Below, one piece after another: positions 1 through 64,000 of a stretch of DNA of 64,000 nucleotides. The stretch is from Salipiger abyssi. Its GTDB lineage: Bacteria; Pseudomonadota; Alphaproteobacteria; Rhodobacterales; Rhodobacteraceae. The notes beneath the pieces were generated by a model. It was not told where the DNA came from. It made no database searches and saw only the letters and a program-made list of their open reading frames with translations. Location of the stretch: contig NZ_JAEKIS010000001.1 of assembly GCF_017311415.1 (NCBI RefSeq), forward strand, positions 496,001-560,000, written 5' to 3'. The position numbers were made by a program, and so were the translations under genes. Each line of letters begins with the position of its first letter. Positions within the stretch are counted from its first letter, which is position 1.

Positions 1-44
1 ATGGCGGGAAGCAGGCAGAGAAGGCAGAGAAATCGTGCTGTCAT
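1..44 (-). CDS. flgH: flgH, flagellar L-ring lipoprotein (5' end only)
   Basis: Only the first 14 codons lie inside the window; they read MTARFLCLLCLLPA, the start of a hydrophobic export signal. The ATG at 44 sits 3 nt after the stop of flgA, and flgA-flgH is the usual order in alphaproteobacterial flagellar operons. FlgH forms the outer-membrane L ring around the rod. The lipobox cysteine would lie outside the window, so the identity rests on position plus the signal-like start. Confidence 0.6.
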   Translation of the reverse strand, partial: MTARFLCLLCLLPA

Positions 45-47
45 GGT

Positions 48-473
48 TTACTCATTCGTCATGATCACCGTCCCCTGCGCGGTGACAGTGCCGAAAAGCG
101 TGGTGCGCGAGGAGAGGTTCATCACGCGGATCCGTTCACCCGCGCCGGCCCGGTCGAGCGCCCTTCCCTCGGTGGCGATGCGCAGCCCGCCACGGGCAAA
201 GATCAGCTCGACGATCTGGTTGCGCTCGATCAGCGCCGGCGCGCCGACCGCGCCCCGCATCACCGGCCGGCCGGGATAGAGCGTCACCCGCGCCTCCTGT
301 CCGACGACCTGCCCGAGCGCCGCATGTGCTCCTGGGATTTGCGTGGGATCGAGCCGCACCGCGTCGGGCGCGACGATCTCCTGCGCGCGGATCGTGCGCG
401 TTGCGACCACCGTTTCCGCCGGAGCCGGCGTGGCACAGGGCAGCGCGAGCAGGAGGAGGATCGCCAGCCGCAT
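48..473 (-). CDS. flgA: FlgA, P-ring assembly chaperone
   Basis: 141 aa. Begins with a clear Sec signal peptide (MRLAILLLLALPCATPAPAE, cleavage near residue 20), followed by a short SAF-like/FlgA domain. The C-terminal half has the family pattern PGRPVMRGA, then a stretch on residue reuse and GERIRVMNLSSRTTLFGTV. FlgA is the periplasmic chaperone that assists FlgI polymerisation into the P ring. This is the short FlgA form, without the longer N-terminal region of enterobacterial FlgA. Its ATG overlaps the flgG stop codon (ATGA), which indicates translational coupling within the flgB-to-flgH operon. Confidence 0.9.
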   Translation of the reverse strand: MRLAILLLLALPCATPAPAETVVATRTIRAQEIVAPDAVRLDPTQIPGAHAALGQVVGQEARVTLYPGRPVMRGAVGAPALIERNQIVELIFARGGLRIATEGRALDRAGAGERIRVMNLSSRTTLFGTVTAQGTVIMTNE

Positions 474-1258
474 CAGCGCACCTGCACCGTGGCGCCCAGC
501 ATCTGGTCGGCGGCGGAGATCACCTTGGAGTTCAGCTCGTAGCCGCGCTGTGCCTCGATCAGTTCGGTGATCTCATAGACCGGATCGACGGAGCTGTCCT
601 CGAGATAGCCCTGCCGGAAGGTGCCCAACCCTTCTTGCCCTGCGGTGGTCTGCACCGGCGGGCCGGAAGCTTCGGTCTCGGTGAAGAGGTTGCTGCCGAT
701 CGCCTCCAGCCCCTTGGGATTGGTAAAGCCGACCATCGTGAATTGCCCCAGAAGCTGTGCCTCGACCGTGTCGTCGAAATAGGCATAGACCTCGCCCTCG
801 CGATTGATAGAGATGCTGGTCGCGTCCTCGGGGATGGTGATGTCGGGCGCCACCGCCAGCCCGTCCGAGGTGACGATCAGCCCGTCGCCGTCGCGTTTCA
901 GCGCGCCGTCGCGGGTATATCCGGCCTCGCCCGTAGGCAGCGTCACCTCGAGATAGCCGCGCCCCTCGATGGCGATGTCGAGATCACCGCTGGTTTGCGA
1001 CAGAGCGCCCTGCGCCAGCTTCATCGTTACCGCGGCGGGCCGGGTGCCGAGCCCGAGCTGCACGCCGGTGGGCAGCATCGTGCCGTCGGAGGCATTGATC
1101 GTGCCGGCGCGGGCGAATTGCTGGTAATGCAGATCCGAGAACTCCGCGCGGCGGGCGTTGTAGCCGGTGGTGCTCATGTTCGACAGGTTGTTCGAGATCA
1201 CCTCGACCCGCATCTGCTGGGCGCTCATCCCGGTGGCTGCGATTTTCAGGGCACGCAT
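473..1258 (-). CDS. flgG: FlgG, distal rod protein
   Basis: 261 aa, the normal length for FlgG. The N-terminal rod motif ALKIAATGMSAQQMRVEVIS is followed by NNLSNMSTTGYNARRAEF, and the C-terminus has the helical VDPVYEITELIEAQRGYELN segment that packs in the rod core. FlgG polymerises to form the distal rod crossing the P and L rings. The central part (LPTGVQLGLGTRPAAV, ARDGAL-like region) matches the FlgG D1 domain. It lies 12 nt downstream of flgF and overlaps flgA, in an operon with the other rod genes. Confidence 0.97.
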   Translation of the reverse strand: MRALKIAATGMSAQQMRVEVISNNLSNMSTTGYNARRAEFSDLHYQQFARAGTINASDGTMLPTGVQLGLGTRPAAVTMKLAQGALSQTSGDLDIAIEGRGYLEVTLPTGEAGYTRDGALKRDGDGLIVTSDGLAVAPDITIPEDATSISINREGEVYAYFDDTVEAQLLGQFTMVGFTNPKGLEAIGSNLFTETEASGPPVQTTAGQEGLGTFRQGYLEDSSVDPVYEITELIEAQRGYELNSKVISAADQMLGATVQVR

Positions 1259-1270
1259 GCTCTGTTCTCC

Positions 1271-1984
1271 TTACTTGATAAAGGCCTTGATGGCGGCGCG
1301 GACACGCTCGTCCTCGCGTTGCAGGAAGTTCTGGCCCATCTCATAGGCGCGCTGGACCTCGATCATCCGGGCGATCTGAAGGATGGGATCGACATTGGAG
1401 CTTTCGACAAAGCCCTGCATCACCCTGGGGTTTTCCGCCGGACCGACACCGTCATCGGCGCGGAACATCACGCCGCCCTCGCGCACCAGGCCGAGCGGGT
1501 CGAGCGGCTGCACGATCCCCACCTGTCCCAGCGGGCGGCCATTGCTGCTGAGCGTTCCGTCCTGCGCCACCGCGAGATCGCTGGCATCGGGCGGGATGAA
1601 GACCGGTGCGCCGCCCGCATCCAGCACCGGATAGCCGTCCTGCGTGACCAGATCGCCCGCCGCGCTGACGGTGAAGGCGCCGTCGCGGGTCAGCCGTTCG
1701 CCCTGCGGCGACTGGATCAGGAAGAACCCGTCACCCTCGATGGCCAGATCGAACTGCCCGCCGGTGCGGGTCAGCGTGCCCTGCGCGAAAGAGCTGTTGC
1801 GCACATGCGCCGCCGACATCGAGACGCTGCCGGCGAGATCGGTGCTGCGCACATATTCCGAGAAGATCAGCCCCTGTTGGCGGTATCCGGTGGTGGCGCT
1901 GTTGGCGATATTGTTGGCGATCATCCGCATCTCGCGCATCAGCCCCTGCTGGCGCGAGAGCGTGGTGTAATCGGTGATGCCCAT
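1271..1984 (-). CDS. flgF: FlgF, proximal rod protein
   Basis: 237 aa, normal for FlgF. It has the rod/hook N-terminal signature RQQGLMREMRMIANNIANSA plus TTGYRQQGLIF, and the C-terminal VDPILQIARMIEVQRAYEM motif shared by the axial protein family. It differs from FlgG in its shorter middle domain and is the upstream member of the flgF-flgG pair, as usual. FlgF forms part of the proximal rod after export by the flagellar type III apparatus. The gene begins 3 nt after the fliQ stop codon. Confidence 0.95.
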   Translation of the reverse strand: MGITDYTTLSRQQGLMREMRMIANNIANSATTGYRQQGLIFSEYVRSTDLAGSVSMSAAHVRNSSFAQGTLTRTGGQFDLAIEGDGFFLIQSPQGERLTRDGAFTVSAAGDLVTQDGYPVLDAGGAPVFIPPDASDLAVAQDGTLSSNGRPLGQVGIVQPLDPLGLVREGGVMFRADDGVGPAENPRVMQGFVESSNVDPILQIARMIEVQRAYEMGQNFLQREDERVRAAIKAFIK

Positions 1985-1987
1985 CTC

Positions 1988-2257
1988 TCAGCCTCCGGTG
2001 ATCATGGGAAGGATGCGGTCCTGAAAGAACCCCACCAGCGTCTCGGTCATGAAGCTCATCGACATCCAGAACACGACGACGATGGCCAGCAGTTTGGGCA
2101 CAAAGGTGAGCGTCATTTCCTGGATCGAGGTCAGCGCCTGGAACAGCCCCACGCTCACGCCGGCAACCAGCGCGGCGCTGAGGATCGGCACCGAGGTGAT
2201 GGTGGCGATCCAGAGCCCCTGGCGCAGCGTGTCGTAGAAGATCGCCTCGCTCAGCAT
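1988..2257 (-). CDS. fliQ: FliQ, flagellar type III export gate subunit
   Basis: 89 aa, exactly the usual FliQ size. Two transmembrane helices are visible: roughly residues 16-38 (ATITSVPILSAALVAGVSVG) and 52-74 (VPKLLAIVVVFWMSMSF). The signature between them, LFQALTSIQEMTLTFVPK, is the conserved FliQ/SctS loop. It acts in the inner-membrane export gate together with FliP and FliR. A longer reading frame runs upstream, but it overlaps fliE and lacks family similarity, so the start at MLSEAIFYDT was chosen. The gene sits between fliE and flgF. Confidence 0.95.
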   Translation of the reverse strand: MLSEAIFYDTLRQGLWIATITSVPILSAALVAGVSVGLFQALTSIQEMTLTFVPKLLAIVVVFWMSMSFMTETLVGFFQDRILPMITGG

Positions 2258-2261
2258 CGCG

Positions 2262-2552
2262 TCAGACCGGCATCCGCAGGATTTCCTGATAGGCCTCGAC
2301 GACCTTGTTGCGCACCGCGACCACGGTTTCGACGGCGAGCTCGGACTGCGCCAGCGCCTGAACCAGCGCGTGCGGATCGGCATCGCCGGTCATCGCCGCC
2401 TTGGCCGCGGTCTCGGCCTCTGTCAGGGTTGCGGCGAAATCCTGTGCCGCTTCGGTGAATTTTTCCTGAATGCCGCCGGCGCCGGGCTGCGGCTCGGTGG
2501 CGGGGCGCTGGGCCGCGTATTTCTGCGCGGCGAAAAGCGATCGGACGTCCAT
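2262..2552 (-). CDS. fliE: FliE, MS ring-rod junction protein
   Basis: 96 aa. The C-terminal half carries the FliE signature: DPHALVQALAQSELAVETVV, then VRNKVVEAYQEILRMPV. FliE links the MS ring to the proximal rod and is the first axial protein exported. I chose the ATG at 2552 (MDVRSLFA), because a GGAG lies 6 nt upstream of it; an in-frame ATG 12 nt further upstream (2564) has no clear ribosome binding site. The gene stands between flgC and fliQ, 4 nt before the fliQ start. Confidence 0.93.
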   Translation of the reverse strand: MDVRSLFAAQKYAAQRPATEPQPGAGGIQEKFTEAAQDFAATLTEAETAAKAAMTGDADPHALVQALAQSELAVETVVAVRNKVVEAYQEILRMPV

Positions 2553-2583
2553 TCTGGTCTCCATTCCGCTGAGTTAGGGTCTG

Positions 2584-2976
2584 TTATCTGCGCAGCAGCT
2601 CCATAAGGCTGCTGGACATCTGCCGGGTCTGTTCGAACATTTTCAGGTTGGCCTCGTAGCTGCGCTGCGCCTCGCGGGCGTCGGCTAGCTCGATGATGAG
2701 ATCGACATTGGTGCCGTCGTAAAAGCCGCCGCCATCGGCCATCGGATGGTTGGGATCGTAAATCCGCTCAAGATCGCTGCGGTCCAGGGTCACATCGCCG
2801 ACACGCACCTGAGGCGTCTCTGATGTGCTGGTTTTCGAAAGCTCAAACGGAATGGTCTTGCGCCGGTAACCGGGCGTGTCGACATTGGCGATATTCTCGG
2901 ACAGAACGCGCAGCCGCGTGGCCTGGGCGCGCAGCCCGCTTGAAGTGACGGCAAGGGCGTCGGAAAAGGCGCTCAT
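2584..2976 (-). CDS. flgC: FlgC, proximal rod protein
   Basis: 130 aa, standard FlgC size. N-terminal signature ALAVTSSGLRAQATRLRVLS then ENIANVDTPGYRRK; the C-terminus has LIIELADAREAQRSYEANLK as in other rod proteins. A strong AGGAGG precedes the ATG. FlgC assembles with FlgB and FlgF into the proximal rod. It follows flgB by 17 nt and precedes fliE, the common flgB-flgC-fliE order. Confidence 0.96.
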   Translation of the reverse strand: MSAFSDALAVTSSGLRAQATRLRVLSENIANVDTPGYRRKTIPFELSKTSTSETPQVRVGDVTLDRSDLERIYDPNHPMADGGGFYDGTNVDLIIELADAREAQRSYEANLKMFEQTRQMSSSLMELLRR

Positions 2977-2993
2977 CTTCGGTCCTCCTTCGG

Positions 2994-3371
2994 TCAGCGG
3001 CCGAGGCTGGCGCGCAATAGGGTGAGGTTCGACCGATAGATCGAGAGCGCACGATCATGCGCGCGCATGGCATCCACCGCCGTGACCATTTCGGCCTCAA
3101 TCGAGACGGTATTGCCGTTCGGATCGACGGTGTCGCGCCGCTCTATCGGTGCGGGTGGCGCATTGCTTGCCGCCCCGTTTAGGTGGCGCGCACGGGTCGC
3201 GCGCTGGGTCAGCATCGTGCTGCGCAACGTCTCGCTGAAATCGGGCAGTTCCTGCGCGCGGTAACGCGGCGTATCGGCGTTTGCGATATTCTGCGCGCTC
3301 ACCGCCTGCTGCGTCCCGGCATGGCGCGCCATTGCCATGGCGGTTTTGAAAACGTCCAGGTTCTGGAACAT
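2994..3371 (-). CDS. flgB: FlgB, proximal rod protein
   Basis: 125 aa from the ATG at 3371, preceded by AGGGAGAAG at 6 nt spacing. An in-frame ATG 9 codons upstream has no ribosome binding site. The motif TQQAVSAQNIANADTPRYRA is the canonical FlgB N-terminal helix, and the C-terminal VDAMRAHDRALSIYRSNLTL matches the family. It is the first gene of the rod operon and is divergent from fliI across about 85 bp, where a CtrA-like site lies at 3395-3409. Confidence 0.94.
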   Translation of the reverse strand: MFQNLDVFKTAMAMARHAGTQQAVSAQNIANADTPRYRAQELPDFSETLRSTMLTQRATRARHLNGAASNAPPAPIERRDTVDPNGNTVSIEAEMVTAVDAMRAHDRALSIYRSNLTLLRASLGR

Positions 3372-3394
3372 CGGGGCTTCTCCCTCGATTGGCT

Positions 3395-3409
3395 TCAATC
3401 AAGGCTTAA
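3395..3409. promoter_or_regulatory. CtrA-like site between flgB and fliI
   Basis: Read on the minus strand this is TTAA-GCCTTGA-TTGA: one perfect and one 3-of-4 half site with the 7-nt spacing of the CtrA consensus TTAA-N7-TTAA. It lies in the only intergenic space between the divergent flgB operon and fliI. CtrA controls flagellar genes in several Rhodobacteraceae. The match is short, so chance cannot be excluded. Confidence 0.4.
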
Positions 3410-3457
3410 CGGTGATTCCTTTAGAAATGGTTTGAACCGGATGAAGGATACGCACGC

Positions 3458-4822
3458 ATGGATGAGGGAGAGATTGCCGGGCTGCGCGCGCGCATTTCGC
3501 AGATACAGCCGATCCGCGCGGTGGGGCGTGTGCGCTCTGTCGACGGCACGGTGATCTGGGTGCGCGGTCTGGCGCATGTGGCCTGTATCGGCGACCGGAT
3601 GCGGCTCTATCGTGGTGCGGATCCGCTCGAGGGCGAGGTCTTGCGCATCCGCGAGGATCTGGTGGCCATGCTGCCGGACGAGGGCGCCGACGGCGTGTCG
3701 CAGGGCGACCGCGTGGCGGTGCTGGGCGCGCCGACGCTGGCGCCCTCGGATGGCTGGATCGGCCGGGTGATCGACCCGTATGGGCTGCCGCTGGATGAAA
3801 TTCCCCTCAGTCCCGGCGCCCGCCGCCGCCCGTTCCGCGCCAGCCCGCCGCCGGCGGCGCAGCGGCGTGGGCTGGGGGCGCGGCTGCCGACTGGGTTGGC
3901 GTCGTTTGATACTTTGCTCCCGGTGGTGCGCGGCCAGCGCGTGGGGCTGTTCGCTGGCTCCGGCGTGGGCAAGTCGCGCCTGCTGGCCGCGCTCGCCCGG
4001 GGCATGTCGGCGGATGTGGTTGTGCTGGCGCTGGTCGGCGAGCGCGGGCGCGAGGTGCATGATTTTGTGCACACGGTGCTGGGCGAGGAGGGCATGGCGC
4101 GCTCTGTGGTGGTGGCCGCCACCTCCGACCGCTCGCCGCTGGAACGCCGCCGCTGCCCGCTCGCCGCCATGACCATTGCCGAGCATTTTCGCGATCAGGG
4201 GCACCATGTGCTTTATCTCGCCGATTCCATCACGCGTTTTGCCGAGGCGCATCGCGAGGTGGCGGTCGCGGCCGGGGAAATGCCGGCGCTGCGGGGCTTT
4301 CCGCCCTCGACGGCAAATCAGATTATGCGGCTGGCAGAGCGCGCCGGGCCCGGCCTGCCTGGCACGGGCGACATCACCGCCGTCTTCAGTGTTCTGGTTG
4401 CGGGTTCGGACATGGATGAGCCGGTGGCGGATATCCTGCGCGGGGTGCTCGACGGTCATGTGGTGCTGAGCCGTGACATCGCCGAGCGTGGGCGGTTTCC
4501 AGCCATCGACGTGCTGCGCTCGGTCTCGCGCAGCCTGCCCGAAGCGGCGACGGAGGAGGAGAACGCGGTGCTGCTACAGGCGCGGCATCTGCTGGGGGCC
4601 TATGCGCGGTCGGAGACGATGATCCGCGCGGGGCTTTACCGTGAGGGTGAGGATCCAGTGCTGGATCAGGCGATCAGGGCCTGGCCGGATCTCGACGCTT
4701 TCGTGGGAGAGGCCTCGCCGCACGGGGTGACTGCGGCCTTCAACCGGCTGCGGCTGATCCTGCGGCGCTCCGGCATGAAGCCGCCCTCGATGCCGAAGGC
4801 AAAGGCCGCGCGGGCAAGGTAA
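3458..4822 (+). CDS. fliI: FliI, flagellum-specific export ATPase
   Basis: 454 aa, typical FliI length. Walker A GSGVGKS at about residues 167-173, the ALVGERGREVHDF strand, the VLYLADSITRFAEAHREVAV region around Walker B, and a C-terminal GAYARSETMIRAGLY segment all fit the F1-beta-like secretion ATPases. The upstream RLPTGLASFDTLLPVVRGQR block separates FliI/SctN from F1-ATPase. It is a peripheral inner-membrane ATPase that unloads chaperone-substrate complexes for flagellar export. It stands alone on the plus strand, divergent from the rod operon, and no fliH-like gene lies beside it. The stop faces the DUF1217 gene at only 25 nt. Confidence 0.96.
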   Translation: MDEGEIAGLRARISQIQPIRAVGRVRSVDGTVIWVRGLAHVACIGDRMRLYRGADPLEGEVLRIREDLVAMLPDEGADGVSQGDRVAVLGAPTLAPSDGWIGRVIDPYGLPLDEIPLSPGARRRPFRASPPPAAQRRGLGARLPTGLASFDTLLPVVRGQRVGLFAGSGVGKSRLLAALARGMSADVVVLALVGERGREVHDFVHTVLGEEGMARSVVVAATSDRSPLERRRCPLAAMTIAEHFRDQGHHVLYLADSITRFAEAHREVAVAAGEMPALRGFPPSTANQIMRLAERAGPGLPGTGDITAVFSVLVAGSDMDEPVADILRGVLDGHVVLSRDIAERGRFPAIDVLRSVSRSLPEAATEEENAVLLQARHLLGAYARSETMIRAGLYREGEDPVLDQAIRAWPDLDAFVGEASPHGVTAAFNRLRLILRRSGMKPPSMPKAKAARAR

Positions 4823-4847
4823 GTTTGGCTATCGCGACAGGCCGTCG

Positions 4848-6059
4848 TTATTCGCGATTGTATCGGATCGTGCTGAGCAGCGTCAAAGCGATCTGCTGCG
4901 AGCCGAAGCCGCTGGTCTGCGCGATCTGCTCTTGAAGAAGATAGCCGTGGATCACCTTGTTCAGAACCGTCTCGTCCTCCAGATCGCTGAAGGACTGAAT
5001 GCCAAAGCGGCTTTCGGCCTTTTCCGTCAGCATCTCAACCTGCTTGTCGAGATCGATCTGGCTGAATCCGTCTGGTAGGTTGAGCGCGGTTTCGAAAACC
5101 TCGCGCATCATCGTGCTGCCCAGCACATTGTACCATTTTGCTCTGTCGCTGATGTCGTTCGCAGACAATTCGGGGATCGAGCGCTGAAACTGCAAGGCGC
5201 GGCCGATCGCCTCATCGACCTCGCCTACCGCATCCTCGAACCGCTGCCAGCGATATTGTTCGACGATATTCTCGGCAAAGGCCTCGGTCTGGAGGACCGT
5301 CTTGCTTTCCACCTGATCGAAACCGAAGGCTTCGGCCAGGGCCATCAGCTTCTCATCGCCCAGGACATTGGCCAGCGCCGAGGGGTCGCTGGTGCCCTCT
5401 TCGAGCACGCGGCGCAGAACTGTGTGACTGTTGCGCCGGTCCTGGATATCGAAGGCGGTGAGCACGACTTGCATCAGCTCCGGATCGGCGAGCAGGTCCT
5501 CGGCGGAGGTGATCTCCGTGATCTTTTCCTTGAAATAGGTGCGGGAGATTTCAAGATTCTCCTCCACCTGCGCCTCGAACAGCGCGGCATATTCGGGATC
5601 GTTGACATATTCAGGCGCTTCGAGGGTCGTGGCGAGGTCGGCACGCTGCTTTTCTTCATAGGCCGCGAGGATCGGGTCTGCAAAGCCCTCCTGCTGGGTC
5701 TTGTAGGTGGTGACCACTTCGAAATCAAAGGCCTCGGCCAGGGCGGAATAGCGGCTGTCGTTCAGTTTGTTGGCGAGCGCGTCATCGTCTTCGATGCCTT
5801 CCTCGATGATACGGCGGATCAGGTATTTGCTGTCGATCTCGTCATCCATGCCAAAGGCGGACAGGGCGACGCTCAGGAGGCGGCGGTCGTCGACAAGCTC
5901 TTCGGCGGAGGCGACGGAACCGATGGTCTCGCGGAAATAGGCCGACTCGCGACTGATCTCGGCGCTGTTGACGAAGGCCTTGCGCTGGGTATCCAGTGTC
6001 GATTGCAGCATCTGCCAGCCGACAAGCCCATTGCCGGCGATCATCGGGGTAAAGCTCAT
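4848..6059 (-). CDS. DUF1217 flagellar-locus protein with internal repeats
   Basis: 403 aa, soluble and acidic, largely helical, no signal peptide. Two clearly homologous blocks of about 75 residues are visible: one with SAEELVDDRRLLSVALSAFG ... IRRIIEEG ... ALAEAFDFE (about residues 48-120) and one with SAEDLLADPELMQVVLTAFD ... LRRVLEEG ... LMALAEAFGFD (about 190-265). A weaker third copy is at the C-terminus (FSDLEDETVLNKVIHGYLLQ). This is the DUF1217 family, which is common in alphaproteobacteria. Its ATG overlaps the flbT stop (ATGA), so it is the third gene of a flaF-flbT operon, which suggests a role in flagellin control or filament assembly; the molecular function is unknown. Confidence 0.75.
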   Translation of the reverse strand: MSFTPMIAGNGLVGWQMLQSTLDTQRKAFVNSAEISRESAYFRETIGSVASAEELVDDRRLLSVALSAFGMDDEIDSKYLIRRIIEEGIEDDDALANKLNDSRYSALAEAFDFEVVTTYKTQQEGFADPILAAYEEKQRADLATTLEAPEYVNDPEYAALFEAQVEENLEISRTYFKEKITEITSAEDLLADPELMQVVLTAFDIQDRRNSHTVLRRVLEEGTSDPSALANVLGDEKLMALAEAFGFDQVESKTVLQTEAFAENIVEQYRWQRFEDAVGEVDEAIGRALQFQRSIPELSANDISDRAKWYNVLGSTMMREVFETALNLPDGFSQIDLDKQVEMLTEKAESRFGIQSFSDLEDETVLNKVIHGYLLQEQIAQTSGFGSQQIALTLLSTIRYNRE

Positions 6060-6460
6060 TGGCGTGTCGCGGCGAAAAGCCGGTCCTCCCTTGGGATGAG
6101 CGCGCGCAGAGCCTTGAGGCATTGATAGAACTGGCCGTCGAGCAGGGCCTCTGTCGCGGTGGTGAGAAGCTTGCGGCTGTCCGGATCGGTGAGGATCCGG
6201 CTTAGCTCTTCGACATTGCGCAGAAGCTGTGGCTGCGCCTCTTCGGCATTTGCGTCGCCGGTCAGCACCAGCTGCGCCGCGTAGCAGAGCCGTCGAACGG
6301 GCGTGCGCGCCTCGTCGGGATGAATGGCATCGCGCAGGCGCAGAATATTGGCATTCGGGCTGACGATGGAGAGGCGGCTGCGGCGGTCGCCGTTTTCGAT
6401 CACAGCGCCGTTGATTAGCACCCGTTCACGCGGGCCGAGTTTCAGGACCAGTCCGCTCAT
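6056..6460 (-). CDS. flbT: FlbT, post-transcriptional flagellin regulator
   Basis: 134 aa, typical FlbT size. N-terminal SGLVLKLGPRERVLINGAVI and then the GDRRSRLSIVSPNANILRLR stretch are the family signature. In Caulobacter FlbT binds the 5' untranslated region of flagellin mRNA and destabilises it; in other alphaproteobacteria it is instead needed for flagellin expression. The ATG overlaps the flaF stop codon (ATGA), and the stop overlaps the next gene. The flagellin gene it presumably controls lies immediately upstream and has a structured leader. Confidence 0.95.
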   Translation of the reverse strand: MSGLVLKLGPRERVLINGAVIENGDRRSRLSIVSPNANILRLRDAIHPDEARTPVRRLCYAAQLVLTGDANAEEAQPQLLRNVEELSRILTDPDSRKLLTTATEALLDGQFYQCLKALRALIPREDRLFAATRQ

Positions 6461-6834
6461 CGCTTTGCCCTCCTGCCGCTGAGGCCGCGCATGATTGCGG
6501 CATTCACTTCGAGGATCGGGGCCAGCCGTGCCTTGCGCGCCAGTACCTTGCCGGTATGGACCTGAACGAACTCCGAAAGATAGAAGATCTGCGCTCGCAG
6601 CTCCTGCGGCAGCTTGTTCTTGGAATCGGCCACATCGACGGCCAGTGCGGTCCACAGATTCCGGTTGTCGTAAAGCGCTTCTACAAGTTTCGGATAGGCT
6701 TTCGGGCCGGCCTCGGCGGCGGATTTGATGCGATGGGTGACGCGGGCGAACAGGTCGTATTCGATGGCCCTGTCGGTGCGCGTGCTTGTGGCGGTCTGGG
6801 CGTAGGCGCGATGCGCCATTGTCTGGGCGTTCAC
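6457..6834 (-). CDS. flaF: FlaF, flagellin biosynthesis regulator/chaperone
   Basis: 125 aa, helical, with the FlaF signature around AYAQTATSTRTDRAIEYDLF and LWTALAVDVADSKNKLPQEL. FlaF promotes flagellin translation or secretion and antagonises FlbT in Caulobacter. The start is a GTG with AGAAGG 7 nt upstream; an in-frame ATG five codons later is a weaker alternative. The gene follows the flagellin gene, separated by a terminator-like hairpin (6884-6905) and a second inverted repeat (6852-6867), and overlaps flbT. Confidence 0.92.
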   Translation of the reverse strand: MNAQTMAHRAYAQTATSTRTDRAIEYDLFARVTHRIKSAAEAGPKAYPKLVEALYDNRNLWTALAVDVADSKNKLPQELRAQIFYLSEFVQVHTGKVLARKARLAPILEVNAAIMRGLSGRRAKR

Positions 6835-6851
6835 GGCAGAACCTTCTGACT

Positions 6852-6867
6852 CTGTTTCAGGAAACAG
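6852..6867. promoter_or_regulatory. Perfect inverted repeat upstream of flaF
   Basis: CTGTTTCAGGAAACAG: a 7-bp perfect inverted repeat with a 2-nt centre, ending 18 nt before the flaF GTG. The tiny loop makes it look more like a dimeric protein operator than a transcript hairpin. No matching regulator was recognised in the window. Confidence 0.45.
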
Positions 6868-6883
6868 TCCGGTTTAAGGGATC

Positions 6884-6905
6884 GGAGGCCGGAAAACCGG
6901 CCTCC
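6884..6905 (-). terminator. Hairpin after the flagellin gene
   Basis: GGAGGCCGG-4 nt-CCGGCCTCC, a perfect 9-bp GC-rich stem, 12 nt downstream of the flagellin stop. No run of T follows on the minus strand, so it may act as an mRNA-stabilising 3' end or a partial terminator between the highly expressed flagellin gene and flaF. Confidence 0.6.
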
Positions 6906-6917
6906 GGAATGTGCGCG

Positions 6918-8207
6918 TTACTGGAAGAGCGACAGCAGCGACTGCGGCGCCTGGTTGGCGATCGACAGAGCCTGAACGCCCAGCTGCTGCTGCACTTGAA
7001 GCGCCTGCAAGCGGGCCGAAGCCTCTTCCATATCGGCATCGACCAGCGTGCCGATACCGGATTTCAGCGAGTCGGTCAGGCTCGCGATGAAATCGGTCTG
7101 GGTCTCGATGCGGCCCTGGACCGAGCCGAAGGCCGAGGCGGAGTCGATGGCCGTCTGGAGCAGACCCTCGATGCCATCGAGAGCTGCGTCGGTCCCGTCG
7201 TCGGTTGTGACATCGAAGCTAGACAGCAGTTCCAGACCGCCACCGATGGTGCCGTCGGCTTCGGACTCCAGCGTTGCAATATCGGCGATGTCGGATTGTT
7301 CCACCACGCTGTTGTCGTCAGAGATCGCTTCGTCGTAGTTGTTGGTGAAGTCGATCTGACCGGCATTGGTCCCGTTGACCGAGAAGGTGATATCCAGACC
7401 ATCCGAAGCGGCCTGGAAGTTCAGGCGCTCGACCATTGCAGAGGTGACGTCGGCAAGGGTGTCGCCGTCCCGGGCCACGTATTCGACATCTGCCGAGAAA
7501 TCGAGCGCATCGCCGGAGGTATCGCCCGCGAAGTTGCCGCTGCCGGTCACCTTGAAGTTCGCGCCAGCGACCAGCTCGTCGTCCGCGCCGACGCCATCGA
7601 AGGTGACGAACTCGGCCGTGGCACCGCTTGCCACACCGGTCGTGTTCACCGAAACGTCCAGGTTCACGGTGCCGGTGGAGGCTGCGCCGGTACCCAGGTC
7701 TTGCTTCGCGACAGAGATGTCGGATGCGGCGACGCCTGTGCCCGACCGGTCGAGAGACGCAAGAACGTTGATGTTGCCGGAGTCGGCGGTCGAATCAGTG
7801 TTCGACAGCAGGTTCAGACCGTTGAACTGGGCCGCGCCCACCACCGCGTCGATCTGATCGCGCAGCGCGTCGATATCCGTCTGGATCTTGGCGCGGTCGA
7901 CGTTCTCCTCCTGGGCGGCGACGATCTTGCCCTTGATGTCGGTCAGCAGGTCGGTGACCGTTTCCGAGGCGGAGCGTGCCACCGCGACGGTGGACTCGCC
8001 CAGATTGAGGCTGTCGGAGATACCCTTGAAACCCTTCACGTCGGCTTCCATCACCTTGGAAATCGCCCAGACGGCGGCGTTGTCCTTGGCGTCCGCGACA
8101 CGCTTGCCGGTGGAGATTTCGCTCTGGGTCGTGGCGAGGCTTGAGTTGATGGATTTCAGGGTCTGGAGCGCCACCATGGCGCCGTTGTTCGTCAGAATGC
8201 TAGACAT
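6918..8207 (-). CDS. fliC: Flagellin
   Basis: 429 aa. The N-terminal D0/D1 region (SSILTNNGAMVALQTLKSIN, then EISTGKRVADAKDNAAVWAI) and the C-terminal D1/D0 region (GRIETQTDFIASLTDSLKSG ... LGVQALSIANQAPQSLLSLF) are classic flagellin. The middle (about 135-330) is acidic and low in cysteine and forms the variable surface domain. AAGGACGA lies upstream of the ATG. The gene is transcribed away from flgN with a 212-bp leader/promoter region holding several hairpins and a CtrA-like site. flaF and flbT follow directly. Only one flagellin gene is present in the window. Confidence 0.96.
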   Translation of the reverse strand: MSSILTNNGAMVALQTLKSINSSLATTQSEISTGKRVADAKDNAAVWAISKVMEADVKGFKGISDSLNLGESTVAVARSASETVTDLLTDIKGKIVAAQEENVDRAKIQTDIDALRDQIDAVVGAAQFNGLNLLSNTDSTADSGNINVLASLDRSGTGVAASDISVAKQDLGTGAASTGTVNLDVSVNTTGVASGATAEFVTFDGVGADDELVAGANFKVTGSGNFAGDTSGDALDFSADVEYVARDGDTLADVTSAMVERLNFQAASDGLDITFSVNGTNAGQIDFTNNYDEAISDDNSVVEQSDIADIATLESEADGTIGGGLELLSSFDVTTDDGTDAALDGIEGLLQTAIDSASAFGSVQGRIETQTDFIASLTDSLKSGIGTLVDADMEEASARLQALQVQQQLGVQALSIANQAPQSLLSLFQ

Positions 8208-8231
8208 GGATGTTTCGTCCTTACAGTCACG

Positions 8232-8336
8232 CGGCGCTTTACGCCGATTTTTGGGATGCGCCGGAACCGGCGCTCTCGACGTCTTTCTGACGGAGGCAGA
8301 CCGAGCGTTGCGCCCGCTGCGTCACCCCTTTTGGGG
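8232..8336 (-). promoter_or_regulatory. Structured flagellin 5' leader with three hairpins
   Basis: Three inverted repeats precede the flagellin ATG: CGGCG-5 nt-CGCCG at 8232-8246, a 7-bp stem with 2-nt loop at 8258-8273, and CCCC-4 nt-GGGG at 8325-8336. The first lies 25 nt upstream of the start codon. Such structure is where FlbT acts on Caulobacter flagellin mRNA. The transcription start is unknown, so not all of it need be transcribed. Confidence 0.45.
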
Positions 8337-8364
8337 ATGCGGGGCACACCATCGCCGCAGAGTC

Positions 8365-8381
8365 CTAACGGAGCGCTAAGG
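8365..8381. promoter_or_regulatory. CtrA-like direct repeat upstream of flagellin
   Basis: CTAACGGAGCGCTAAGG on the plus strand, that is TTAG-N7-TTAG on the coding strand of flagellin: two 3-of-4 half sites at CtrA spacing. It is 13/17 identical to the site at 9086-9102 in the flgJ/fliK intergenic region, which raises its credibility. Confidence 0.45.
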
Positions 8382-8419
8382 GGCCTGCGCCTGTTGCCCG
8401 GCATTTGATGCAAATCCCC

Positions 8420-8785
8420 TCAAGCGCGGCGTTCCATGCTGCTTTTCTCCTCGCCTCCGATGCTCGCGCGGCGTCCCTGCGCGTCATAGACCTCCATCGA
8501 CTCGCGGATCTCGCGCAGGGCACCCAACCGTTTTGCGACGTTGCGGATTCCGTCGAGCGCGTGGTCGAAAAGCTGCTGGTTGCGGCGCAGCTTCAGATGC
8601 AGCGGTTGCAGCGAATCGGCCTCGTCCGGCGGCGCCTCGGCCATCCGGGCGACCAGCGCCGCCTTTTCCTCCATCAGCGGGCCGATCTCGTCGAGTGCAC
8701 CGTCGAGCAGGGCGCTGCGCTCGCGCTCCAGCAGCGAATCGAGCGCAGCGAAGAGCGTTTCGTGGGTCTGGTCGGTCTCAGTCAT
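8420..8785 (-). CDS. FlgN-like flagellar chaperone
   Basis: 121 aa, predicted entirely helical with heptad-like leucines (LFAALDSLLERERSALLDGA; LHLKLRRNQQLFDHALDGIR). Size and pattern match FlgN-type export chaperones, which hold hook-filament junction proteins FlgK and FlgL before secretion. Its start overlaps the stop of the upstream FlgJ-like gene by 8 nt, giving a two-gene operon. Sequence conservation in this family is weak, so the assignment leans on context and helical pattern. Confidence 0.65.
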   Translation of the reverse strand: MTETDQTHETLFAALDSLLERERSALLDGALDEIGPLMEEKAALVARMAEAPPDEADSLQPLHLKLRRNQQLFDHALDGIRNVAKRLGALREIRESMEVYDAQGRRASIGGEEKSSMERRA

Positions 8786-9038
8786 CCATCCGGTCCTTCA
8801 AAGCATGAAAAATCGATTCCGCCAGGCCGATTCCGCCGGTCTCGGCCAGGGCTTGCGCATGTTCGCGGCGCAGAAAAGAGGCGAATTGCGCCTCCCCGGC
8901 TCCGCCGCCGAAGGCGTCGCGGCCTTCACCGAACCCGGCGGCTTTCAGCATTTCGGTCAGAAACGACGCCTCCAGCGCGACGGCTGCGCTGCGCAGAGGG
9001 TCGGGTGGGGTTGGCGGGTGCGGGCCGTTGATCTCCAT
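8778..9038 (-). CDS. FlgJ-like rod-binding protein (no muramidase domain)
   Basis: 86 aa from the ATG at 9038, which has GGAGAAAG 3 nt upstream; a longer frame upstream lacks family similarity. The core LRSAAVALEASFLTEMLKAA followed by FLRREHAQALAETGGIGLAE matches the N-terminal rod-cap domain of FlgJ. The C-terminal peptidoglycan hydrolase domain of enterobacterial FlgJ is absent, as is usual in alphaproteobacteria, where a separate enzyme (SltF in Rhodobacter) supplies that activity. It likely caps or scaffolds the growing rod in the periplasm. It is divergent from fliK and overlaps the flgN-like gene. Confidence 0.75.
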   Translation of the reverse strand: MEINGPHPPTPPDPLRSAAVALEASFLTEMLKAAGFGEGRDAFGGGAGEAQFASFLRREHAQALAETGGIGLAESIFHALKDRMDD

Positions 9039-9085
9039 GATCTTTCTCCAATTCGACTCAACTGACCGCATTGGACCTGCTGGCG

Positions 9086-9102
9086 GTAAAGAAGCGGTAA
9101 GG
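9086..9102. promoter_or_regulatory. CtrA-like direct repeat between flgJ-like gene and fliK
   Basis: GTAAAGAAGCGGTAAGG: GTAA-N7-GTAA, or TTAC-N7-TTAC on the other strand. It is closely similar to the flagellin site at 8365-8381 (shared TAA, AGCG and TAAGG at identical spacing) and lies mid-way between two divergent flagellar genes. Confidence 0.45.
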
Positions 9103-9148
9103 ATCTTGCGACTAGGGTGATGTCGACGGAAGAATTCCCGGAGCAGAT

Positions 9149-12100
9149 ATGCTGAGCCAAATGACAGGTCTTCTGAACGCGTTGCAGGCGCTGACCGGTA
9201 ACGACAAGGGCCGCGATGACATAGCGGTCGGTGCCGCGTTCGAAGCGGTGTTTCGATCACTCGGGGAGGAAGGCGAGGCCAACCATTCCGAGGCCGGGGA
9301 GGACGCGGGGCAGGGCGACGGGGTGCCTGTCGCCAGTGCGGAGCCTGTGCCGGAAGAGCAGCCGCGGCAGAGCGGTTTGGCCGTTGACGATCCTGGGTCG
9401 ATGCCTGAAGGCGATGAAATTGATGCAGGCGGCGTGCCTGATGAGCCGGCGGCGCGGGCGTTTCACGACGCCTCGCAGGCTACGCATCATGTCGGGGCAG
9501 GCGAGCCTGCCATTCCGCAAGAGGTGGAGCGCGCCGCAGGAGTGCCGCGCGCGATCCTCTCATCCACTGGAAACGCGGCGATACCGGCGATGAGCGAATC
9601 GCAGGGAAAAGGTTTGCCGGGCGTGTCCGGTGAACGTCTTTCACCTGCACCTGCACCTGCACCTGCGACCGAGGGTTCGAGCGGTCCCAGCCGCTCTGTA
9701 ACGCAATCGCCCCCATCCGCTTTGGATCCGGTAACCTTTTCTCGACAGGTCGAGACGCCACCGCAACGCTCAAATCTGGCGGCGCTCTCAGGGCCGTCGG
9801 AGCTGCCCGCGTCGCAGGTCGATGCGTCCTCGGTTCGATCTGAAACGCAAGATCGTCTGCCGGCGAGACGTTCGGATCGGGCAACGCCGTCCAGGGCTGC
9901 GTCATCCTTCGCCGCCGCGCCGCTACCGGACGCTCGGAACGTTCTCCATGGTGCGGATCTTGTTGTGACGCGGGATGCGCAAGCCGGCGGCGATGGCACA
10001 GCCGCAAGCGTGCCGAAACGGGAGGTGCAGCCTATCTCCGATCGCGCACCGGTGAGCGAAAGTGCGATGAGTGTTCGGGTTGTGACGGCCCGGAAACCGT
10101 CTGCGTCAGAGGCGCCCGAAAAGTCGATGCCGCTGGTGTCATCGCAAGGTGTACGGAGGAGTGGCCTGGCGGAGCGCAAAGAGCCGCCGCTGATGACAGG
10201 CAGAAGCGCTGAAACGGCCGTCAGAGGTCAGTCGCGACAGCAGGATCCCGACATGAGTCCGCTGCGTCCCCACCGTGCCGAACCATCTGGCGGGGTGGCG
10301 CGCATCCCGGCGCGCGAACCTGGCGCGGTCGGGATGTCGGCCCCGCCAGAAAAAGGTTACGGGGCGATGGTCGTCTCCCAGGGGTCACGCGCAACGCCGA
10401 CCGGTATGCCGGCACGATTGCCGCCGGATGACGACGGATTTTCGCGACCCGACAACCGACAACTGCCGCCTCTCCAGGGTCCTGATCTTGCCAAAGGGCG
10501 GGAACGTGTGGCGCCACTCTCCCGTGGATCGACAGCAGCGGTTCCAGATGCGCGCCCTGAAGCTCGCTCGATGAAGGTCGATGCGACCCAGGTAAAAAGC
10601 GAAGGCTTCGGTCGTCCCGCGCCACATCCCCCCGCCGATCCGGGATCGCGGCCGCCCAAACGCCCGCTCGCCGTGCCGGAACTCTCTCCGACAAAGGGTA
10701 AGAGTCGGGCAGAACCCGCGGGATTTTCCGACATTCTCAAGCCGGTGCAACCTGTCGTGAAAGCGGAGGCGGGAATCGCGGAAACCGGTCAGGCGGTCGT
10801 GGCGCGCCCTTCGCGTGCGGTGGCACGGAATAACAAACTGCCCGCACCCGTCGGGGGATCTGACGAAGCGGACTCGCAGTTGAACGGAACGGACGTCTTG
10901 GCCGCGGAAAAGCCGCCTCGGCGCGCTCCTCGGGGCGCGGTGCAGACGGTCGAGCACAGGCTGCCCGTCCAAAGCGCCGCGACTCAAACTGTCATCCCGG
11001 AAGATATGCAATCGGAGATCCCTGTTGCGAAGCGGTCGATGACGGTGGAGGTTTTGCCAACCGACAACCAAGAGACGCCCGCGCCCCCGGCCGGGCGCCC
11101 GCCCAAGCCGGAAGTGCCTCTGACCTCCCGCAGTGTGACTTTCGCGAGCGCGCATCGACAGGAGGCGCCGGACGTGAAGCGGCCCTCTGAAAGCTATGCA
11201 CCTGAGGGACGCGGTAGAGCCCGCGCGCCGAGAGATATTGCGGTGGCGGTGCAGGTCGACAAGCCGCGCACCGTCGCGCCGGCGCGATCGGATACGAGAA
11301 AGCCCACAGCGACAGGAGAGCAGGTCCGCCCGCGCGATGTCGATGCGTCTCCGATTCCGGCTCCAGTGACGCCGCCGCGCGGCCTACAACGTGGGGCAGC
11401 CACATCGGACGCCGTACCCGGACTGCCCATGCCGGAGCCGCGCGTGGACGCGCCGCGTTCAGCGCCCGGTTCGGTCGCTGGGGTGTCGGTCGCAGAAGCG
11501 CCAAACCGGCTGCCGCCCGCCAAACCGGAGATCGTCCCGCGCGCGATCCCGCCGGAGGAGGTGTATGTCAAAACCATGGATGCCAGAACCGATACGGCAA
11601 CATCAGGGAGCAAAGCCGAAACGGTTTTGCCTGCCGCTTTGTCGGAGCCGGGCTTGCCCGCCACCCCGCGACCTAAACAGGCACGCGCGGCAGTGTCCTA
11701 CGGATCCGCCGCACAGAGCGTGACCGGCCGCGCCAGCGCAACCAATCTGTCGGGAGTGGAGACGAGCGAGGCCGCGGCATCGGTATTGTCGCCGGTTCTG
11801 GACGACGCGGCGCCGTTGCGGGACGACAGCCCGTTTGGGGCGCAGATTTCGGACGGTCGTCAGGCGCCCGCGACCGGTGCTGTTCCTGTTATGAACACCG
11901 GTTCGCGCAACGAGGCGGCCATGGCCGTGGTTCGCCAGATCGCCGAGGCCCTGGGCGGTTCGGGGAGCGGCACAGGCGACATGATCGAGCTGAAGCTCAA
12001 CCCCGAGGAACTGGGGCATCTTCGCTTTCGCATGGGGCAGGGGGAGCATGGGCTGGTGCTGACGATCAGCGCCGAGCGCACAGAGACACTGGATCTGCTC

Positions 12101-12313
12101 CGGCGCAATGTCGATCAGCTCGCGCGCCATCTCTCGGATATGGGCTATGAGTCCGCGAGCTTCAGCTTCGGTCAGGGCCAGTCCGGCGGCCGGGGGAGCA
12201 GCCCGGCGGGCGCACCGGTAGAGGTGAGCGAGGGACAGGCGATGCCGGAACACATCGCCGCGCCGCCGCCGCAACGGATGACCGCCGCGAGCGGTCTCGA
12301 CATTCGACTCTGA
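9149..12313 (+). CDS. fliK: FliK, very long hook-length control protein
   Basis: 1054 aa, well above the few hundred residues of most FliK proteins. The C-terminal domain (about 925-1030) has the Flg_hook pattern: GDMIELKLNPEELGHLRFRM, GEHGLVLTISAERTETLDLL and RNVDQLARHLSDMGYESASF. The preceding 900 residues are low in complexity, rich in Pro, Arg, Ser, Ala and Val, with no recognisable fold, as expected for the extended ruler part. A 6-bp tandem repeat (ACCTGC x4, 9649-9672) encodes a short Pro-Ala run. FliK measures hook length and switches export specificity. flgD follows 11 nt downstream, so both hook-assembly genes are coupled. The single open frame over 3.1 kb and a normal C-terminus argue against a frameshift artefact. 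Confidence 0.85.
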   Translation: MLSQMTGLLNALQALTGNDKGRDDIAVGAAFEAVFRSLGEEGEANHSEAGEDAGQGDGVPVASAEPVPEEQPRQSGLAVDDPGSMPEGDEIDAGGVPDEPAARAFHDASQATHHVGAGEPAIPQEVERAAGVPRAILSSTGNAAIPAMSESQGKGLPGVSGERLSPAPAPAPATEGSSGPSRSVTQSPPSALDPVTFSRQVETPPQRSNLAALSGPSELPASQVDASSVRSETQDRLPARRSDRATPSRAASSFAAAPLPDARNVLHGADLVVTRDAQAGGDGTAASVPKREVQPISDRAPVSESAMSVRVVTARKPSASEAPEKSMPLVSSQGVRRSGLAERKEPPLMTGRSAETAVRGQSRQQDPDMSPLRPHRAEPSGGVARIPAREPGAVGMSAPPEKGYGAMVVSQGSRATPTGMPARLPPDDDGFSRPDNRQLPPLQGPDLAKGRERVAPLSRGSTAAVPDARPEARSMKVDATQVKSEGFGRPAPHPPADPGSRPPKRPLAVPELSPTKGKSRAEPAGFSDILKPVQPVVKAEAGIAETGQAVVARPSRAVARNNKLPAPVGGSDEADSQLNGTDVLAAEKPPRRAPRGAVQTVEHRLPVQSAATQTVIPEDMQSEIPVAKRSMTVEVLPTDNQETPAPPAGRPPKPEVPLTSRSVTFASAHRQEAPDVKRPSESYAPEGRGRARAPRDIAVAVQVDKPRTVAPARSDTRKPTATGEQVRPRDVDASPIPAPVTPPRGLQRGAATSDAVPGLPMPEPRVDAPRSAPGSVAGVSVAEAPNRLPPAKPEIVPRAIPPEEVYVKTMDARTDTATSGSKAETVLPAALSEPGLPATPRPKQARAAVSYGSAAQSVTGRASATNLSGVETSEAAASVLSPVLDDAAPLRDDSPFGAQISDGRQAPATGAVPVMNTGSRNEAAMAVVRQIAEALGGSGSGTGDMIELKLNPEELGHLRFRMGQGEHGLVLTISAERTETLDLLRRNVDQLARHLSDMGYESASFSFGQGQSGGRGSSPAGAPVEVSEGQAMPEHIAAPPPQRMTAASGLDIRL

Positions 12314-12324
12314 GGAGCTCTTTC

Positions 12325-13014
12325 ATGCAAACCAGCACCACGACAGCCGCGCAGAGCAGCAGCGGAACCGCCGGATCGTCCTCCGCAAGTGATCCCGCTC
12401 AGGCGCAGAACAATGGGCTGCTCAGCTCGGACTTTGAGACATTCCTGCGCATGCTGACCACGCAGATGCAGAATCAGGATCCCCTCAATCCGGTGGACGC
12501 GACCGATTATGCCACGCAGCTCGCCACCTTTTCGTCGGTCGAGCAGCAAGTGCTGACCAACGATCTGCTCAAGGAACTGACCGGGCAGCTCACCGGCAAC
12601 GGCTTTCAGCAGCTCGCCTCGTGGATCGGAATGAAGGCGCTGGCAGATGCTCCGGTGTTTTTCGACGGTACGCCGGTGACCCTGCGGCCGTCTTTTGCCG
12701 CCGGTGCCGATAGTGCGATACTCGTCGTTACCGATGCGGAGGGTCACGCGGTGCAGCGGCTCGCGCTCGACCCGTCGGTGCCCGTGGTCGCCTGGGCCGG
12801 GGTCGCGGCAGATGGCGGGCCGCTGCCGTCCGGCCGCTACAGTTTTGCCGTGGAAAGCTATCGTGAGCAGGTATTGATCGAAACGACCGGCAGCCCCGCC
12901 TATAATCCGATCGTCGAGGTCAGGCAGGAGGCGGATACCGTGCTTCTGACCCTGTCGGATGGAACGGAAATCGATGCCGCGCAGGTCAGTGCGCTGCGTC
13001 CGGGCCATGGCTGA
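12325..13014 (+). CDS. flgD: FlgD, hook-capping protein
   Basis: 229 aa. The N-terminal signature DFETFLRMLTTQMQNQDPLN then PVDATDYATQLATFSSVEQQ is the FlgD scaffolding motif; the C-terminal half holds the FlgD Ig-like/tudor region (VPVVAWAGVAADGGPLPSGR Y, then SYREQVLIETTG). GAGGAG lies upstream of the ATG. FlgD caps the growing hook and is required for FlgE polymerisation. It follows fliK closely and converges on the epimerase gene 12 nt away. No flgE lies inside the window. Confidence 0.95.
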   Translation: MQTSTTTAAQSSSGTAGSSSASDPAQAQNNGLLSSDFETFLRMLTTQMQNQDPLNPVDATDYATQLATFSSVEQQVLTNDLLKELTGQLTGNGFQQLASWIGMKALADAPVFFDGTPVTLRPSFAAGADSAILVVTDAEGHAVQRLALDPSVPVVAWAGVAADGGPLPSGRYSFAVESYREQVLIETTGSPAYNPIVEVRQEADTVLLTLSDGTEIDAAQVSALRPGHG

Positions 13015-13026
13015 TCGGACGCAGCC

Positions 13027-14040
13027 TTAGAAGCCGTAGTAGGATTTGTACCAGGCGACGAACTGCGCCACGCCGGTTGCGAGATCCGTCCGGGGCAACG
13101 GGCCGGTGAGTTGAGTCAAAAGCGCGGTATCGGCCCAGGTGGCGGGCACATCTCCGGGCTGCATGTCCATGTAATTGCGCTTTGCCTCGCGCCCCAGCGC
13201 GGTCTCGATGGCGGTGACGAAATCTTCCAGCACCTCGGGCGCGCCATGGCCGATATTCAGCACCCGCCAGGGCGCGACGGGCGACAGGCTGTCGCCCTCC
13301 ACCGGGGCGCCTATCACCGGCGGCGTGTCGATCAACCGGACCAGCCCTTCTACGAGATCCTCCACATAGGTGAAATCGCGCTTCATGCGACCGTGGTTGT
13401 AGATGTCTATGGGGCGGTCTTCGAGGATCGCCTTGACGAATTTGAACAGCGCCATGTCCGGGCGGCCCCAGGGGCCGTAGACCGTGAAAAAGCGGAACAT
13501 GGTGATCGGAATGCCGAAGAGATGCGCATAGGAATGCGCCATTGCCTCATTGGCCTTCTTCGTCGCCGCGTAGAACGACATCTGGTGCTCCGTCTGCATG
13601 TTCTCGCGGTAGGGCATCTCGGTATTGGCGCCATAGACAGAAGAAGTCGAAGCCATGAGCAGATGCCTGGGCGGCACCGCGCGCGCCGCCTCCAGCAGTT
13701 CGGCGGTGCCGATCAGATTGGATTTCACATAGGCGTGCGGTGCGTCGATTGAGTAGCGGACCCCTGCCTGCGCGGCGAGATGCACCACGATCTCGGGCCG
13801 TTCCACGTCAAAGATACCGGTCAGCAGCCCATGGTCTTCGAGAGGCGCGATGACCGGCTTGAAGTCCGGGTTGCTATCGAGGATCGCATGGCGGCGCTCT
13901 TTCAGCGCGACATCGTAGTAGTCGGTCAGGGCATCCAGGCCGATCACGCGATAGCCCTGATCGAGCAGCCGCCTGGCGAGGTGGAACCCGATGAACCCGG
14001 CAGATCCGGTCACGAGCGCGGTGCGCGAAGCCTCTGTCAC
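13027..14040 (-). CDS. NAD-dependent nucleotide-sugar epimerase (UDP-glucuronate 4-epimerase type)
   Basis: 337 aa from a GTG at 14040, with AAAGGA about 11 nt upstream; the frame also stays open to an ATG at 14100, but that would overlap ubiB. Short-chain dehydrogenase features: TGSAGFIGFHL near the N-terminus for NAD, the Ser of STSSVYG, and the YxxxK pair in FYAATKKANE. The segments MSFYAATKKANEAMAHSYAH and FFTVYGPWGRPDMALFKF are typical of the GalE-like CapI/UDP-glucuronate 4-epimerase branch. It would supply UDP-galacturonate for surface polysaccharide. The polysaccharide genes at 55-59 kb are far away, so a direct link is only inferred. Confidence 0.85.
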   Translation of the reverse strand: MTEASRTALVTGSAGFIGFHLARRLLDQGYRVIGLDALTDYYDVALKERRHAILDSNPDFKPVIAPLEDHGLLTGIFDVERPEIVVHLAAQAGVRYSIDAPHAYVKSNLIGTAELLEAARAVPPRHLLMASTSSVYGANTEMPYRENMQTEHQMSFYAATKKANEAMAHSYAHLFGIPITMFRFFTVYGPWGRPDMALFKFVKAILEDRPIDIYNHGRMKRDFTYVEDLVEGLVRLIDTPPVIGAPVEGDSLSPVAPWRVLNIGHGAPEVLEDFVTAIETALGREAKRNYMDMQPGDVPATWADTALLTQLTGPLPRTDLATGVAQFVAWYKSYYGF

Positions 14041-14077
14041 GGTGAGCCAGTCCTTTTCGGTTTTGGCGCGTCGGGTA

Positions 14078-15610
14078 TCAGGACCAGAGGTGCCAGGCAA
14101 CTGTCAGCGCCGCGCCCAGAACAAGCCCGACGGCCCCCCAGCCCAGCCGCGCGGGCCAGGGATTGCGTTTCGGGGGCGTGTCTCCTTCGGCCTGGCGGAT
14201 CAGCACTGCCTCGACCAACCCGGGCAGGCGCGGGCCGAACCGGCCGAGCACCTTGGCGGTCAGCATCAGGTCGCGCGCCACCGCGCGCGGGCCGATGGAG
14301 GTCTTGATGTAATCCTCGACCACCGGTTTCGCGGTATCCCAGATGTTCATATGCGGGTTGAGCGAGCGCGCGACGCCCTCGACCACCACCATGGTGCGTT
14401 GCAGCAGGATGAGCTCCGTCCGCGTCTGCATCCCGAAGCGCTCGGTCACCTCGAAAAGATAGGAGAGCAGCCGCGCCATCGAGATCCGCGTGGCATCCAT
14501 GCCGAAAATCGGCTCGCCCACCGCCCGCAATGCGCGGGCAAAGGCATCGACATCGCGATCGGCGGGCACATAGCCCGCCTCGAAATGCACCTCGGCGACG
14601 CGCTTGTAGTCGCGGCGAATGAATCCATAGAGGATCTCCGCATAAACCCGGCGGGTGTATTCGTCGATATGGCCCATAATGCCGAAATCATAGGCGATGA
14701 TATCGCCGTTGGGCGCCACCTTGAGATTGCCCTGATGCATGTCGGCGTGGAAGAACCCGTCGCGCAGGGCGTGGTTGAGAAAGAGCTGAAGCACCCGTTC
14801 GCTCAGCACCGCGCGGTCATGTCCCGCCGCGTCGATGGCGGCATTGTCGCCCAGCGACACGCCTTCGGCCCAGCTCATGGTCATCACCCGGCGGCCCGAC
14901 AGACCCCAGTTCACTTCCGGTAGCTGAAAGCCCGCATCGCCCTCGGTATTGGCGGCGAACTCGCTGGCGGCGGCGGATTCGAGCCGCAGGTCGAGCTCGC
15001 CCATCACCACGCTTTCGAAATGCGCGATCACGTCGCGCGGCCGCAGCCGGCGCGAGGCGGGCGACAGGGTCTCAATCACATCGGCGGAGAAATAAAAAGC
15101 GTCGATATCGGTGCGGAAGGCGCGCTCGATCCCGGGTCGCAGCACTTTGACCGCGACGGTCTGGCCGGTATCGGCGCGGCGCGCCTTGTGGACCTGCGCG
15201 ATGGAAGCGGCCGCGACCGGTTCGCTGAACTCGGAAAAGATCTCGGAGACCGGCATGCCCAGCTCGTCCTCGATCTGCTTCTTGGCCTGCGCCACCGGGA
15301 AGGGCGGCAGCTTGTCCTGCAACACCCGAAGCTGGTTGGCGAGATCTTCGCCCACCACATCGGGCCGGGTCGAGAGAATCTGGCCGAACTTGATATAGGC
15401 TGGACCCAGCGCCGTGAGCGCGCGAGTGACGGGCGGCATCGACGGATCGCCCTCGATCCCCAGCCATTTGAACGGCCAGACGAGGGTACGGTAGGCGATG
15501 CGCAGCGGGCGCGGCGCGTCGAGCGCGTCGAGAACGACCCGCATCGCGCCGGTGCGTTCCAGCGTGGCGCCGGTGCGGATCAGCCGCCAGATATTGTGCG
15601 GGCCTCTCAC
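14078..15610 (-). CDS. ubiB: UbiB, ubiquinone biosynthesis ABC1-family kinase-like protein
   Basis: 510 aa, starting at GTG 15610. Contains the ABC1/UbiB KxGQ motif (AYIKFGQILSTRPDVVGEDL), the catalytic HADMHQGNLKV loop and the metal-binding YDFGIMG, and ends with a C-terminal membrane helix (GWGAVGLVLGAALTVAWHLW). UbiB is an atypical ATPase needed for ubiquinone synthesis, probably by extracting lipid intermediates for the soluble Ubi enzymes. It starts 1 nt after ubiE, so the two form an operon, as in many proteobacteria. Confidence 0.95.
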   Translation of the reverse strand: MRGPHNIWRLIRTGATLERTGAMRVVLDALDAPRPLRIAYRTLVWPFKWLGIEGDPSMPPVTRALTALGPAYIKFGQILSTRPDVVGEDLANQLRVLQDKLPPFPVAQAKKQIEDELGMPVSEIFSEFSEPVAAASIAQVHKARRADTGQTVAVKVLRPGIERAFRTDIDAFYFSADVIETLSPASRRLRPRDVIAHFESVVMGELDLRLESAAASEFAANTEGDAGFQLPEVNWGLSGRRVMTMSWAEGVSLGDNAAIDAAGHDRAVLSERVLQLFLNHALRDGFFHADMHQGNLKVAPNGDIIAYDFGIMGHIDEYTRRVYAEILYGFIRRDYKRVAEVHFEAGYVPADRDVDAFARALRAVGEPIFGMDATRISMARLLSYLFEVTERFGMQTRTELILLQRTMVVVEGVARSLNPHMNIWDTAKPVVEDYIKTSIGPRAVARDLMLTAKVLGRFGPRLPGLVEAVLIRQAEGDTPPKRNPWPARLGWGAVGLVLGAALTVAWHLWS

Positions 15611-15611
15611 G

Positions 15612-16364
15612 TCAGATCTTCCAGCCGGAATGCAGGCAGGCGATGCCCATGCTCAGATTGCGGTACTTCGCGTTCTCGAAACCGGCGGAGCGCACCATGC
15701 CGAGAAATGTTTCCTGATCGGGGAACTTGCGGATCGATTCCACCAGATACTGATAGCTGTCTCGGTCGTTGGCGATGGCCTGGCCCATGCGCGGGATGAT
15801 GTTGAAGGAATAGAGGTCATAGACCTTCTGCATCATGTCGTTGGGGATCTGGCTGAACTCCAGCACCATCAGCCGCCCGCCGGGTTTCAGTACGCGGAAC
15901 GCCTCGTTCAGCGCCTCCTGCGGGCGGGTGACGTTCCGGATGCCGAAAGAGATGGTGTAGACGTCGAATGTGTTGTCGGCGAAGGGCAGCGCCATCGCGT
16001 CGCCGACAACCCAGTCGAGTTCGTCGGCCATGGCGGCGGCCTCGGCGCGTTTGCGGCCCTCGACCAACATGGGCTCGGTCAGGTCGAGCACGGTGGCATG
16101 GCCATGGCCCGCGCGTTTCAGGAAGCGGAAGGAGATATCCCCGGTGCCGCCCGCGACGTCGAGCAGGCGCTGCCCCGGGCGTGGCGCCAGCCAGTCCATC
16201 ATCGCATCCTTCCAGATCCGGTGGATGCCGAAGGACATGGCGTCGTTCATCACGTCGTATTTCGATGCCACCGATCCAAAGACGCCCTGAACACGGCCCG
16301 CCTTTTCGCTCTCGGGGATATCGGCAAAGCCGAAATGCGTGGTTTTCTGGGTCTCGTCGCTCAT
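15612..16364 (-). CDS. ubiE: UbiE, demethylmenaquinone/ubiquinone C-methyltransferase
   Basis: 250 aa from the ATG at 16364 ([17 protein letters not shown]). SAM-binding motif [17 protein letters not shown], the UbiE signature [18 protein letters not shown], and motif [18 protein letters not shown] are all present, as is the C-terminal [11 protein letters not shown]. It performs the C-methylation step of ubiquinone biosynthesis. It is the first gene of the ubiE-ubiB operon and is divergent from mutM across 80 bp. Confidence 0.97.
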
Positions 16365-16444
16365 GGATCTTGCCGTTTTGCTGCTGCACCTCCTTATAGA
16401 GCGCACAGGCCGCGCTGCAATGCGGCCCTTTGGAAGGAGAGCTC

Positions 16445-17296
16445 ATGCCCGAACTGCCCGAGGTGGAAACCGTGCGCCGCGGACTGGCCCCCGTGATGGA
16501 AGGCCAGCGGATCGCGCTGGCGCGGGTGAACCGGCCCGATCTGCGCTGGCCCTTTCCCGAGCGCATGGCCGAGCGGCTCACCGGCGCGCGGGTGGAGCGG
16601 CTGCGGCGGCGTTCGAAATACATCCTGGCGGATCTCGATACCGGCGAAACCCTGCTGATCCATCTGGGGATGTCCGGGCGCATGCTGGTCTCGGGCGATG
16701 CGCTGGGCCGCTTCGTGCACGATCACCCGGCGCCGGAAAAGCACGATCATGTGGTGTTCGATATGGCGGACGGCGCGCGGGTGACCTTCAACGACCCGCG
16801 CCGCTTTGGAGCGATGGATCTGATGGGGACCGAGACCGCCGAGACGCATCCGCTGCTGGCGGCGCTGGGGCCGGAGCCGTTGGGTAACGCGTTCAGCGAA
16901 TCCCATCTGGTCGCGGCGCTGAAAGGGCGCAACATGCCGGTGAAATCGGCGCTGCTCGATCAGAAAATCGTCGCCGGGCTGGGCAATATCTATGTTTGCG
17001 AGGCGCTGTTCCGCGCCGGCATCCATCCGGGACGCCGCGTCAGCCGGATCTCGGAAAAGCGCCTGGCGGCGCTGGTTCCGGTCATCCGGCAGGTGCTGGC
17101 GGAGGCCATCGAGGCGGGCGGATCGAGCCTGCGCGACTTCCGCCAAGCCGATGGCGAGCTTGGATATTTCCAGCACAGCTTCGATGTTTACGGGCGCGAG
17201 GGGCTGCCCTGCCGCAGCCCGGGCTGCACAAATACCGTGCATAGAATCGTGCAATCCGGGCGCTCGTCCTTCTACTGTCCGGGCTGTCAAAGATAG
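16445..17296 (+). CDS. mutM: MutM, formamidopyrimidine-DNA glycosylase
   Basis: 283 aa starting [14 protein letters not shown]; the Pro after the removed Met is the catalytic nucleophile, and Glu3 is also present. Downstream are the lysine in [24 protein letters not shown], the helix-two-turns-helix region around [20 protein letters not shown], and the C-terminal zinc finger with CRSPGC and CPGCQR. It excises 8-oxoguanine and formamidopyrimidines from DNA. GGAGAG precedes the ATG. It is followed 64 nt later by the enoyl-CoA hydratase gene on the same strand. Confidence 0.97.
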
Positions 17297-17360
17297 CTTG
17301 ATTGCCCGTGACAAGGTGGTAAGGCTGCCCTTTGACGCTAACGGACGGGAGCCCGAAGTC

Positions 17361-18137
17361 ATGGCCTATGAGACGATCATCGTCGAAGTAGATGACCACG
17401 TCGCAACCATCACCCTCAATCGCCCGGACGCCCTGAATGCGCTCAACAGCCATCTGCTGGGCGAGCTGGCAAAGGCGCTGCCCGAGCTGGACGCGAACGA
17501 CAAGGTGCGTTGCATCATCATCACCGGCTCGGCCAAGGCCTTTGCCGCCGGTGCCGATATCAAGGAAATGGCCGAGAAGAGCTTTGTCGATATGTATCTC
17601 GGCGATTTCTTCGAACCGGCCATGGATGCGGCGGTGCGCACCCGCAAGCCGGTGATCGCGGCGGTGTCGGGTTACGCGCTGGGCGGCGGCTGCGAGCTTG
17701 CAATGATGTGCGATTTCATCATTGCCGCCGAGAACGCCAAGTTCGGCCAGCCCGAGATCAATCTGGGTGTGATCGCCGGCATGGGCGGCACGCAGCGCCT
17801 GACGCGCTTTGTCGGCAAGGCAAAGTCGATGGACATGCACCTGACCGGGCGATTCATGGATGCCGAAGAGGCCGAGCGCGCCGGGCTGGTGAGCCGTATC
17901 GTCCCGGCCAAGCAGCTCATGGAAGAGACGCGCAAGGCCGCGGAAAAAATCGCCGAGAAATCGCTGCTTGCCAGCATCGCGGCCAAGCAGGCAGTCAACC
18001 GCGCCTATGAGACGACGCTGACCGAGGGTCTGCTGTTTGAGCGCCGGCTGTTCCAGTCGCTGTTCTCGACCGAGGACCAGAAAGAGGGCATGGCCGCCTT
18101 CCAGGAAAAGCGCACCGCGCAGTTCCGCGACCGCTGA
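17361..18137 (+). CDS. Enoyl-CoA hydratase
   Basis: 258 aa, the normal crotonase length. Features: [20 protein letters not shown], the oxyanion-hole region [12 protein letters not shown] and [15 protein letters not shown], and the catalytic glutamates within [20 protein letters not shown]. The protein resembles short-chain FadB/EchA-type hydratases acting in fatty-acid or branched-chain acyl-CoA degradation. GGAGCC lies upstream of the ATG. It is convergent with the ABC transporter operon, 13 nt away. Confidence 0.93.
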
Positions 18138-18150
18138 ACCGCGTCGGGCG

Positions 18151-19101
18151 CTACCGCAGCGGGTAAAAGCACGCCGCCTGGTGCCCGTCGCCGCTCAGTT
18201 GCGGCACCTCATCGCCACAGCGCTCTCCCGCATAGGGGCAGCGCGCGCGAAAGGCGCAGCCCTTCGGCGGGTTGAGCGGGTCGGGCAGCTCTGTCTCGCG
18301 CCCTTCCGGCGCGGTGAGCGCGCGGCCCACCACCGGCGCACTTTCGGCCAGCAGCTTGGTATAGGGGTGGCGCGGGTTCGAGAACACGTCCTCGGCCTTT
18401 CCGACCTCCACCACCGAGCCGAAATAGAGCACCGCCACCCGGTCGCTCACCGCCTCGACCACGGCTAGGTCGTGGCTGATGAACAGATAGGTCAGCCCCA
18501 GCCGCTGTTTCAGCTCCGCCAGAAGGTTCAGCACCTGCGCCTGCACCGAAACGTCAAGCGCCGAGACCGGCTCGTCGAGGATCAGGATCCTGGCCTCAGC
18601 CGCCAGCGCCCGCGCGATGCCGATGCGCTGCGCCTGCCCGCCGGAAAACTCGTGCGGGTAGCGGTCGAGGAACTCTTCTCGCAGGTTCACCTGGGCGAAG
18701 ATCTCGGAAATCCGCCTGTCCCGCTGCGCCTTGTCCATCCCGTGCAGGCGTTTCAGCGGCGCCTCCATGATCTGGCGGACGGTCTTGCGCGGGTTCAAAG
18801 ACGAAATCGGATCCTGAAACACATACTGGATGCGCTTGCCGAACACCGCCGGGTCGGCATTGTCGAGCGGCTTTCCGGCGATCTCGATGCTGCCGCCCGA
18901 GGGCTCCAGCAGCCCCACCAGCATCCGCGCAAGCGTGGACTTGCCGCAGCCCGACTCCCCCACGATACCCAGCGTCTCGCCCTCGGGCACCTCCAGCGTC
19001 ACCGGATGCACCGCATGCACCCGCCCCTTGGGCGGCCCGAATAGCTGCTTGCCCACGACAAAGGTTTTCGACAGCGCGTCGAGTTTCAGAGCGATGCTCA
19101 T
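18151..19101 (-). CDS. Dipeptide/oligopeptide ABC transporter ATP-binding protein (DppF/OppF type)
   Basis: 316 aa. Walker [15 protein letters not shown] at about residues 48-55, signature [16 protein letters not shown], Walker [19 protein letters not shown], and the C-terminal peptide-transporter extension with [12 protein letters not shown]. This cysteine-rich tail is typical of OppD/OppF-type subunits. It pairs with the ATPase half of the fused protein upstream, whose stop codon overlaps its ATG (ATGA). It is the last gene of the transporter operon. Confidence 0.93.
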
Positions 19102-20975
19102 TGCGCGGCCTCCAGCTCGGTTTCCGGAAAGAGGCAGCGCAGCTTGCGCGGCCCGTGCGCCTCCAGCGCAATCTCACCTTGACGGCAGGCCTCCGTCGCC
19201 TTGTCGCAGCGTGGCGCAAAGGCACAGCCCGGCGGCAGGTCGTTCACCGCCGGCGGCAGGCCGGGAATGGCGTGCAGCTCGCGCTTGCCCTCGCCCAGCT
19301 CCGGCACACAGGCGATGAGCCGCCGCGTATAGGGATGCGCCGGGGCGTCCAGCACCATCTGCGTTGGGCCTTCCTCGACGATCCGTCCCGCATACATCAC
19401 CGCCACCCGGTCGCAGAGCTGCGCCACCACGCCGAAATCATGGGTGATGAAGACGATGGCCAGCCCCTTTTCCCGCCGCAGCGTGTCGAGAAGGGACAGG
19501 ATTTGCGCCTGCACGGTCACGTCGAGCGCGGTGGTCGGCTCGTCGGCGATGATCACCTCCGGATCGTTGGCCAGCGCCATCGCGATGCCCACTCGCTGGC
19601 GCATGCCCCCCGACATCTCGTGCGGGTAGTTCTCCAGCCGGCTCTCGGCGTTGGGGATGCGCACATCCTTCAGGAGCCCCAGCGCCTTGGCGCGCGCCTC
19701 CTTGTCCGAGACGTGATGATGCACCCGGATCGCCTCCACGAGCTGATCGCCCACCTTGTAGAGCGGGTGCAGCGTCGCCAGAGGATCCTGGAAGATATAG
19801 GCCACCTCGCGCCCCCTCAGCGAGCGCAGCCGCTCATAAGGCGCGCCGACCAGATCTTCACCCTTGTAATGCACCGCCCCGCCGGTGATCACGCCGGGCG
19901 GCGAGGCCACCAGCCCCATCACGCTCAGCGCCGTCACCGATTTGCCAGACCCGCTCTCGCCGATGATGCCGAGGCATTCACCGGGCTTCACCCCCCAGCT
20001 CACCCCGCCCACGGCGCGATAGATGCGGTCCTTCACATGGAACTGCGTTTCCAGCCCGCGCAGGTCGAGCACATTCTCGCCCTCAGGCACCGGCACCGGC
20101 CCCTTGCGCCGCACCGTCGTGGCCGCCATCGGCCGGGTCAACGCGCCCGAGCGCAGGCGCGGGTCGAGCGCATCGCGCACCCCGTCGCCCAGCAGGTTGA
20201 TCGCCATGACGATGATCAGGATCATCACACCGGGCACCACCGAGGTATGCGGATTGGTGATCAGCGCCGAGCGCGCCTCGCCCAGCATCGAGCCCAGATC
20301 CGCCTGCGGCGGCTGCGAGCCGAGGCCAAGAAAGGACAGCCCGGCGGTTTCGAGGATCATCCAGCCCACGGTGGTGGACATGGCGATCACGATGACCGGG
20401 ATCACATTGGGCAGCACTTCGCTGACGATGATCCGCGCATCGCGCATCCCCGCCAGCTTCGCCGCATCGACGAATTCCTTATGCGCGATGCCCACCGTGA
20501 TGCCGCGGATATTCCGCGCAAAGAACGGAATATTGACGGCGGCCACGGCGATCAGCGCATTGAGCAGCCCCGGCCCCAGCGCCGCGACAATGGCCAGCGC
20601 CAGCAGGATATAGGGGAAGGCCATCAGCATATCGACGCCGCGCATGATCAGGTTGTCGACACGTCCGCCGTAGTAGCCCGCGACGATCCCCACGGCAGCC
20701 CCAAGCACGGCGGCAATCACCGCCGCCGCAAAGCCCACCGCGAGGCTCAGCCGCGTTCCCCACAGGAGCCGCGACAGCAGATCGCGCCCCAGATGGTCGG
20801 TGCCCAGCAGCGTGCCCTCGGAAAACGGTTTCAGGAAGCGGTTGCCGGTATTTGTCACATCCGGGTCGGCCAGCGGCAAAAGCGGCGTCACCAGCGCAAG
20901 CAGCACCACGAAGCCCATGACGATCAGCCCGACCAGCGCCAGACGGTTGCGGGCGAGAAGCGAAAGAAAGCTCAT
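19098..20975 (-). CDS. Fused dipeptide-type ABC transporter permease and ATPase (DppC-DppD)
   Basis: 625 aa. Residues 1-275 are a DppC-type permease: N-terminal helix [40 protein letters not shown], five or six membrane segments, and the EAA loop [20 protein letters not shown] (about 167-190). After a 25-residue linker (about 275-300) comes a complete DppD-type ATPase with Walker A GESGSGKS at 339-346, [16 protein letters not shown] and [18 protein letters not shown], plus the [12 protein letters not shown] tail. The reading frame is continuous, so this is a true fusion. Such fusions are annotated in other Rhodobacteraceae. ATGA overlaps at both ends couple it to its neighbours. Confidence 0.92.
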
Positions 20976-21925
20976 GTCTTGATCCTCGGGTCGAGCAGGC
21001 TCTGCGCCACATCCACCACGATGTTGAAGAGCACGTAGCAGGCGGCGACAAAGACCACGCCGCCCTGCACCAGCAGGATGTCGCGCTTGAGGATCGCATC
21101 CACCAGCATCCGCCCCACGCCGGGCCACTGGAACACCATCTCGATATAGACCGCGCCCGACAGCACGAACCCGGCCTGAATGCCGAGCACCGGGATGATG
21201 CTCACCATGGCGGCGCGCAGCGCGTGGCGCCAGATCACGCCCCTCTCGGGCACGCCTTTGGCGCGCGCGGTGCGGATGTAATCCTGCCGCAGCACCTCCA
21301 GCATGGCCGAGCGCGACAGCCGCGCCACCACCCCGGTCGCCACCACCGCCAGCGCCAGCGCCGGCATCAACAGGTGATCCAGCAGCACCAGCAGATTGCG
21401 GTCGCCATAGATCGGCCACATGCCCGAAGCCGGAAACCAGCGTAGCTGCACCGCAAAGATCAGGATCATCATCATGCCGAGGAAAAACGACGGGATCGAG
21501 ATCCCCAGCAGCACCACAAAGGTGATCGCCTTATCGGCAAAGCCGTACTGACGCGCCGCCGACACGACCCCCGCCGCCACGCCGATCAGCGAACACAGCA
21601 CAAAGGAGGTGCCCGCCAGCACCAGCGTCGCGCCGAACCGGTCCAGCACCTCGTCCAGCACCGGGCGATTGAGCGAAAACGACCGCCCGAAATCCCCCTG
21701 CACCATATTCGACAGCCAAATGAAATAGCGCTGCACCGCCGGCTTATCGAGCCCAAGGTCGCGGTTCAGCTTCTCGACATTCTCCGGCGTCGCATAGGAG
21801 CCGAGGATCGCCGTCGCCGGATCGCCGGGGATCAGCGCCATGATGGCAAAGACGATCACCGTGATGCCCAGAAGCACCGGGATCGCCGAGACCAGCCGTT
21901 TCAGAATATAGCTACCCAAGGGCAC
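20972..21925 (-). CDS. Dipeptide-type ABC transporter permease (DppB)
   Basis: 317 aa. N-terminus GSYILKRLVSAIPVLLGITV then IVFAIMALIPGDPA is the DppB/OppB signature; further motifs are LGLDKPAVQRYFIWLSNMVQ, GDFGRSFSLNRPV, and the EAA loop VLRQDYIRTARAKGVPERGV. Six membrane spans are likely. It forms the inner-membrane channel together with the fused permease encoded immediately downstream (ATGA overlap). A 143-bp gap with a dispersed repeat and two strong hairpins separates it from the binding-protein gene upstream. Confidence 0.93.
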   Translation of the reverse strand: MPLGSYILKRLVSAIPVLLGITVIVFAIMALIPGDPATAILGSYATPENVEKLNRDLGLDKPAVQRYFIWLSNMVQGDFGRSFSLNRPVLDEVLDRFGATLVLAGTSFVLCSLIGVAAGVVSAARQYGFADKAITFVVLLGISIPSFFLGMMMILIFAVQLRWFPASGMWPIYGDRNLLVLLDHLLMPALALAVVATGVVARLSRSAMLEVLRQDYIRTARAKGVPERGVIWRHALRAAMVSIIPVLGIQAGFVLSGAVYIEMVFQWPGVGRMLVDAILKRDILLVQGGVVFVAACYVLFNIVVDVAQSLLDPRIKT

Positions 21926-21967
21926 CCCCTGTCGGTTGCAAGGATCCCGTCAAACCTGCCCCAGCAC

Positions 21968-21989
21968 TTTCATCTTTCCAGAAATACTC
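21968..21989. repeat. Dispersed repeat, copy 1 (TTTCATCTTTC...AAATACTC)
   Basis: One of three copies in the window (also 46025-46047 and 62159-62180). All share TTTCATCTTTC, 3-4 variable bases, then AAATACTC, followed further on by a GC-rich GGCGCAGCCCCC-like palindrome. This copy lies between the binding protein and permease genes. Confidence 0.8.
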
Positions 21990-22000
21990 ATCTGGGGGGG

Positions 22001-22047
22001 GTCGGGGGGCGCAGCCCCCCGACGGTCGGGCCGGGCGTAGCCCGGTC
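22001..22047 (-). terminator. Two strong hairpins between binding protein and permease genes
   Basis: GTCGGGGGG-5 nt-CCCCCCGAC (22001-22023, perfect 9-bp stem) and a CCGGGC-3 nt-GCCCGG stem (22031-22045, extendable). No T run follows. In transporter operons such hairpins after the binding-protein gene protect its mRNA and reduce downstream expression. Confidence 0.55.
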
Positions 22048-22068
22048 CGAAACCGCTCGTCACATGGA

Positions 22069-23640
22069 TCAGTTCTTCACCACATCGTCGAGCAGCAGGA
22101 AGAAGGAGGGTTGCAGCTCGAACCCTTCCACCCGGTCGCTGGTCACCGCGTTCTGCTTCCAGTTCGCGACAAAGACCCAGGGCGCATCCTCCTGCACGAT
22201 GGTCTGCATCTCCTTGTAGAGCTCGGCGCGCTTGTCCTGATCGGTGGCGACGCGCGCCTCTTCCAGCAGCGTGTCGACCTCCGGGTTGGAATAGTAGCCG
22301 GAGTTGAACCCGCCCTTGTCGGGCCAGGCATCGGTGCGCAGCGCGAGGAAGGGCAGCGTGTCCGGGTCATTGGTCATCCAGGCCATCTCGGCCATGTCCG
22401 CCTTGCCCTCCAGCCCCGGATTCACCTCGCCCAGGAAGGTGTTCCACTCATAGGTCTCGATCCTGGTGTCAAAGCCCACCGCGTTCAGATCCGCCTGAAT
22501 CGCCGTGCCCATGGCGATGGGGTCGAGCATGCCCGAGCCGCCTTCGGTCACGTAAAAGGTCAGCTCCGCCCCCTCGGCGCCCGCTTCGGCGATGAGTTCC
22601 TTCGCCTTGTCGGGGTCGTAGGGATAAGGCTCCAGATCCTCGTTATAAGCCCAGGCAAAGGCCGGCGGGGTCGGGCCGGCGGCAACCTCGGCCGTGCCTT
22701 CCAGCACGTCATCCACCAGCGCGGATTTGTTGATCGCGTAATTCGCCGCCTGACGCACGCGCTTGTCGGCAAAGGGGCCTTCCTTGGCGTTCAGGATCAG
22801 GAACCAGACATGCGGCCCCGACTGCTCGAAGATCTGGAATGCGTCGCCCTGGAATTCCGACAGCGCCACCGGCGGCACCTCGACCATCATGTCGATGCCG
22901 CCCGCCAGCATCTCGGCGGTGCGGGTGTTGGCGTCGGTGATCGGGCGGAACACCACCGCCTGAAGCCCCGGCGCGCCGTCCCAGTAGTCGGGGTTGGCCT
23001 CGACCACCACCGCCTCGTTCGACCGCCATTCGGCAAAGGTGAACGGCCCGGTGCCCGACGGGTTGCGCCCGAAATCGGCGCCGTACTGCTCCACCGCCGC
23101 CGGCGAAACGATCAGCCCGGTGGGATAGGCGAGGTTCGACAGGAAGGGCGCATAGGGCGCATTCAGGGTGAATTTCACCGTCAGATCGTCCACCGCCTCG
23201 ACGGTCTCGACCGCCGAGAAGAAGAAGGCCAGCGGGAACGGCCCGGTGTCGTGATAGGGGTGGTCCTCGTTCAGCATGCGCTCGAAATTGAACACCACGG
23301 CTTGCGCGTTGAAGGGCGCGCCGTCATGGAAGGACACGCCCTCGCGCAGGGTAAAGGTGTATTCGGTGCCGTCTTCCGAGATCTCCCAGTCGGTCGCCAG
23401 CGCCGGCTCGACCTCGAGCGTGCCGGATTTGTAGCGCACCAGCCCGTCATAGACATTCATCAGGATGCGGAAATCGTTCACCGCAGTCACCGCCGCCGGG
23501 TCGAGCGCCTTGGGCTCGGCGATCTGGCCGACGATCAGCACGCCGGGCGGCGTCTGCGCCTCGGCCTGCATGCCCATACTCAGCGCCAGCGCGGTGCCCG
23601 CGGCAAGAACGCCCCTCCGGGTCCAGTTCAGAACTCCCAT
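22069..23640 (-). CDS. ABC transporter substrate-binding protein, family 5 (peptide/nickel type)
   Basis: 523 aa. The leader (WTRRGVLAAGTALALSMGMQ, cleavage near AEA-Q) contains a twin arginine, so Tat export is possible. Mature features of family 5 are EPKALDPAAVTAVNDFRILM then NVYDGLVRYK, the ATDWEISEDGTEYTFTLREG segment with VSFHDGAPFNAQAVVFNFER, and RVRQAANYAINKSALVDDVL. It binds peptides or related compounds in the periplasm and delivers them to the permeases encoded downstream. First gene of the operon; divergent from the DUF1028 gene with two palindromic operator candidates upstream. Confidence 0.92.
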   Translation of the reverse strand: MGVLNWTRRGVLAAGTALALSMGMQAEAQTPPGVLIVGQIAEPKALDPAAVTAVNDFRILMNVYDGLVRYKSGTLEVEPALATDWEISEDGTEYTFTLREGVSFHDGAPFNAQAVVFNFERMLNEDHPYHDTGPFPLAFFFSAVETVEAVDDLTVKFTLNAPYAPFLSNLAYPTGLIVSPAAVEQYGADFGRNPSGTGPFTFAEWRSNEAVVVEANPDYWDGAPGLQAVVFRPITDANTRTAEMLAGGIDMMVEVPPVALSEFQGDAFQIFEQSGPHVWFLILNAKEGPFADKRVRQAANYAINKSALVDDVLEGTAEVAAGPTPPAFAWAYNEDLEPYPYDPDKAKELIAEAGAEGAELTFYVTEGGSGMLDPIAMGTAIQADLNAVGFDTRIETYEWNTFLGEVNPGLEGKADMAEMAWMTNDPDTLPFLALRTDAWPDKGGFNSGYYSNPEVDTLLEEARVATDQDKRAELYKEMQTIVQEDAPWVFVANWKQNAVTSDRVEGFELQPSFFLLLDDVVKN

Positions 23641-23671
23641 TTTTTCATCCTCTCTGTTGATCCGGGGACGG

Positions 23672-23689
23672 AATTTTTCATGATGAATT
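23672..23689. promoter_or_regulatory. Operator candidate 1 in the divergent transporter/DUF1028 region
   Basis: AATTTTTCATGATGAATT, an imperfect palindrome with core TCATGA and AATT flanks. It resembles the element at 23700-23717 (shared AATT, TC.TGAT and AATT positions). The start-to-start spacing is 28 bp. Both lie in the 105-bp gap between the divergent genes. Confidence 0.55.
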
Positions 23690-23699
23690 GAATGGAGGC

Positions 23700-23717
23700 A
23701 AATTATCGTGATAAATT
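23700..23717. promoter_or_regulatory. Operator candidate 2 in the divergent transporter/DUF1028 region
   Basis: AAATTATCGTGATAAATT, palindromic at 14 of 18 positions around its centre. It lies 28 nt upstream of the GTG of the DUF1028 gene. It is part of a direct repeat: TGATGAATTGAATGGA (23681-23696) versus TGATAAATTCAATGGA (23709-23724). A single dimeric regulator binding both copies would control both directions. Confidence 0.55.
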
Positions 23718-23745
23718 CAATGGAAATCTTTCATCGGAGACGCCC

Positions 23746-24423
23746 GTGACCTTCTCGCTTCTCGTCCATGACCGCGAAACCGGCACTTACGGCGGGGCCG
23801 CCGCCACCGGCAGCCTCTGCGTCGGCGGCTGGGTGCTGCGCGGGCGTGTCGATTCGGGCCTCTCTGCCAGCCAGGGCACCGCGCCCTCGACGATCTGGGG
23901 CGAGGAGGTGCTCGACGCCATGCGCGGTGGCGAGCCCGCTGCGGATGCGGTGGCGCGGCTGACCGGCGCCGATCCCGGCCGGGCACATCGCCAGCTCGCG
24001 GCGCTCGATCCCGCCGGCGGCACCGGCGCCTTCACCGGGGCCGAGAGCCTGCCGGTGGCGCATCACATGGCCGAGCCGGGGCTTGTGGTGGCCGGCAATA
24101 TGCTGGGCGGAGACGGTGTGCTGCCGGCGCTGCGCCAGGGCTATCTCGACGCGCGGGGCGATATGGCGGCGCGGCTGCTCGCCGGCCTGCGCGCGGCGGA
24201 TGCGGATGCCTCTGACTATCGCGGGCTGCAATCGGCGGCGCTGCTGGTGCTGCACCCGGATCACCCGCCGCTGACGCTGCGCATCGACTATGCCGAGGCG
24301 CCGCTCGATGCGCTGGAGACGCTGCTGATCCGTGCGCAGGGCGCGCCCTATGCGGACTGGCTGGATGTCGTCCCCGTCGCCTCCGACCGCAGCCGTGCGC
24401 CGAAAAAGGCGCCCGCGCGCTGA
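23746..24423 (+). CDS. DUF1028 family protein (Ntn-hydrolase-like fold)
   Basis: 225 aa from the GTG at 23746, which has CGGAGA 5 nt upstream and begins TFSLLVHDRETGTYGGAAAT exactly where the DUF1028 family begins; an upstream ATG at 23692 would lie within the operator region. Further family features are GLSASQGTA and AGNMLGGDGVLPALRQGYLD. DUF1028 proteins have an Ntn-hydrolase-like fold and are often encoded beside peptide transporters; if the initiator Met is removed, a Thr becomes N-terminal. A role in amide or peptide hydrolysis linked to the divergent transporter is an inference. No signal peptide is present. Confidence 0.8.
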   Translation: MTFSLLVHDRETGTYGGAAATGSLCVGGWVLRGRVDSGLSASQGTAPSTIWGEEVLDAMRGGEPAADAVARLTGADPGRAHRQLAALDPAGGTGAFTGAESLPVAHHMAEPGLVVAGNMLGGDGVLPALRQGYLDARGDMAARLLAGLRAADADASDYRGLQSAALLVLHPDHPPLTLRIDYAEAPLDALETLLIRAQGAPYADWLDVVPVASDRSRAPKKAPAR

Positions 24424-24436
24424 CCGCATCCGTCTT

Positions 24437-27400
24437 TCAGAGCCCCGCCGTCGGTACGGTTTCCTGCGGCGCGGCGGTGAAACTCAGAGCCTCGATCGAC
24501 ACAAGCGTCACCGCGCCCTCCGGCCCGGTGGCGACCAGCCTGTCGCCCTCGCGCGCAAAGCGGTAGTCCTCGCGCGCACCGGGCAGAACCGCCCGGTCCT
24601 GCCCCGGTCCGCCATGCAGCCGGTCGCCGCCACCGCCGGTCAACACATCGTCGCCGGCGCCACCCAGCAGGATATCCTCCTCCGGCGTGCCTTCCAGCGT
24701 ATCGCCGCCGCTTCCGCCGCGCCGCAGCACGCCATTGGCAAAACCCGCCGCGTCGCGCGCCTCCCAACCCGAGGGCGCGGTGGCGTTGTAGGTCATCAGC
24801 ATGTCCCAGCGCGGGTTGGAATCGTCGAGATGCCGCAGCGCGCCCCAGCTGCCCCATTTGCTCGCCGGGGCGACATCGACAAAGGCGTTGAAGAGCGTGC
24901 CGCCGGCATCGACCCAGCCGGTCAGCAGCTCTTCGTAAAGCTTGGCCATCTCCGGCGTGTAGTTGAAATAACGGAAGAACCCGGTGAGCCGCTCGTCCTC
25001 GACCCGGGCGGCCTGCGCGGTGACATGGGTGCCGCCCTCATACATCACCAGCCGCAGCCCCGCCGCCTCCGCCGCCGCGGCGTGATAAGGCAGCACCTCG
25101 CCGATCAGCTCCTTGAGCGAGCCCTCCTGAAGCGCCATCGCGACCGGCGCCACCGCCGCCTCGTAGCGCCGTTCCCTGACGAATTCGCGCAGAGCCACCC
25201 GTTGCAGCCCCTGCGCCTCGCCCTCGGCGCGGGCCTGATCCTCGGCACGGGAGAGCCAGCCGTCGATCTGCGGCGCCATCTCTTCGCCGCCGAGCTCATA
25301 GCCGAAATAGCCGGCGACCGCGTAGGCATCGAAATCCTCCTGCGGGAAATGGCCGAGCCGGAGATAGGCCAGCGGCGCCATGAGGATGTTTTCCTCCAGC
25401 CCCGGCCAGCCGGTATGGGTGGCAACGACGCGGACCAGCCTGTCTTGCGTCTGATCACCGAACACGTCGGACCAGATCCGCATGGTCTGGGCGGCGCGCA
25501 GCCCGTAGAACTGCATCCAGCCGGCCTCCGACCGGCCCCAGAGCGCATCCGCCTGCGCCTCGGCCCAGCCCGCCTGCGGAAAGATGTGGTTCCAGACCTC
25601 GTTGGAATATTCCACATAGGCCCTGAGGCGCGGGTCGAGCCCGTCGCGCACGGCCTCGGCAAAGCGGCGGATATAGTCGTCATCGGCCATATGCGGCATG
25701 TTGAACCACGGATCGGCGCCGATCTCGTTGGCGAGCGCGATCATCACCTCCAGCGGCACGCCCCAGGCGGTCCAGGTGTAATCGCTCATCCGGGGCCGGT
25801 CGTCCCAGCTTTGCACCGGCGAGCCGTTTGTCAGCATCCAGTCCATGAAGCGCAGGCTGCGCAGATCCCGGATGCGCTCGATCCAGAGCGGATTGAAAAG
25901 CGCGCCCAGCTCGTAGAGATCGCGCTGATCCTCGCGGATCACCCGGATATTGCGGATCGGATCGTCCGGATCGGTGGCGGAGATCGAGATGCCCACGGCG
26001 CCCTCGCCGGGGCTGTAGGCAAATTCCGCCTCGCCCTCGCCATGGCGCACCCGCCGCGCGCGCCCGGTCAGATCGAGATCGCCCTTGCCGTCCCAGAGCA
26101 CCAGATAGGTGCCGCGCAGGTAATCGGCATCCTCGGGCTGGTCGGTGAGCAGCAGCGCCTCGAGCCGCTCGACCCGCTCGGGGATGCGCAGCGGCCAGCC
26201 GTTCTCGTCGAGCACACCCTCGGCGCGCAGTTCCTCGGCGCTGACGCCGCCCCATTGGCCGGGCAGGTGGCCCGTCCATTCGCGCGCGGTCTTCATCACG
26301 TCGATGAAGGGCTGTTGGGTCGACCAGTCGCTGATGCCGTTCAGTCCCATGCCGAGCGCCGGCAGCGCCTGAACCGGCGCCCCGGGCTCGGGCAGCGCCA
26401 CCTGCCCGCGCGGCGGCAGCGGTGTGTCTGGGGCCACTTCGGCGGTCTGCACCGGGGCGGGGGCGGCGGCCTCCTGAAAGATGTCCGACTTAGAGATTTC
26501 TTCCCAGATCAGGGAGGAGAGATTGGGATAGGCCGCCGCCACCTCCGGGTTCAGCGTGTCGGGCGGGTCGTAACTTTCGGGCGGCGGCGCCTCGTAGATC
26601 GCCGCATAGGTGATCATCGCGGCGAGGAAATAGAGCGTAGGCGTGCCATGCGGCGAGGAATCCACATAAAGCGCCTCGACCGGCAGCTCTGCCAGCGGCC
26701 CGCCCTCGCCAAGCATCTGCGACAGCAGCCGCGCCACCGGGATCAGCCGCAGATCGGCCCCGGGGCTGGCCTCGCGCAGATCGCCGAGCAGGGTCTCGTA
26801 CCAGTCGTGATACTCGCCGCGATTGAAATCGTGATAGCGCCGCAATGCGCGGTTCGACGGCGGAAAGCGGTTCGAGACCCCCGCCATGTCGGCCCAGCCC
26901 TCGTAGAGATAGACCGGCGTGCCCGGCGCGCGGCTCTGCACCCAGTCGACCAGTGTCCGGGTGGCGCCCAGAGGGCTCTCGCCGGTGGGGTTCTCTCCCT
27001 CATAGGGGGCTTCGGGCGGCTGGTACTGGATGAAATTCGCCGGCGTGATCAGAACCGCGTCGATCCCGGCATCGCCGAAGGCGCCGCGCCCGGGATCCCA
27101 GGCGCTCGTCACCCCGGGGAAGGACCAGTTGGGCCGGGGCGGCAGGCTTTCGGCGAATCCGCGCAGAAAGCCCCACTGCCCGTCGAGCGCAAGGCGCCGC
27201 CCATCGGCGCGCGCCATCTCGGCCATCCAGTGCGGCACATTGGAATGTGGCTCTTCGCCCAGATAATGCACCAGGCTGTTGCCGAAGACATAGAGGCTGG
27301 CCTCGTCCCGCCCCTGCGCCACCGCCATCAGCGGCACCACGATTGCCAGACACGCGGCGCGCAATACCCGTCCAAACAAACCCTGCTCTCCCCTTGTCAC
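24437..27400 (-). CDS. Large secreted SGNH-like / glycosidase-like protein with C-terminal RTX repeats
   Basis: 987 aa from a GTG at 27400, chosen because it yields a good Sec signal peptide (TRGEQGLFGRVLRAACLAIV, cleavage near AVA-Q); the frame extends to an ATG at 27511. The N-terminal part begins LYVFGNSLVHYLGEEPHSN, with a later DSSPHGTPTLYFLAA, resembling SGNH blocks I and V. After a Pro-rich linker comes a TIM-barrel-like region (FMDWMLTNGSP, DPWFNMPHMADDDYIRRFAE, VEYSNEVWN) seen in secreted carbohydrate-active proteins. Residues about 895-935 hold four RTX-type GGxGxD repeats. A Sec signal with RTX repeats is an unusual pair, since RTX proteins usually leave by type I secretion. Substrate unknown, probably a polysaccharide. 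Confidence 0.65.
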   Translation of the reverse strand: MTRGEQGLFGRVLRAACLAIVVPLMAVAQGRDEASLYVFGNSLVHYLGEEPHSNVPHWMAEMARADGRRLALDGQWGFLRGFAESLPPRPNWSFPGVTSAWDPGRGAFGDAGIDAVLITPANFIQYQPPEAPYEGENPTGESPLGATRTLVDWVQSRAPGTPVYLYEGWADMAGVSNRFPPSNRALRRYHDFNRGEYHDWYETLLGDLREASPGADLRLIPVARLLSQMLGEGGPLAELPVEALYVDSSPHGTPTLYFLAAMITYAAIYEAPPPESYDPPDTLNPEVAAAYPNLSSLIWEEISKSDIFQEAAAPAPVQTAEVAPDTPLPPRGQVALPEPGAPVQALPALGMGLNGISDWSTQQPFIDVMKTAREWTGHLPGQWGGVSAEELRAEGVLDENGWPLRIPERVERLEALLLTDQPEDADYLRGTYLVLWDGKGDLDLTGRARRVRHGEGEAEFAYSPGEGAVGISISATDPDDPIRNIRVIREDQRDLYELGALFNPLWIERIRDLRSLRFMDWMLTNGSPVQSWDDRPRMSDYTWTAWGVPLEVMIALANEIGADPWFNMPHMADDDYIRRFAEAVRDGLDPRLRAYVEYSNEVWNHIFPQAGWAEAQADALWGRSEAGWMQFYGLRAAQTMRIWSDVFGDQTQDRLVRVVATHTGWPGLEENILMAPLAYLRLGHFPQEDFDAYAVAGYFGYELGGEEMAPQIDGWLSRAEDQARAEGEAQGLQRVALREFVRERRYEAAVAPVAMALQEGSLKELIGEVLPYHAAAAEAAGLRLVMYEGGTHVTAQAARVEDERLTGFFRYFNYTPEMAKLYEELLTGWVDAGGTLFNAFVDVAPASKWGSWGALRHLDDSNPRWDMLMTYNATAPSGWEARDAAGFANGVLRRGGSGGDTLEGTPEEDILLGGAGDDVLTGGGGDRLHGGPGQDRAVLPGAREDYRFAREGDRLVATGPEGAVTLVSIEALSFTAAPQETVPTAGL

Positions 27401-27504
27401 ATGCCCCGCGTTCAATATGGACCAGCCGCCCCGGCGCTCAAGCCCCGTCTCGGGCGCGCTGCGCCGCAGCGTCACTTTCCGCGGGAATTCGCGCATTTTG
27501 CGGG

Positions 27505-27532
27505 TTTTCATTTACCTTTTTGCGCGTATAGT
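27505..27532 (+). promoter_or_regulatory. Promoter candidate for the leuA leader
   Basis: TTTTCA at 27505-27510 and TATAGT at 27527-27532, 16 bp apart, in a locally AT-rich stretch. A start 7-8 nt after the -10 box would fall at the ATG of the leader ORF (27540), so the leader transcript could be leaderless. Confidence 0.5.
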
Positions 27533-27539
27533 CCGCCGC

Positions 27540-27629
27540 ATGATGACCCGTGGCCATATCGCTTTTGCTGCCCGCGCCCTTGGCGCGCTGCTTGCGCTTG
27601 GCCTGTCTCTTCTCCTAACCCGCCTCTGA
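27540..27629 (+). CDS. Leucine-rich leader peptide upstream of leuA
   Basis: 29 codons beginning MMTRGHIAFAARA and ending ALGALLALGLSLLLTRL; nine of the last sixteen codons are leucine, including three in a row (CTT CTC CTA) with the rare CTA. The ORF starts directly at the predicted transcription start and ends 88 nt before leuA. Its 3' end takes part in one of two mutually exclusive stems (see 27623-27682). This is the organisation of an amino-acid biosynthetic leader peptide such as enterobacterial leuL. When charged tRNA-Leu is scarce, a ribosome would stall in the Leu run and alter downstream pairing. Confidence 0.75.
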   Translation: MMTRGHIAFAARALGALLALGLSLLLTRL

Positions 27630-27682
27630 GCGCGCACACCCGGCGCGACCGCTCAGAGGAGGACCGTTTCGCGCCGGCGAAA
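27623..27682 (+). promoter_or_regulatory. Attenuator-like alternative stems upstream of leuA
   Basis: Stem A: CCTCTGAGCG (27623-27632, overlapping the leader stop codon) pairs perfectly with CGCTCAGAGG (27650-27659). Stem B: CCGGCGCGA (27640-27648) pairs perfectly with TCGCGCCGG (27669-27677). The arms interleave, so A and B cannot coexist as simple hairpins. A third hairpin, TTTCGC-4 nt-GCGAAA (27667-27682), competes with B. No U run follows, so classical intrinsic termination is not evident; Rho-dependent or translational control remains possible. Confidence 0.65.
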
Positions 27683-27716
27683 CCTCAGGACGAAGACCTT
27701 ACAGAGATTCAGAGAC

Positions 27717-29285
27717 ATGACCGACCAAGCCCAAGACCGCGTGTATATTTTCGACACGACGCTTCGCGACGGCGAACAATCGCCCGGCGCCACCATGACC
27801 CATGACGAAAAGCTCGAGATCGCCGAGCTGCTCGAGGATATGGGCGTCGACATCATCGAGGCGGGCTTCCCCATCGCCTCCGAGGGTGACTTCAAGGCGG
27901 TGAAAGATATCGCCGAGCGCAGCAAGGAGACGGTGATCTGCGGCCTCGCCCGCGCCCAGATCCCCGATATCGACCGCTGCTGGGAGGCGGTGAAACACGC
28001 GCCGCGCCCGCGCATCCACACCTTTATCGGCACCTCGCCGCTTCACCGCGCTATTCCCAACCTCACCATGGACGAGATGGCCGACCGCATCCACGAGACG
28101 GTGACCCACGCCCGCAACCTCTGCGACAATGTGCAATGGTCGCCGATGGATGCGACGCGGACCGAGTGGGATTACCTCTGCCGCGTGGTCGAGATCGCCA
28201 TCAAGGCCGGCGCCACCACGATCAACATCCCCGACACGGTGGGCTATACCGCGCCGCGCGAAAGCGCCGACCTCATCAAGCGGCTGATCGAAGCGGTGCC
28301 CGGCGCCGACGAGATCATCTTTGCGACACACTGCCACAACGACCTCGGCATGGCGACGGCGAACGCGCTGGCCGCCGTCGAGGGCGGCGCGCGGCAGATC
28401 GAATGCACGATCAACGGGCTCGGCGAGCGGGCGGGCAACACCGCGCTCGAAGAGGTCGTCATGGCGCTCAAGACGCGCGGCGACATCATGCCGTTCTTTA
28501 CCGAGATCGACACGAAAAAGATCATGCATATCTCGCGCCGTGTCTCGACGGTGTCGGGCTTCCCGGTGCAGTTCAACAAGGCCATCGTCGGCAAGAACGC
28601 CTTTGCGCATGAGAGCGGCATCCACCAGGACGGCATGCTCAAGAACGCCGAAACCTTCGAGATCATGCGCCCCGAGGATGTCGGCCTCTCGGCCACCAAC
28701 CTCGTGATGGGCAAGCATTCGGGCCGCGCCGCGCTGCGCGCGAAGCTCAAGGATCTCGGCGTCGATGTGGGCGACAACCAGCTCAAGGACATCTTCGTGC
28801 GGTTCAAGGAGCTCGCCGACCGCAAGAAGGAGGTCTACGACGAGGACATCCTCGCGCTGGTCACCGCCACCATGGCGGGCGAGCAGGCAAACCATCTCGA
28901 AATCGTCTCGCTCAAGGTGATCTGCGGCACCGGCGGCCCCGCCGAGGCGGTCCTGGAGATGGAAGTTGGCGGCCAGGAGATGAGCGCCGACGAATTCGGC
29001 GACGGCCCGGTGGACGCGACCTTCAAGGCGGTGCGCAAGCTGTATCCCAACAAGGCGCGGCTCCAGCTTTATCAGGTGAACGCGGTGACCGAGGGCACCG
29101 ACGCGCAGGCCACGGTGTCGGTGCGTCTGGAAGAGGACGGCAAGATCGCCACCGGCCAGTCGGCGGATACCGACACGGTGGTCGCTTCGGCCCGCGCCTA
29201 TGTGAATGCGCTCAACCGCCTGCATGTGCGCCGCAGCAAGACCGGCGGCGACGTGAAGGAAATCAGCTACAAGGATGTCGGCTGA
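27717..29285 (+). CDS. leuA: LeuA, 2-isopropylmalate synthase
   Basis: 522 aa, normal length. The catalytic domain shows VYIFDTTLRDGEQSPGATMT, the metal-binding FATHCHNDLGMATANALAAV, and NGLGERAGNTALEEVVMALK; the link region is followed by the C-terminal LeuA allosteric domain (about 395-522), which binds leucine for feedback inhibition. It condenses acetyl-CoA with 2-oxoisovalerate, the first committed step to leucine. The ATG at 27717 has only a weak AGAGA ahead of it. The gene stands alone behind a leucine-rich leader, which suggests leucine-dependent control in addition to feedback. Confidence 0.97.
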   Translation: MTDQAQDRVYIFDTTLRDGEQSPGATMTHDEKLEIAELLEDMGVDIIEAGFPIASEGDFKAVKDIAERSKETVICGLARAQIPDIDRCWEAVKHAPRPRIHTFIGTSPLHRAIPNLTMDEMADRIHETVTHARNLCDNVQWSPMDATRTEWDYLCRVVEIAIKAGATTINIPDTVGYTAPRESADLIKRLIEAVPGADEIIFATHCHNDLGMATANALAAVEGGARQIECTINGLGERAGNTALEEVVMALKTRGDIMPFFTEIDTKKIMHISRRVSTVSGFPVQFNKAIVGKNAFAHESGIHQDGMLKNAETFEIMRPEDVGLSATNLVMGKHSGRAALRAKLKDLGVDVGDNQLKDIFVRFKELADRKKEVYDEDILALVTATMAGEQANHLEIVSLKVICGTGGPAEAVLEMEVGGQEMSADEFGDGPVDATFKAVRKLYPNKARLQLYQVNAVTEGTDAQATVSVRLEEDGKIATGQSADTDTVVASARAYVNALNRLHVRRSKTGGDVKEISYKDVG

Positions 29286-29295
29286 AACCGGACTG

Positions 29296-29327
29296 CCCGC
29301 GCGTGCCGTGATCTCGGCGCGCGCGGG
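29296..29327. terminator. Bidirectional hairpin after leuA
   Basis: CCCGCGCGTGCCG (29296-29308) and CGGCGCGCGCGGG (29315-29327) form a 13-bp stem with one G-T pair and a 6-nt loop, between the convergent leuA and the 29337-30419 gene. There is no T run, but the position fits a shared 3' end. Confidence 0.6.
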
Positions 29328-29336
29328 GAATTGCGC

Positions 29337-30419
29337 TCAGACCGGCAGATCGCCCGGATCCGGCGCTATGGCCTGATGGTCGAGGTCGAGCGACGCGGTT
29401 TCCAGGGCGGCTGCATCGTCGGCATGATATGGAGTATGTGCAAGAGCGTGACCGTCCAGCGGGTTGCCGGTCGTGACCGGTTCCGGCAGGTCAGCCGATG
29501 TCGGAATTCCCGCCATCGGCGCACGCTCTTCAACGGATCGGAACTGAAAGCTGTCCGAGGCCTCGTCTTCGAAAATACCCAGGGTCTGCATGGCCATATG
29601 CCCGGTATCCGGCTGGATTGCCTCGCTGTTCGCCGCCTGGGTATGCAGCGACGGTGCGCCACCATAGGCCATGTCCTGCGTATCGACGCCGGTGTCTATT
29701 CCGTGCAACAGCCGATCGGTCGCGCTAAGCGGATAGGGTGCACCGGAGGTCAGGGTGGCAAAGGCATTGCCCGCCATATCCCCGCCGACCACAAATGGCA
29801 CGCCCTTGACCACGGTCACCATCATCGGACCATCGAGATTCACTCCGAGTGCGGCGCTGTCCGTGTCGAAAAAGCTTGCCTCGGTCGGTAGTCGCCAGAC
29901 CGGCAGGTCGATGCCATTCTCACCGGCGTTTTCCAGGAAATCCTCCTCGAAATCCTCAGTAATCTCCAGCTCGACGAAATGACCGAGGCTGACCGCTGCA
30001 TTGCGCAGGTTGCGGACGCTGCCGTCGCCTTCAAATTTCATCGAGGACAGGCCCGCCATCCGGCGCCCGGTAAAGAGCAGGTCGCCGAAAGACGCCTCCG
30101 CGACCGCGTCGCGGAGATCGGCTCCATCCATCGTGGACCAGCCGGCGATACCCATGGGAGTCGCCGCGAAACCCGGATCCGGCGCGGCTATATCGCCATA
30201 TTGCCCGACCATCCACGCGGCCTGCGCTTGCATGTCGATAAGGGCGAGATGCTGTTCCTGCGTCATACTCCCGGTCAAAGCCGCTCCGACGGAAAGGCCA
30301 TAAGTCTGGATCGAACCGGTCTCTGAGACGGGAAACCCGTCATTCTCTGCCTCGGCGACACCGGATGCCGCCTGGTTCGCGTGCCGATCCGCACGCAGCT
30401 CATTATTATTGTCGCTCAC
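29337..30419 (-). CDS. Unrecognised acidic 360-aa protein
   Basis: Starts at GTG 30419 (VSDNNNELRADRHANQAASG) with only a weak GGGTG upstream. No signal peptide, membrane helix or known motif was recognised, and it has no cysteine. The sequence is acidic, with glycine-rich patches (VVGGDMAGNAFATLTSGAPY) and a possible beta-rich middle (DLPVWRLPTEASFF). Conserved position cannot be judged. It lies between leuA (convergent) and a glycosyltransferase (divergent), in a neighbourhood with a Hint protein and an RTX protein, so a secreted or surface role is conceivable but unproven. The frame is long and open and codon choice looks normal, which supports a real gene. Confidence 0.6.
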   Translation of the reverse strand: MSDNNNELRADRHANQAASGVAEAENDGFPVSETGSIQTYGLSVGAALTGSMTQEQHLALIDMQAQAAWMVGQYGDIAAPDPGFAATPMGIAGWSTMDGADLRDAVAEASFGDLLFTGRRMAGLSSMKFEGDGSVRNLRNAAVSLGHFVELEITEDFEEDFLENAGENGIDLPVWRLPTEASFFDTDSAALGVNLDGPMMVTVVKGVPFVVGGDMAGNAFATLTSGAPYPLSATDRLLHGIDTGVDTQDMAYGGAPSLHTQAANSEAIQPDTGHMAMQTLGIFEDEASDSFQFRSVEERAPMAGIPTSADLPEPVTTGNPLDGHALAHTPYHADDAAALETASLDLDHQAIAPDPGDLPV

Positions 30420-30802
30420 TGTGACACACCCACATTTTCAGCACAAAAGACAGTACGTTGCCGCAGGATGCGGCGGCGGGGTGTCGGGCTGCCGGATGAA
30501 AAAGCGGCTCTTCGGTGGCATCTACCGAGGCTTTTCGGAAAAACCATCCGGCTTGTCATGCAGGGGCCGGGCGCAAGAACGGGCTTGCCGAAACGGGGCA
30601 CCGGGAGGATGATGCGGTTTACGGAGCGTTGCGCGGCGTCCCCGGCGCTGAACAGGCACGTTTCCGCCACGGATTGAATGACGAACGGGCACGGCATGAT
30701 TTACGTCGCCGGCAAAGAGGTATTAACAGGGCCCTGCGCAAGCCCGTCCGGCTTCCGGGCGGCGCGGAGAAAGCAACACGCCAGTCTTTGGCCGGGGCAA
30801 TC
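30420..30802. other. 383-bp intergenic region, no gene recognised
   Basis: Separates divergent genes. The first 40 bp are relatively AT-rich and probably hold the promoter for the unrecognised protein. Short open frames (for example one beginning MKKRLFGG at 30496) lack a ribosome binding site and similarity. A GGTATTAACAGG stretch near 30720 may belong to the glycosyltransferase promoter. Nothing else can be supported. Confidence 0.4.
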
Positions 30803-31717
30803 ATGACGCAGATCACGATCTTGATGGGAACGCGCAATGGCGAGGCGCATCTGGGCGAGCAGCTTGCGTCAATTGCCCGGCAGAGCCACCGTGACTGGCA
30901 GCTCTGGGTCGGCGACGACGGTTCGACCGACGGAACGCGCGCGATGCTCGCCACCTTTTCCCGGTCGGTTCCGCAAACGGTGCGGGTGTTCGACGGGCCG
31001 CGCCGTGGGGTGGCGGGGAATTTCCTGTCGCTGCTCTGTCATCCCGAACTGCCCGAGGGACATGTCGCCTTCTGCGATCAGGACGATATCTGGTTTCCGC
31101 ACCGGCTGCGCCGCGCGCTCGACCATCTGGAAAGGGCCGGCCCGACTCCCGCGCTCTATTGCTCGCGCACCGAGGTCGGCGAGGTGCCGGAGAAACCGCT
31201 CGGCACCTCGCCGCTCTGGCCGCGCCCGCCCTCGTTTCGCAATGCGCTTATCCAGACGGTGGCGGGCGGCAACACGATGGTGATGTCGCCCTCTGCCGCT
31301 GCCTTGACCCGCGCCGCCGGTACCGAGCCGCTGCCCGCTTTCCATGACTGGTGGTTTTATCAGCTCATCGCGGGCGCGGGCGGTGCCATTCTTTATGACC
31401 GGCAGCCGACCCTGTTCTACCGGCAGCACCATCATCAGCAGCTCGGCCGGAACCGAGGGCTTGTCGCCCGCTATGCCAGGTTCGGCACGATCTGGGAGGG
31501 AAAATATCACCACTGGATCACCCGCAACCTCGTGGCGCTCCAGCGCAACCAGCACCTGCTGACCGAGGAAAACCGCGCCATTCTCAGGGATTTTGCGGCG
31601 CTGCGCCGGCGCAAGGGGGTTGGGGTGCTCGCGGGTTGGCAGAAGCTGGGGCTGCACCGGCAGGGGCGGCTGGAAACCGCGCTCATGGCCGGGGCCGCCG
31701 CGCTCGGGCGGATCTGA
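30803..31717 (+). CDS. Family 2 glycosyltransferase (rhamnosyltransferase-like)
   Basis: 304 aa from the ATG at 30803 (MTQITILMGTRNGEAHLGEQ). GT-A fold features: nucleotide-binding QITILMGTRNG, LWVGDDGSTDGT, and the metal-binding DQDDIW. The region after it (FRNALIQTVAGGNTMVMS, then PAFHDWWFYQLIAGAGGAIL YD) matches dTDP-rhamnose-type transferases. A cytoplasmic enzyme that adds a sugar to a surface glycan. It stands alone; the nearest polysaccharide genes are at 55 kb. The upstream in-frame extension to 30515 has no family similarity. Confidence 0.85.
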   Translation: MTQITILMGTRNGEAHLGEQLASIARQSHRDWQLWVGDDGSTDGTRAMLATFSRSVPQTVRVFDGPRRGVAGNFLSLLCHPELPEGHVAFCDQDDIWFPHRLRRALDHLERAGPTPALYCSRTEVGEVPEKPLGTSPLWPRPPSFRNALIQTVAGGNTMVMSPSAAALTRAAGTEPLPAFHDWWFYQLIAGAGGAILYDRQPTLFYRQHHHQQLGRNRGLVARYARFGTIWEGKYHHWITRNLVALQRNQHLLTEENRAILRDFAALRRRKGVGVLAGWQKLGLHRQGRLETALMAGAAALGRI

Positions 31718-31727
31718 CCGCCCGCGC

Positions 31728-32714
31728 TTACAGCATCGCCGGCAAGACCTGATCCGGCGGGCGGTGACCGTCGGCAAAGGTCTTGACGTTCAGCAGCACC
31801 TTTTCGCCCATCTCGATCCGGCCCTCGATCGTGGCAGACCCCATATGCGGCAGCATCACCACATTGGACATGTTCACCAGATCGGGATTGCCCTTGATAC
31901 CGTGCTGATAGACGTCGAGCCCGGCGCCCGCGATCTCGCCCGCCTTCAGCATCCGCGTCAGCGCGCTCTCGTCGATCACCTCGCCGCGCGACGTGTTGAC
32001 GATCACGGCGGAGGGCTTCAGCAACCGCAGCCGCCGCGCGTTGAGCAGATGGAATGTCGAGGGCGTGTGCGGGCAGTTCACCGAGATGACGTCCATCCGC
32101 GCGACCATCTGGTCGAGGCTTTCCCACCAGGTCGCCTCAAGCGCCTCTTCGGTCTCGGGGCGCAGACGGCGGCGGTTGTGGTAATGGATCTGCATGCCGA
32201 AGGACTGTGCGCGTTTCGCCACCGCCTGGCCGATGCGGCCCATGCCGAGAATGCCCAGCCGCTTGCCGCCCAGCCGGGTGCCGAGAAAAGCGGTGGGCGC
32301 CCAGCCCTGCCATTCGCCGGCCTGCATCACCAGCAGACCCTCCTGGATCCGCCGCGTCACGGCCAGCATCAGCGCCATCACCATATCGGCAGTGTCGTCT
32401 GTCATTACCCCGGGCGTGTTCGAGACGAGGATGCCACGCCGCCGGGCTGTTTCAACGTCGATATGGTCGATCCCGGCACCGTAATTCGCGATGAGCTTCA
32501 GCCGCTCGCCCGCCTGGCCGATCAGGCCCGCGTCGATCTGGTCGGTGATCGTGGGCACCAGCACGTCGGCATCCGCCATGGCCTCGGCCAGCTGGGCACG
32601 GGTCATCGGCGTGTCGTCCTCGCGCAGGGTCACGTCGAACAGCTCGCTGAGCCGGGTTTCGACCGCTTCCGGCAAGCGTCGCGTCACGACAACACTCAGG
32701 CGTTTCTGAGGCAT
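31728..32714 (-). CDS. D-2-hydroxyacid dehydrogenase (glyoxylate/hydroxypyruvate reductase type)
   Basis: 328 aa. NAD(P) motif LGILGMGRIGQAVAKRAQSF, with HYHNRRR after it (the basic residues hint at NADPH use), the catalytic Arg in VNTSRGEVIDESAL, a Glu in GAGLDVYQHG and the His of LPHMGSATIEGR. It fits the GyaR/GRHPR group that reduces glyoxylate or hydroxypyruvate, of use in the serine/glycolate routes. It is convergent with the glycosyltransferase gene (10 nt) and divergent from the SH3-like gene. Confidence 0.88.
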   Translation of the reverse strand: MPQKRLSVVVTRRLPEAVETRLSELFDVTLREDDTPMTRAQLAEAMADADVLVPTITDQIDAGLIGQAGERLKLIANYGAGIDHIDVETARRRGILVSNTPGVMTDDTADMVMALMLAVTRRIQEGLLVMQAGEWQGWAPTAFLGTRLGGKRLGILGMGRIGQAVAKRAQSFGMQIHYHNRRRLRPETEEALEATWWESLDQMVARMDVISVNCPHTPSTFHLLNARRLRLLKPSAVIVNTSRGEVIDESALTRMLKAGEIAGAGLDVYQHGIKGNPDLVNMSNVVMLPHMGSATIEGRIEMGEKVLLNVKTFADGHRPPDQVLPAML

Positions 32715-32819
32715 GGCGCGCCTTCCCTCCCTTTCCATCGCTCGTCCTGAATGGCACAGTGTCTTATGAGCGTGCGGGGCACAAGAACCCCGCGGAAAAA
32801 ACGCGGGCAGGACATCGAA

Positions 32820-33320
32820 ATGAGGAAATCCGCTTTGATCGCGGGGCTGGTTGCGGCCCTTCTGGCGGGCGACGCTTGGGGCGCCACCGACGAGCGCGGG
32901 CCGGTCACCAACCTGCCGCTTCCGCGCTATGTTTCGCTCAAGGCCGCCGAGGGCAATGTCCGCCGCGGCCCTTCTCTTACCCACCGTATCGACTGGATCT
33001 ACAAGCGCCGCGACATGCCGCTGGAGATCATCGCCGAGCATGGCCATTGGCGCCGGGTGCGCGATGCCGACGGCGCCGGCGGCTGGGTGCATTATTCGCT
33101 GCTCTCGGGGGTGCGCACGGTGCTGGTCGAGCAGGATATGCTGGAGCTGCACAGCCGCGCCGGCGACGGCATGCCGGTGACCGCCAAGCTGGCGCTCGGC
33201 GTGATTGCGCGTCTGGGCGATTGCAGTGCCGACTGGTGCGAGCTGAGCGCCGGGGGCTATGACGGCTGGGCCCGCAAGACCGCGCTCTGGGGCGTGGCCC
33301 CCGACGAAATCCGCGAATAA
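32820..33320 (+). CDS. Secreted SH3-like domain protein
   Basis: 166 aa. A signal peptide (MRKSALIAGLVAALLAGDAW, cleavage near GA-T) precedes a bacterial SH3-like region: RYVSLKAAEGNVRRGPSLTH and RDMPLEIIAEHGHWRRVRDA DG. A second half-repeat contains GDCSADWCELSAGGYDGWAR. Such domains often bind peptidoglycan or act as periplasmic adaptors. An in-frame ATG at 32766 is a less likely start because it would bury the signal. The gene ends in a short convergent gap holding the GTGGGCA repeat. Confidence 0.75.
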   Translation: MRKSALIAGLVAALLAGDAWGATDERGPVTNLPLPRYVSLKAAEGNVRRGPSLTHRIDWIYKRRDMPLEIIAEHGHWRRVRDADGAGGWVHYSLLSGVRTVLVEQDMLELHSRAGDGMPVTAKLALGVIARLGDCSADWCELSAGGYDGWARKTALWGVAPDEIRE

Positions 33321-33339
33321 CGCGACACCGCCGGCCCGC

Positions 33340-33363
33340 GTAGGGTGGGCAATTCTGCCCACC
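33340..33363. repeat. GTGGGCA palindromic repeat, copy 1
   Basis: GTAGGGTGGGCAATTCTGCC followed by CACC: a hairpin GGTGGGCA-4 nt-TGCCCACC. It is one of five copies in the window, all intergenic. Here it sits between two convergent genes and could serve as a bidirectional terminator-like stem. Confidence 0.8.
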
Positions 33364-33383
33364 GCCCGGCTCTTTTGGCGGCC

Positions 33384-34448
33384 TCAGGCCGCCTCGTGCA
33401 TCAGGATCGCCGCTTCCGAGGCCGACAGGTTGCGCCGGGCATAGCCGCCATAGCTGTGCGGATCGTCCTTGATCCGCGGCATCATGCGCAGAAGCCGGGC
33501 GCGGTCGTGCGCGCTGATCGTAGAGAGCGCCGTGTTCGATGGGTGAAAGCTCTCCGAGCCGACGCCATTGGCGAACAGCACCTCATGGCGCGGCAACATC
33601 AGGTGGATATAGGTCACCTCGCGTACAGTCACATCGCGCTGCACCGTCTCGCCATTGACCAGATCCCTGGCGGCGATCAGCACCTCTGGGGTGTTGAACA
33701 GCGCCTGCGCAACCGGCCCGGTGAGCAGCATGCGGTGTTCCGGAGAGACGAGGAAATCCGCATCCGGGCGGTCGAGACCCAGCGCCCCGGCGCGAAACCG
33801 GATCGGCCGCAGCATCGGCATCGCAAAGAGCCGCGCGCCGCTCATCCGGCGGCTGCCGATCCATTGCACCTCCTGCGCGCCATTGTCCCGGGTCTGTACC
33901 CTGTCGCCCTCGCGCAGCGTTTCCACCGGAACCGGCCCAGTGGGGGTGAGGATGCTGGTGCCCGGTGTGAAACAGATCACGCCGCCCGTCTGTTCCGCGT
34001 TCGCATGCTTCACCGAGGGCGACAGGCTGGCATGTACCACCCATAGATCGACGCCCGCGGGCGGTATCTCGTCGAGGAACATCAGCAGCGGCCGCGCCGC
34101 GCCATCGACATCGATCACCGTGACGGTATAGCTCTGTGCCCCGTCGGTCGCCACGAAGGTGGTGTCCGACATCGGATGCGCTGCATCGACCTCGTCGAGC
34201 TGCGTCGTGTTTTTTACCGCTGCGCCGATCAGTCGCCGCACCATATGCGCGGCCCGCATGCGGAGATTCGTTTCGCCATCACCCTGTTGCAGCTCAAGCA
34301 GCCTCGAAGGGCCGTCCACGCGAACGGCCTCGCCGCGCCACGACCATGCCACCCCCGCATGAAGAGAGGACAGAGGTGCGGCCTCAAGCCCATCAATACT
34401 CGTCTGCGACCAGGAAATGACGAACGTGCCCCGAAAGCCCGTTCTCAT
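33384..34448 (-). CDS. Hint (hedgehog/intein) domain protein
   Basis: 354 aa. Residues about 157-310 form a Hint domain: the block A nucleophile at Cys159 (VICFTPGTSILTPTGPVPVE), LREGDRVQTRDNGAQEVQWI, and the block B-like SPEHRMLL at 235-242. Residues 1-150 are a beta-rich N-terminal part without known similarity. Hint domains catalyse self-cleavage; free-standing Hint proteins of this type are frequent in Rhodobacteraceae and are often T1SS-associated, but their roles are unknown. No signal peptide was seen. A locally AT-rich promoter region lies upstream (34449-34510). Confidence 0.85.
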   Translation of the reverse strand: MRTGFRGTFVISWSQTSIDGLEAAPLSSLHAGVAWSWRGEAVRVDGPSRLLELQQGDGETNLRMRAAHMVRRLIGAAVKNTTQLDEVDAAHPMSDTTFVATDGAQSYTVTVIDVDGAARPLLMFLDEIPPAGVDLWVVHASLSPSVKHANAEQTGGVICFTPGTSILTPTGPVPVETLREGDRVQTRDNGAQEVQWIGSRRMSGARLFAMPMLRPIRFRAGALGLDRPDADFLVSPEHRMLLTGPVAQALFNTPEVLIAARDLVNGETVQRDVTVREVTYIHLMLPRHEVLFANGVGSESFHPSNTALSTISAHDRARLLRMMPRIKDDPHSYGGYARRNLSASEAAILMHEAA

Positions 34449-34901
34449 GTGCCCGAATACCCTACTCGTTTTTTATTATGATCAACCTTCTACCAGACGT
34501 CGCAAAATCTGCCTAGCGGAGGAGGCGGAATTCCGCCCTGACGAGGCATCGGTGACGGAAATGTTGCAGTGATAGCACAAGGTTAACAGATCGTATACCT
34601 TTTGACCGGCGAAGGTTCAACTCTGCGAAGATAGGCCGTGCCAGAGGTGCAATCACAAGCTGTCAGGTATGGCACCGCCCGCAGAGGAGCGCCCGTTGCG
34701 GGCGATGCATCCGGCCGTGACGCGTTGGCTTGCATCGGCGGAGGCTGTCGGTCGATAGAGCGGCGGCAGCGTACAGCGCCAACGGAAAAAGCACAGGTGC
34801 CGGATCCGTTGCAGATGGATCTTATCGCCTGCGCCGAGAACAATACAGTTCAGAAGGGCGAAACGCCGCGATAACCGTATGAGATCATTGTCTGATCTTA
34901 G
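34449..34901. other. 453-bp intergenic region, no gene recognised
   Basis: The first 60 bp are AT-rich (TTTTTTATTATGATCAACC) and probably hold the Hint gene promoter. Near 34580 is GTTAACAGATCGTATACC, a possible second regulatory site. Short frames on both strands (78-86 codons) lack ribosome binding sites and recognisable motifs. The tRNA-Thr 3' end follows. Confidence 0.4.
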
Positions 34902-34977
34902 TGGTGCCGGTGAAGGGACTCGAACCCCCGACCCCATCATTACGAATGACGTGCTCTACCAGCTGAGCTACACCGGC
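34902..34977 (-). tRNA. tRNA-Thr (anticodon CGT)
   Basis: Cloverleaf read on the minus strand: acceptor GCCGGTG / CACCGGC, D stem GCTC / GAGC, anticodon stem CGTCA / TGATG with loop TTCGTAA (anticodon CGT, reads ACG), variable GGGTC, T arm GGGGG TTCGAGT CCCTT, discriminator A and an encoded CCA. All expected invariant bases are present. It follows the hemY-like gene by 45 nt on the same strand. Confidence 0.95.
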
Positions 34978-34983
34978 ACTGGT

Positions 34984-35011
34984 GGGCGGCCTCTTAGCAC
35001 CGGGGCCGCCC
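34984..35011 (-). terminator. Hairpin between hemY-like gene and tRNA-Thr
   Basis: GGGCGGCC-12 nt-GGCCGCCC, a perfect 8-bp stem between the hemY-like stop and the tRNA 5' end. Lacks a T run; may end the protein transcript or guide tRNA processing. Confidence 0.45.
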
Positions 35012-35022
35012 GTAGGAAAGGG

Positions 35023-36567
35023 CTATTTTGCCCCCTCTTTCGCAGGTTCGTCCGCGACCTCCTCGGCATCTTCCACCGGCGGCTCCGTGGCCTCGGCAGC
35101 GGCCTCTCCCGCCTCGGTCGGCGGGTTGGGGTCGAGCACCTCGGGGGCGGCTTCGGCTTCCCGGGCCGCGGCCTCCTCTTCGGATTTGTCCTCGATGGCG
35201 CCGACGATCAGCGGCAGCATCTCGGCGCCCGGAGGGGCGGCATCCGATTGCGGCGGCACGGTCCAGCTCAGCGTGTCGAAGCCGCCGCAATTGTCACAGA
35301 CCGGCATCCATTCGCCGTGGATCTGGTGGCAGTTGTCGCAGACCCATTGCGGGCCGCGCGGCGCCACCAGCGCCTTGGCCAGCCAGCCGCGCACCTCGGC
35401 CTCGCCGGCGCCCTCGCCGCGGGCAATCGCCGCCATGACGGTCAGCACTCGCGCATCGGGCTCTTTCTCGACCAGATCGCCCACCGCGCGGCGCGCCTCG
35501 GGGAAATCCTCTGCCGCAAGCGCCAGCTCGGCGCGCAGCAGCCGCGTTTCGCGGTGATCGGGCTTGATCGAGGTCAGCGTGCGGAAGCGCTTGAGCCGCT
35601 CCACCGGGGTTTCCTCCGGCGCGATCTCGGCAAAGGCGGCGGCAAGATCGGGATGCGGCTGCACGCTCCAGGCCTTTTTCAGCAGGCGCACCGCCAGCTT
35701 GGGCCGCTGCTGCGCGATATAGGAGCGCGCCGCCATCGACGCCGCCGGGATCAGATCCGGCGAGCCCTTGGCCGAGGCGATGGCCGCCTCGCGCGCCTCG
35801 ATGGGCTTGTCCTCGGCGAGGATGTCCTTGGCCTGGCTCAGCGCCAGCACCGCGTCGCGCCGCTTGTAGACATCGCGGGGCAGGGCGCCATGCTTGAGCT
35901 TGGCCGAGAGCGTCTGACGCGCGCCGCGCCAGTCGTGTTTCTCGGCCTGGAGCCGCAGCAGCGTGTCCTGGATCTCGGGATGTTTGGGCTTCAGCGCAAA
36001 GGCCCGCTCGGCGAGTTTCAGCGCCGTCTCGGTGTCGCCCCTGGCGAGCTTCTGCTTCATCATGCCCCGGATGCCGACAAAGCGCGTCTCGTCATTGGTG
36101 ATGAGCCGCTTGTAGACCTCTTCGGCCTTGCGGGTGTCGCCGGTCATCTCGGCGGCCTGCGCGGTCAGCAGGTTGGTGAGCGCGGGCTTGTGCAGATAGC
36201 GGTCGGCCTTCTGCGCCTTGGCCATGGCCAGCTTGCCCTCGCCCGAGGCCAGCGCCAGCAGCCCTTCGGAGAGCGCCTGATAGCCCTTGCGCTCGCGGTT
36301 GCGGTCGAAGTAGCGCGACAGCGCCGTGTCGTCGCCATTGATGAATTTCAGCACCGCGATCAGCAGCGAGACCAGCTTGAACACCACATAGAGCAGGACG
36401 ATCAGCACGATGACGCCGATCACCGATTGCAGCGGTCCGAGGTTGAACTCGTAGCCGCCGGCGGTGATCTGGATGCCGCCGGAGCTTTCCATGATGTAGC
36501 CGGCGCCAAGGGTCAGGGCCGCCACCACGGCGACGAAGAGAGTGATCTTCAGAAGTGACCAAAGCAT
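35023..36567 (-). CDS. HemY-like TPR membrane protein with C-terminal CxxC pairs
   Basis: 514 aa. Two N-terminal membrane helices (about 5-26 and 47-72, VIGVIVLIVLLYVVFKLVSL) form the HemY_N domain, followed by TPR-type helical repeats facing the cytoplasm or periplasm. Near the C-terminus (408-435) is a metal-ribbon-like segment with CDNC at 410-413 and 424-427, resembling the rubredoxin-like end of LapB-type proteins. The last 80 residues are acidic and disordered. HemY proteins accompany hem genes in proteobacteria, but the biochemical role is not settled. It forms an operon with the Mic60-like gene (10 nt upstream) and hemD. Confidence 0.85.
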   Translation of the reverse strand: MLWSLLKITLFVAVVAALTLGAGYIMESSGGIQITAGGYEFNLGPLQSVIGVIVLIVLLYVVFKLVSLLIAVLKFINGDDTALSRYFDRNRERKGYQALSEGLLALASGEGKLAMAKAQKADRYLHKPALTNLLTAQAAEMTGDTRKAEEVYKRLITNDETRFVGIRGMMKQKLARGDTETALKLAERAFALKPKHPEIQDTLLRLQAEKHDWRGARQTLSAKLKHGALPRDVYKRRDAVLALSQAKDILAEDKPIEAREAAIASAKGSPDLIPAASMAARSYIAQQRPKLAVRLLKKAWSVQPHPDLAAAFAEIAPEETPVERLKRFRTLTSIKPDHRETRLLRAELALAAEDFPEARRAVGDLVEKEPDARVLTVMAAIARGEGAGEAEVRGWLAKALVAPRGPQWVCDNCHQIHGEWMPVCDNCGGFDTLSWTVPPQSDAAPPGAEMLPLIVGAIEDKSEEEAAAREAEAAPEVLDPNPPTEAGEAAAEATEPPVEDAEEVADEPAKEGAK

Positions 36568-36577
36568 GTTGCGACCC

Positions 36578-38008
36578 TTATTCCTTGTTCAAATCCTGCG
36601 CCACGGCCTCGGCCGCGGCAACAGCGTCACGCCGGGCGGTGGCCGCGGCGATCCAGTCCGAAAGCGGTGCCTTCGCCTGATCCGGCAGGGCCTCCAGCTC
36701 GGACAGAGTCTGACCGAGATCGCCGCCACGCAGCGCCGCCTCGGCCCGCGACAGCACCGCGTCGGGGCTGTCGCCCTCGCGCGCGGTGACCGAGCGCGCG
36801 CCAAGCTGATCGGCGAGGAAGGTGGCGAAACGGCCCGTGCCGCTCTCCTCCTGCGCCTCGCTCCGCCGGGCCGCCGAAAGCGCCTCGCGGGCGGCGGGCG
36901 GGTAGGCTTCGGTCAGCGCGGCGAGCGTCGGCACGCCATCGGCGGCGGGGGCGCTCAATGCTTCGGGGATCGCCGTGCCGTTCGCCTCGATCTCGGCCAG
37001 CGCATCGGCATAGGGCGCCCCGTCGGTCAGCGCCGACATCACGGTGGAGAGCGCCGCGCGGGCCTGCGACAGCGCGGCCTGATCCTCGGCGTTGGATTCG
37101 GCCTCCAGCGCCTGGCGGGTCATTTCCTCGACCTCCTGGCGCTGCGTGGCAATGGCCTCGCGGACGCTTTCCAGCTCGCGCTCATAGGCGGCGATGGCCT
37201 CGGGCGGCACGGTTTCGGCCACCGGGCGTTTCTCCATCTCTTCGAGCCGGGTGTCGAGCGTGCCGATCCGGCCAGACAGTCCCTCAATCTCGCCCGCAAC
37301 GCTGTCGAGCCGCGCGCCGAGATCGGAGACCGAGCTTTCCAGCCCAGACAGGTCGACGCCAGCGACCGCGTCATTCGCCGCCTGGACGGAGCCCTTCAGC
37401 GCCTCGATCTCGCTGGCCTGACTGTCGAGCGCCGCCTGTGTGTCGGCCTCGAACGTGTCCTCCTCGGCGGTGCTCAGGAACGGCAGCGTGCCACTCTGAT
37501 AGGCGGAGACGCCATAGCCGAGTGCGGCGGCGACCACGCCGCCCAGCAGCATCGGGAAAAAGCCGCCCTTGCGCTCGACCACCTTCTCCTGAACCACAGG
37601 CGCGGGGGGCGGCGCCGGTTCCGCCGCTGCGGGTTCCGGATCGGGGTCAGGCCGGGCCTCCTCGGTCTCTTCGTCGAGCGCCACCGCCTCGCCGACCGAA
37701 TGGATCTGGCCGTCCTCTTCGGGGGTGTCGGCGACCTCTTCGGTCTGGCCCGTCGCTTCGGCGCTTTCGGCCTTTGCCTCCTCGTCGGCATCATCCGGCG
37801 TCTCGTCCGCAGCCGTCTCGTCGGGCTCGTCTTCCGCGACCGTATCCTCGCTGGCCTCTTCGCTGGTATCCGGGGCGTCGGTCTCGCCCTCTTCGGTCAC
37901 CACCGCGTCCGGCACCGTCTCCGGTGTCAGCTCGGTCTCGGGGCTCTTCGCCGCGTCCGTCTCGGCGTTGTCCTCGGTGCCGTCCACTGGCTTTTTCTCG
38001 TCGGCCAC
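36578..38008 (-). CDS. Mic60/mitofilin-like inner-membrane protein
   Basis: 476 aa from a GTG at 38008, with AAGGGTGGAG ahead of it. Layout: 140 acidic, disordered residues; one membrane helix at about 149-170 (FFPMLLGGVVAAALGYGVSA); a long coiled coil (about 190-310); then a C-terminal mitofilin-like helical part. Known from other alphaproteobacteria: this COG4223/Mic60 homologue lies between hemD and hemY and helps shape intracytoplasmic membranes and envelope contacts. Order and topology match here. The family is weakly conserved in sequence. Confidence 0.8.
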   Translation of the reverse strand: MADEKKPVDGTEDNAETDAAKSPETELTPETVPDAVVTEEGETDAPDTSEEASEDTVAEDEPDETAADETPDDADEEAKAESAEATGQTEEVADTPEEDGQIHSVGEAVALDEETEEARPDPDPEPAAAEPAPPPAPVVQEKVVERKGGFFPMLLGGVVAAALGYGVSAYQSGTLPFLSTAEEDTFEADTQAALDSQASEIEALKGSVQAANDAVAGVDLSGLESSVSDLGARLDSVAGEIEGLSGRIGTLDTRLEEMEKRPVAETVPPEAIAAYERELESVREAIATQRQEVEEMTRQALEAESNAEDQAALSQARAALSTVMSALTDGAPYADALAEIEANGTAIPEALSAPAADGVPTLAALTEAYPPAAREALSAARRSEAQEESGTGRFATFLADQLGARSVTAREGDSPDAVLSRAEAALRGGDLGQTLSELEALPDQAKAPLSDWIAAATARRDAVAAAEAVAQDLNKE

Positions 38009-38052
38009 GCTCCACCCTTTCAAATTCTTGCCCGGCACGCTGCCGTGCCTGT

Positions 38053-38799
38053 CTAACCTTTCACAGACCCGTGAGGCTGCACAAGCGCCCCGCTGTCTCT
38101 GAGTAAACCAATCACGACCGCGCGCATATGCGCCGCGTCCGGTCGCGCTGGAATTTCCAATCGAGTCACATATAGCGCCTCTAGCGCCGCTGACACATCC
38201 CCGCTCATCGCTGCGACGATAAGCGGCGCGCGGCCCGGCGGTGCCTTGGCAAACTGGGCTGCGCTGCGCGCCGAGAAAAGGGGAAGAATCACAGGGGTCT
38301 CGCCATCGAGCGCCGCTTTCGCCTCTGCGCTCAATTCCTGTGCAGGCTGATCGTAGATCACCGCCTCGCGCGTCGCCACACCCGTCTGGCACAGCCGCTC
38401 GGCCACCTGCCCGCGCGAATGGGTGCCGCGCAGATGCAGCAGCGGGCCCTCCGGTGCCTCCGCCGCGATCATCGCGACCAGATCGCCGGCATTGCCGCCG
38501 GCGCTTTTCGGCGCAAACCCGGCCTCTGCCGCCGCGCGCGCCGTCGTCTCGCCCACGGTGTAACAGCGCGGCAGCACCGGCCCGCCAAGCGCACGATAGG
38601 CGCGCACGCCATTGGCGGAGGTAAAGATCGCGCCCCGGATGCCGGCCATCTCCGGCAGCGGCCCGGTGGTCTCGATGCCAATGAGCGGGCTGATCACCGT
38701 TCCGAAGCCCGTGATGCCCTGCGCCTCGATCTCCGCCAGAAACCGCCGCGACGCCGGCTCGGGGCGGGTCAGCAGCAGGATCGGCGGGGGCGGGGCCAT
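38053..38799 (-). CDS. hemD: HemD, uroporphyrinogen-III synthase
   Basis: 248 aa from the ATG at 38799. The protein has the HemD pattern: PPILLLTRPEPASRRFLAEI at the start, FTSANGVRAYRAL in the middle, and PLFSARSAAQFA near the second domain. HemD cyclises hydroxymethylbilane to uroporphyrinogen III for heme, cobalamin and bacteriochlorophyll. Sequence similarity in this family is low, so genomic position (before the Mic60- and HemY-like genes) strengthens the call. hemC, often adjacent, is not present here; tsaD is divergent only 66 bp away. Confidence 0.85.
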   Translation of the reverse strand: MAPPPPILLLTRPEPASRRFLAEIEAQGITGFGTVISPLIGIETTGPLPEMAGIRGAIFTSANGVRAYRALGGPVLPRCYTVGETTARAAAEAGFAPKSAGGNAGDLVAMIAAEAPEGPLLHLRGTHSRGQVAERLCQTGVATREAVIYDQPAQELSAEAKAALDGETPVILPLFSARSAAQFAKAPPGRAPLIVAAMSGDVSAALEALYVTRLEIPARPDAAHMRAVVIGLLRDSGALVQPHGSVKG

Positions 38800-38865
38800 G
38801 GACGCTCCGGGATTGTGGGGTGATTGCGCAGGTGGTAGCTGCATGGGGAACGCTTTGCAACGGAC

Positions 38866-39951
38866 GTGCCGATGCCGGATCCCCTCATCCTCGGGCTGGA
38901 AAGCAGCTGCGACGACACCGCCGCCGCGGTTCTGCGCGGGCGCGAGATCCTGTCCTCGGTGGTCATGGGCCAGACCGAGCTGCACGCGGCTTTCGGCGGC
39001 GTGGTGCCCGAGATCGCCGCCCGCGCCCATGCGGAAAAGCTCGACCTCGCGGTGGAGGAGGCTGTGTCGCGCGCCGGCGTCACGCTGGCCGATCTCGACG
39101 CGGTGGCGGTAACTGCCGGGCCGGGGCTGATCGGCGGGGTGCTGTCGGGCGTGATGCTGGCCAAGGGGCTGGCGACGGGGCTGGGCAAGCCGCTGGTGGG
39201 GGTGAACCACCTTGCCGGCCACGCGCTGACGCCGCGCCTCACCGATGGGCTGGTCTATCCCTATCTGATGCTGCTGGTCTCCGGCGGGCATTGCCAGTTC
39301 CTGATCGCGCGCGGGCCGCAGGAGTTCACCCGGCTCGGCGGCACCATCGACGACGCGCCGGGCGAGGCCTTCGACAAGACCGCGCGGCTTTTGGGCCTGC
39401 CGCAGCCGGGCGGGCCATCGGTCGAAGAAGCCTCGAAAGAGGCCGATGAGACCCGTTTCGCCTTTCCCCGCCCGCTGCTCGACCGCCCCGGCTGCGATCT
39501 GAGCTTTTCCGGTCTGAAAACTGCGCTTCTGCGCACCCGCGACAAGCTGGTGGCCGAACAGGGCGGGCTGCACGAGGCCGACCGCGCCGATCTCTGCGCC
39601 GGGTTCCAGGCCGCCGTGCGTGACGTGCTGCGCGAGAAAACCCGCCGCGCTCTGGCGCTCTATCTCGCCGAAAGCCCCGCCGTGCCCGCCTTTGCCATCG
39701 CCGGCGGCGTCGCCGCGAACAAGGCGATCCGGGCGGCGTTAGAGACGCTTTGCGCGGAAGTCGGCGTGCGCTTCACCGCCCCGCCGCTGGCGCTCTGCAC
39801 CGACAATGCCGCGATGATCGCCTATGCCGGGTCCGAGCTGCTGGCGGCGGGCGAGACCGCCGACATGACGCTCGCCGCCCGCCCGCGCTGGCCGCTCGAC
39901 CGCGCCGCCGCCCCTTTGCTCGGTTCGGGCAAGAAGGGGGCCAAGGCATGA
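38866..39951 (+). CDS. tsaD: TsaD, tRNA threonylcarbamoyladenosine synthase subunit
   Basis: 361 aa from GTG 38866; an ATG at 38872 ([20 protein letters not shown]) is an equally likely start. Features: [15 protein letters not shown] phosphate loop, the metal-binding HxxxH in [26 protein letters not shown], and ASP-like [10 protein letters not shown] near the C-terminus. TsaD transfers the threonylcarbamoyl group to A37 of ANN-reading tRNAs, including the tRNA-Thr in this window. First gene of tsaD-gpsA-yciI-EVE; its stop overlaps gpsA (ATGA). Confidence 0.95.
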
Positions 39952-40910
39952 GCGTCGCCATCCTCGGCGCCGGCGCCTTCGGCACCGCTCTGGCCGTCGC
40001 GCTGGCCTCTGCCGGGCAGACCGTGACGCTCTGGGGCCGCAATGCCGAGACCATGGCGCGGATGCGCGACACCCGCGAGGCGCCGCGCTTGCCGGGCATC
40101 GTTTTGCCGCCCGAAATCATGATCTCCGCCGATCTAGAGACGGTTTCGCGGGCGCAGACCCTGCTGCTCGCCGTTCCCATGCAGACGCTCTCCGCGCTGC
40201 TGCACGACATCTCAGCACCACTGAACGGGCAGCGCCTTGTCGCCTGCTGCAAGGGCATCGACCTAGGCACCGGCACCGGCCCCTCGCATGTGATCGCTGA
40301 AGCGAAACCGCAGGCAGTGCCCGCCGTGCTCACCGGCCCCAGCTTTGCCGCCGATATCGCGCGCGGACTGCCGACCGCGCTGACGCTCGCTTGCGCCGAT
40401 GCCGGGATCGGGCACGCGTTGCAGCATCAGCTTTCCACGCCATCCCTGCGGCTTTACCGCAGCACCGATGTCGCCGGGGCCGAGCTTGGCGGCGCGCTGA
40501 AAAACGTTATGGCCATCGCCTGCGGCGCCTGCATCGGTGCGGGCCTTGGCGACAGTGCCCGCGCCGCGCTGATGACGCGCGGCTTTGCCGAGATGACCCG
40601 CTTTGCGGTGCATTACGGCGCGCAGCCGGAAACGCTGGCCGGGCTCTCGGGGCTCGGGGATCTGGCGCTGACCTGCACGTCGGAACTGTCGCGCAACTAC
40701 CGCTTCGGCCAGTCGCTGGGACGCGGCGAAAGCTTTGACGCCACTGTCACCGTCGAAGGCGCCGCCACCGCCCGCGCGGTCACCGCGATTGCGCAGACAG
40801 AGTTTCTCTCCCTGCCCGTCTCCACCGCCGTCGCCGCGCTGGTCGAACAGCGCGCCACGGTGGCCGAGGTGTTGCAGGATCTGCTTTCACGACCACTCAA
40901 GGAGGAATAA
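39948..40910 (+). CDS. gpsA: GpsA, glycerol-3-phosphate dehydrogenase [NAD(P)+]
   Basis: 320 aa. Rossmann motif [20 protein letters not shown] at the N-terminus, [17 protein letters not shown], the catalytic-lysine region [20 protein letters not shown] and the [23 protein letters not shown] segment are diagnostic. It reduces dihydroxyacetone phosphate to sn-glycerol-3-phosphate for phospholipid synthesis, in the cytoplasm. Its ATG overlaps the tsaD stop, and the YciI gene begins 2 nt after its own. Confidence 0.97.
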
Positions 40911-40912
40911 CC

Positions 40913-41182
40913 ATGCTCGTCGCTCTTATCGCCAAGGACAAACCCGGCGCCCTTCAGATCCGCAAGGACACTCGCGAGGAACATCTCGCCTATATCAAGG
41001 CGACCGGCGTCGTGTCGCAGGCCGGCCCACTTCTGGACGATGCCGGCGAAATGGCCGGCAGTCTGGTAGTCCTCGACGTGGCCGATATGGACGCGGCCCA
41101 GGGCTGGGCGGAAAACGATCCCTATGCCAAGGCCGGGCTCTTTGAGAGCGTCGAGCTGGCGGCGTGGAAGAAGGTCGTCTGA
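40913..41182 (+). CDS. YciI-family protein
   Basis: 89 aa, the usual YciI size. Key pattern: VALIAKDKPGALQIRKDTRE EHLAYIKATG, then AGPLLDDAGEMAGSLVVLDV and AENDPYAKAGLFESV, with the conserved His and Asp of the dimeric ferredoxin-like fold. Function of the family is not settled. Within the tsaD operon, 2 nt after gpsA; its stop overlaps the ATG of the next gene (TGATG). Confidence 0.92.
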   Translation: MLVALIAKDKPGALQIRKDTREEHLAYIKATGVVSQAGPLLDDAGEMAGSLVVLDVADMDAAQGWAENDPYAKAGLFESVELAAWKKVV

Positions 41183-41601
41183 TGGCCTATTGGCTGTTCA
41201 AATCCGAACCCTCGACCTGGTCCTGGCAGGACCAGGTGGCCAAAGGCGATGCGGGCGAGGAATGGGACGGCGTCCGCAACTACCAGGCGCGGAACTTCAT
41301 GCGTCAGATGGCGGTGGGCGACCGGGGGTTCTTTTATCACTCGCAAACCGAAAAATCGGTGGTCGGCATCGTCGAGGTGATCGCCGAGGCGCATCCCGAC
41401 AGCAAGGCCGACGATCCGCGCTGGGAATGCGTGGACATCAAGGCGATGATGCCGGTGAAGACGCCGGTGACGCTGGACCGGATCAAATCCGAGCCGCGCC
41501 TGTCGGAGATGGCGTTGGTGCGCAGCGCACGCCTCTCGGTGCAGCCGGTGACCGAAGAGGAATGGCGTATCGTCTGCGAAATGGCGGGGGTCGATCCCTG
41601 A
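41182..41601 (+). CDS. EVE-domain protein
   Basis: 139 aa. EVE/PUA-like signature: YWLFKSEPSTWSWQDQVAKG, WDGVRNYQARNFMRQMAVGD RG, and FFYHSQTEKSVVGIVEVIAE. EVE domains bind modified bases in RNA or DNA; the family (thymocyte nuclear protein 1-like) is widespread. Encoded downstream of the tRNA-modification gene tsaD, which makes an RNA-modification link plausible but unproven. Last gene of the operon; a GC-rich hairpin follows at 41646. Confidence 0.92.
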   Translation: MAYWLFKSEPSTWSWQDQVAKGDAGEEWDGVRNYQARNFMRQMAVGDRGFFYHSQTEKSVVGIVEVIAEAHPDSKADDPRWECVDIKAMMPVKTPVTLDRIKSEPRLSEMALVRSARLSVQPVTEEEWRIVCEMAGVDP

Positions 41602-41645
41602 CGCCGTGCGGCAGAGCCGGCAGACTATTGCATCTCAGGATTGGA

Positions 41646-41669
41646 GGGGCCCGGCCTGTGCCGGACCCC
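41646..41669 (+). terminator. GC-rich hairpin after the EVE gene
   Basis: GGGGCCCGGC-4 nt-GCCGGACCCC, about 44 nt downstream of the stop, nine of ten pairs (one C-A mismatch). Followed by GTTCTC rather than a T run, so termination efficiency is uncertain. Confidence 0.5.
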
Positions 41670-41794
41670 GTTCTCACCCCATCGCTGCTCCCACACAGCA
41701 CACGGTTCGATCCGGTTCCGGCCGTTCTGGCCATCCACCCTTTATAGGCCTGCGATCCACGCCGCGCAAAAGAGAAATCCCTAAAAGGCCATGC

Positions 41795-41828
41795 CAAAAA
41801 AGAAACGCCCGGTTAATCCCAGGCGTTT
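41795..41828 (-). terminator. Intrinsic terminator of the DUF2853 gene
   Basis: On the minus strand: AAACGCCTGG-6 nt-CCGGGCGTTT (one T-G pair) followed by CTTTTTT. It lies 22 nt after the stop codon. A textbook Rho-independent terminator. Confidence 0.9.
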
Positions 41829-41850
41829 TCAATCGTTTCGACAATTCCGT

Positions 41851-42192
41851 TCAGACGTAGATCGATTCTTTGCCGAAATGCTTCACCAGCATGTAATACA
41901 CCACGGCGCGGTATTTATTGCGCTCGGAGCGGCCATAGGTTTCGATCACCGAATTGATCGCATCCATCAGCTCTGGCCCATCCGCGAGGCCCAGCTTTTT
42001 CATCAGGAAGTTGGTCTTGACCGTTTCGAGCTCGCCCTCCTGCGTGGCGGCGACGGTCGACGCGTCGTCATTGTAGATCGCTGGGCCGCAGCCGATGGTC
42101 ACCTTGGTCAGCAGGTCCATGTCCGGTTCCATGCCACACTTGCCGCTCAGATCCTCGGCGTATTTCGCGATCAGCTCGTCTCTCTTGCCCAT
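41851..42192 (-). CDS. DUF2853 family protein
   Basis: 113 aa from the ATG at 42192, with GGGAGAACGG upstream; a longer frame lacks similarity. Motifs: GKRDELIAKYAEDLSGKCG, LTKVTIGCGPAIYNDDASTV and NKYRAVVYYMLVKHFGKES. The family is small, helical and common in alphaproteobacteria; function unknown. The gene is monocistronic with its own strong terminator and a 288-bp AT-richer region upstream shared with the universal stress protein gene. Confidence 0.85.
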   Translation of the reverse strand: MGKRDELIAKYAEDLSGKCGMEPDMDLLTKVTIGCGPAIYNDDASTVAATQEGELETVKTNFLMKKLGLADGPELMDAINSVIETYGRSERNKYRAVVYYMLVKHFGKESIYV

Positions 42193-42480
42193 TTGTCCGT
42201 TCTCCCAATTCCCGCAGGCAGGCGCCCGCACCGTTGCCACGCAGGTGTCCATCCCCCGCGATCACAGGCACTTTACCGCCGCAGTTCAGGATAAAAAGAG
42301 CTAATTCTCTCCATTTTTTCGCCGACCAGAGCAAAACCCGCGACCGAAACGGCCAATTTCAGCCGAATTTACAAAATTTTCGTGACAGCCCCGCAGGGCA
42401 TCGCGGAGCATTGGTGCATTCCTCGGGCATCAATCCTGCCTGCGGAATGGTTAGGAACAATAATAACGGGGACAGTCCAG

Positions 42481-42918
42481 ATGAGTTCAGAGACATTCGT
42501 CGTTGCGTATGAAGGCGACCCGGAAGATCCCGGTGTGCTCGATTACGCCATCGCGCGCGCCAAGGCGGAGGGGGCGAGATTGCTGCTCGTCCATATCCTC
42601 GAATGGTCGCCATACTCCTTTCTTACGCCGCAGGAGCTGGAAGAACGGCACGGCCGCCGGAAACAGGAACTGGCCCGCGCCAACGAAACGGTCATGGCAC
42701 CCGCGCTCGCCAAATGCGAGGCGGAAGGCGTCACCGCCGACGGGCTGATCCGCTACGGCCAGGTGGTCGAGCTGATCGTGGAAGAGACCAAGAAGGCCGG
42801 CGCCTCGGTGATCTTCGTGGGCCGCTCCGGCGCCAATGCCATGGCGGCGCGGGTGTTCGGCTCGGTGCCTCTGGGGCTTGCCCAGATCGCCCCCGTCCCC
42901 ACCGTCATCGTCCCCTGA
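42481..42918 (+). CDS. Universal stress protein (UspA family)
   Basis: 145 aa. UspA fold features: N-terminal FVVAYEGDPEDPGVLDYAI, LLLVHILEW, and the ATP-binding region near the C-terminus VIFVGRSGANAMAARVFGSV P, which resembles the G-x2-G-x9-G(S/T) motif. Likely a soluble nucleotide-binding regulator. It is followed 18 nt later by the AGCS symporter gene, which suggests that it modulates or is co-induced with this transporter. The ATG follows GGGGACAG. Confidence 0.88.
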   Translation: MSSETFVVAYEGDPEDPGVLDYAIARAKAEGARLLLVHILEWSPYSFLTPQELEERHGRRKQELARANETVMAPALAKCEAEGVTADGLIRYGQVVELIVEETKKAGASVIFVGRSGANAMAARVFGSVPLGLAQIAPVPTVIVP

Positions 42919-42936
42919 GCGTAGGAGAGTACCGGA

Positions 42937-44478
42937 ATGTTTGATCGAAAAACCCTGGCCCTGGCGTCCGGCTTTGCGCTTTCGGGCGCCGCCGCGCAGG
43001 CACAATCCATTGACGAAACCATCAACAATGTCGTCGGCGCCGTCACCGGCCCCTTCGTGAGCTTTATCTTCTCACCCTTTCCCGGCACCTCCTTTCCATG
43101 GATCGTGCTCTGGCTGGTGATCGCAGCGACAATCTTCACCCTCTATTTCGCCTTCGTGCAATTCCGCGCCTTCCCGCATTCCATCGCGCTGGTCTCGGGC
43201 AAATATTCCGACCCGGACGATGCCGGCGAGGTCAGCCATTTCCAGGCGCTTGCCACGGCGCTTTCGGGTACGGTGGGCCTCGGCAACATCGCGGGCGTCG
43301 CGGTGGCCGTTTCCATCGGCGGGCCGGGCGCGACCTTCTGGATGATCCTCGCAGGCCTGATGGGCATGGCATCGAAATTTACCGAATGCACGCTCGGCGT
43401 GAAATTCCGCAACGAATACGACGACGGCTCGGTCTCGGGCGGGCCGATGTATTACCTCAACAAGGGGATGGAGCAGCGCGGCTTTGCCGGGCTGGGCAAG
43501 GTGCTGGCGATCATCTTCTCGATCTTCTGCGTCTTTGGCGCGCTGGGTGGCGGCAATATGTTCCAGGCCAATCAGGCCCATGCGCAAATCACCAATATCG
43601 TCGGCGATTATCCCGGCTGGATCACCGGCGTGGTCTTTGCCGCCATCGTCTTCGCGGTGATCATCGGCGGTCTGAAGAGCATCGCGCAGGTGACGGAAAA
43701 GATCGTGCCCTTCATGGGTGTGCTTTATGTCGGCACGGCGCTGATCGTGATACTGATGAATGCCGACCAGATCGGCTGGGCCTTCGGTCAGATCTTCGAC
43801 GGTGCCTTTACCGGCGCGGGCGTGGCCGGTGGTCTGGTTGGGGCGCTGATCCAGGGCTTCAAACGCGCGGCCTTCTCGAACGAGGCGGGCGTCGGGTCTG
43901 CGGCCATCGCGCACTCGGCGGTGAAGACCAAGGAGCCAATCACCGAGGGCTTCGTGTCGCTGCTGGAGCCCTTTATCGACACGGTGGTGATCTGCACCAT
44001 GACCGCGCTGGTGATCATCATCACCGGGGTGATGCAGATCGACCCTGAGACCGGCAACTACATCTGGAACGCCGACCTGGGCCGGGTGGAAACCGTTGGC
44101 GACGTCTCGGGCGTGGCGCTGACCTCGGCGGCCTTCGGCTCGGCGATCTCGTGGTTCCCGTATATGCTGGCCATCGCCGTGATCCTCTTCGCCTTCTCGA
44201 CGATGATCTCGTGGAGCTATTACGGGCTCAAGGCCTGGACCTACATGTTCGGCGAGGGCAAGGCGCAGGAGCTGAGCTTCAAGGTGCTGTTCTGCGTCTT
44301 CGTGATCATCGGGGCGGCAATGAATCTCGGGCCGGTGATCGACTTCTCGGATGCCTCGATCTTCGCCATGGCGCTGATCAATATCATCGGGCTCTACTTC
44401 CTGATGCCCATCGTGAAGGATGAGCTGACGAGCTACAGCTCGCGGCTGAAATCCGGCGAGATCAAGCGCTACGCCTGA
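42937..44478 (+). CDS. AGCS-family sodium:amino acid (alanine/glycine) symporter
   Basis: 513 aa, 10-11 membrane helices. AGCS signatures: [66 protein letters not shown], and the [21 protein letters not shown] motif. It imports alanine or glycine with sodium across the inner membrane, fitting a marine organism. The N-terminus has a short hydrophobic, signal-like stretch ([15 protein letters not shown]) before the first core helix. It is co-directional with the usp gene and convergent with the phytase-like gene. Confidence 0.95.
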
Positions 44479-44494
44479 TGTGGCTATGAGCGAA

Positions 44495-44570
44495 GGTTGG
44501 GCAGATTGCCCACCCTACCGGGTTTGAACAGTGCTCTGGCGCAAAGTAGGGTGGGCAATCTGCCCACCCT
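44495..44570. repeat. Two inverted copies of the GTGGGCA repeat (copies 2 and 3)
   Basis: GGTTGGGCAGATTGCCCACC CTAC at 44495-44518 and GTAGGGTGGGCAATCTGCCC ACCC at 44546-44570, in opposite orientation and 27 bp apart, between convergent genes. Each copy is itself a hairpin and together they form a long inverted repeat. Confidence 0.85.
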
Positions 44571-44578
44571 TTTCGGTC

Positions 44579-45925
44579 TCATTCCGCAGCCAGCAGCTCC
44601 GGTACCGAGAGCAGGATGAACTCGTTATGTGCGGCCTTGCCGATCTCGCGCCCGCCTGAGAAGGGCAGGTTGTTGTCATTGGCGACCAGAATGTGAGTCT
44701 CGTCCACCCGCACCACATCCTCGATGGTGAAGAACGGGAAGGTGAACGGGCCCGCTTCCGGCGCCAGACCGGCGATGGCCTTGCCGTCCGGATCGGCGAT
44801 GTCGAGCAGGTCGATATGACCGATGCGGCGCATATAACCGTCCGCATCCACATCCGAGGTATCCACCAGCACGATGTTTTTCACCAGCGCCGGGCGCGGA
44901 TAGCAGGCGGAGGTGTCCGCGGTACCCTCGGCACAGGCCAGCGCCGCGTCGCCTTCGCCATTGTCGCGCTCGATCACCAGCGCGCGGGTCTCGTCGATGA
45001 AGTTGAAATCACCGATGGCGGTGGCGCCTTCGGCAAGCGCGAATTTCACACTCTCGCCGGTCCAGCCACCCGCTTTCGGATCGAACTGGATCACGCGCAG
45101 GAACGGTCCCTCGGTCTCGCCTCCGTCGAGCAGGATGGGCTTTTCCAGCATCGCCCAGAGCAGATCCGTGCCGGGTTGAAGCGCCATGCCCTCATAGCCG
45201 CCCGAGCGCTGCACCTGGAAATCGCTGCCGGCGCTGGCGGGCACATAGACGCTGTAGGTGTCCGGCCCGTGCAGCTCCTGCCCGTCGAGCATCGTGGCGT
45301 AGACCTCTTTCACGACCCCGTCGAGGCCGGCGCGGATGACGTAAGGGCCGAACTCGTCGCCGATGAAAACCTCACCGCCCAGCACCTGGATCGACTCGGT
45401 GTCGAAATCGGCGCCGGTCAGATAGCGGCTCTCGGTGCCTTCATAGGCGATGCGGAACGGCACCTTGCGATCCGGATCGCGCAGAAACACTGTCTCGCGA
45501 CGCTCAACGGTGCCGGTCTCGAAATCCGGCGCCATGCGGTGGAAAAACAGCAGCGCATCGGGCGAGTTGCGCTTGTTGCCGAAGCCGTTGTCTGTGAGCG
45601 TGTACCAGCTGCCGTCCGCGGCAGGCGTCATGGCGAACCCCGACATGCCTTGCACGGGCTGGCCGATGAAGGGCAGCGCCAATCCGGTCTCGTGACCACC
45701 ATAGCCCTTGCCCACATTGCCCATGACGCTCATCGGCACATCGTTGCGGGCGCCGCCGGTGAACTTGCCCGACACCCAGGCATCGCGCGGCGCATCGGCG
45801 GGCGGTTCGACCAGCGACAGCGCGGGCAGATAGGCGTGGCCGGCGAGCGTGGCGGGAAAGACCTCTTCGGCCAGGGCGGGCGCGGCGGCGCCGACCATGG
45901 CGAGAACACAGAGCGAAAGACGCAT
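44579..45925 (-). CDS. Secreted phytase-like (esterase-like activity of phytase) protein
   Basis: 448 aa with a signal peptide (MRLSLCVLAMVGAAAPALAE). The mature part begins with LAGHAYLPALSLVEPPADAP, then GMSGFAMTPAADGSWYTLTD NGFGNKRNSPDALLFFHRM, the pattern of the phytase-like domain family, a beta-propeller in the periplasm. Later motifs include DSTEYRYLTG-like VSRYLTGADFDTESIQVLGG and VLVANDNNLPFSGGREIGKA. Possibly releases phosphate or hydrolyses esters; substrate unknown. Monocistronic and flanked by repeats on both sides. Confidence 0.8.
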   Translation of the reverse strand: MRLSLCVLAMVGAAAPALAEEVFPATLAGHAYLPALSLVEPPADAPRDAWVSGKFTGGARNDVPMSVMGNVGKGYGGHETGLALPFIGQPVQGMSGFAMTPAADGSWYTLTDNGFGNKRNSPDALLFFHRMAPDFETGTVERRETVFLRDPDRKVPFRIAYEGTESRYLTGADFDTESIQVLGGEVFIGDEFGPYVIRAGLDGVVKEVYATMLDGQELHGPDTYSVYVPASAGSDFQVQRSGGYEGMALQPGTDLLWAMLEKPILLDGGETEGPFLRVIQFDPKAGGWTGESVKFALAEGATAIGDFNFIDETRALVIERDNGEGDAALACAEGTADTSACYPRPALVKNIVLVDTSDVDADGYMRRIGHIDLLDIADPDGKAIAGLAPEAGPFTFPFFTIEDVVRVDETHILVANDNNLPFSGGREIGKAAHNEFILLSVPELLAAE

Positions 45926-46024
45926 CGGATCATCCTTTTCCGTATGTGGGATGCGCCGCTGCTACCCCACACCGGTAACGGAGAGATGGCGCGCGCATGT
46001 CGTTCGCGTAAACCCTTCCCCTGC

Positions 46025-46047
46025 TTTCATCTTTCTAACAAATACTC
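46025..46047. repeat. Dispersed repeat, copy 2
   Basis: TTTCATCTTTCTAAC then AAATACTC, followed by CCGCCGGAGGCGCC. It lies upstream of the phytase-like gene and is directly followed by GTGGGCA copy 4, so two repeat families are stacked. Confidence 0.8.
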
Positions 46048-46075
46048 CCGCCGGAGGCGCCCCGCCCGCGCAGCG

Positions 46076-46099
46076 GTAGGGTGGGCAATACTGCCCACC
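46076..46099. repeat. GTGGGCA palindromic repeat, copy 4
   Basis: GTAGGGTGGGCAATACTGCC then CACC, 12 nt after the stop of the ketopantoate reductase-like gene on the minus strand; the hairpin could serve as its 3' end. Confidence 0.8.
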
Positions 46100-46110
46100 T
46101 TTGCCCGATT

Positions 46111-47079
46111 TCACACTGCCAGCGCCGCCTCGAGCTCCTTCGTGCTCATGCCGCCCGCGCCCTTGCCTTCGGCCACGAGCTCCGCCGCGAGCACCGCCAT
46201 GCGGGCGTTGAGCGGCGCGGGCACGCCGTGCAGCCGGCCCAGCAGAGCGATCTCGCCATTGAGGTAGTCGGTCTCGACGCTGCCAGCGCCGCGCGCCAGG
46301 CTCTGCCGGGTCGAGCTGCCGGCACGCGCCGCGCCCTCCAGCGGCACCACCCGCATGAATTCGTTGCGCCGCGGATCGCCCATGCCGACATCGCGCCAGA
46401 CGATCCCCGCCGCGCGCAGCACCGTCTCGGCCTCGGCGACCAGCCGCTTGGTAAACGGTGCCTGCTCGGCGCCCTGCGGTAGCAGCGCATCGACCGTATT
46501 GCCGAGATTCAGCAGCAGCTTGCCGTATTTGCTCTCCATCACCGCCTCGGAAGGGAAGCAGGCGATATTTGCGCGCTCCAGTGCCTCCTTCAGCGCAAGA
46601 TCCGCTGCATCGGTGCCGCCCGGCACGCGGCCGGTCTCGAACATCCCGTAGCAGGGCGCACCATGGGTGATCACCTCGCCGGGCTCGATATAGGTGCCGG
46701 GCAGCATCACAGTCACGCCATGCACATTGGGGAAGTAGCGCAGTGCCACGCGCTCGTTCACCACGCCGTTCTGACAGCAGAACAGCGCCTGATCGCGCAG
46801 CCCCGCCGCGCGCAGCGCTTCGAGCGCGGCGACGCTGTCCTGCCCCTTGACGCAGAGCAGCACGATATCGTCGGGCCGGAAGTCGATTTCGGACGGGTGC
46901 GCCACACAGGGAAAGCTGGTCTCCTGGCGCCCGTTGACGCTGATGAGGGCAATGCCCTTGTCCCGGATCGCGTCGAGCATCCGCCCGCGTGCGATGCCCA
47001 GCACCTCCTGTCCCGACAGTGCCAGCGCCGCGCCGACGACGCCGCCAATGGCGCCAACCCCATGAATGATGATCCGCAT
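46111..47079 (-). CDS. 2-dehydropantoate 2-reductase family protein
   Basis: 322 aa from the ATG at 47079. Rossmann motif RIIIHGVGAIGGVVGAALAL, FRPDDIVLLCVKGQDSVAAL and CCQNGVVNERVALRYFPNVH are typical of the PanE/ApbA family, as is the lysine-containing SKYGKLLLNLGNTVDALL. It could supply pantoate for coenzyme A, but the family also has other ketoacid reductases, so the panE symbol is not assigned. It lies downstream of ahcY, separated by a strong terminator and one repeat. Confidence 0.85.
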   Translation of the reverse strand: MRIIIHGVGAIGGVVGAALALSGQEVLGIARGRMLDAIRDKGIALISVNGRQETSFPCVAHPSEIDFRPDDIVLLCVKGQDSVAALEALRAAGLRDQALFCCQNGVVNERVALRYFPNVHGVTVMLPGTYIEPGEVITHGAPCYGMFETGRVPGGTDAADLALKEALERANIACFPSEAVMESKYGKLLLNLGNTVDALLPQGAEQAPFTKRLVAEAETVLRAAGIVWRDVGMGDPRRNEFMRVVPLEGAARAGSSTRQSLARGAGSVETDYLNGEIALLGRLHGVPAPLNARMAVLAAELVAEGKGAGGMSTKELEAALAV

Positions 47080-47156
47080 CTCAGTCCCTCCGTTCGCGCG
47101 CATGCTGGGCCGCAGCAAACCCGGCTGCAAGGCGAAAGCGGCCCTTACGGATCGGC

Positions 47157-47186
47157 AAAACGCCCCGCGCGGGGCACGGGGCGTTT
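47157..47186 (-). terminator. Intrinsic terminator of ahcY
   Basis: On the minus strand AAACGCCCCG-9 nt-CGGGGCGTTT followed by one further T and GCC: a perfect 10-bp stem with a short T run, 40 nt after the ahcY stop codon. Confidence 0.85.
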
Positions 47187-47199
47187 CGGAATGCCTGCC

Positions 47200-47219
47200 G
47201 GGTGGGCAATCCGCCCACC
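47200..47219. repeat. GTGGGCA palindromic repeat, copy 5
   Basis: GGGTGGGCAATCCGCCCACC, a shorter copy between the ahcY stop and its terminator. It has CC-CC compensating change in the stem (CCGCCCACC), which keeps pairing with one mismatch. Confidence 0.75.
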
Positions 47220-47226
47220 GCAGCGA

Positions 47227-48615
47227 TCAATAGCGGTAATGCTCGGGCTTGAACGGGCCTTCCGGCGTGACACCGATATAGGCGGCCTGCTCGGGCGAAA
47301 GCTGCGTCAGCTTCACGCCGATACGGTCCAGATGCAGGCGCGCGACCTTTTCATCGAGATGCTTGGGCAGGATATAGACCTTGTTCTCGTAATTCTCGCC
47401 GTTCTTCCACAGCTCGATCTGCGCGAGCGTCTGGTTGGTGAACGACGCCGACATCACAAAGGACGGGTGGCCGGTGGCGTTGCCGAGATTCAGCAGGCGG
47501 CCTTCGGAGAGCAGGATCAGACGCGAGCCAGAGGGCATCTCGATCATGTCCACCTGGTCCTTGATATTGGTCCATTTGTGGTTCTTCAGTGCCGCGACCT
47601 GAATTTCGTTGTCGAAATGGCCGATATTGCCGACGATGGCCATGTCCTTCATCTCGCGCATATGCTCGATGCGGATCACGTCCTTGTTGCCGGTGGTGGT
47701 GATGAAGATGTCGGCGCTGGCGACCACGTCTTCCAGACGCACCACCTCGAACCCGTCCATGGCCGCCTGAAGCGCGCAGATCGGGTCGGCCTCGGTCACC
47801 TTGACGCGGGCGCCGGCGCCCGCGAGCGACGCAGCCGAGCCCTTGCCCACATCGCCATAGCCGCAGACCACGGCAACCTTGCCCGCCATCATCACGTCGG
47901 TGGCGCGGCGGATGCCGTCGACCAGCGATTCCTTGCAGCCGTATTTATTGTCGAATTTCGACTTGGTGACGGAGTCGTTCACATTGATCGCCGGGAAGGG
48001 CAGCTGGCCGCTCTTGTGCAGATCGTAAAGACGATGCACGCCGGTGGTGGTTTCCTCGGAGACGCCCTTGATCTGGTCGCGCACCTTGGTGAACCAGCCG
48101 GGGCTTGCCTCCATCCGCTTCTTGATCTGCGCCTTGATGACCTCTTCTTCCTCGGATTGCGGCACCGGGATGATGTCTTCGCCGGCCTCGGCGCGGGCAC
48201 CGAGCAAAACATAGAGCGTCGCGTCGCCGCCATCGTCGAGGATCATGTTGGGCCCGTCTTCGAACTGGAAGGACTTATCGAGATAATCCCAGTGCTCCTC
48301 AAGGCTCTGCCCCTTGACCGCAAAGACCGGGGTGCCGCCCGCCGCGATGGCCGCCGCCGCGTGGTCCTGGGTGGAGAAGATATTGCACGACGCCCAGCGC
48401 ACATCGGCGCCCAGCGCCACCAGCGTCTCGATCAGGCAGGCGGTCTGGATCGTCATGTGGAGCGAGCCGACGATGCGCGCACCTTTCAGCGGCTGGTCCT
48501 TTCCGAACTCGGCGCGGCAGGCCATCAGGCCCGGCATCTCGGTTTCGGCGATATCCAGCTCTTTGCGGCCGAACTCGGCCAGCGCGATGTCTTTGACAAT
48601 ATAGTCCTGTGCCAT
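47227..48615 (-). CDS. ahcY: AhcY, S-adenosylhomocysteine hydrolase
   Basis: 462 aa from the ATG at 48615 ([20 protein letters not shown]). NAD-binding [60 protein letters not shown] and the C-terminal [10 protein letters not shown] are all diagnostic. It cleaves S-adenosylhomocysteine to adenosine and homocysteine, keeping the methylation cycle moving. The family's 40-residue internal insertion ([20 protein letters not shown]) of the long bacterial form is present. A terminator and a repeat follow. No known SAH riboswitch was recognised upstream. Confidence 0.97.
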
Positions 48616-49030
48616 GTGCGGCGCTCCGTTCTTCCTATTTTTGGGTTGGCTTCGGGGTAGCATCCCTTCATTTGGCAAGCAACGTGGATCAAAATATTGA
48701 GCAAATAGAACGCTAATTCCGGGGCCGAGCGGTGAATAATGCGGATCTGGCGGGCCGGGAAAACGCCTGTTGCCAACAGGATTTGCCGGTGGACTGCCTG
48801 GTTGTCTCGCAATCGCGACCGGTCTGTGGCGTATCGTCGCCCAGAGGCCGGGCGCCCCGCCGATCGCGATGCGTGCCCTTCGGCCCGAATCCGTACGGCA
48901 GGCGATGCCGCGGCGCACAGGGGAGCCCGGATCGGCCATAAGAAGCCTGCCAGGCGCTTGCCTCGCCCCGCGATCAGGGCGTAATCCGTCAGGAAACACA
49001 CCGAACGTTCACCCTGACCAAGGACCACGC
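48616..49030. other. 415-bp intergenic region upstream of ahcY and the HD gene
   Basis: Divergent promoter space. Near ahcY it is AT-richer (AAAATATTGAGCAAATAGAA) and holds GGGATGCTACCCC, a small hairpin 33 nt before the ATG. The rest (48720-49010) is GC-rich with open frames but no ribosome binding site or similarity; the stretch CGCCTGTTGCCAACAGGATT contains a short CCTGTTG-CCAACAGG inverted repeat at 48768-48782. No gene could be supported. Confidence 0.4.
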
Positions 49031-49627
49031 ATGCCCCGCCAACCCCGCGCCTGGCAACGGATGCTCTCGGGCCGCCGGCTCGACCTACTCGACCCGACCC
49101 CGGTGGATATCGAGATCGAGGACATTGCCCACGGGCTCGCCTTTGTCGCCCGCTGGAACGGTCAGACCGAGGGCGATTTTCCTTATTCCGTGGCTGAGCA
49201 TTCGCTGCTGGTCGAGGCGCTGTTCTCGCGGCTCTGCCCCTCCGCGACACCGGCGGACCAGCTTACCGCGCTGCTGCACGATGCGCCCGAATATGTGATC
49301 GGCGACATGATCTCGCCGGTGAAGGCGGCAGTGGGCCCCAGCTATGGCGAGCTCGACAAGCGGCTCTCGGCGGCGATCCATATCCGCTTCGGCCTGCCCG
49401 CCCTGACGCCCGCGCGGCTGAAGAAACAGATCAAGAAGGCCGATCTGGTCTCGGCCTGGATGGAGGCCACGCAGATCGCCGGTTTCACCGAGGCGGAGGC
49501 CAGCAAGTTCTTTGGCCGGCCCGCGCCCGAGGTGATCAAGGGGCTCGACATCCACCTGCGCCCGCCGGTCGACGTGCGCCGCGATTTCACCGCCCGCCAT
49601 GCCGCCCTGCTGGAGTGCCTGCCATGA
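49031..49627 (+). CDS. HD-domain phosphohydrolase (YfbR-like)
   Basis: 198 aa from the ATG at 49031. HD metal-binding pattern: FPYSVAEHSLLVEALFSRL (first His), then LTALLHDAPEYVIGDMISPV K (His-Asp pair), and a later Asp in IKKADLVSAWMEATQ. Matches YfbR/YfdR-like 5'-nucleotidase or phosphohydrolase proteins. Substrate unknown. Its stop overlaps the acetyltransferase start by 4 nt (ATGA), so the two are coupled. Confidence 0.85.
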   Translation: MPRQPRAWQRMLSGRRLDLLDPTPVDIEIEDIAHGLAFVARWNGQTEGDFPYSVAEHSLLVEALFSRLCPSATPADQLTALLHDAPEYVIGDMISPVKAAVGPSYGELDKRLSAAIHIRFGLPALTPARLKKQIKKADLVSAWMEATQIAGFTEAEASKFFGRPAPEVIKGLDIHLRPPVDVRRDFTARHAALLECLP

Positions 49628-50109
49628 CGATCACAACCCGCCGCGCCGGCCCGCTCGACGCCCGCCCGATGGCCGAGCTGCTCAACGAGATCATCGAGAT
49701 CGGCGGCACCACAGCGATCACCTATCCGGTCAGCCGCGAGGATCTGCTAAGCCGGATGGAGGCCGATCCGCGCTCTATCTGGCATGTGGCCGAGGATGCG
49801 GGCGGCCAGCTTATGGGGTTCCAGTGGATCGAACCGCATCGCGATCACGGCGCGACGGTGGGGCAGATCGCGACCTTTGCGCGGGCCGGCAAGACCGGGC
49901 TCGGCATCGGCTCGAAGCTCTTCGAGGCCACAAAGGCGGCGGCGCGCGTGGCGGGCTATGCCTGGATCAATGCCGAGATCCGCGCCGATAACAAGGGCGG
50001 GCTGATTTATTACCAGTCACGCGGTTTCGAGGATTACGGCGTCATCAGAGGCTATGTGATGGGCAACGGGCAGGTCGTGGACAAGATGCTGAAGCGCTAC
50101 GATCTCTGA
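49624..50109 (+). CDS. GNAT-family N-acetyltransferase
   Basis: 161 aa. GNAT pattern: TTRRAGPLDARPMAELLNEI at the N-terminus, ATFARAGKTGLGIGSKLFEA (acetyl-CoA binding Q/R-x2-G-x-G/A-like), then INAEIRADNKGGLIYYQSRG FEDYGV. Acceptor unknown; could be an amino group of a small molecule or protein. Coupled by ATGA overlap with the HD gene. Confidence 0.85.
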   Translation: MTITTRRAGPLDARPMAELLNEIIEIGGTTAITYPVSREDLLSRMEADPRSIWHVAEDAGGQLMGFQWIEPHRDHGATVGQIATFARAGKTGLGIGSKLFEATKAAARVAGYAWINAEIRADNKGGLIYYQSRGFEDYGVIRGYVMGNGQVVDKMLKRYDL

Positions 50110-50137
50110 GGCGTGCCGGTTCGGGCCGGCGCAGAGC

Positions 50138-50824
50138 CTAATCGTTTTCGGAAATCCGTGCGATCAGCGCCTCGACCGAGGGGCCGATTGCCTCGACGAT
50201 CCGCGCCACGCCCTCGGCATTGGGGTGGATGCCGTCAGGCTGCATCAGGTCGCGCGTCTCCGCCGTCATCGCGCCATCCGGCGTGATCCCCTCGAAAAAG
50301 CTCGGAAAGAAAAGCGTGTCATAGGCCTCGGCCAGTTCCGGATAGAGCGCATCGAACGCCGCCTTGTAATCGGGTCCGTAATTGCCCGGCGCCTGCATGC
50401 CCACCAGCAGCACCTCGACATCCTTTTCCGCCGCGATCTTGAGAATGCCCTCGATATTGGTCCGCGCCACCTCGGGCGGCAGCCCGCGCAGCAGGTCGTT
50501 GCCACCCAGCGTGACGATCATGCCCTCGATCTCCGGCGTCAGCGACCACTCGGCCCGCGACAGCCCGCCCGCCGTGGTGTCGCCCGACACGCCGCCATTG
50601 ACCAGCCGCACATCGTGGCCGCGCTCGGCCAGCCAGGCGCGCAGCTGCGGCACAAAGCCGTCCTGCTCGATGAGCCCATAGCCCTGCGTCAGGCTGTCGC
50701 CCAGCGCCAAGAGATGCACCGTGTCCGCCCGGGCCGGCGCCGCCATCACGCTGCACAGCAGCAAGAGCGCCGCCAGCGCCTTGTTGAGCCGGGCCGCGGC
50801 CCCATATCTAAGCGAACTCATCAT
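50138..50824 (-). CDS. tesA: TesA-like periplasmic SGNH esterase/lysophospholipase
   Basis: 228 aa. A signal peptide (KALAALLLLCSVMAAPARAD) is followed by SGNH blocks: LLALGDSLTQGYGL (catalytic Ser), GGVSGDTTAGGLSR, VTLGGNDLLRGL, and QPDGIHPNAEG (Asp-His). It matches TesA, the multifunctional periplasmic thioesterase/lysophospholipase/arylesterase. It is divergent from the ybbA-ybbP ABC genes, the same arrangement as in E. coli. Starts at ATG 50824. Confidence 0.9.
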   Translation of the reverse strand: MMSSLRYGAAARLNKALAALLLLCSVMAAPARADTVHLLALGDSLTQGYGLIEQDGFVPQLRAWLAERGHDVRLVNGGVSGDTTAGGLSRAEWSLTPEIEGMIVTLGGNDLLRGLPPEVARTNIEGILKIAAEKDVEVLLVGMQAPGNYGPDYKAAFDALYPELAEAYDTLFFPSFFEGITPDGAMTAETRDLMQPDGIHPNAEGVARIVEAIGPSVEALIARISEND

Positions 50825-50842
50825 TGTTCCGGACGCTCCTTC

Positions 50843-51538
50843 ATGCCCGATGCCGTTATTGCTCTCAAAGATGTCACGCTCAGCCTGCGCGGCAATGCCG
50901 GAATGGTGGAAATCCTGCACGGGATCTCGCTGAGCGTCGGCAAGGGCGAAACGCTGGGGCTGATCGGGCCGTCCGGCAGCGGCAAATCCTCTCTGCTCAT
51001 GGTCATGGGCGGGCTGGAAAACGCCACCACCGGCAGCGTCGACGTGCTGGGCCAGGATCTGACCGCGATGAACGAGGACCGGCTGGCACGCTTCCGCCGG
51101 GATCACATGGGGGTGGTGTTCCAGAGCTTCAACCTCATCCCCACCATGACGGCGCTGGAAAATGTCGCCACGCCGCTGGAGCTGGCAGGCCACAAGGATG
51201 CCTTTGACCGCGCCGCCGCCGAGCTGGAGACCGTGGGGCTGGCGCAGCGCGCCGATCACTATCCGGCGCAGATGTCGGGCGGCGAACAGCAGCGTGTGGC
51301 GCTGGCCCGCGCCTCGGCGCCGCGCCCGGATATTCTGCTGGCCGATGAACCGACGGGCAATCTCGATGGCGCCAACGGCACGGCGATCATGGATCTGCTC
51401 TTTGGGCTGCGCGACCGGCATGGCGCGACGCTGGTGCTGGTCACCCATTCCAACACGCTGGCGCAGCGCTGCGACCGGGTGGTCCGGCTGACCGATGGGC
51501 GCGTGGACGAGGCAGCGCGGGCGAGGGCCGCCGAATGA
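50843..51538 (+). CDS. YbbA-like ABC transporter ATP-binding protein
   Basis: 231 aa. Walker A IGPSGSGKSSLL at 42-49, QSFNLIPTMTALENVATPLE, signature QMSGGEQQRVALARASA, Walker B ILLADEPTGNLDG. Belongs to the MacB/LolD/YbbA group that powers FtsX-like permeases. It is coupled by ATGA overlap to the ybbP-like gene and divergent from tesA. The system may move lipids or hydrophobic compounds between membranes and the periplasm. Confidence 0.9.
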   Translation: MPDAVIALKDVTLSLRGNAGMVEILHGISLSVGKGETLGLIGPSGSGKSSLLMVMGGLENATTGSVDVLGQDLTAMNEDRLARFRRDHMGVVFQSFNLIPTMTALENVATPLELAGHKDAFDRAAAELETVGLAQRADHYPAQMSGGEQQRVALARASAPRPDILLADEPTGNLDGANGTAIMDLLFGLRDRHGATLVLVTHSNTLAQRCDRVVRLTDGRVDEAARARAAE

Positions 51539-54060
51539 GCCTGCGCATCGCTGCCCGCTTTGCCCGCCGCGAGCTGCGCGGAGGGCTGCGTGGCTTTCGT
51601 ATCTTTCTGGCCTGCCTCGCGCTGGGCGTCGCGGCGATTGCCGGGGTCGGCTCGGTGCGCTCGGCCATTCAGGCGGGGCTGGCCGATCAGGGCGCGATCC
51701 TGCTGGGCGGCGATGCGCAGGCGAAATTCACCTATCGTTTTGCCGATGACGAAGAACGCGCCTGGCTGGAGAGCATCTCGACCGCCGTGTCCGAGGTCAC
51801 CGATTTCCGCTCCATGGCGGTGGTCGACGGCGCGGACGGGCCCGAACGCGGGCTGACGCAGGTGAAATCGGTCGACGATGCCTATCCGCTGCTGGGGCAG
51901 ATGCAGCTCGACCCGCCGATGCCACTGGCGCAGGCGCTGGACGGGGCGGAGCATCCCGGCGCGGTGATGGCGCCGGTTCTTGCCGACCGGCTGGGGCTCT
52001 CCCCCGGCGACACGTTCCGGCTGGGCACGCAGCCCTTCACCCTCAGCGCGGTGATCGTGACCGAGCCCGACGATGCCGGCGACGGGTTCGGCCTCGGGCC
52101 GCGCACGCTGATGCGCACCGCCGATCTGGAGGGTTCGGGCCTGCTCGCACCCGGTTCGCTGTTTGAAACCGAATACCGGCTGCTGGTGCCCGAGGGCAGC
52201 GATATGGACGCGCTCAAGGCCCAGGCCGAGACGCAGTTCGAGGGCACCGGCGTGCGCTGGCGCGACGCCCGCAACGGCGCGCCGGGCATTGCGCGCTTTG
52301 TCGACCGGCTGGGCGGGTTTCTGGTACTCGTGGGGCTTTCGGGGCTGGCGGTGGGCGGCATCGGCGTCTCGGCGGCGGTGCGGGCCTATCTGGCGCGCAA
52401 GACCTCGGTCATTGCGACACTGCGCACGCTGGGTGCCAGCCGCCGGGTGATCTTTCTCACGTATTTCATTCAAATCGGCGCGCTGAGCCTTGTCGGCATC
52501 GCACTGGGGCTGATCCTCGGCGCCGCGATCCCGGTGCTGTTTTCACCGATCATCGCCGCCTCGCTGCCGATCCCGGTGATCTTTACCCTCTACCCCGAGC
52601 CGCTGGCCGAGGCCGCCATCTATGGCGTGCTGACGGCGCTGCTCTTCACCCTCTGGCCGCTGGCCCGTACCGAGGAGGTGCGCGCCGCCGCCCTCTTCCG
52701 CGACGCGCTGGACAGCGCACGCGCCCTGCCGGCGGCGCGCTATGTCATCGCCACGCTGTTGCTGCTGGCGCTGCTTGTGGCGGTGGCCGCGCTGTTCTCC
52801 GGCGATCCGCGCATCACGCTGTGGACGGCGGGCGGCATCCTCTGCGCGCTGGTCATTCTGGCCGTTGCCGCCACCGGCATCCGCGCGCTGGCAAGGCGTG
52901 CCACCCCCGCCGCCAGAGGCCGCCCGGTCTGGCGCTGGGCGCTGGGGGCGATTGGCGGGCCGCGCGAAACTGCCGCGTCGGTGGTGCTGTCGCTGGGGCT
53001 GGGCCTCTCGGTGCTCGCCGCCATCGGCCAGATCGACGGCAATCTGCGCGCCTCGATCAGCCGCGATCTGCCCGAGGTGGCGCCGTCTTATTTCTTTGTC
53101 GATATCCAGCCCGACCAGATCGACGGCTATCTTGCCCGGCTGGAAGACGACCCCGCCGTCAGCCGCGTCGATACCGCGCCGATGCTGCGCGGCGTGATCA
53201 CGCAGATCAACGGACGGAACGCGCAGGAGGTGGCGGGCGATCACTGGGTGGTGCGCGGCGACCGGGGCATCACCTATGCGGCAGAGCCCGACAGCCGCAC
53301 CATCGTCACTGAGGGCGAATGGTGGCCCGAGGATTACGACGGCCCGCCGCAGATCAGCTTTGCCCGCGAGGAGGCCGAGGAGATCGGCCTCAAGCTTGGC
53401 GACGAGATCACGTTCAACGTGCTGGGCCGCGACATCACCGCGACGATCACCAGCTTTCGCGACGTGGATTTCTCCACCGCCGGGATCGGCTTTGTCATGA
53501 CGCTGAACCCCGCCGCGCTGCAAGGCGCGCCGCATACCTTCATCTCTACCGTCTACGCCGAACCGGAAGCCGAGGCGCAGATCCTGCGCGATCTGGCCGG
53601 GGCCTATCCCAATATCACCGCCATCCGGGTGCGCGACGCCATCGACCGGGTGAGCGTGCTGCTCGAAGGCATCGCGGGCGCCATCCGCTGGGGGGCTGCG
53701 GCGACGCTGCTCACCGGATTTCTGGTGCTGATCGGCGCGGCGGCGGCGGGCGAGGGCGCACGCACCTATGAGGCGGCGGTGCTGAAGACCCTGGGCGCCA
53801 GCCGTGCCCGCATCCTGCAAAGCTTTGCCCTGCGCTCGGCACTGCTGGGCGCAGCCGCCGGGGTGGTGGCACTGGGCGCGGGAATCCTCGGTGGCTGGGC
53901 GGTCAGCACCTTCCTGATGGAGACGGAATTCGGCGTCATCTGGTCCTCGGCACTCGGGATCATCGCGGGCGGCGTGCTGGCGACGCTTCTCGCGGGGCTC
54001 GGCTTTGCCCGGCGCCCGCTGTCGGCGCGGCCCGCGCGGGTGCTGCGGGCGCGCGAATAG
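51535..54060 (+). CDS. YbbP-like FtsX-family ABC permease
   Basis: 841 aa. An N-terminal helix (RGFRIFLACLALGVAAIAGV) precedes a large periplasmic domain, then three helices near 265-375 (GGFLVLVGLSGLAVGGIGVS), a second extracytoplasmic domain, and three C-terminal helices (LLTGFLVLIGAAAAGEGART). The conserved FtsX loop with YLARKTSVIATLRTLGASRR appears in the first domain and TYEAAVLKTLGASRARILQS in the second. Two FtsX domains are typical of YbbP. It works with the ATPase encoded just upstream. Confidence 0.9.
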   Translation: MSLRIAARFARRELRGGLRGFRIFLACLALGVAAIAGVGSVRSAIQAGLADQGAILLGGDAQAKFTYRFADDEERAWLESISTAVSEVTDFRSMAVVDGADGPERGLTQVKSVDDAYPLLGQMQLDPPMPLAQALDGAEHPGAVMAPVLADRLGLSPGDTFRLGTQPFTLSAVIVTEPDDAGDGFGLGPRTLMRTADLEGSGLLAPGSLFETEYRLLVPEGSDMDALKAQAETQFEGTGVRWRDARNGAPGIARFVDRLGGFLVLVGLSGLAVGGIGVSAAVRAYLARKTSVIATLRTLGASRRVIFLTYFIQIGALSLVGIALGLILGAAIPVLFSPIIAASLPIPVIFTLYPEPLAEAAIYGVLTALLFTLWPLARTEEVRAAALFRDALDSARALPAARYVIATLLLLALLVAVAALFSGDPRITLWTAGGILCALVILAVAATGIRALARRATPAARGRPVWRWALGAIGGPRETAASVVLSLGLGLSVLAAIGQIDGNLRASISRDLPEVAPSYFFVDIQPDQIDGYLARLEDDPAVSRVDTAPMLRGVITQINGRNAQEVAGDHWVVRGDRGITYAAEPDSRTIVTEGEWWPEDYDGPPQISFAREEAEEIGLKLGDEITFNVLGRDITATITSFRDVDFSTAGIGFVMTLNPAALQGAPHTFISTVYAEPEAEAQILRDLAGAYPNITAIRVRDAIDRVSVLLEGIAGAIRWGAAATLLTGFLVLIGAAAAGEGARTYEAAVLKTLGASRARILQSFALRSALLGAAAGVVALGAGILGGWAVSTFLMETEFGVIWSSALGIIAGGVLATLLAGLGFARRPLSARPARVLRARE

Positions 54061-54130
54061 CCGCCTTGAATACCGGCGCCGTGGCTGGCACTTCATAGAT
54101 AACCCCTGGCTGCCACGGACCCTCCGACCG

Positions 54131-55060
54131 ATGACCGATTCCCTGCCCATGCCGATCTCGACGCTGACCAAGGCGCAGCGCACCTCCATCATGAACCTGG
54201 TGCGCCGTGCCGCGCGCACCGAGATCATGCCGCGCTTTCGCAGTCTCGACGCCGCCGACATCTCGCAAAAGACCAGCCGTCAGGATCTGGTGACCGAGGC
54301 CGACCGCGCCGCCGAGGCGATGATCGCGCGCGGGCTGGTGGGCCTTTTCCCCAACGCGCTGATCGTGGGCGAGGAGAATGTCGCGGAAAACCCCGAAGTG
54401 GTCGACAAGATCGCAGAGGCCGAGCTTGCCTTTACCATCGACCCGGTAGACGGCACCTGGAACTATGCGCACGGGCTCGCCACCTTCGGCGTGATCCTCT
54501 CGGCGCTGCGCTTCGGCGTGCCGGTTTTCGGGCTGCTCTACGATCCGGTGATGGACGATTTCATCCTGGGCGAGACCGGCGGCCCGGCAGAAATGACGGT
54601 GCCCAAGCGCCGGATCGTGCGGCCGCTCTCGGTGTCGCAGGGCGGCCCGGTCGAAGAACTTCAGGGCTATCTGCCGCTCTACATGCTGCCCGAGGACAAG
54701 CAGGCGCCTATGGCGCAGCTGATGACCCGGTTCGAGCGCGCCCTGTCGCTGCGCTGCTCGGCGCATGAATTCCGGATGCTGGCGCAGGGCCATGTGGATT
54801 TCGTGTTGTCCGCACGGCTGACCCCCTGGGATCATGCCGCCGGCGCGCTGCTCTGCCAATGCGCGGGCGGGCATGTGGCGATGCTGGACGGGTCGGATTA
54901 CAATGCCGCCAAGCGCGAGGGCTATCTGCTCTGTGCTTCCGACGCCGCCACCTGGGGCCGCATCCGCGATGCGATGAGCTTCCTGCTCGATGCCCCCGAG
55001 GCAGCAGAGCCCGAGACCGAGGCAGCTGAGACGGGCGCGGGCGACAAGACCGGGGCTTGA
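54131..55060 (+). CDS. Inositol monophosphatase/histidinol-phosphatase-like phosphatase
   Basis: 309 aa from the ATG at 54131. Lithium-sensitive phosphatase motifs: VGEENVAENPE (metal-binding Glu), IDPVDGTWNYAHGLATFGVI (DPxDGT), and LTPWDHAAGALLCQCAGGHV (WDxxAG). It removes phosphate from an inositol-like or histidinol-like sugar phosphate. The C-terminal 25 residues are Glu/Ala-rich and probably disordered. Located 70 nt after the ybbP-like gene; convergent with the glycosyltransferase gene. Confidence 0.88.
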   Translation: MTDSLPMPISTLTKAQRTSIMNLVRRAARTEIMPRFRSLDAADISQKTSRQDLVTEADRAAEAMIARGLVGLFPNALIVGEENVAENPEVVDKIAEAELAFTIDPVDGTWNYAHGLATFGVILSALRFGVPVFGLLYDPVMDDFILGETGGPAEMTVPKRRIVRPLSVSQGGPVEELQGYLPLYMLPEDKQAPMAQLMTRFERALSLRCSAHEFRMLAQGHVDFVLSARLTPWDHAAGALLCQCAGGHVAMLDGSDYNAAKREGYLLCASDAATWGRIRDAMSFLLDAPEAAEPETEAAETGAGDKTGA

Positions 55061-55123
55061 CCCGACACCCGTGCCGGATCTGTGTGGCATGGGCGGTTGA
55101 GCGGGTTCGGGATCTGACAGCTC

Positions 55124-56419
55124 TCAGAAAAATGACGGGCTCGGAGCGGGACGCCCGGCAAGCAGCCAGTCATAGACCTGCGCCACCTGCTCTGCCTTGC
55201 GCGCCCAGGTGAAGTGGCTTTCGATCCGCGCCCGCGCGGCCTCTGCCATGGCGGGCAGGCTCGATGGGTCCGCCGCGAGCGCCTCGAGCGCCTTGGCAAA
55301 ACCGTGTACGATCTCGTCGCGGGTGCCGCAGCGCACCTTGAGCCCGGTCCCTGGCACCACCAGTTCGCCCGGTCCCGCATAATCGACGATCAGCGGCACC
55401 ACACCCAACGCCATCGCCTCCAGCACCACACCGCCACCGAATTCGCGGATCGAGGGGAAGGAGAGCAGGTGGCAGGCCGCCATGATGTCCTGCACCTCGC
55501 GATGCTCTTTCCAGCCGTGGAAGGTGACGGCCTTCGCAGCCCCCAGCGTGTCGGCCTGCGCCACCAGATCCGCCATCATCGGCCCGTCGCCGATCATGTC
55601 GAGCGTCATGCGCCCGTCGCGCAGCAGCGGGGCGGCGGCCTCCAGCAGCATGTCCGGCCCCTTGTAGGGCACCAGCCGGCCCACGAAGCAGGCGCGCAGC
55701 ACGCCCGGCTCCGGGGCGGCGACGCGGTTGAACCGCGCCGGGTCGATGCCGTTTTCCGGCAGATAGATGGTCTTGTCACGATGTCGCGCGGGGATCTCGC
55801 TCTCGGTGTGGCGCGAGCCCACGAGGATTGCCGAGGCCTGTGCCAGCGTCGCGCCGCGCCCGGGCATCAGCTTATATACAGAGCGCAGATAGCTCAGCCA
55901 TTCCTTCTCGCGCCGCCGCTCGGCGTCAAAGCCCTTGGGCCAGGGCACGCCGCCGTTCAGCGGCCCCAGAACGAAGGGCACACCGGCCCCGGCGCACTGC
56001 CCGGCCAGCGAGGAGGAGATCGTCGGCGACAGCGGCGTGATGCGGTGGACGACATCCCAGTCGCCGCCACGGATCCCGTCGCCGAAGCGCTGCCAGACCA
56101 GCCGCTCGAAATGCGGATAGCTCAGCGCGTTGATCGCCTGCACCATGGTCCAGCCCTTGCCCTCGCCCATGCGCAGCTTTTCGGCGAGCTTCCACATCGG
56201 GCGGGCATAGGTCTCGGAATCGATGGCGGTGAAATCGGCGCCCTCGGCGAGCCCGGCGCGCAGAAACGCCTCGCGGTTGCGGATCTGGGTGACGATATGC
56301 ACATCCGCCACCTCGCGCAGGGCGCTCGCCAGCGACCAGCCGACCAGCGGCACGCTCACCCATTCGGGATTGGCCGCCTCGGCGATGGCCAGGACGCGGG
56401 GCCGTTTCAACTCACACAT
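55124..56419 (-). CDS. Family 4 glycosyltransferase
   Basis: 431 aa. GT-B features: a Rossmann N-terminal part and a C-terminal donor domain with RACFVGRLVPYKGPDMLLEA, MIGDGPMMADLVAQ, and the E-x7-E-like SFPSIREFGGGVVLEAMALG. The N-terminal segment KRPRVLAIAEAANPEWVSVP differs from common WcaL-like forms. A cytoplasmic enzyme for capsule or exopolysaccharide. Starts 9 nt after the stop of the upstream membrane-protein gene, so they are one operon. Confidence 0.88.
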   Translation of the reverse strand: MCELKRPRVLAIAEAANPEWVSVPLVGWSLASALREVADVHIVTQIRNREAFLRAGLAEGADFTAIDSETYARPMWKLAEKLRMGEGKGWTMVQAINALSYPHFERLVWQRFGDGIRGGDWDVVHRITPLSPTISSSLAGQCAGAGVPFVLGPLNGGVPWPKGFDAERRREKEWLSYLRSVYKLMPGRGATLAQASAILVGSRHTESEIPARHRDKTIYLPENGIDPARFNRVAAPEPGVLRACFVGRLVPYKGPDMLLEAAAPLLRDGRMTLDMIGDGPMMADLVAQADTLGAAKAVTFHGWKEHREVQDIMAACHLLSFPSIREFGGGVVLEAMALGVVPLIVDYAGPGELVVPGTGLKVRCGTRDEIVHGFAKALEALAADPSSLPAMAEAARARIESHFTWARKAEQVAQVYDWLLAGRPAPSPSFF

Positions 56420-56428
56420 GTCCCGCCT

Positions 56429-57829
56429 TCACATAATGGATTGCCATTTCAACGCGCGCCCGTCTGCCGGGCCCCGTTTCAGCCGCGCGGCCTTCAGCGC
56501 CTCGGCATAGCCGGTCAGCGCGCCCGCCAGCAGCCAGGTGAGCGGGGTCAGCGTGGCGTTGGGCAGCATGTCGAACACATTGATCGCCAGCATCAGCGAC
56601 AACGGCCCGATAAAGGGCGATATGGCCTCGCGCCCCGCCAGGACGGATTCGCGCCAGAGCAGCACAAGCGGCAGCACCAGCAAGCCGAATTCGGCGAGGA
56701 AGCCAACCCAGCCATAGATCCCGATGACGATGATCCAGCGCCCGTCGGTCACTGTCTCGATCTCGCCGGTGACCGGGTTGAGGATATGGTTCCGACCCCA
56801 GCTGCCCCAGCCGAAGACCGGCTTTTCATAGGCACGTTCGAGCAGGATGTTCTCGTTGGTAAAGCGGAAATCCAGTGAATTGGCGCGTTCCGGATCGATG
56901 CTGGCGATCTCGTTCAGCAGGCGTTCCTCCGGCACCAGATGCGCGCCTTTCATGATCGGGTAGCCGATGGCCAGAATGCCGATCAGGATCGCCACCTTGA
57001 TCTGCATGAGCCTGGTCAGGAACAGGATTGAGGGGATCAGCACCATACCGAGGATCAGCGATCCCAGCGATTTCGCGATCACCAGGATGAGCAGCAGATA
57101 GACGGCCGCGGCCAGCACCTTGATATTGTGCATCCGCTCGTCCTGCCGCCAGAGCGCAAAGGCACCGGCGGCGGCGGTCATGATAAAGAACGCGACCCAG
57201 AGCCCATGATAGAGGAACACCACCGGGCGGTAACCGCCGGCGCGGATCGACTGGCCGAAAAGGTGCTGGTAATAGCCGTAGATCCAGTTGTTGAGCTGTG
57301 GCGAGAGGCGGATCTCGATCAGCATGAGCAGCGAATAGACCAGCCCGCCGACCATCAGGGCGAGCAGAAAATAGCGCTGCGCCCCGCCGCTGACGAGATA
57401 CTGGCGCGCCAGCAGGAAAGGCAGGATCAGCAGGAATTGCTGCACCATCAGCGCCAGCGCGTCCTTGACGGTGAGCCCGGGCAGTCCGATGCGGCCGTAG
57501 AAGACCGGCTCGGTGTTATTCACAGCCGTCATCATCGGCGACAGAATGAAGGTCAGCAGAAGCAGCTTGCCCACCAGCGACTGCGGCAGGATCGAGCCCT
57601 GCGGCCCGTATTTCCAGATGCAGAAGGCAAAGGCCGTGAGCGCCGGGATATTGTGCTTCATCAGCGGCGGCATCAGCGGCAGGTCGAAGGCGGCGGGCGG
57701 CTCCGGCAGGAAGAGATAGCCCACCATCAGCGACAGGATCAGCGCCCGCTCGACCGGAAGACGGCGGAACAGGGCGATGGTCACCAGCGGCCAGATGGCC
57801 AGCATGAAATAGGCGAGAGGGTTGGGCAT
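56429..57829 (-). CDS. O-antigen ligase/polymerase-like membrane protein
   Basis: 466 aa from the ATG at 57829 (MPNPLAYFMLAIWPLVTIAL). About 10-12 membrane helices with one larger loop containing ERANSLDFRFTNENILLERA and FGWGSWGRN, the type of periplasmic loop found in Wzy/WaaL-like proteins. It likely polymerises or transfers an exported glycan in the periplasm. Sequence similarity among these proteins is low; the flanking glycosyltransferases support the call. Confidence 0.75.
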   Translation of the reverse strand: MPNPLAYFMLAIWPLVTIALFRRLPVERALILSLMVGYLFLPEPPAAFDLPLMPPLMKHNIPALTAFAFCIWKYGPQGSILPQSLVGKLLLLTFILSPMMTAVNNTEPVFYGRIGLPGLTVKDALALMVQQFLLILPFLLARQYLVSGGAQRYFLLALMVGGLVYSLLMLIEIRLSPQLNNWIYGYYQHLFGQSIRAGGYRPVVFLYHGLWVAFFIMTAAAGAFALWRQDERMHNIKVLAAAVYLLLILVIAKSLGSLILGMVLIPSILFLTRLMQIKVAILIGILAIGYPIMKGAHLVPEERLLNEIASIDPERANSLDFRFTNENILLERAYEKPVFGWGSWGRNHILNPVTGEIETVTDGRWIIVIGIYGWVGFLAEFGLLVLPLVLLWRESVLAGREAISPFIGPLSLMLAINVFDMLPNATLTPLTWLLAGALTGYAEALKAARLKRGPADGRALKWQSIM

Positions 57830-58069
57830 ACTCGTCTTCGAAGCTTCACTCGCGGCGCTCCGCAGGCCCCCCACGCGCCCCGGATCTCAGACGCGACCAT
57901 AGCAGGCGGGGGGCCTTTTGTCGCGCGTGCGATGCGGAAACCCGGCGGGGCTGGCAGATATGGCACAATTGAGGGGATTGACGGTATACGCCCCTTCAGG
58001 GTCACGATGTCGCCCCATTGCCTTGTCAGGCACTGGCGCGGAACTGAAAGCATTTACAGGGTGTGCGAG

Positions 58070-59269
58070 GTGACAGAGCCCCGGCTGAACATCGCCTATT
58101 TGTGCGACTTTTCTCCGCTCGACCGAAACATGTATTCGGGCGGAAACGCACGCATCTATGAGGCATTGCGCAAACATGCGGGAGAGGTGACGATCCTGTC
58201 GAACGGCTGGGGGCTGGCAGAGCCGGTGCGCCAGGCGATCCGCCACACCCCCGAGGCGGCGGCGCTGCGCCTGCGCTGGCGCGCACATCTGGCGCTGGCA
58301 CCCGTGGTCGCGCGGACGGTGCGCGCCGAGCTGCTGCGCGGAGAATACGACGTGCTCTTCTGCGCCTACTCCTTTCACTCCATGTGCCATATCGTGCCGC
58401 CCTATCCGATGGTCACCGCCTTCACCTCGGATGCCACCCAGACGATCTATCGCAATTCCGAAATCGGTCAGGCGCACCCATCGAAATTTCCCGGAGGCCG
58501 GCTCTTCGACGACCGAGTCGAGCGCTGCGAGGGTCAGGTGTTCCGCCGTGCCGACCTGTTGTTCTGGCCGTCGCGCTGGCTGAAGGAGGCGGCTGACGAC
58601 CGCTACGGTCTCGATCCGTCGAACTCGCTGCTGGTGCCCTGGGGCGCGGGGATCGCGCCGCCGCCGCCGCCCGAGCCCACGCCGATCGGGCGCGACCGTC
58701 CGGTCGAGCTGTTGCTTGTCGGGCGCGACTGGTTCGCCAAGGGTGGCCCAATCGCCTTCGACACCATGCAAGCGTTGCGCGCGCGCGGCATCGACGCGCG
58801 GCTGACGGTGATCGGCTGCGTCCCGCCGGAGGTCCACTGTAACGATTTCGTCACCGTGCATCCGCAGCTCGACAAATCGGTGCCGGAGGAGGCCGCGATC
58901 TTTGCCCGCGCCTTTGCCGAGGCGCATTTTCTCGTGCAGCCCTCCTATGAGAGCTATGGCTTTGCCTTTTGCGAGGCCTCGGCACACGGGCTGCCGGCGC
59001 TTTGCCTCGCGGTCGGCGGCGTGCCGGTGCGCGATGGGGTGAACGGCCATGCACTGCCGCAGGGCAGCGTGCCGGAGGATTTCGCCGGCCTGATCGAAAC
59101 CTACCTCGACACGCCGGATGCCTATGCCTCGCTGTCGCGCTCGGCCCGGCGCGAATACGAGGAGTACCTGAACTGGGATGCCTGGGGCCGGACTGTGGCC
59201 AGGCATCTGCGCGCGCGGGTGGCAGCGCTGGGCTCTGCCTCCGTCTCGCGCGCCAGGGCTGCCGGCTGA
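58070..59269 (+). CDS. GT4-type glycosyltransferase
   Basis: 399 aa from a GTG at 58070 with ACAGGG about 8 nt upstream; a GTG at 58061 is an alternative. The region upstream is an open frame that overlaps the divergent gene and has no similarity. GT-B donor domain: LLLVGRDWFAKGGPIAFDTM, VIGCVPPEVHC, and QPSYESYGFAFCEASAHGLP ALCL (E-x7-E type). N-terminal LNIAYLCDFSPLDRNMYSGG NARIYEAL. Divergent from the polymerase-like gene; together with 55124-57829 it forms a small polysaccharide locus. Confidence 0.87.
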   Translation: MTEPRLNIAYLCDFSPLDRNMYSGGNARIYEALRKHAGEVTILSNGWGLAEPVRQAIRHTPEAAALRLRWRAHLALAPVVARTVRAELLRGEYDVLFCAYSFHSMCHIVPPYPMVTAFTSDATQTIYRNSEIGQAHPSKFPGGRLFDDRVERCEGQVFRRADLLFWPSRWLKEAADDRYGLDPSNSLLVPWGAGIAPPPPPEPTPIGRDRPVELLLVGRDWFAKGGPIAFDTMQALRARGIDARLTVIGCVPPEVHCNDFVTVHPQLDKSVPEEAAIFARAFAEAHFLVQPSYESYGFAFCEASAHGLPALCLAVGGVPVRDGVNGHALPQGSVPEDFAGLIETYLDTPDAYASLSRSARREYEEYLNWDAWGRTVARHLRARVAALGSASVSRARAAG

Positions 59270-59380
59270 GGCAGCACAGGGTCCGGCTCCGGCGCGGGGC
59301 GTTGCCGGCGTGACGGCAATGCCACTGGTCAGCGCCGCGCGGCTGTCCTAGCTTCAGCTCCGAGGAGACCGAGCCACGGC

Positions 59381-62233
59381 ATGACCGACCAGCCCAAGAT
59401 CGACCTGTCCCCGCGCGTCTCGGACGAGATCCGCAAGACGACCTGCTACATGTGCGCCTGCCGCTGCGGCATCAATGTGCATCTGAAAGAGGGCAAGGTC
59501 AGCTATATCGAAGGCAACCGCGACCACCCGATCAATCGCGGCGTGCTCTGCGCCAAGGGGGCCGCCGGGATCAAGCAGGTCACCTCGCCCGCCCGCCTGC
59601 GTGCGCCGCTGCGCCGGGTCGGTCCGCGCGGCTCCGGCGAATTCGAGGAAATCAGCTGGGAGGAGGCGCTGGACCTCGCGACCTCCTGGCTGAAACCGCT
59701 GCGCGAGACCGCGCCGGAAAAACTCGCCTTCTTTACCGGGCGCGACCAGTCGCAAAGCCTCACCGGCTGGTGGGCGCAGCAATTCGGCACGCCGAACTAT
59801 GCGGCGCATGGCGGTTTCTGCTCGGTCAATATGGCGGCGGCGGGGATCTATACGCTGGGCGGGTCGTTCTGGGAATTCGGATCGCCGGACTGGGAGCATG
59901 CGCAGCTTCTGCTGCTCTTCGGCGTGGCCGAGGATCACGACAGCAATCCGATCAAGATGGGGCTGGCCAAGCTCAAGGCGCGCGGCGCCAGGATCGTCGG
60001 GGTGAACCCGATCCGCTCGGGATATAACGCCATCGCCGACGAGTGGATCGGCATCACCCCGGGCACCGACGGGCTCTTCATCCTGTCGCTGGTGCATGAG
60101 CTGCTGCGCGCCGGCAAGATCGACCTCGACTTCCTCGCCCGGTTCAGCAACGCGCCGGTGCTGCTGGATTGCGACCCGAAATCGCCGGATCATGGCCTGT
60201 TCCTGGGCGACGACGCGGGCCGCCCGCTGGTCATCGATCGCCGCACCGGCAAGCCCGCCCCCTGGGATGGCGAAGGCGTGGAGCCCGATCTGCGCGGCAA
60301 GCTGCGCCGCGCCGGTGTCACCCATCGCGCGGTGATGTACGACATCGCCGAGCGCTACCTCGCGCCGGATTACGCGCCGGAAAAGGTGGCCGAGCGTTGC
60401 GGCATCGCGCCGGAGCAGATCCGCCGGGTGGCGGCGGAGCTCGCCCGCGCCGCCTTCGACAGCGATGTCACGCTCGATCAGCCCTGGACCGATTTCCGCG
60501 GCGTCGCCCACAAGACCATGCCGGGCCGCCCGGTCGCCATGCACGCCATGCGCGGCATCTCGGCCCATGCCAACGGTTTCCAGACCTGCCGCGCGCTGCA
60601 TCTGCTGCAAACCCTTCTGGGTGCCGTCGAAACCCCCGGCAGCTTCCGCTTCAAACCGCCCTATCCGAAACCCGCCAGCGCGCATCCGAGACCGCATTTC
60701 CGCAGCACACCCGGTCAGCCGCTCGACGGCCCGGCGCTGGGCTATCCGCAGGGGCCGGAGGATCTGGCGCTGACCGAGGACGGCGCCCCGGCCCGCATCG
60801 ACAAGGCCTTCAGCTGGGAAAACCCGCTATCGCCGCACGGGCTCATGCATATGGTGATCTCGAACGCGGCGGCGGGCGATCCCTACCGCATCGACACGCT
60901 ATTCCTCTACATGGCCAATATGGCCTGGAACTCCTCGATGAACACGCGCGGCACGATGGAGATGCTGACCGCCACCGATGAGGCCGGCGAGTACCTGATC
61001 CCGCATGTGATCTATGCCGATGCCTATCGCTCGGAAACCGTCGCCTATGCAGACCTGATCCTCCCCGACACCACCTATCTGGAGCGTCACGACTGCATCT
61101 CGCTGCTCGACCGCCCGATCTCCGAGCCCGACGCCGCGGCGGATGCGATCCGCTGGCCGGTGATCGCGCCCGACCGCGACGTGCGGCCCTTCCAGTCGGT
61201 GCTGCTGGATCTTGGCGCGCGGCTGGGCCTGCCGGGCATGGTGACCGAGGACGGTGCGCCGAAATACACCGATTACGCCGACTACATCACCAATCACGAG
61301 CGCAAGCCCGGCATCGGCCCGCTGGCGGGCTGGCGCATGGGGCCGCAGGGCCTGACCCATGGCAAGGGCGACCCGAACGCGGCGCAGATCGACAGCTATA
61401 TCGGCAATGGCGGGTTCTTCACCGCGCCGCTGCCCGAGGAGGCCGCCTATTACAAACCCTGGAACCGCGCCTATCAGGACTGGGCGGTCTCGTTCGGGCT
61501 CATCGACAAACCGCAGCCCGCGCTGATCCAGCTCTGGTGCGAGCCGCTGCGCCGCTTCCAGCTCGCCGCCGAGGGAAAGCGCGCGCCGCAGCCGCCCGAG
61601 GCGCTGCGCGGCCGCATCCGCACCACGCTCGACCCGCTGCCGCTCTGGTACGCGCCGATGTCGGACGCCTTCGAGGACCCGGCGGAATACCCGGTGCATG
61701 CGCTCACCCAGCGGCCCATGGCGATGTATCATTCCTGGGGCAGCCAGAACGCCTGGCTGCGGCAGATCCACGGGGTGAACCCGCTCTACCTGCCGACCTA
61801 TTGGTGGGACAAGCTGGCGCTTTCCGAGGGCGACTGGGTGCGGGTGACTTCCTCGCATGGCGAGATCACCGTGCCCGCCGCGCGTATGGCGGCGCTGAAC
61901 AAAAATACGGTCTGGACCTGGAACGCCATCGGCAAGCGCAAGGGCGCCTGGGCACTCGACCCCAAGGCCCCCGAGGCCACCAAAGGCTTCCTGCTCAACC
62001 ACCTCATTCACGAGCTGCTGCCCGCGCGCGGTGACGGCATGCGCTGGAGCAATTCCGATCCGGTCACCGGGCAGGCCGCCTGGTTCGACCTGCGCGTGAA
62101 ACTGGAAAAATCCGCCGCCCCCGACGAGGCGCAGCCGGTCTTCCCGGTGATCCCGGGCTTTCATCTTTCTGCAAATACTCAAAAAACACCCTCTCCAGAG
62201 GCGCAGCCCCCGGACAATGAGGGCACGCCATGA
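59381..62233 (+). CDS. soeA: SoeA-like molybdopterin oxidoreductase, sulfite dehydrogenase catalytic subunit
   Basis: 950 aa. [4Fe-4S] ligands at Cys22, Cys25, Cys29 and Cys57, then Mo-bis-MGD domains; a candidate Mo-ligand cysteine is in HGGFCSVNMAAAG. No Tat signal, so the enzyme faces the cytoplasm. Length, lack of Tat leader, and downstream four-cluster ferredoxin and DmsC-like membrane subunit match SoeABC, which oxidises sulfite to sulfate into the quinone pool (known in Allochromatium and Ruegeria). Other DMSO-reductase-family members without a Tat signal are possible. The last 25 codons run through a dispersed repeat (62159-62180). The stop overlaps soeB (ATGA). Confidence 0.82.
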   Translation: MTDQPKIDLSPRVSDEIRKTTCYMCACRCGINVHLKEGKVSYIEGNRDHPINRGVLCAKGAAGIKQVTSPARLRAPLRRVGPRGSGEFEEISWEEALDLATSWLKPLRETAPEKLAFFTGRDQSQSLTGWWAQQFGTPNYAAHGGFCSVNMAAAGIYTLGGSFWEFGSPDWEHAQLLLLFGVAEDHDSNPIKMGLAKLKARGARIVGVNPIRSGYNAIADEWIGITPGTDGLFILSLVHELLRAGKIDLDFLARFSNAPVLLDCDPKSPDHGLFLGDDAGRPLVIDRRTGKPAPWDGEGVEPDLRGKLRRAGVTHRAVMYDIAERYLAPDYAPEKVAERCGIAPEQIRRVAAELARAAFDSDVTLDQPWTDFRGVAHKTMPGRPVAMHAMRGISAHANGFQTCRALHLLQTLLGAVETPGSFRFKPPYPKPASAHPRPHFRSTPGQPLDGPALGYPQGPEDLALTEDGAPARIDKAFSWENPLSPHGLMHMVISNAAAGDPYRIDTLFLYMANMAWNSSMNTRGTMEMLTATDEAGEYLIPHVIYADAYRSETVAYADLILPDTTYLERHDCISLLDRPISEPDAAADAIRWPVIAPDRDVRPFQSVLLDLGARLGLPGMVTEDGAPKYTDYADYITNHERKPGIGPLAGWRMGPQGLTHGKGDPNAAQIDSYIGNGGFFTAPLPEEAAYYKPWNRAYQDWAVSFGLIDKPQPALIQLWCEPLRRFQLAAEGKRAPQPPEALRGRIRTTLDPLPLWYAPMSDAFEDPAEYPVHALTQRPMAMYHSWGSQNAWLRQIHGVNPLYLPTYWWDKLALSEGDWVRVTSSHGEITVPAARMAALNKNTVWTWNAIGKRKGAWALDPKAPEATKGFLLNHLIHELLPARGDGMRWSNSDPVTGQAAWFDLRVKLEKSAAPDEAQPVFPVIPGFHLSANTQKTPSPEAQPPDNEGTP
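62159..62180. repeat. Dispersed repeat, copy 3, inside the soeA 3' end
   Basis: TTTCATCTTTCTGC then AAATACTC, followed by GAGGCGCAGCCCCC at 62198-62211. It lies within the coding frame and encodes FHLSANTQ and the residues after it. The other two copies are intergenic. Confidence 0.8.
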
Positions 62234-62979
62234 CCGACCTGCCCCAGCACAGCGAGAAAAAGCTCGGTCTGGTGATCGACCTCGACACCTGTGTCGGCTG
62301 TCACGCCTGTGTCGTGGCCTGCAAGGGCTGGAACGATCAGGCCTATGGCGCGCCGCTGTCGGACAGTGAACCTTACGGCGCCGATCCCTCCGGCGCCTTC
62401 CTCAACCGCGTGCACAGCTACGAGGTGCTGCCCGAAACCGGCCCCGCCCAGCATGTGCATTTCCCGAAATCCTGCCTGCATTGCGAGGATGCGCCCTGCG
62501 TGCCGGTCTGCCCGACCGGCGCCAGCTACAAGCGTGCCGAGGACGGCATCGTGCTGGTCAATGAAGACGCGTGCATCGGCTGCGGCCTCTGCGCCTGGGC
62601 CTGCCCCTATGGCGCGCGGGAAATGGACCCGTCGGCGGGGGTGATGAAGAAATGCACGCTCTGCGTCGACCGGATCTATAACGACGCGCTCCCGGAGGAA
62701 GACCGCGAGCCCGCCTGCGTGCGCACCTGCCCGGCAAACGCCCGGCATTTCGGCGATCTCGGCGATCCGGAGAGCGCGGTGTCGCAGCTTGTGGCCGAGC
62801 GCGGCGGTATCGACCTGATGCCCGAGCAGGGCACCAGGCCGGTGAACAAATACCTGCCGCCGCGCCCGCGCGACGGCTGGGGCGGGGACACCGATGTGCT
62901 GGCGCCCTATCTGGAGCCGGTGGCCGAGGAGCCGGAGGGCTTTCTCGGCTGGCTCGACCGCACGCTGGGGAAGCTCTGA
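62230..62979 (+). CDS. soeB: SoeB-like iron-sulfur subunit
   Basis: 249 aa with sixteen cysteines in four groups: 21/24/27/31, 82/85/90/94, 115/118/121/125 and 142/145/163/167, giving four [4Fe-4S] clusters. Pattern CVGCHACVVACKGWND and CIGCGLCAWACPYGAREM are typical of the DMSO reductase-type electron-transfer subunit. No signal peptide. It passes electrons from SoeA to the membrane subunit SoeC. Overlaps soeA and touches soeC with no gap. Confidence 0.88.
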   Translation: MTDLPQHSEKKLGLVIDLDTCVGCHACVVACKGWNDQAYGAPLSDSEPYGADPSGAFLNRVHSYEVLPETGPAQHVHFPKSCLHCEDAPCVPVCPTGASYKRAEDGIVLVNEDACIGCGLCAWACPYGAREMDPSAGVMKKCTLCVDRIYNDALPEEDREPACVRTCPANARHFGDLGDPESAVSQLVAERGGIDLMPEQGTRPVNKYLPPRPRDGWGGDTDVLAPYLEPVAEEPEGFLGWLDRTLGKL

Positions 62980-63849
62980 ATGCACCCGGCAAAGTCGATC
63001 ATTCTTTTCACCACGCTCTCGGGGCTCGGCTTCGGGCTGCTGGTCTGGCTGGGTCTCGACCCGACCCCGCCCACCGGCTGGGTCGCCTTTGTCTTCTTCG
63101 CCGTCGCCTATGCGCTGGCGCTGGGCGGGCTCGCGGCATCGAGCCGCCATCTGCGGCGCCCGGAGCGTGCGCTCAAGGCGTTTTCGCAATGGCGCAGCAG
63201 CTGGCTCTCGCGCGAGGCCTGGGGCGCGCTTCTGGCGCTCAGCGTCATGGCGCTTTACGCGCTCTTGCTGCTTTTCGGCGTGGCCGTGCTGCCGCTGGGC
63301 TGGCTGGGCGCGGCGCTATCGCTGGCCACGGTGGGGGCCACGGCGATGATCTATGCACAGCTCAAGACGGTGCCGCGCTGGCACCACTGGTCGACGCCGG
63401 CGCTGTTCCTGTCCCTCGCACTGACCGGCGGCGCGCTGCTTTCGGGGCGGGTGCTGGCGGCGAGCCTCTTGCTGATCGTCTCGGGCGCGCTGCAAGCCTG
63501 GGTCTGGTGGGATGGCGACAAACGCTTTGCCCGCGCCGGCACGACGCTCTCCAGCGCTACGGGGCTGGGCGAGCGTGGCACGCCGCGGGCGCTGTTTCCG
63601 CCGCATACCGGCAGCAATTACCTGCTCGACGAGATGGTCTATGTGGTCGGTCGCCGCCATGCGCAAAAGCTGAGGGTCATTGCGCTGCTGCTCATGGCGC
63701 TGCTGCCCTTGATACTGCTGCAACTGCCGCTGCCGCATGTTTTCGGGCTGCTGGCCCTTGTCTCGCACACGGCGGGCGTGCTTGTCTCGCGATGGTTGTT
63801 TTTTGCCGAGGCGGAGCACGTCGTCGGCCTGTATTACGGGAGGCGCTGA
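62980..63849 (+). CDS. soeC: SoeC-like membrane anchor (DmsC/NrfD-type)
   Basis: 289 aa with about eight membrane helices (for example IILFTTLSGLGFGLLVWLGL, GALLALSVMALYALLLLFGV, VIALLLMALLPLILLQLPLP). The size and helix count match DmsC-type quinone-interacting subunits. It would anchor SoeAB at the cytoplasmic face and reduce quinone. Its ATG follows the soeB stop codon directly. A further gene starts at once (TGAGTG). Confidence 0.82.
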   Translation: MHPAKSIILFTTLSGLGFGLLVWLGLDPTPPTGWVAFVFFAVAYALALGGLAASSRHLRRPERALKAFSQWRSSWLSREAWGALLALSVMALYALLLLFGVAVLPLGWLGAALSLATVGATAMIYAQLKTVPRWHHWSTPALFLSLALTGGALLSGRVLAASLLLIVSGALQAWVWWDGDKRFARAGTTLSSATGLGERGTPRALFPPHTGSNYLLDEMVYVVGRRHAQKLRVIALLLMALLPLILLQLPLPHVFGLLALVSHTAGVLVSRWLFFAEAEHVVGLYYGRR

Positions 63850-64000
63850 GTGGGTTTTCTCGCCGGGTTCGATGACCGCTGGCAGGATGCCGCATCCTAT
63901 CTCGACGCGCTGCGCCATGATCTGGGCGAAGGGCAGCGGCTGGATCTGGTTCCCGAGTATCTCGCCCCGGATGTGGTGGTGCAGGACGGCGCGGCTGTGC
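63850..64000 (+). CDS. Unidentified gene, 5' end only
   Basis: GTG at 63850 follows the soeC stop without a gap; 50 complete codons are visible, beginning VGFLAGFDDRWQDAASYLDA then LRHDLGEGQRLDLVPEYLAP DVVV. The layout (aromatic short helix, then YLAPDVVV) is reminiscent of SnoaL/NTF2-like proteins, but too little is present to be sure. Co-transcription with soeABC suggests a linked role. Confidence 0.5.
   Translation, partial: MGFLAGFDDRWQDAASYLDALRHDLGEGQRLDLVPEYLAPDVVVQDGAAV

Follow-up and report, generated by a model that had tools for sequence, protein, structure and literature searches.

In erm/cat translational attenuators, a ribosome stalled on the leader frees a hidden ribosome-binding site, the stall being drug-induced, and enterobacterial leuL is an attenuator in which a Leu-rich leader peptide precedes the leucine genes. 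The closest described kind to the element considered here is the LEU element, where a Leu leader peptide is located before actinobacterial leuA, a pseudoknot is present, and a base stem pairs the run of Leu codons with the leuA Shine–Dalgarno box (Seliverstov et al., 2005, PMC1262725). According to the accessible sections of that paper, mutations in the leuA leader of S. coelicolor have some effect, though not the one predicted by classical attenuation, and protein binding, not leader translation as the signal, is proposed for the actinobacterial element. The leuA leader of Streptomyces lividans, with the peptide MRFGLLLLSCRGEGL, is reported to be leaderless and, as far as the available part of the source goes, to have no typical terminator (PMC8079986). 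Similarly, the available text on rhizobial trpL describes a leaderless leader ORF at the first base of the transcript, with Trp as the signal and an attenuator sRNA (PMC10117765), and that on uORFC-8-2 describes a cysteine leader before cysS of Rhodobacterales (PMC8632094).

We analyzed a 64,000-nt stretch of the Salipiger abyssi contig NZ_JAEKIS010000001.1 (hereinafter, the window; all coordinates are window positions) with a Leu-rich leader upstream of leuA, and compared it with the corresponding regions of related genomes. By architecture, the alphaproteobacterial element appears to be a variant of the LEU-element kind: as far as the latter is described in the accessible sections, both have a Leu leader, interleaved helices and a base stem between Leu codons and the Shine–Dalgarno region. 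The helix sequences differ (stem A is CCTCTGAGCG:CGCTCAGAGG in the alphaproteobacterial form and CCGCGGCGAGGG:CCCTCCCCGCGG in Streptomyces) and, unlike in the LEU element, the leader stop codon lies inside stem A, and the partner of the base stem is often shifted away from the start codon. A previous sequence-only reading of the window had named leuL and rhizobial trpL as parallels, and in this respect the LEU element takes their place. Compared to leuL, the alphaproteobacterial form has no U-tract terminator, is probably leaderless and has no Rfam match; with trpL, as far as its source describes it, it has in common a leader ORF that is predicted to be leaderless, but the amino acid is leucine and no terminator was found. 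The likeness to uORFC-8-2, as outlined in the available text, is one of codons and gene, both being amino-acid-codon leaders ahead of a gene for the same amino acid. With erm/cat the proposed logic would be alike, codon starvation being the stall signal in the alphaproteobacterial form.

The leuA leader in the window

The features of the region are listed in Table 1. The leader ORF has 29 codons followed by TGA, and nine of its 16 C-terminal residues (LGALLALGLSLLLTRL) are Leu, one of them encoded by CTA. The predicted promoter is composed of a –35 box TTTTCA (27505–27510) and a –10 box TATAGT (27527–27532) separated by a 16-nt spacer, with 7 nt between the –10 box and the leader ATG, and transcription is expected to start at this ATG or next to it. 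Two promoter-like sites were found in the 27300–27800 region, compared to 0.1 on average in shuffled sequences. The first ATG of a divergent ORF (24437–27511 on the minus strand, 1024 aa, with one stretch of Pfam RTX calcium-binding repeats) lies inside the leuA promoter region, so its true start is probably further in.

Table 1. Features of the leuA upstream region of Salipiger abyssi, in window positions
Feature	Position	Strand	Sequence or basis
Predicted promoter	27505..27532	+	sequence scan; –10-to-ATG spacing kept in relatives
Leader ORF, predicted leaderless	27540..27629	+	peptide MMTRGHIAFAARALGALLALGLSLLLTRL*; family members keep the frame and the Leu codons
Regulatory codon run CTG TCT CTT CTC CTA (L S L L L)	27603..27617	+	sequence
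Base stem E, 5' strand (Leu codons)	27604..27614	+	minimum-energy fold and family-wide test
Stem A, 5' strand, includes leader stop TGA	27623..27632	+	CCTCTGAGCG; covariation
Stem B, 5' strand	27640..27648	+	CCGGCGCGA; covariation
Stem A, 3' strand (A')	27650..27659	+	CGCTCAGAGG; covariation
Local hairpin GTTTCGC/GCGAAAC, competes with B'	27666..27683	+	by eye, not kept throughout the genus
Stem B, 3' strand (B'), interleaved with A	27669..27677	+	TCGCGCCGG; covariation
Base stem E, 3' strand (leuA ribosome-binding region to A of the start codon)	27704..27717	+	fold
leuA, 2-isopropylmalate synthase	27717..29285	+	Pfam PF00682 HMGL-like, PF08502 LeuA_dimer

In the window, stem A pairs in 10/10 and stem B in 9/9 positions, in the order A–B–A'–B'. 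The Leu-rich ORF, the promoter and the two perfect interleaved stems had all been reported in the sequence-only reading, and we find them at the same places; its claim that the stems are mutually exclusive is not forced by the data. The loops of 7, 1 and 9 nt permit an H-type pseudoknot, so that exclusivity is just one reading, and stems A and B could form together. The folding method used cannot represent a pseudoknot; with it, the 27600–27740 RNA has a fold of –51.7 kcal/mol (z –3.56), and one of 200 shuffled sequences is as stable.

Two further candidates in this region were rejected. The local hairpin is no conserved part of the element, as, judged by eye, it is absent in Phaeobacter, and GAGGAGG at A' is located some 55 nt ahead of the leuA ATG, too far to be taken for its ribosome-binding site. 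No second genomic copy was found: the exact pattern matches once in the genome, and the next best hits of the genome model search have E-values of 0.18, for this site read on the other strand, and 0.32.

Conservation of the element in Rhodobacteraceae

The leuA gene was searched for in 20 genomes of the genus and in 149 genomes of the family, 147 of which have it. Upstream DNA was examined for 142 of these 147 (the remaining five are outside the counts), as well as for more genus members and one Phaeobacter inhibens plasmid. In 129 of the 142 family genomes, a Leu-rich ORF that terminates within stem A is located directly 5' of leuA, and a contiguous stem B of at least 6 bp is found near stem A in 118 of them.

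The fate of the 13 genomes counted as missing was followed locus by locus. The element sits further upstream in L034, L042, L044 and L045; the TGAGCG..CGCTC core is retained in L094, L126 and L148; a cupin-like ORF precedes leuA in L086, L107 and L134, where the fetched stretch is too short; just an A'-like stretch, seen by eye, is present at the edge of the fetched DNA in L101; and no element was found within the stretch fetched upstream of leuA in L121 and L164. The model placed the element higher up in L034, L042, L044, L045, L179, L181 and L324, the last two coming from one genome. Overall, 148 of 161 loci were kept, as 11 had no model match and two matches (L086 and L164) were judged spurious. 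Stem A forms all ten pairs in 137 of these 148 loci, nine in six and eight in five. The leader stop is TAA in one locus (L168) and TAG in another (L161), and A' still pairs 10/10 in both.

Covariation was assessed on an unfitted alignment of 121 leaders, in which one row, L069, comes from the wrong strand. Stems A and B are paired in 89.9% of cells (86.3 ± 0.3 in shuffled alignments), 12 of the 19 pairs show changes on both sides, and all 500 shuffles scored worse on each of five measures; when the stems are slid, 29–54% of cells pair. The outer pairs of stem B are not universal, being unpaired in 43–70 of the 121 rows. The sequence conservation of stem A and of the core of stem B is very strong.

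The frame of the leader was examined by choosing, in 129 loci, a –10-like box with an ATG 5–9 nt downstream, blind to frame. This choice yields a start in 116 of the 129 loci, and 115 of these 116 are in frame and open up to the conserved leader stop, compared to about one third expected by chance; hence, the leader encodes a peptide and is probably leaderless. An SD-like sequence is observed ahead of the leader ATG in five of 146 loci. The spacing between the –10 box and the ATG is conserved among relatives; the distance of 10 nt, seen in 24 loci, probably reflects ATGATG starts.

Leu is found at codon –4 from the stop in 146 of 146 loci and dominates at codons –5, –6 and –7 (117, 139 and 98 of 146, respectively), and from codon –6 to codon –4 most of the variation falls on third positions, with Leu kept. 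Thus, both signs that the sequence-only reading had proposed to look for in relatives, Leu-codon conservation and compensatory changes in the stems, are observed. Moreover, CTA accounts for 64 of 157 Leu codons at positions –8 to –4 of 44 leaders, and for eight of 1,764 in 48 leuA bodies, 20 of which belong to the window's own genus. The preference for CTA and CTT at codon –4 may partly be explained by pairing with UUAGGA/UAAGGA and so does not speak for stalling alone.

Pairing of the leucine codons with the ribosome-binding region

In many leaders, Leu codons face their complement shortly before the leuA start (e.g., UCCUUAGC : GCUAAGGA). In the minimum-energy fold of the window, positions 27604–27614 pair with 27704–27707 and 27711–27717 (stem E in Table 1), with an alternative pairing of 27608–27616 with 27687–27696. 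The sequence-only reading, right about stems A and B, had missed this third helix.

Stem E was tested by swapping partners: the duplex energy of each leader with its own downstream sequence was compared to that with downstream sequences of other loci (131 loci, 200 swaps). The own partners yield –12.78 kcal/mol, compared to –9.97 ± 0.20 for the swapped ones, the best swap reaching –10.72, and shuffled leaders yield –8.90 ± 0.24 kcal/mol. When a segment located higher up in the leader (i-48 to i-30) is combined with its own downstream sequence, the energy is –10.73 kcal/mol, somewhat better than in the swaps, so part of the signal may be due to composition. Outside the family (28 loci, 300 swaps), the values are –14.01 for own and –11.80 ± 0.57 kcal/mol for swapped partners, with the best swap at –13.3.

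The mean contiguous pairing in stem E is 6.3 for own partners and 5.1–5.5 over 20 swaps. At least six contiguous pairs are formed in 91 of 138 loci, and fewer in 47, including the window's genus. In 107 of 123 loci, the 3' strand of stem E either overlaps the start codon or stops fewer than 20 nt short of it; in 40 of the 123, this distance is 15–19 nt. Given the short contiguous pairings in 47 loci and the shifted partners in 40, direct covering of the Shine–Dalgarno box is not universal. Close genus relatives, duplicates and loci with long spacers were left out of the sets of 138 (contiguous pairing), 131 (swaps) and 124 (opening cost, below) loci.

In five loci (L034, L042, L044, L179, L181), leuA is preceded by a cupin ORF, and the element is located before the cupin start. 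The first gene here is an ORF of 118 residues, assigned to Pfam cupin in L042, and the leader pairs with the sequence just ahead of its ATG, the partner being a UUAGGA or CUAAGGA motif in L042, L044, L179 and L181. Thus, the first gene, be it leuA or the cupin gene, seems to determine where the E partner lies, these cupin pairings standing without a swap control. A cupin-like ORF before leuA, of 118 residues where whole, is present in a minority of the family genomes, among them L086, L107 and L134, and this arrangement suggests a functional link to leucine synthesis.

The effect of a ribosome on the leader was modeled as the predicted cost of opening positions –20 to +3 of leuA with the ribosome footprint masked, in 124 loci. 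On average, the cost is 5.83 kcal/mol for the free RNA, 5.71 with a mask further upstream, about 4.4 with a mask on the Leu run, and 4.31 with a ribosome at the leader stop. A stall mask at codon –4 gains more than 1 kcal in 67 of the 124 loci and loses more than 1 kcal in 19. In the window, the cost is 5.77 for the free, 3.5–4.4 for the stalled and 6.1 kcal/mol for the stop-bound state. As, on average, a stop-bound ribosome and a stalled one open the site to a similar extent in the model, discrimination would have to rely on the dwell time.

The gap between the leader stop and leuA, with a median of 81 nt in 124 loci, is untranslated. Read-through of the leader stop into leuA was considered and rejected, as the distances fall in all three frames (50, 43 and 31 of the 124 loci). 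In the window the leader and leuA share one frame, which is inconsistent in relatives.

Possible modes of regulation and occurrence outside the family

We consider it probable, based on comparative and modeling data, that the region controls leuA in cis in response to leucine, being a leader built like the LEU element and acting as a stall-released translational attenuator. When leucyl-tRNA is plentiful, ribosomes would clear the leader fast, stem E and the A/B fold (possibly a pseudoknot) would re-form between ribosomes, and initiation on leuA would be hindered. When leucyl-tRNA is short, the ribosome would dwell on the Leu run and occupy the 5' strand of stem E, so that the leuA ribosome-binding site would be open and leuA translated; poor translation of leuA may additionally expose the message to Rho or decay. 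What favours translational control is stem E, in which the Leu codons pair with the ribosome-binding region of leuA. As the release, we favour a long stay of the ribosome on the Leu run, since masking either the run or the stop lowers the opening cost on average. Leucine shortage would, on this view, act on leuA through the leader. Of the interpretation given in the sequence-only reading, the comparison bears out a Leu leader, probably leaderless and placed in cis before leuA, and leaves aside the switching between exclusive stems.

The same reading had doubted simple intrinsic termination, having seen no U run after any stem, and rightly so. There is none in the window, and U-rich tracts fit for a terminator were found after the stems in none of the 148 loci, the maximum of 6 T in 8 nt being reached in two. 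The sole terminator-like site in the scan (27483–27509, with 0.4 expected) is located upstream of the leader, and none was found between the leader and leuA in the window. An intrinsic terminator is therefore rejected.

The main rival, which we hold to be rather unlikely, is Rho-linked attenuation, where the stretch after the leader stop would be open to Rho, and a ribosome stalled on the Leu codons would let A/B form and hide the Rho site. The absence of an intrinsic terminator and the untranslated gap before leuA agree with it, as would the geometry, since early stalls on the Leu run should leave stem A free and a stop-bound ribosome should cover it. However, Rho-linked attenuation explains neither the co-variation of the Leu codons with the ribosome-binding region nor the position of the E partner ahead of the cupin gene where the latter comes first. 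It is less probable still that a regulatory protein reads the pseudoknot, leader translation not being the signal. Such an improbable arrangement would fit the very strong conservation of stem A and the B core and the argument from the S. coelicolor mutants, as given in the accessible sections of the LEU-element paper (PMC1262725), but it is opposed by the open frame in all but one of the starts chosen blind to frame, by the retention of Leu with freer third positions, and by the enrichment in CTA, though part of the latter may serve stem E. Finally, classical attenuation with an intrinsic terminator, as in enterobacterial leuL, is scarcely credible: a Leu-rich leader and alternative stems before leuA would suit it, but U tracts are lacking in the family, as is a terminator-like site between leader and leuA in the window, and a search of Rfam 15 with the leader gave nothing at the gathering threshold and two chance-level matches at a relaxed one.

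Beyond Rhodobacteraceae, a covariance model of the leader was run on 289 genomes of Alphaproteobacteria under strict filters, and it matched 44 of them, 40 outside the family. Among the 29 matched loci that were read, leuA is directly downstream in 27 and separated by a cupin ORF in two. Moreover, 31 of 67 leuA upstream regions of the class are positive by a strict pattern that misses real-looking cases, and 49 by a loose one, of which eight or nine were judged spurious by eye. Within Alphaproteobacteria, the predicted element thus occurs widely, though not in every genome. Outside the family, as in L334 and L346, a codon run CTT CGA CTT A (L R L) is often seen, together with a stem A of the CCCCTGAACG..GTTCAGGGG type. 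One class genome, L328, has an in-frame TGA within leuA.

In Actinobacteria, 72 of 79 loci with the Streptomyces pattern have the order A–B–A'–B'–E'; this count replaces that of a free topology search in Streptomyces (78/78), which proved unspecific. All 80 actinobacterial loci searched with the alphaproteobacterial model R1 give a match at the leader, with E < 0.01 in 68 and E-values up to 0.12 in the others, but these loci had been fetched by a pattern overlapping the model, so the hits are biased; for this reason we file the element by architecture and leave descent open. Rfam 15 gave no match in three actinobacterial loci. No description of the alphaproteobacterial form was found in the open-licence literature searched; a survey of 2010 (Mol Biol 44:128) may mention it.

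The LEU element was presented as an enigma in 2005, with a leader peptide, a pseudoknot, no terminator, and mutants fitting no simple model, as far as the accessible sections tell (PMC1262725). A possible, if doubtful, generalization is one ancient device common to Alphaproteobacteria and Actinobacteria through descent or transfer: a leaderless leader with Leu codons doubling as an antisense of the ribosome-binding site, which a pseudoknot would close and a leucine-starved ribosome would open, and which would control the first leucine gene. Such a device would explain the unsettled mechanism of the LEU element. With more than 100 sequences, strict conservation of Leu and frame, and a base stem directed at the first gene, the alphaproteobacterial form makes the stall-release model directly testable. 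If the model is true, the control of leucine synthesis in a large bacterial class would gain a candidate mechanism.
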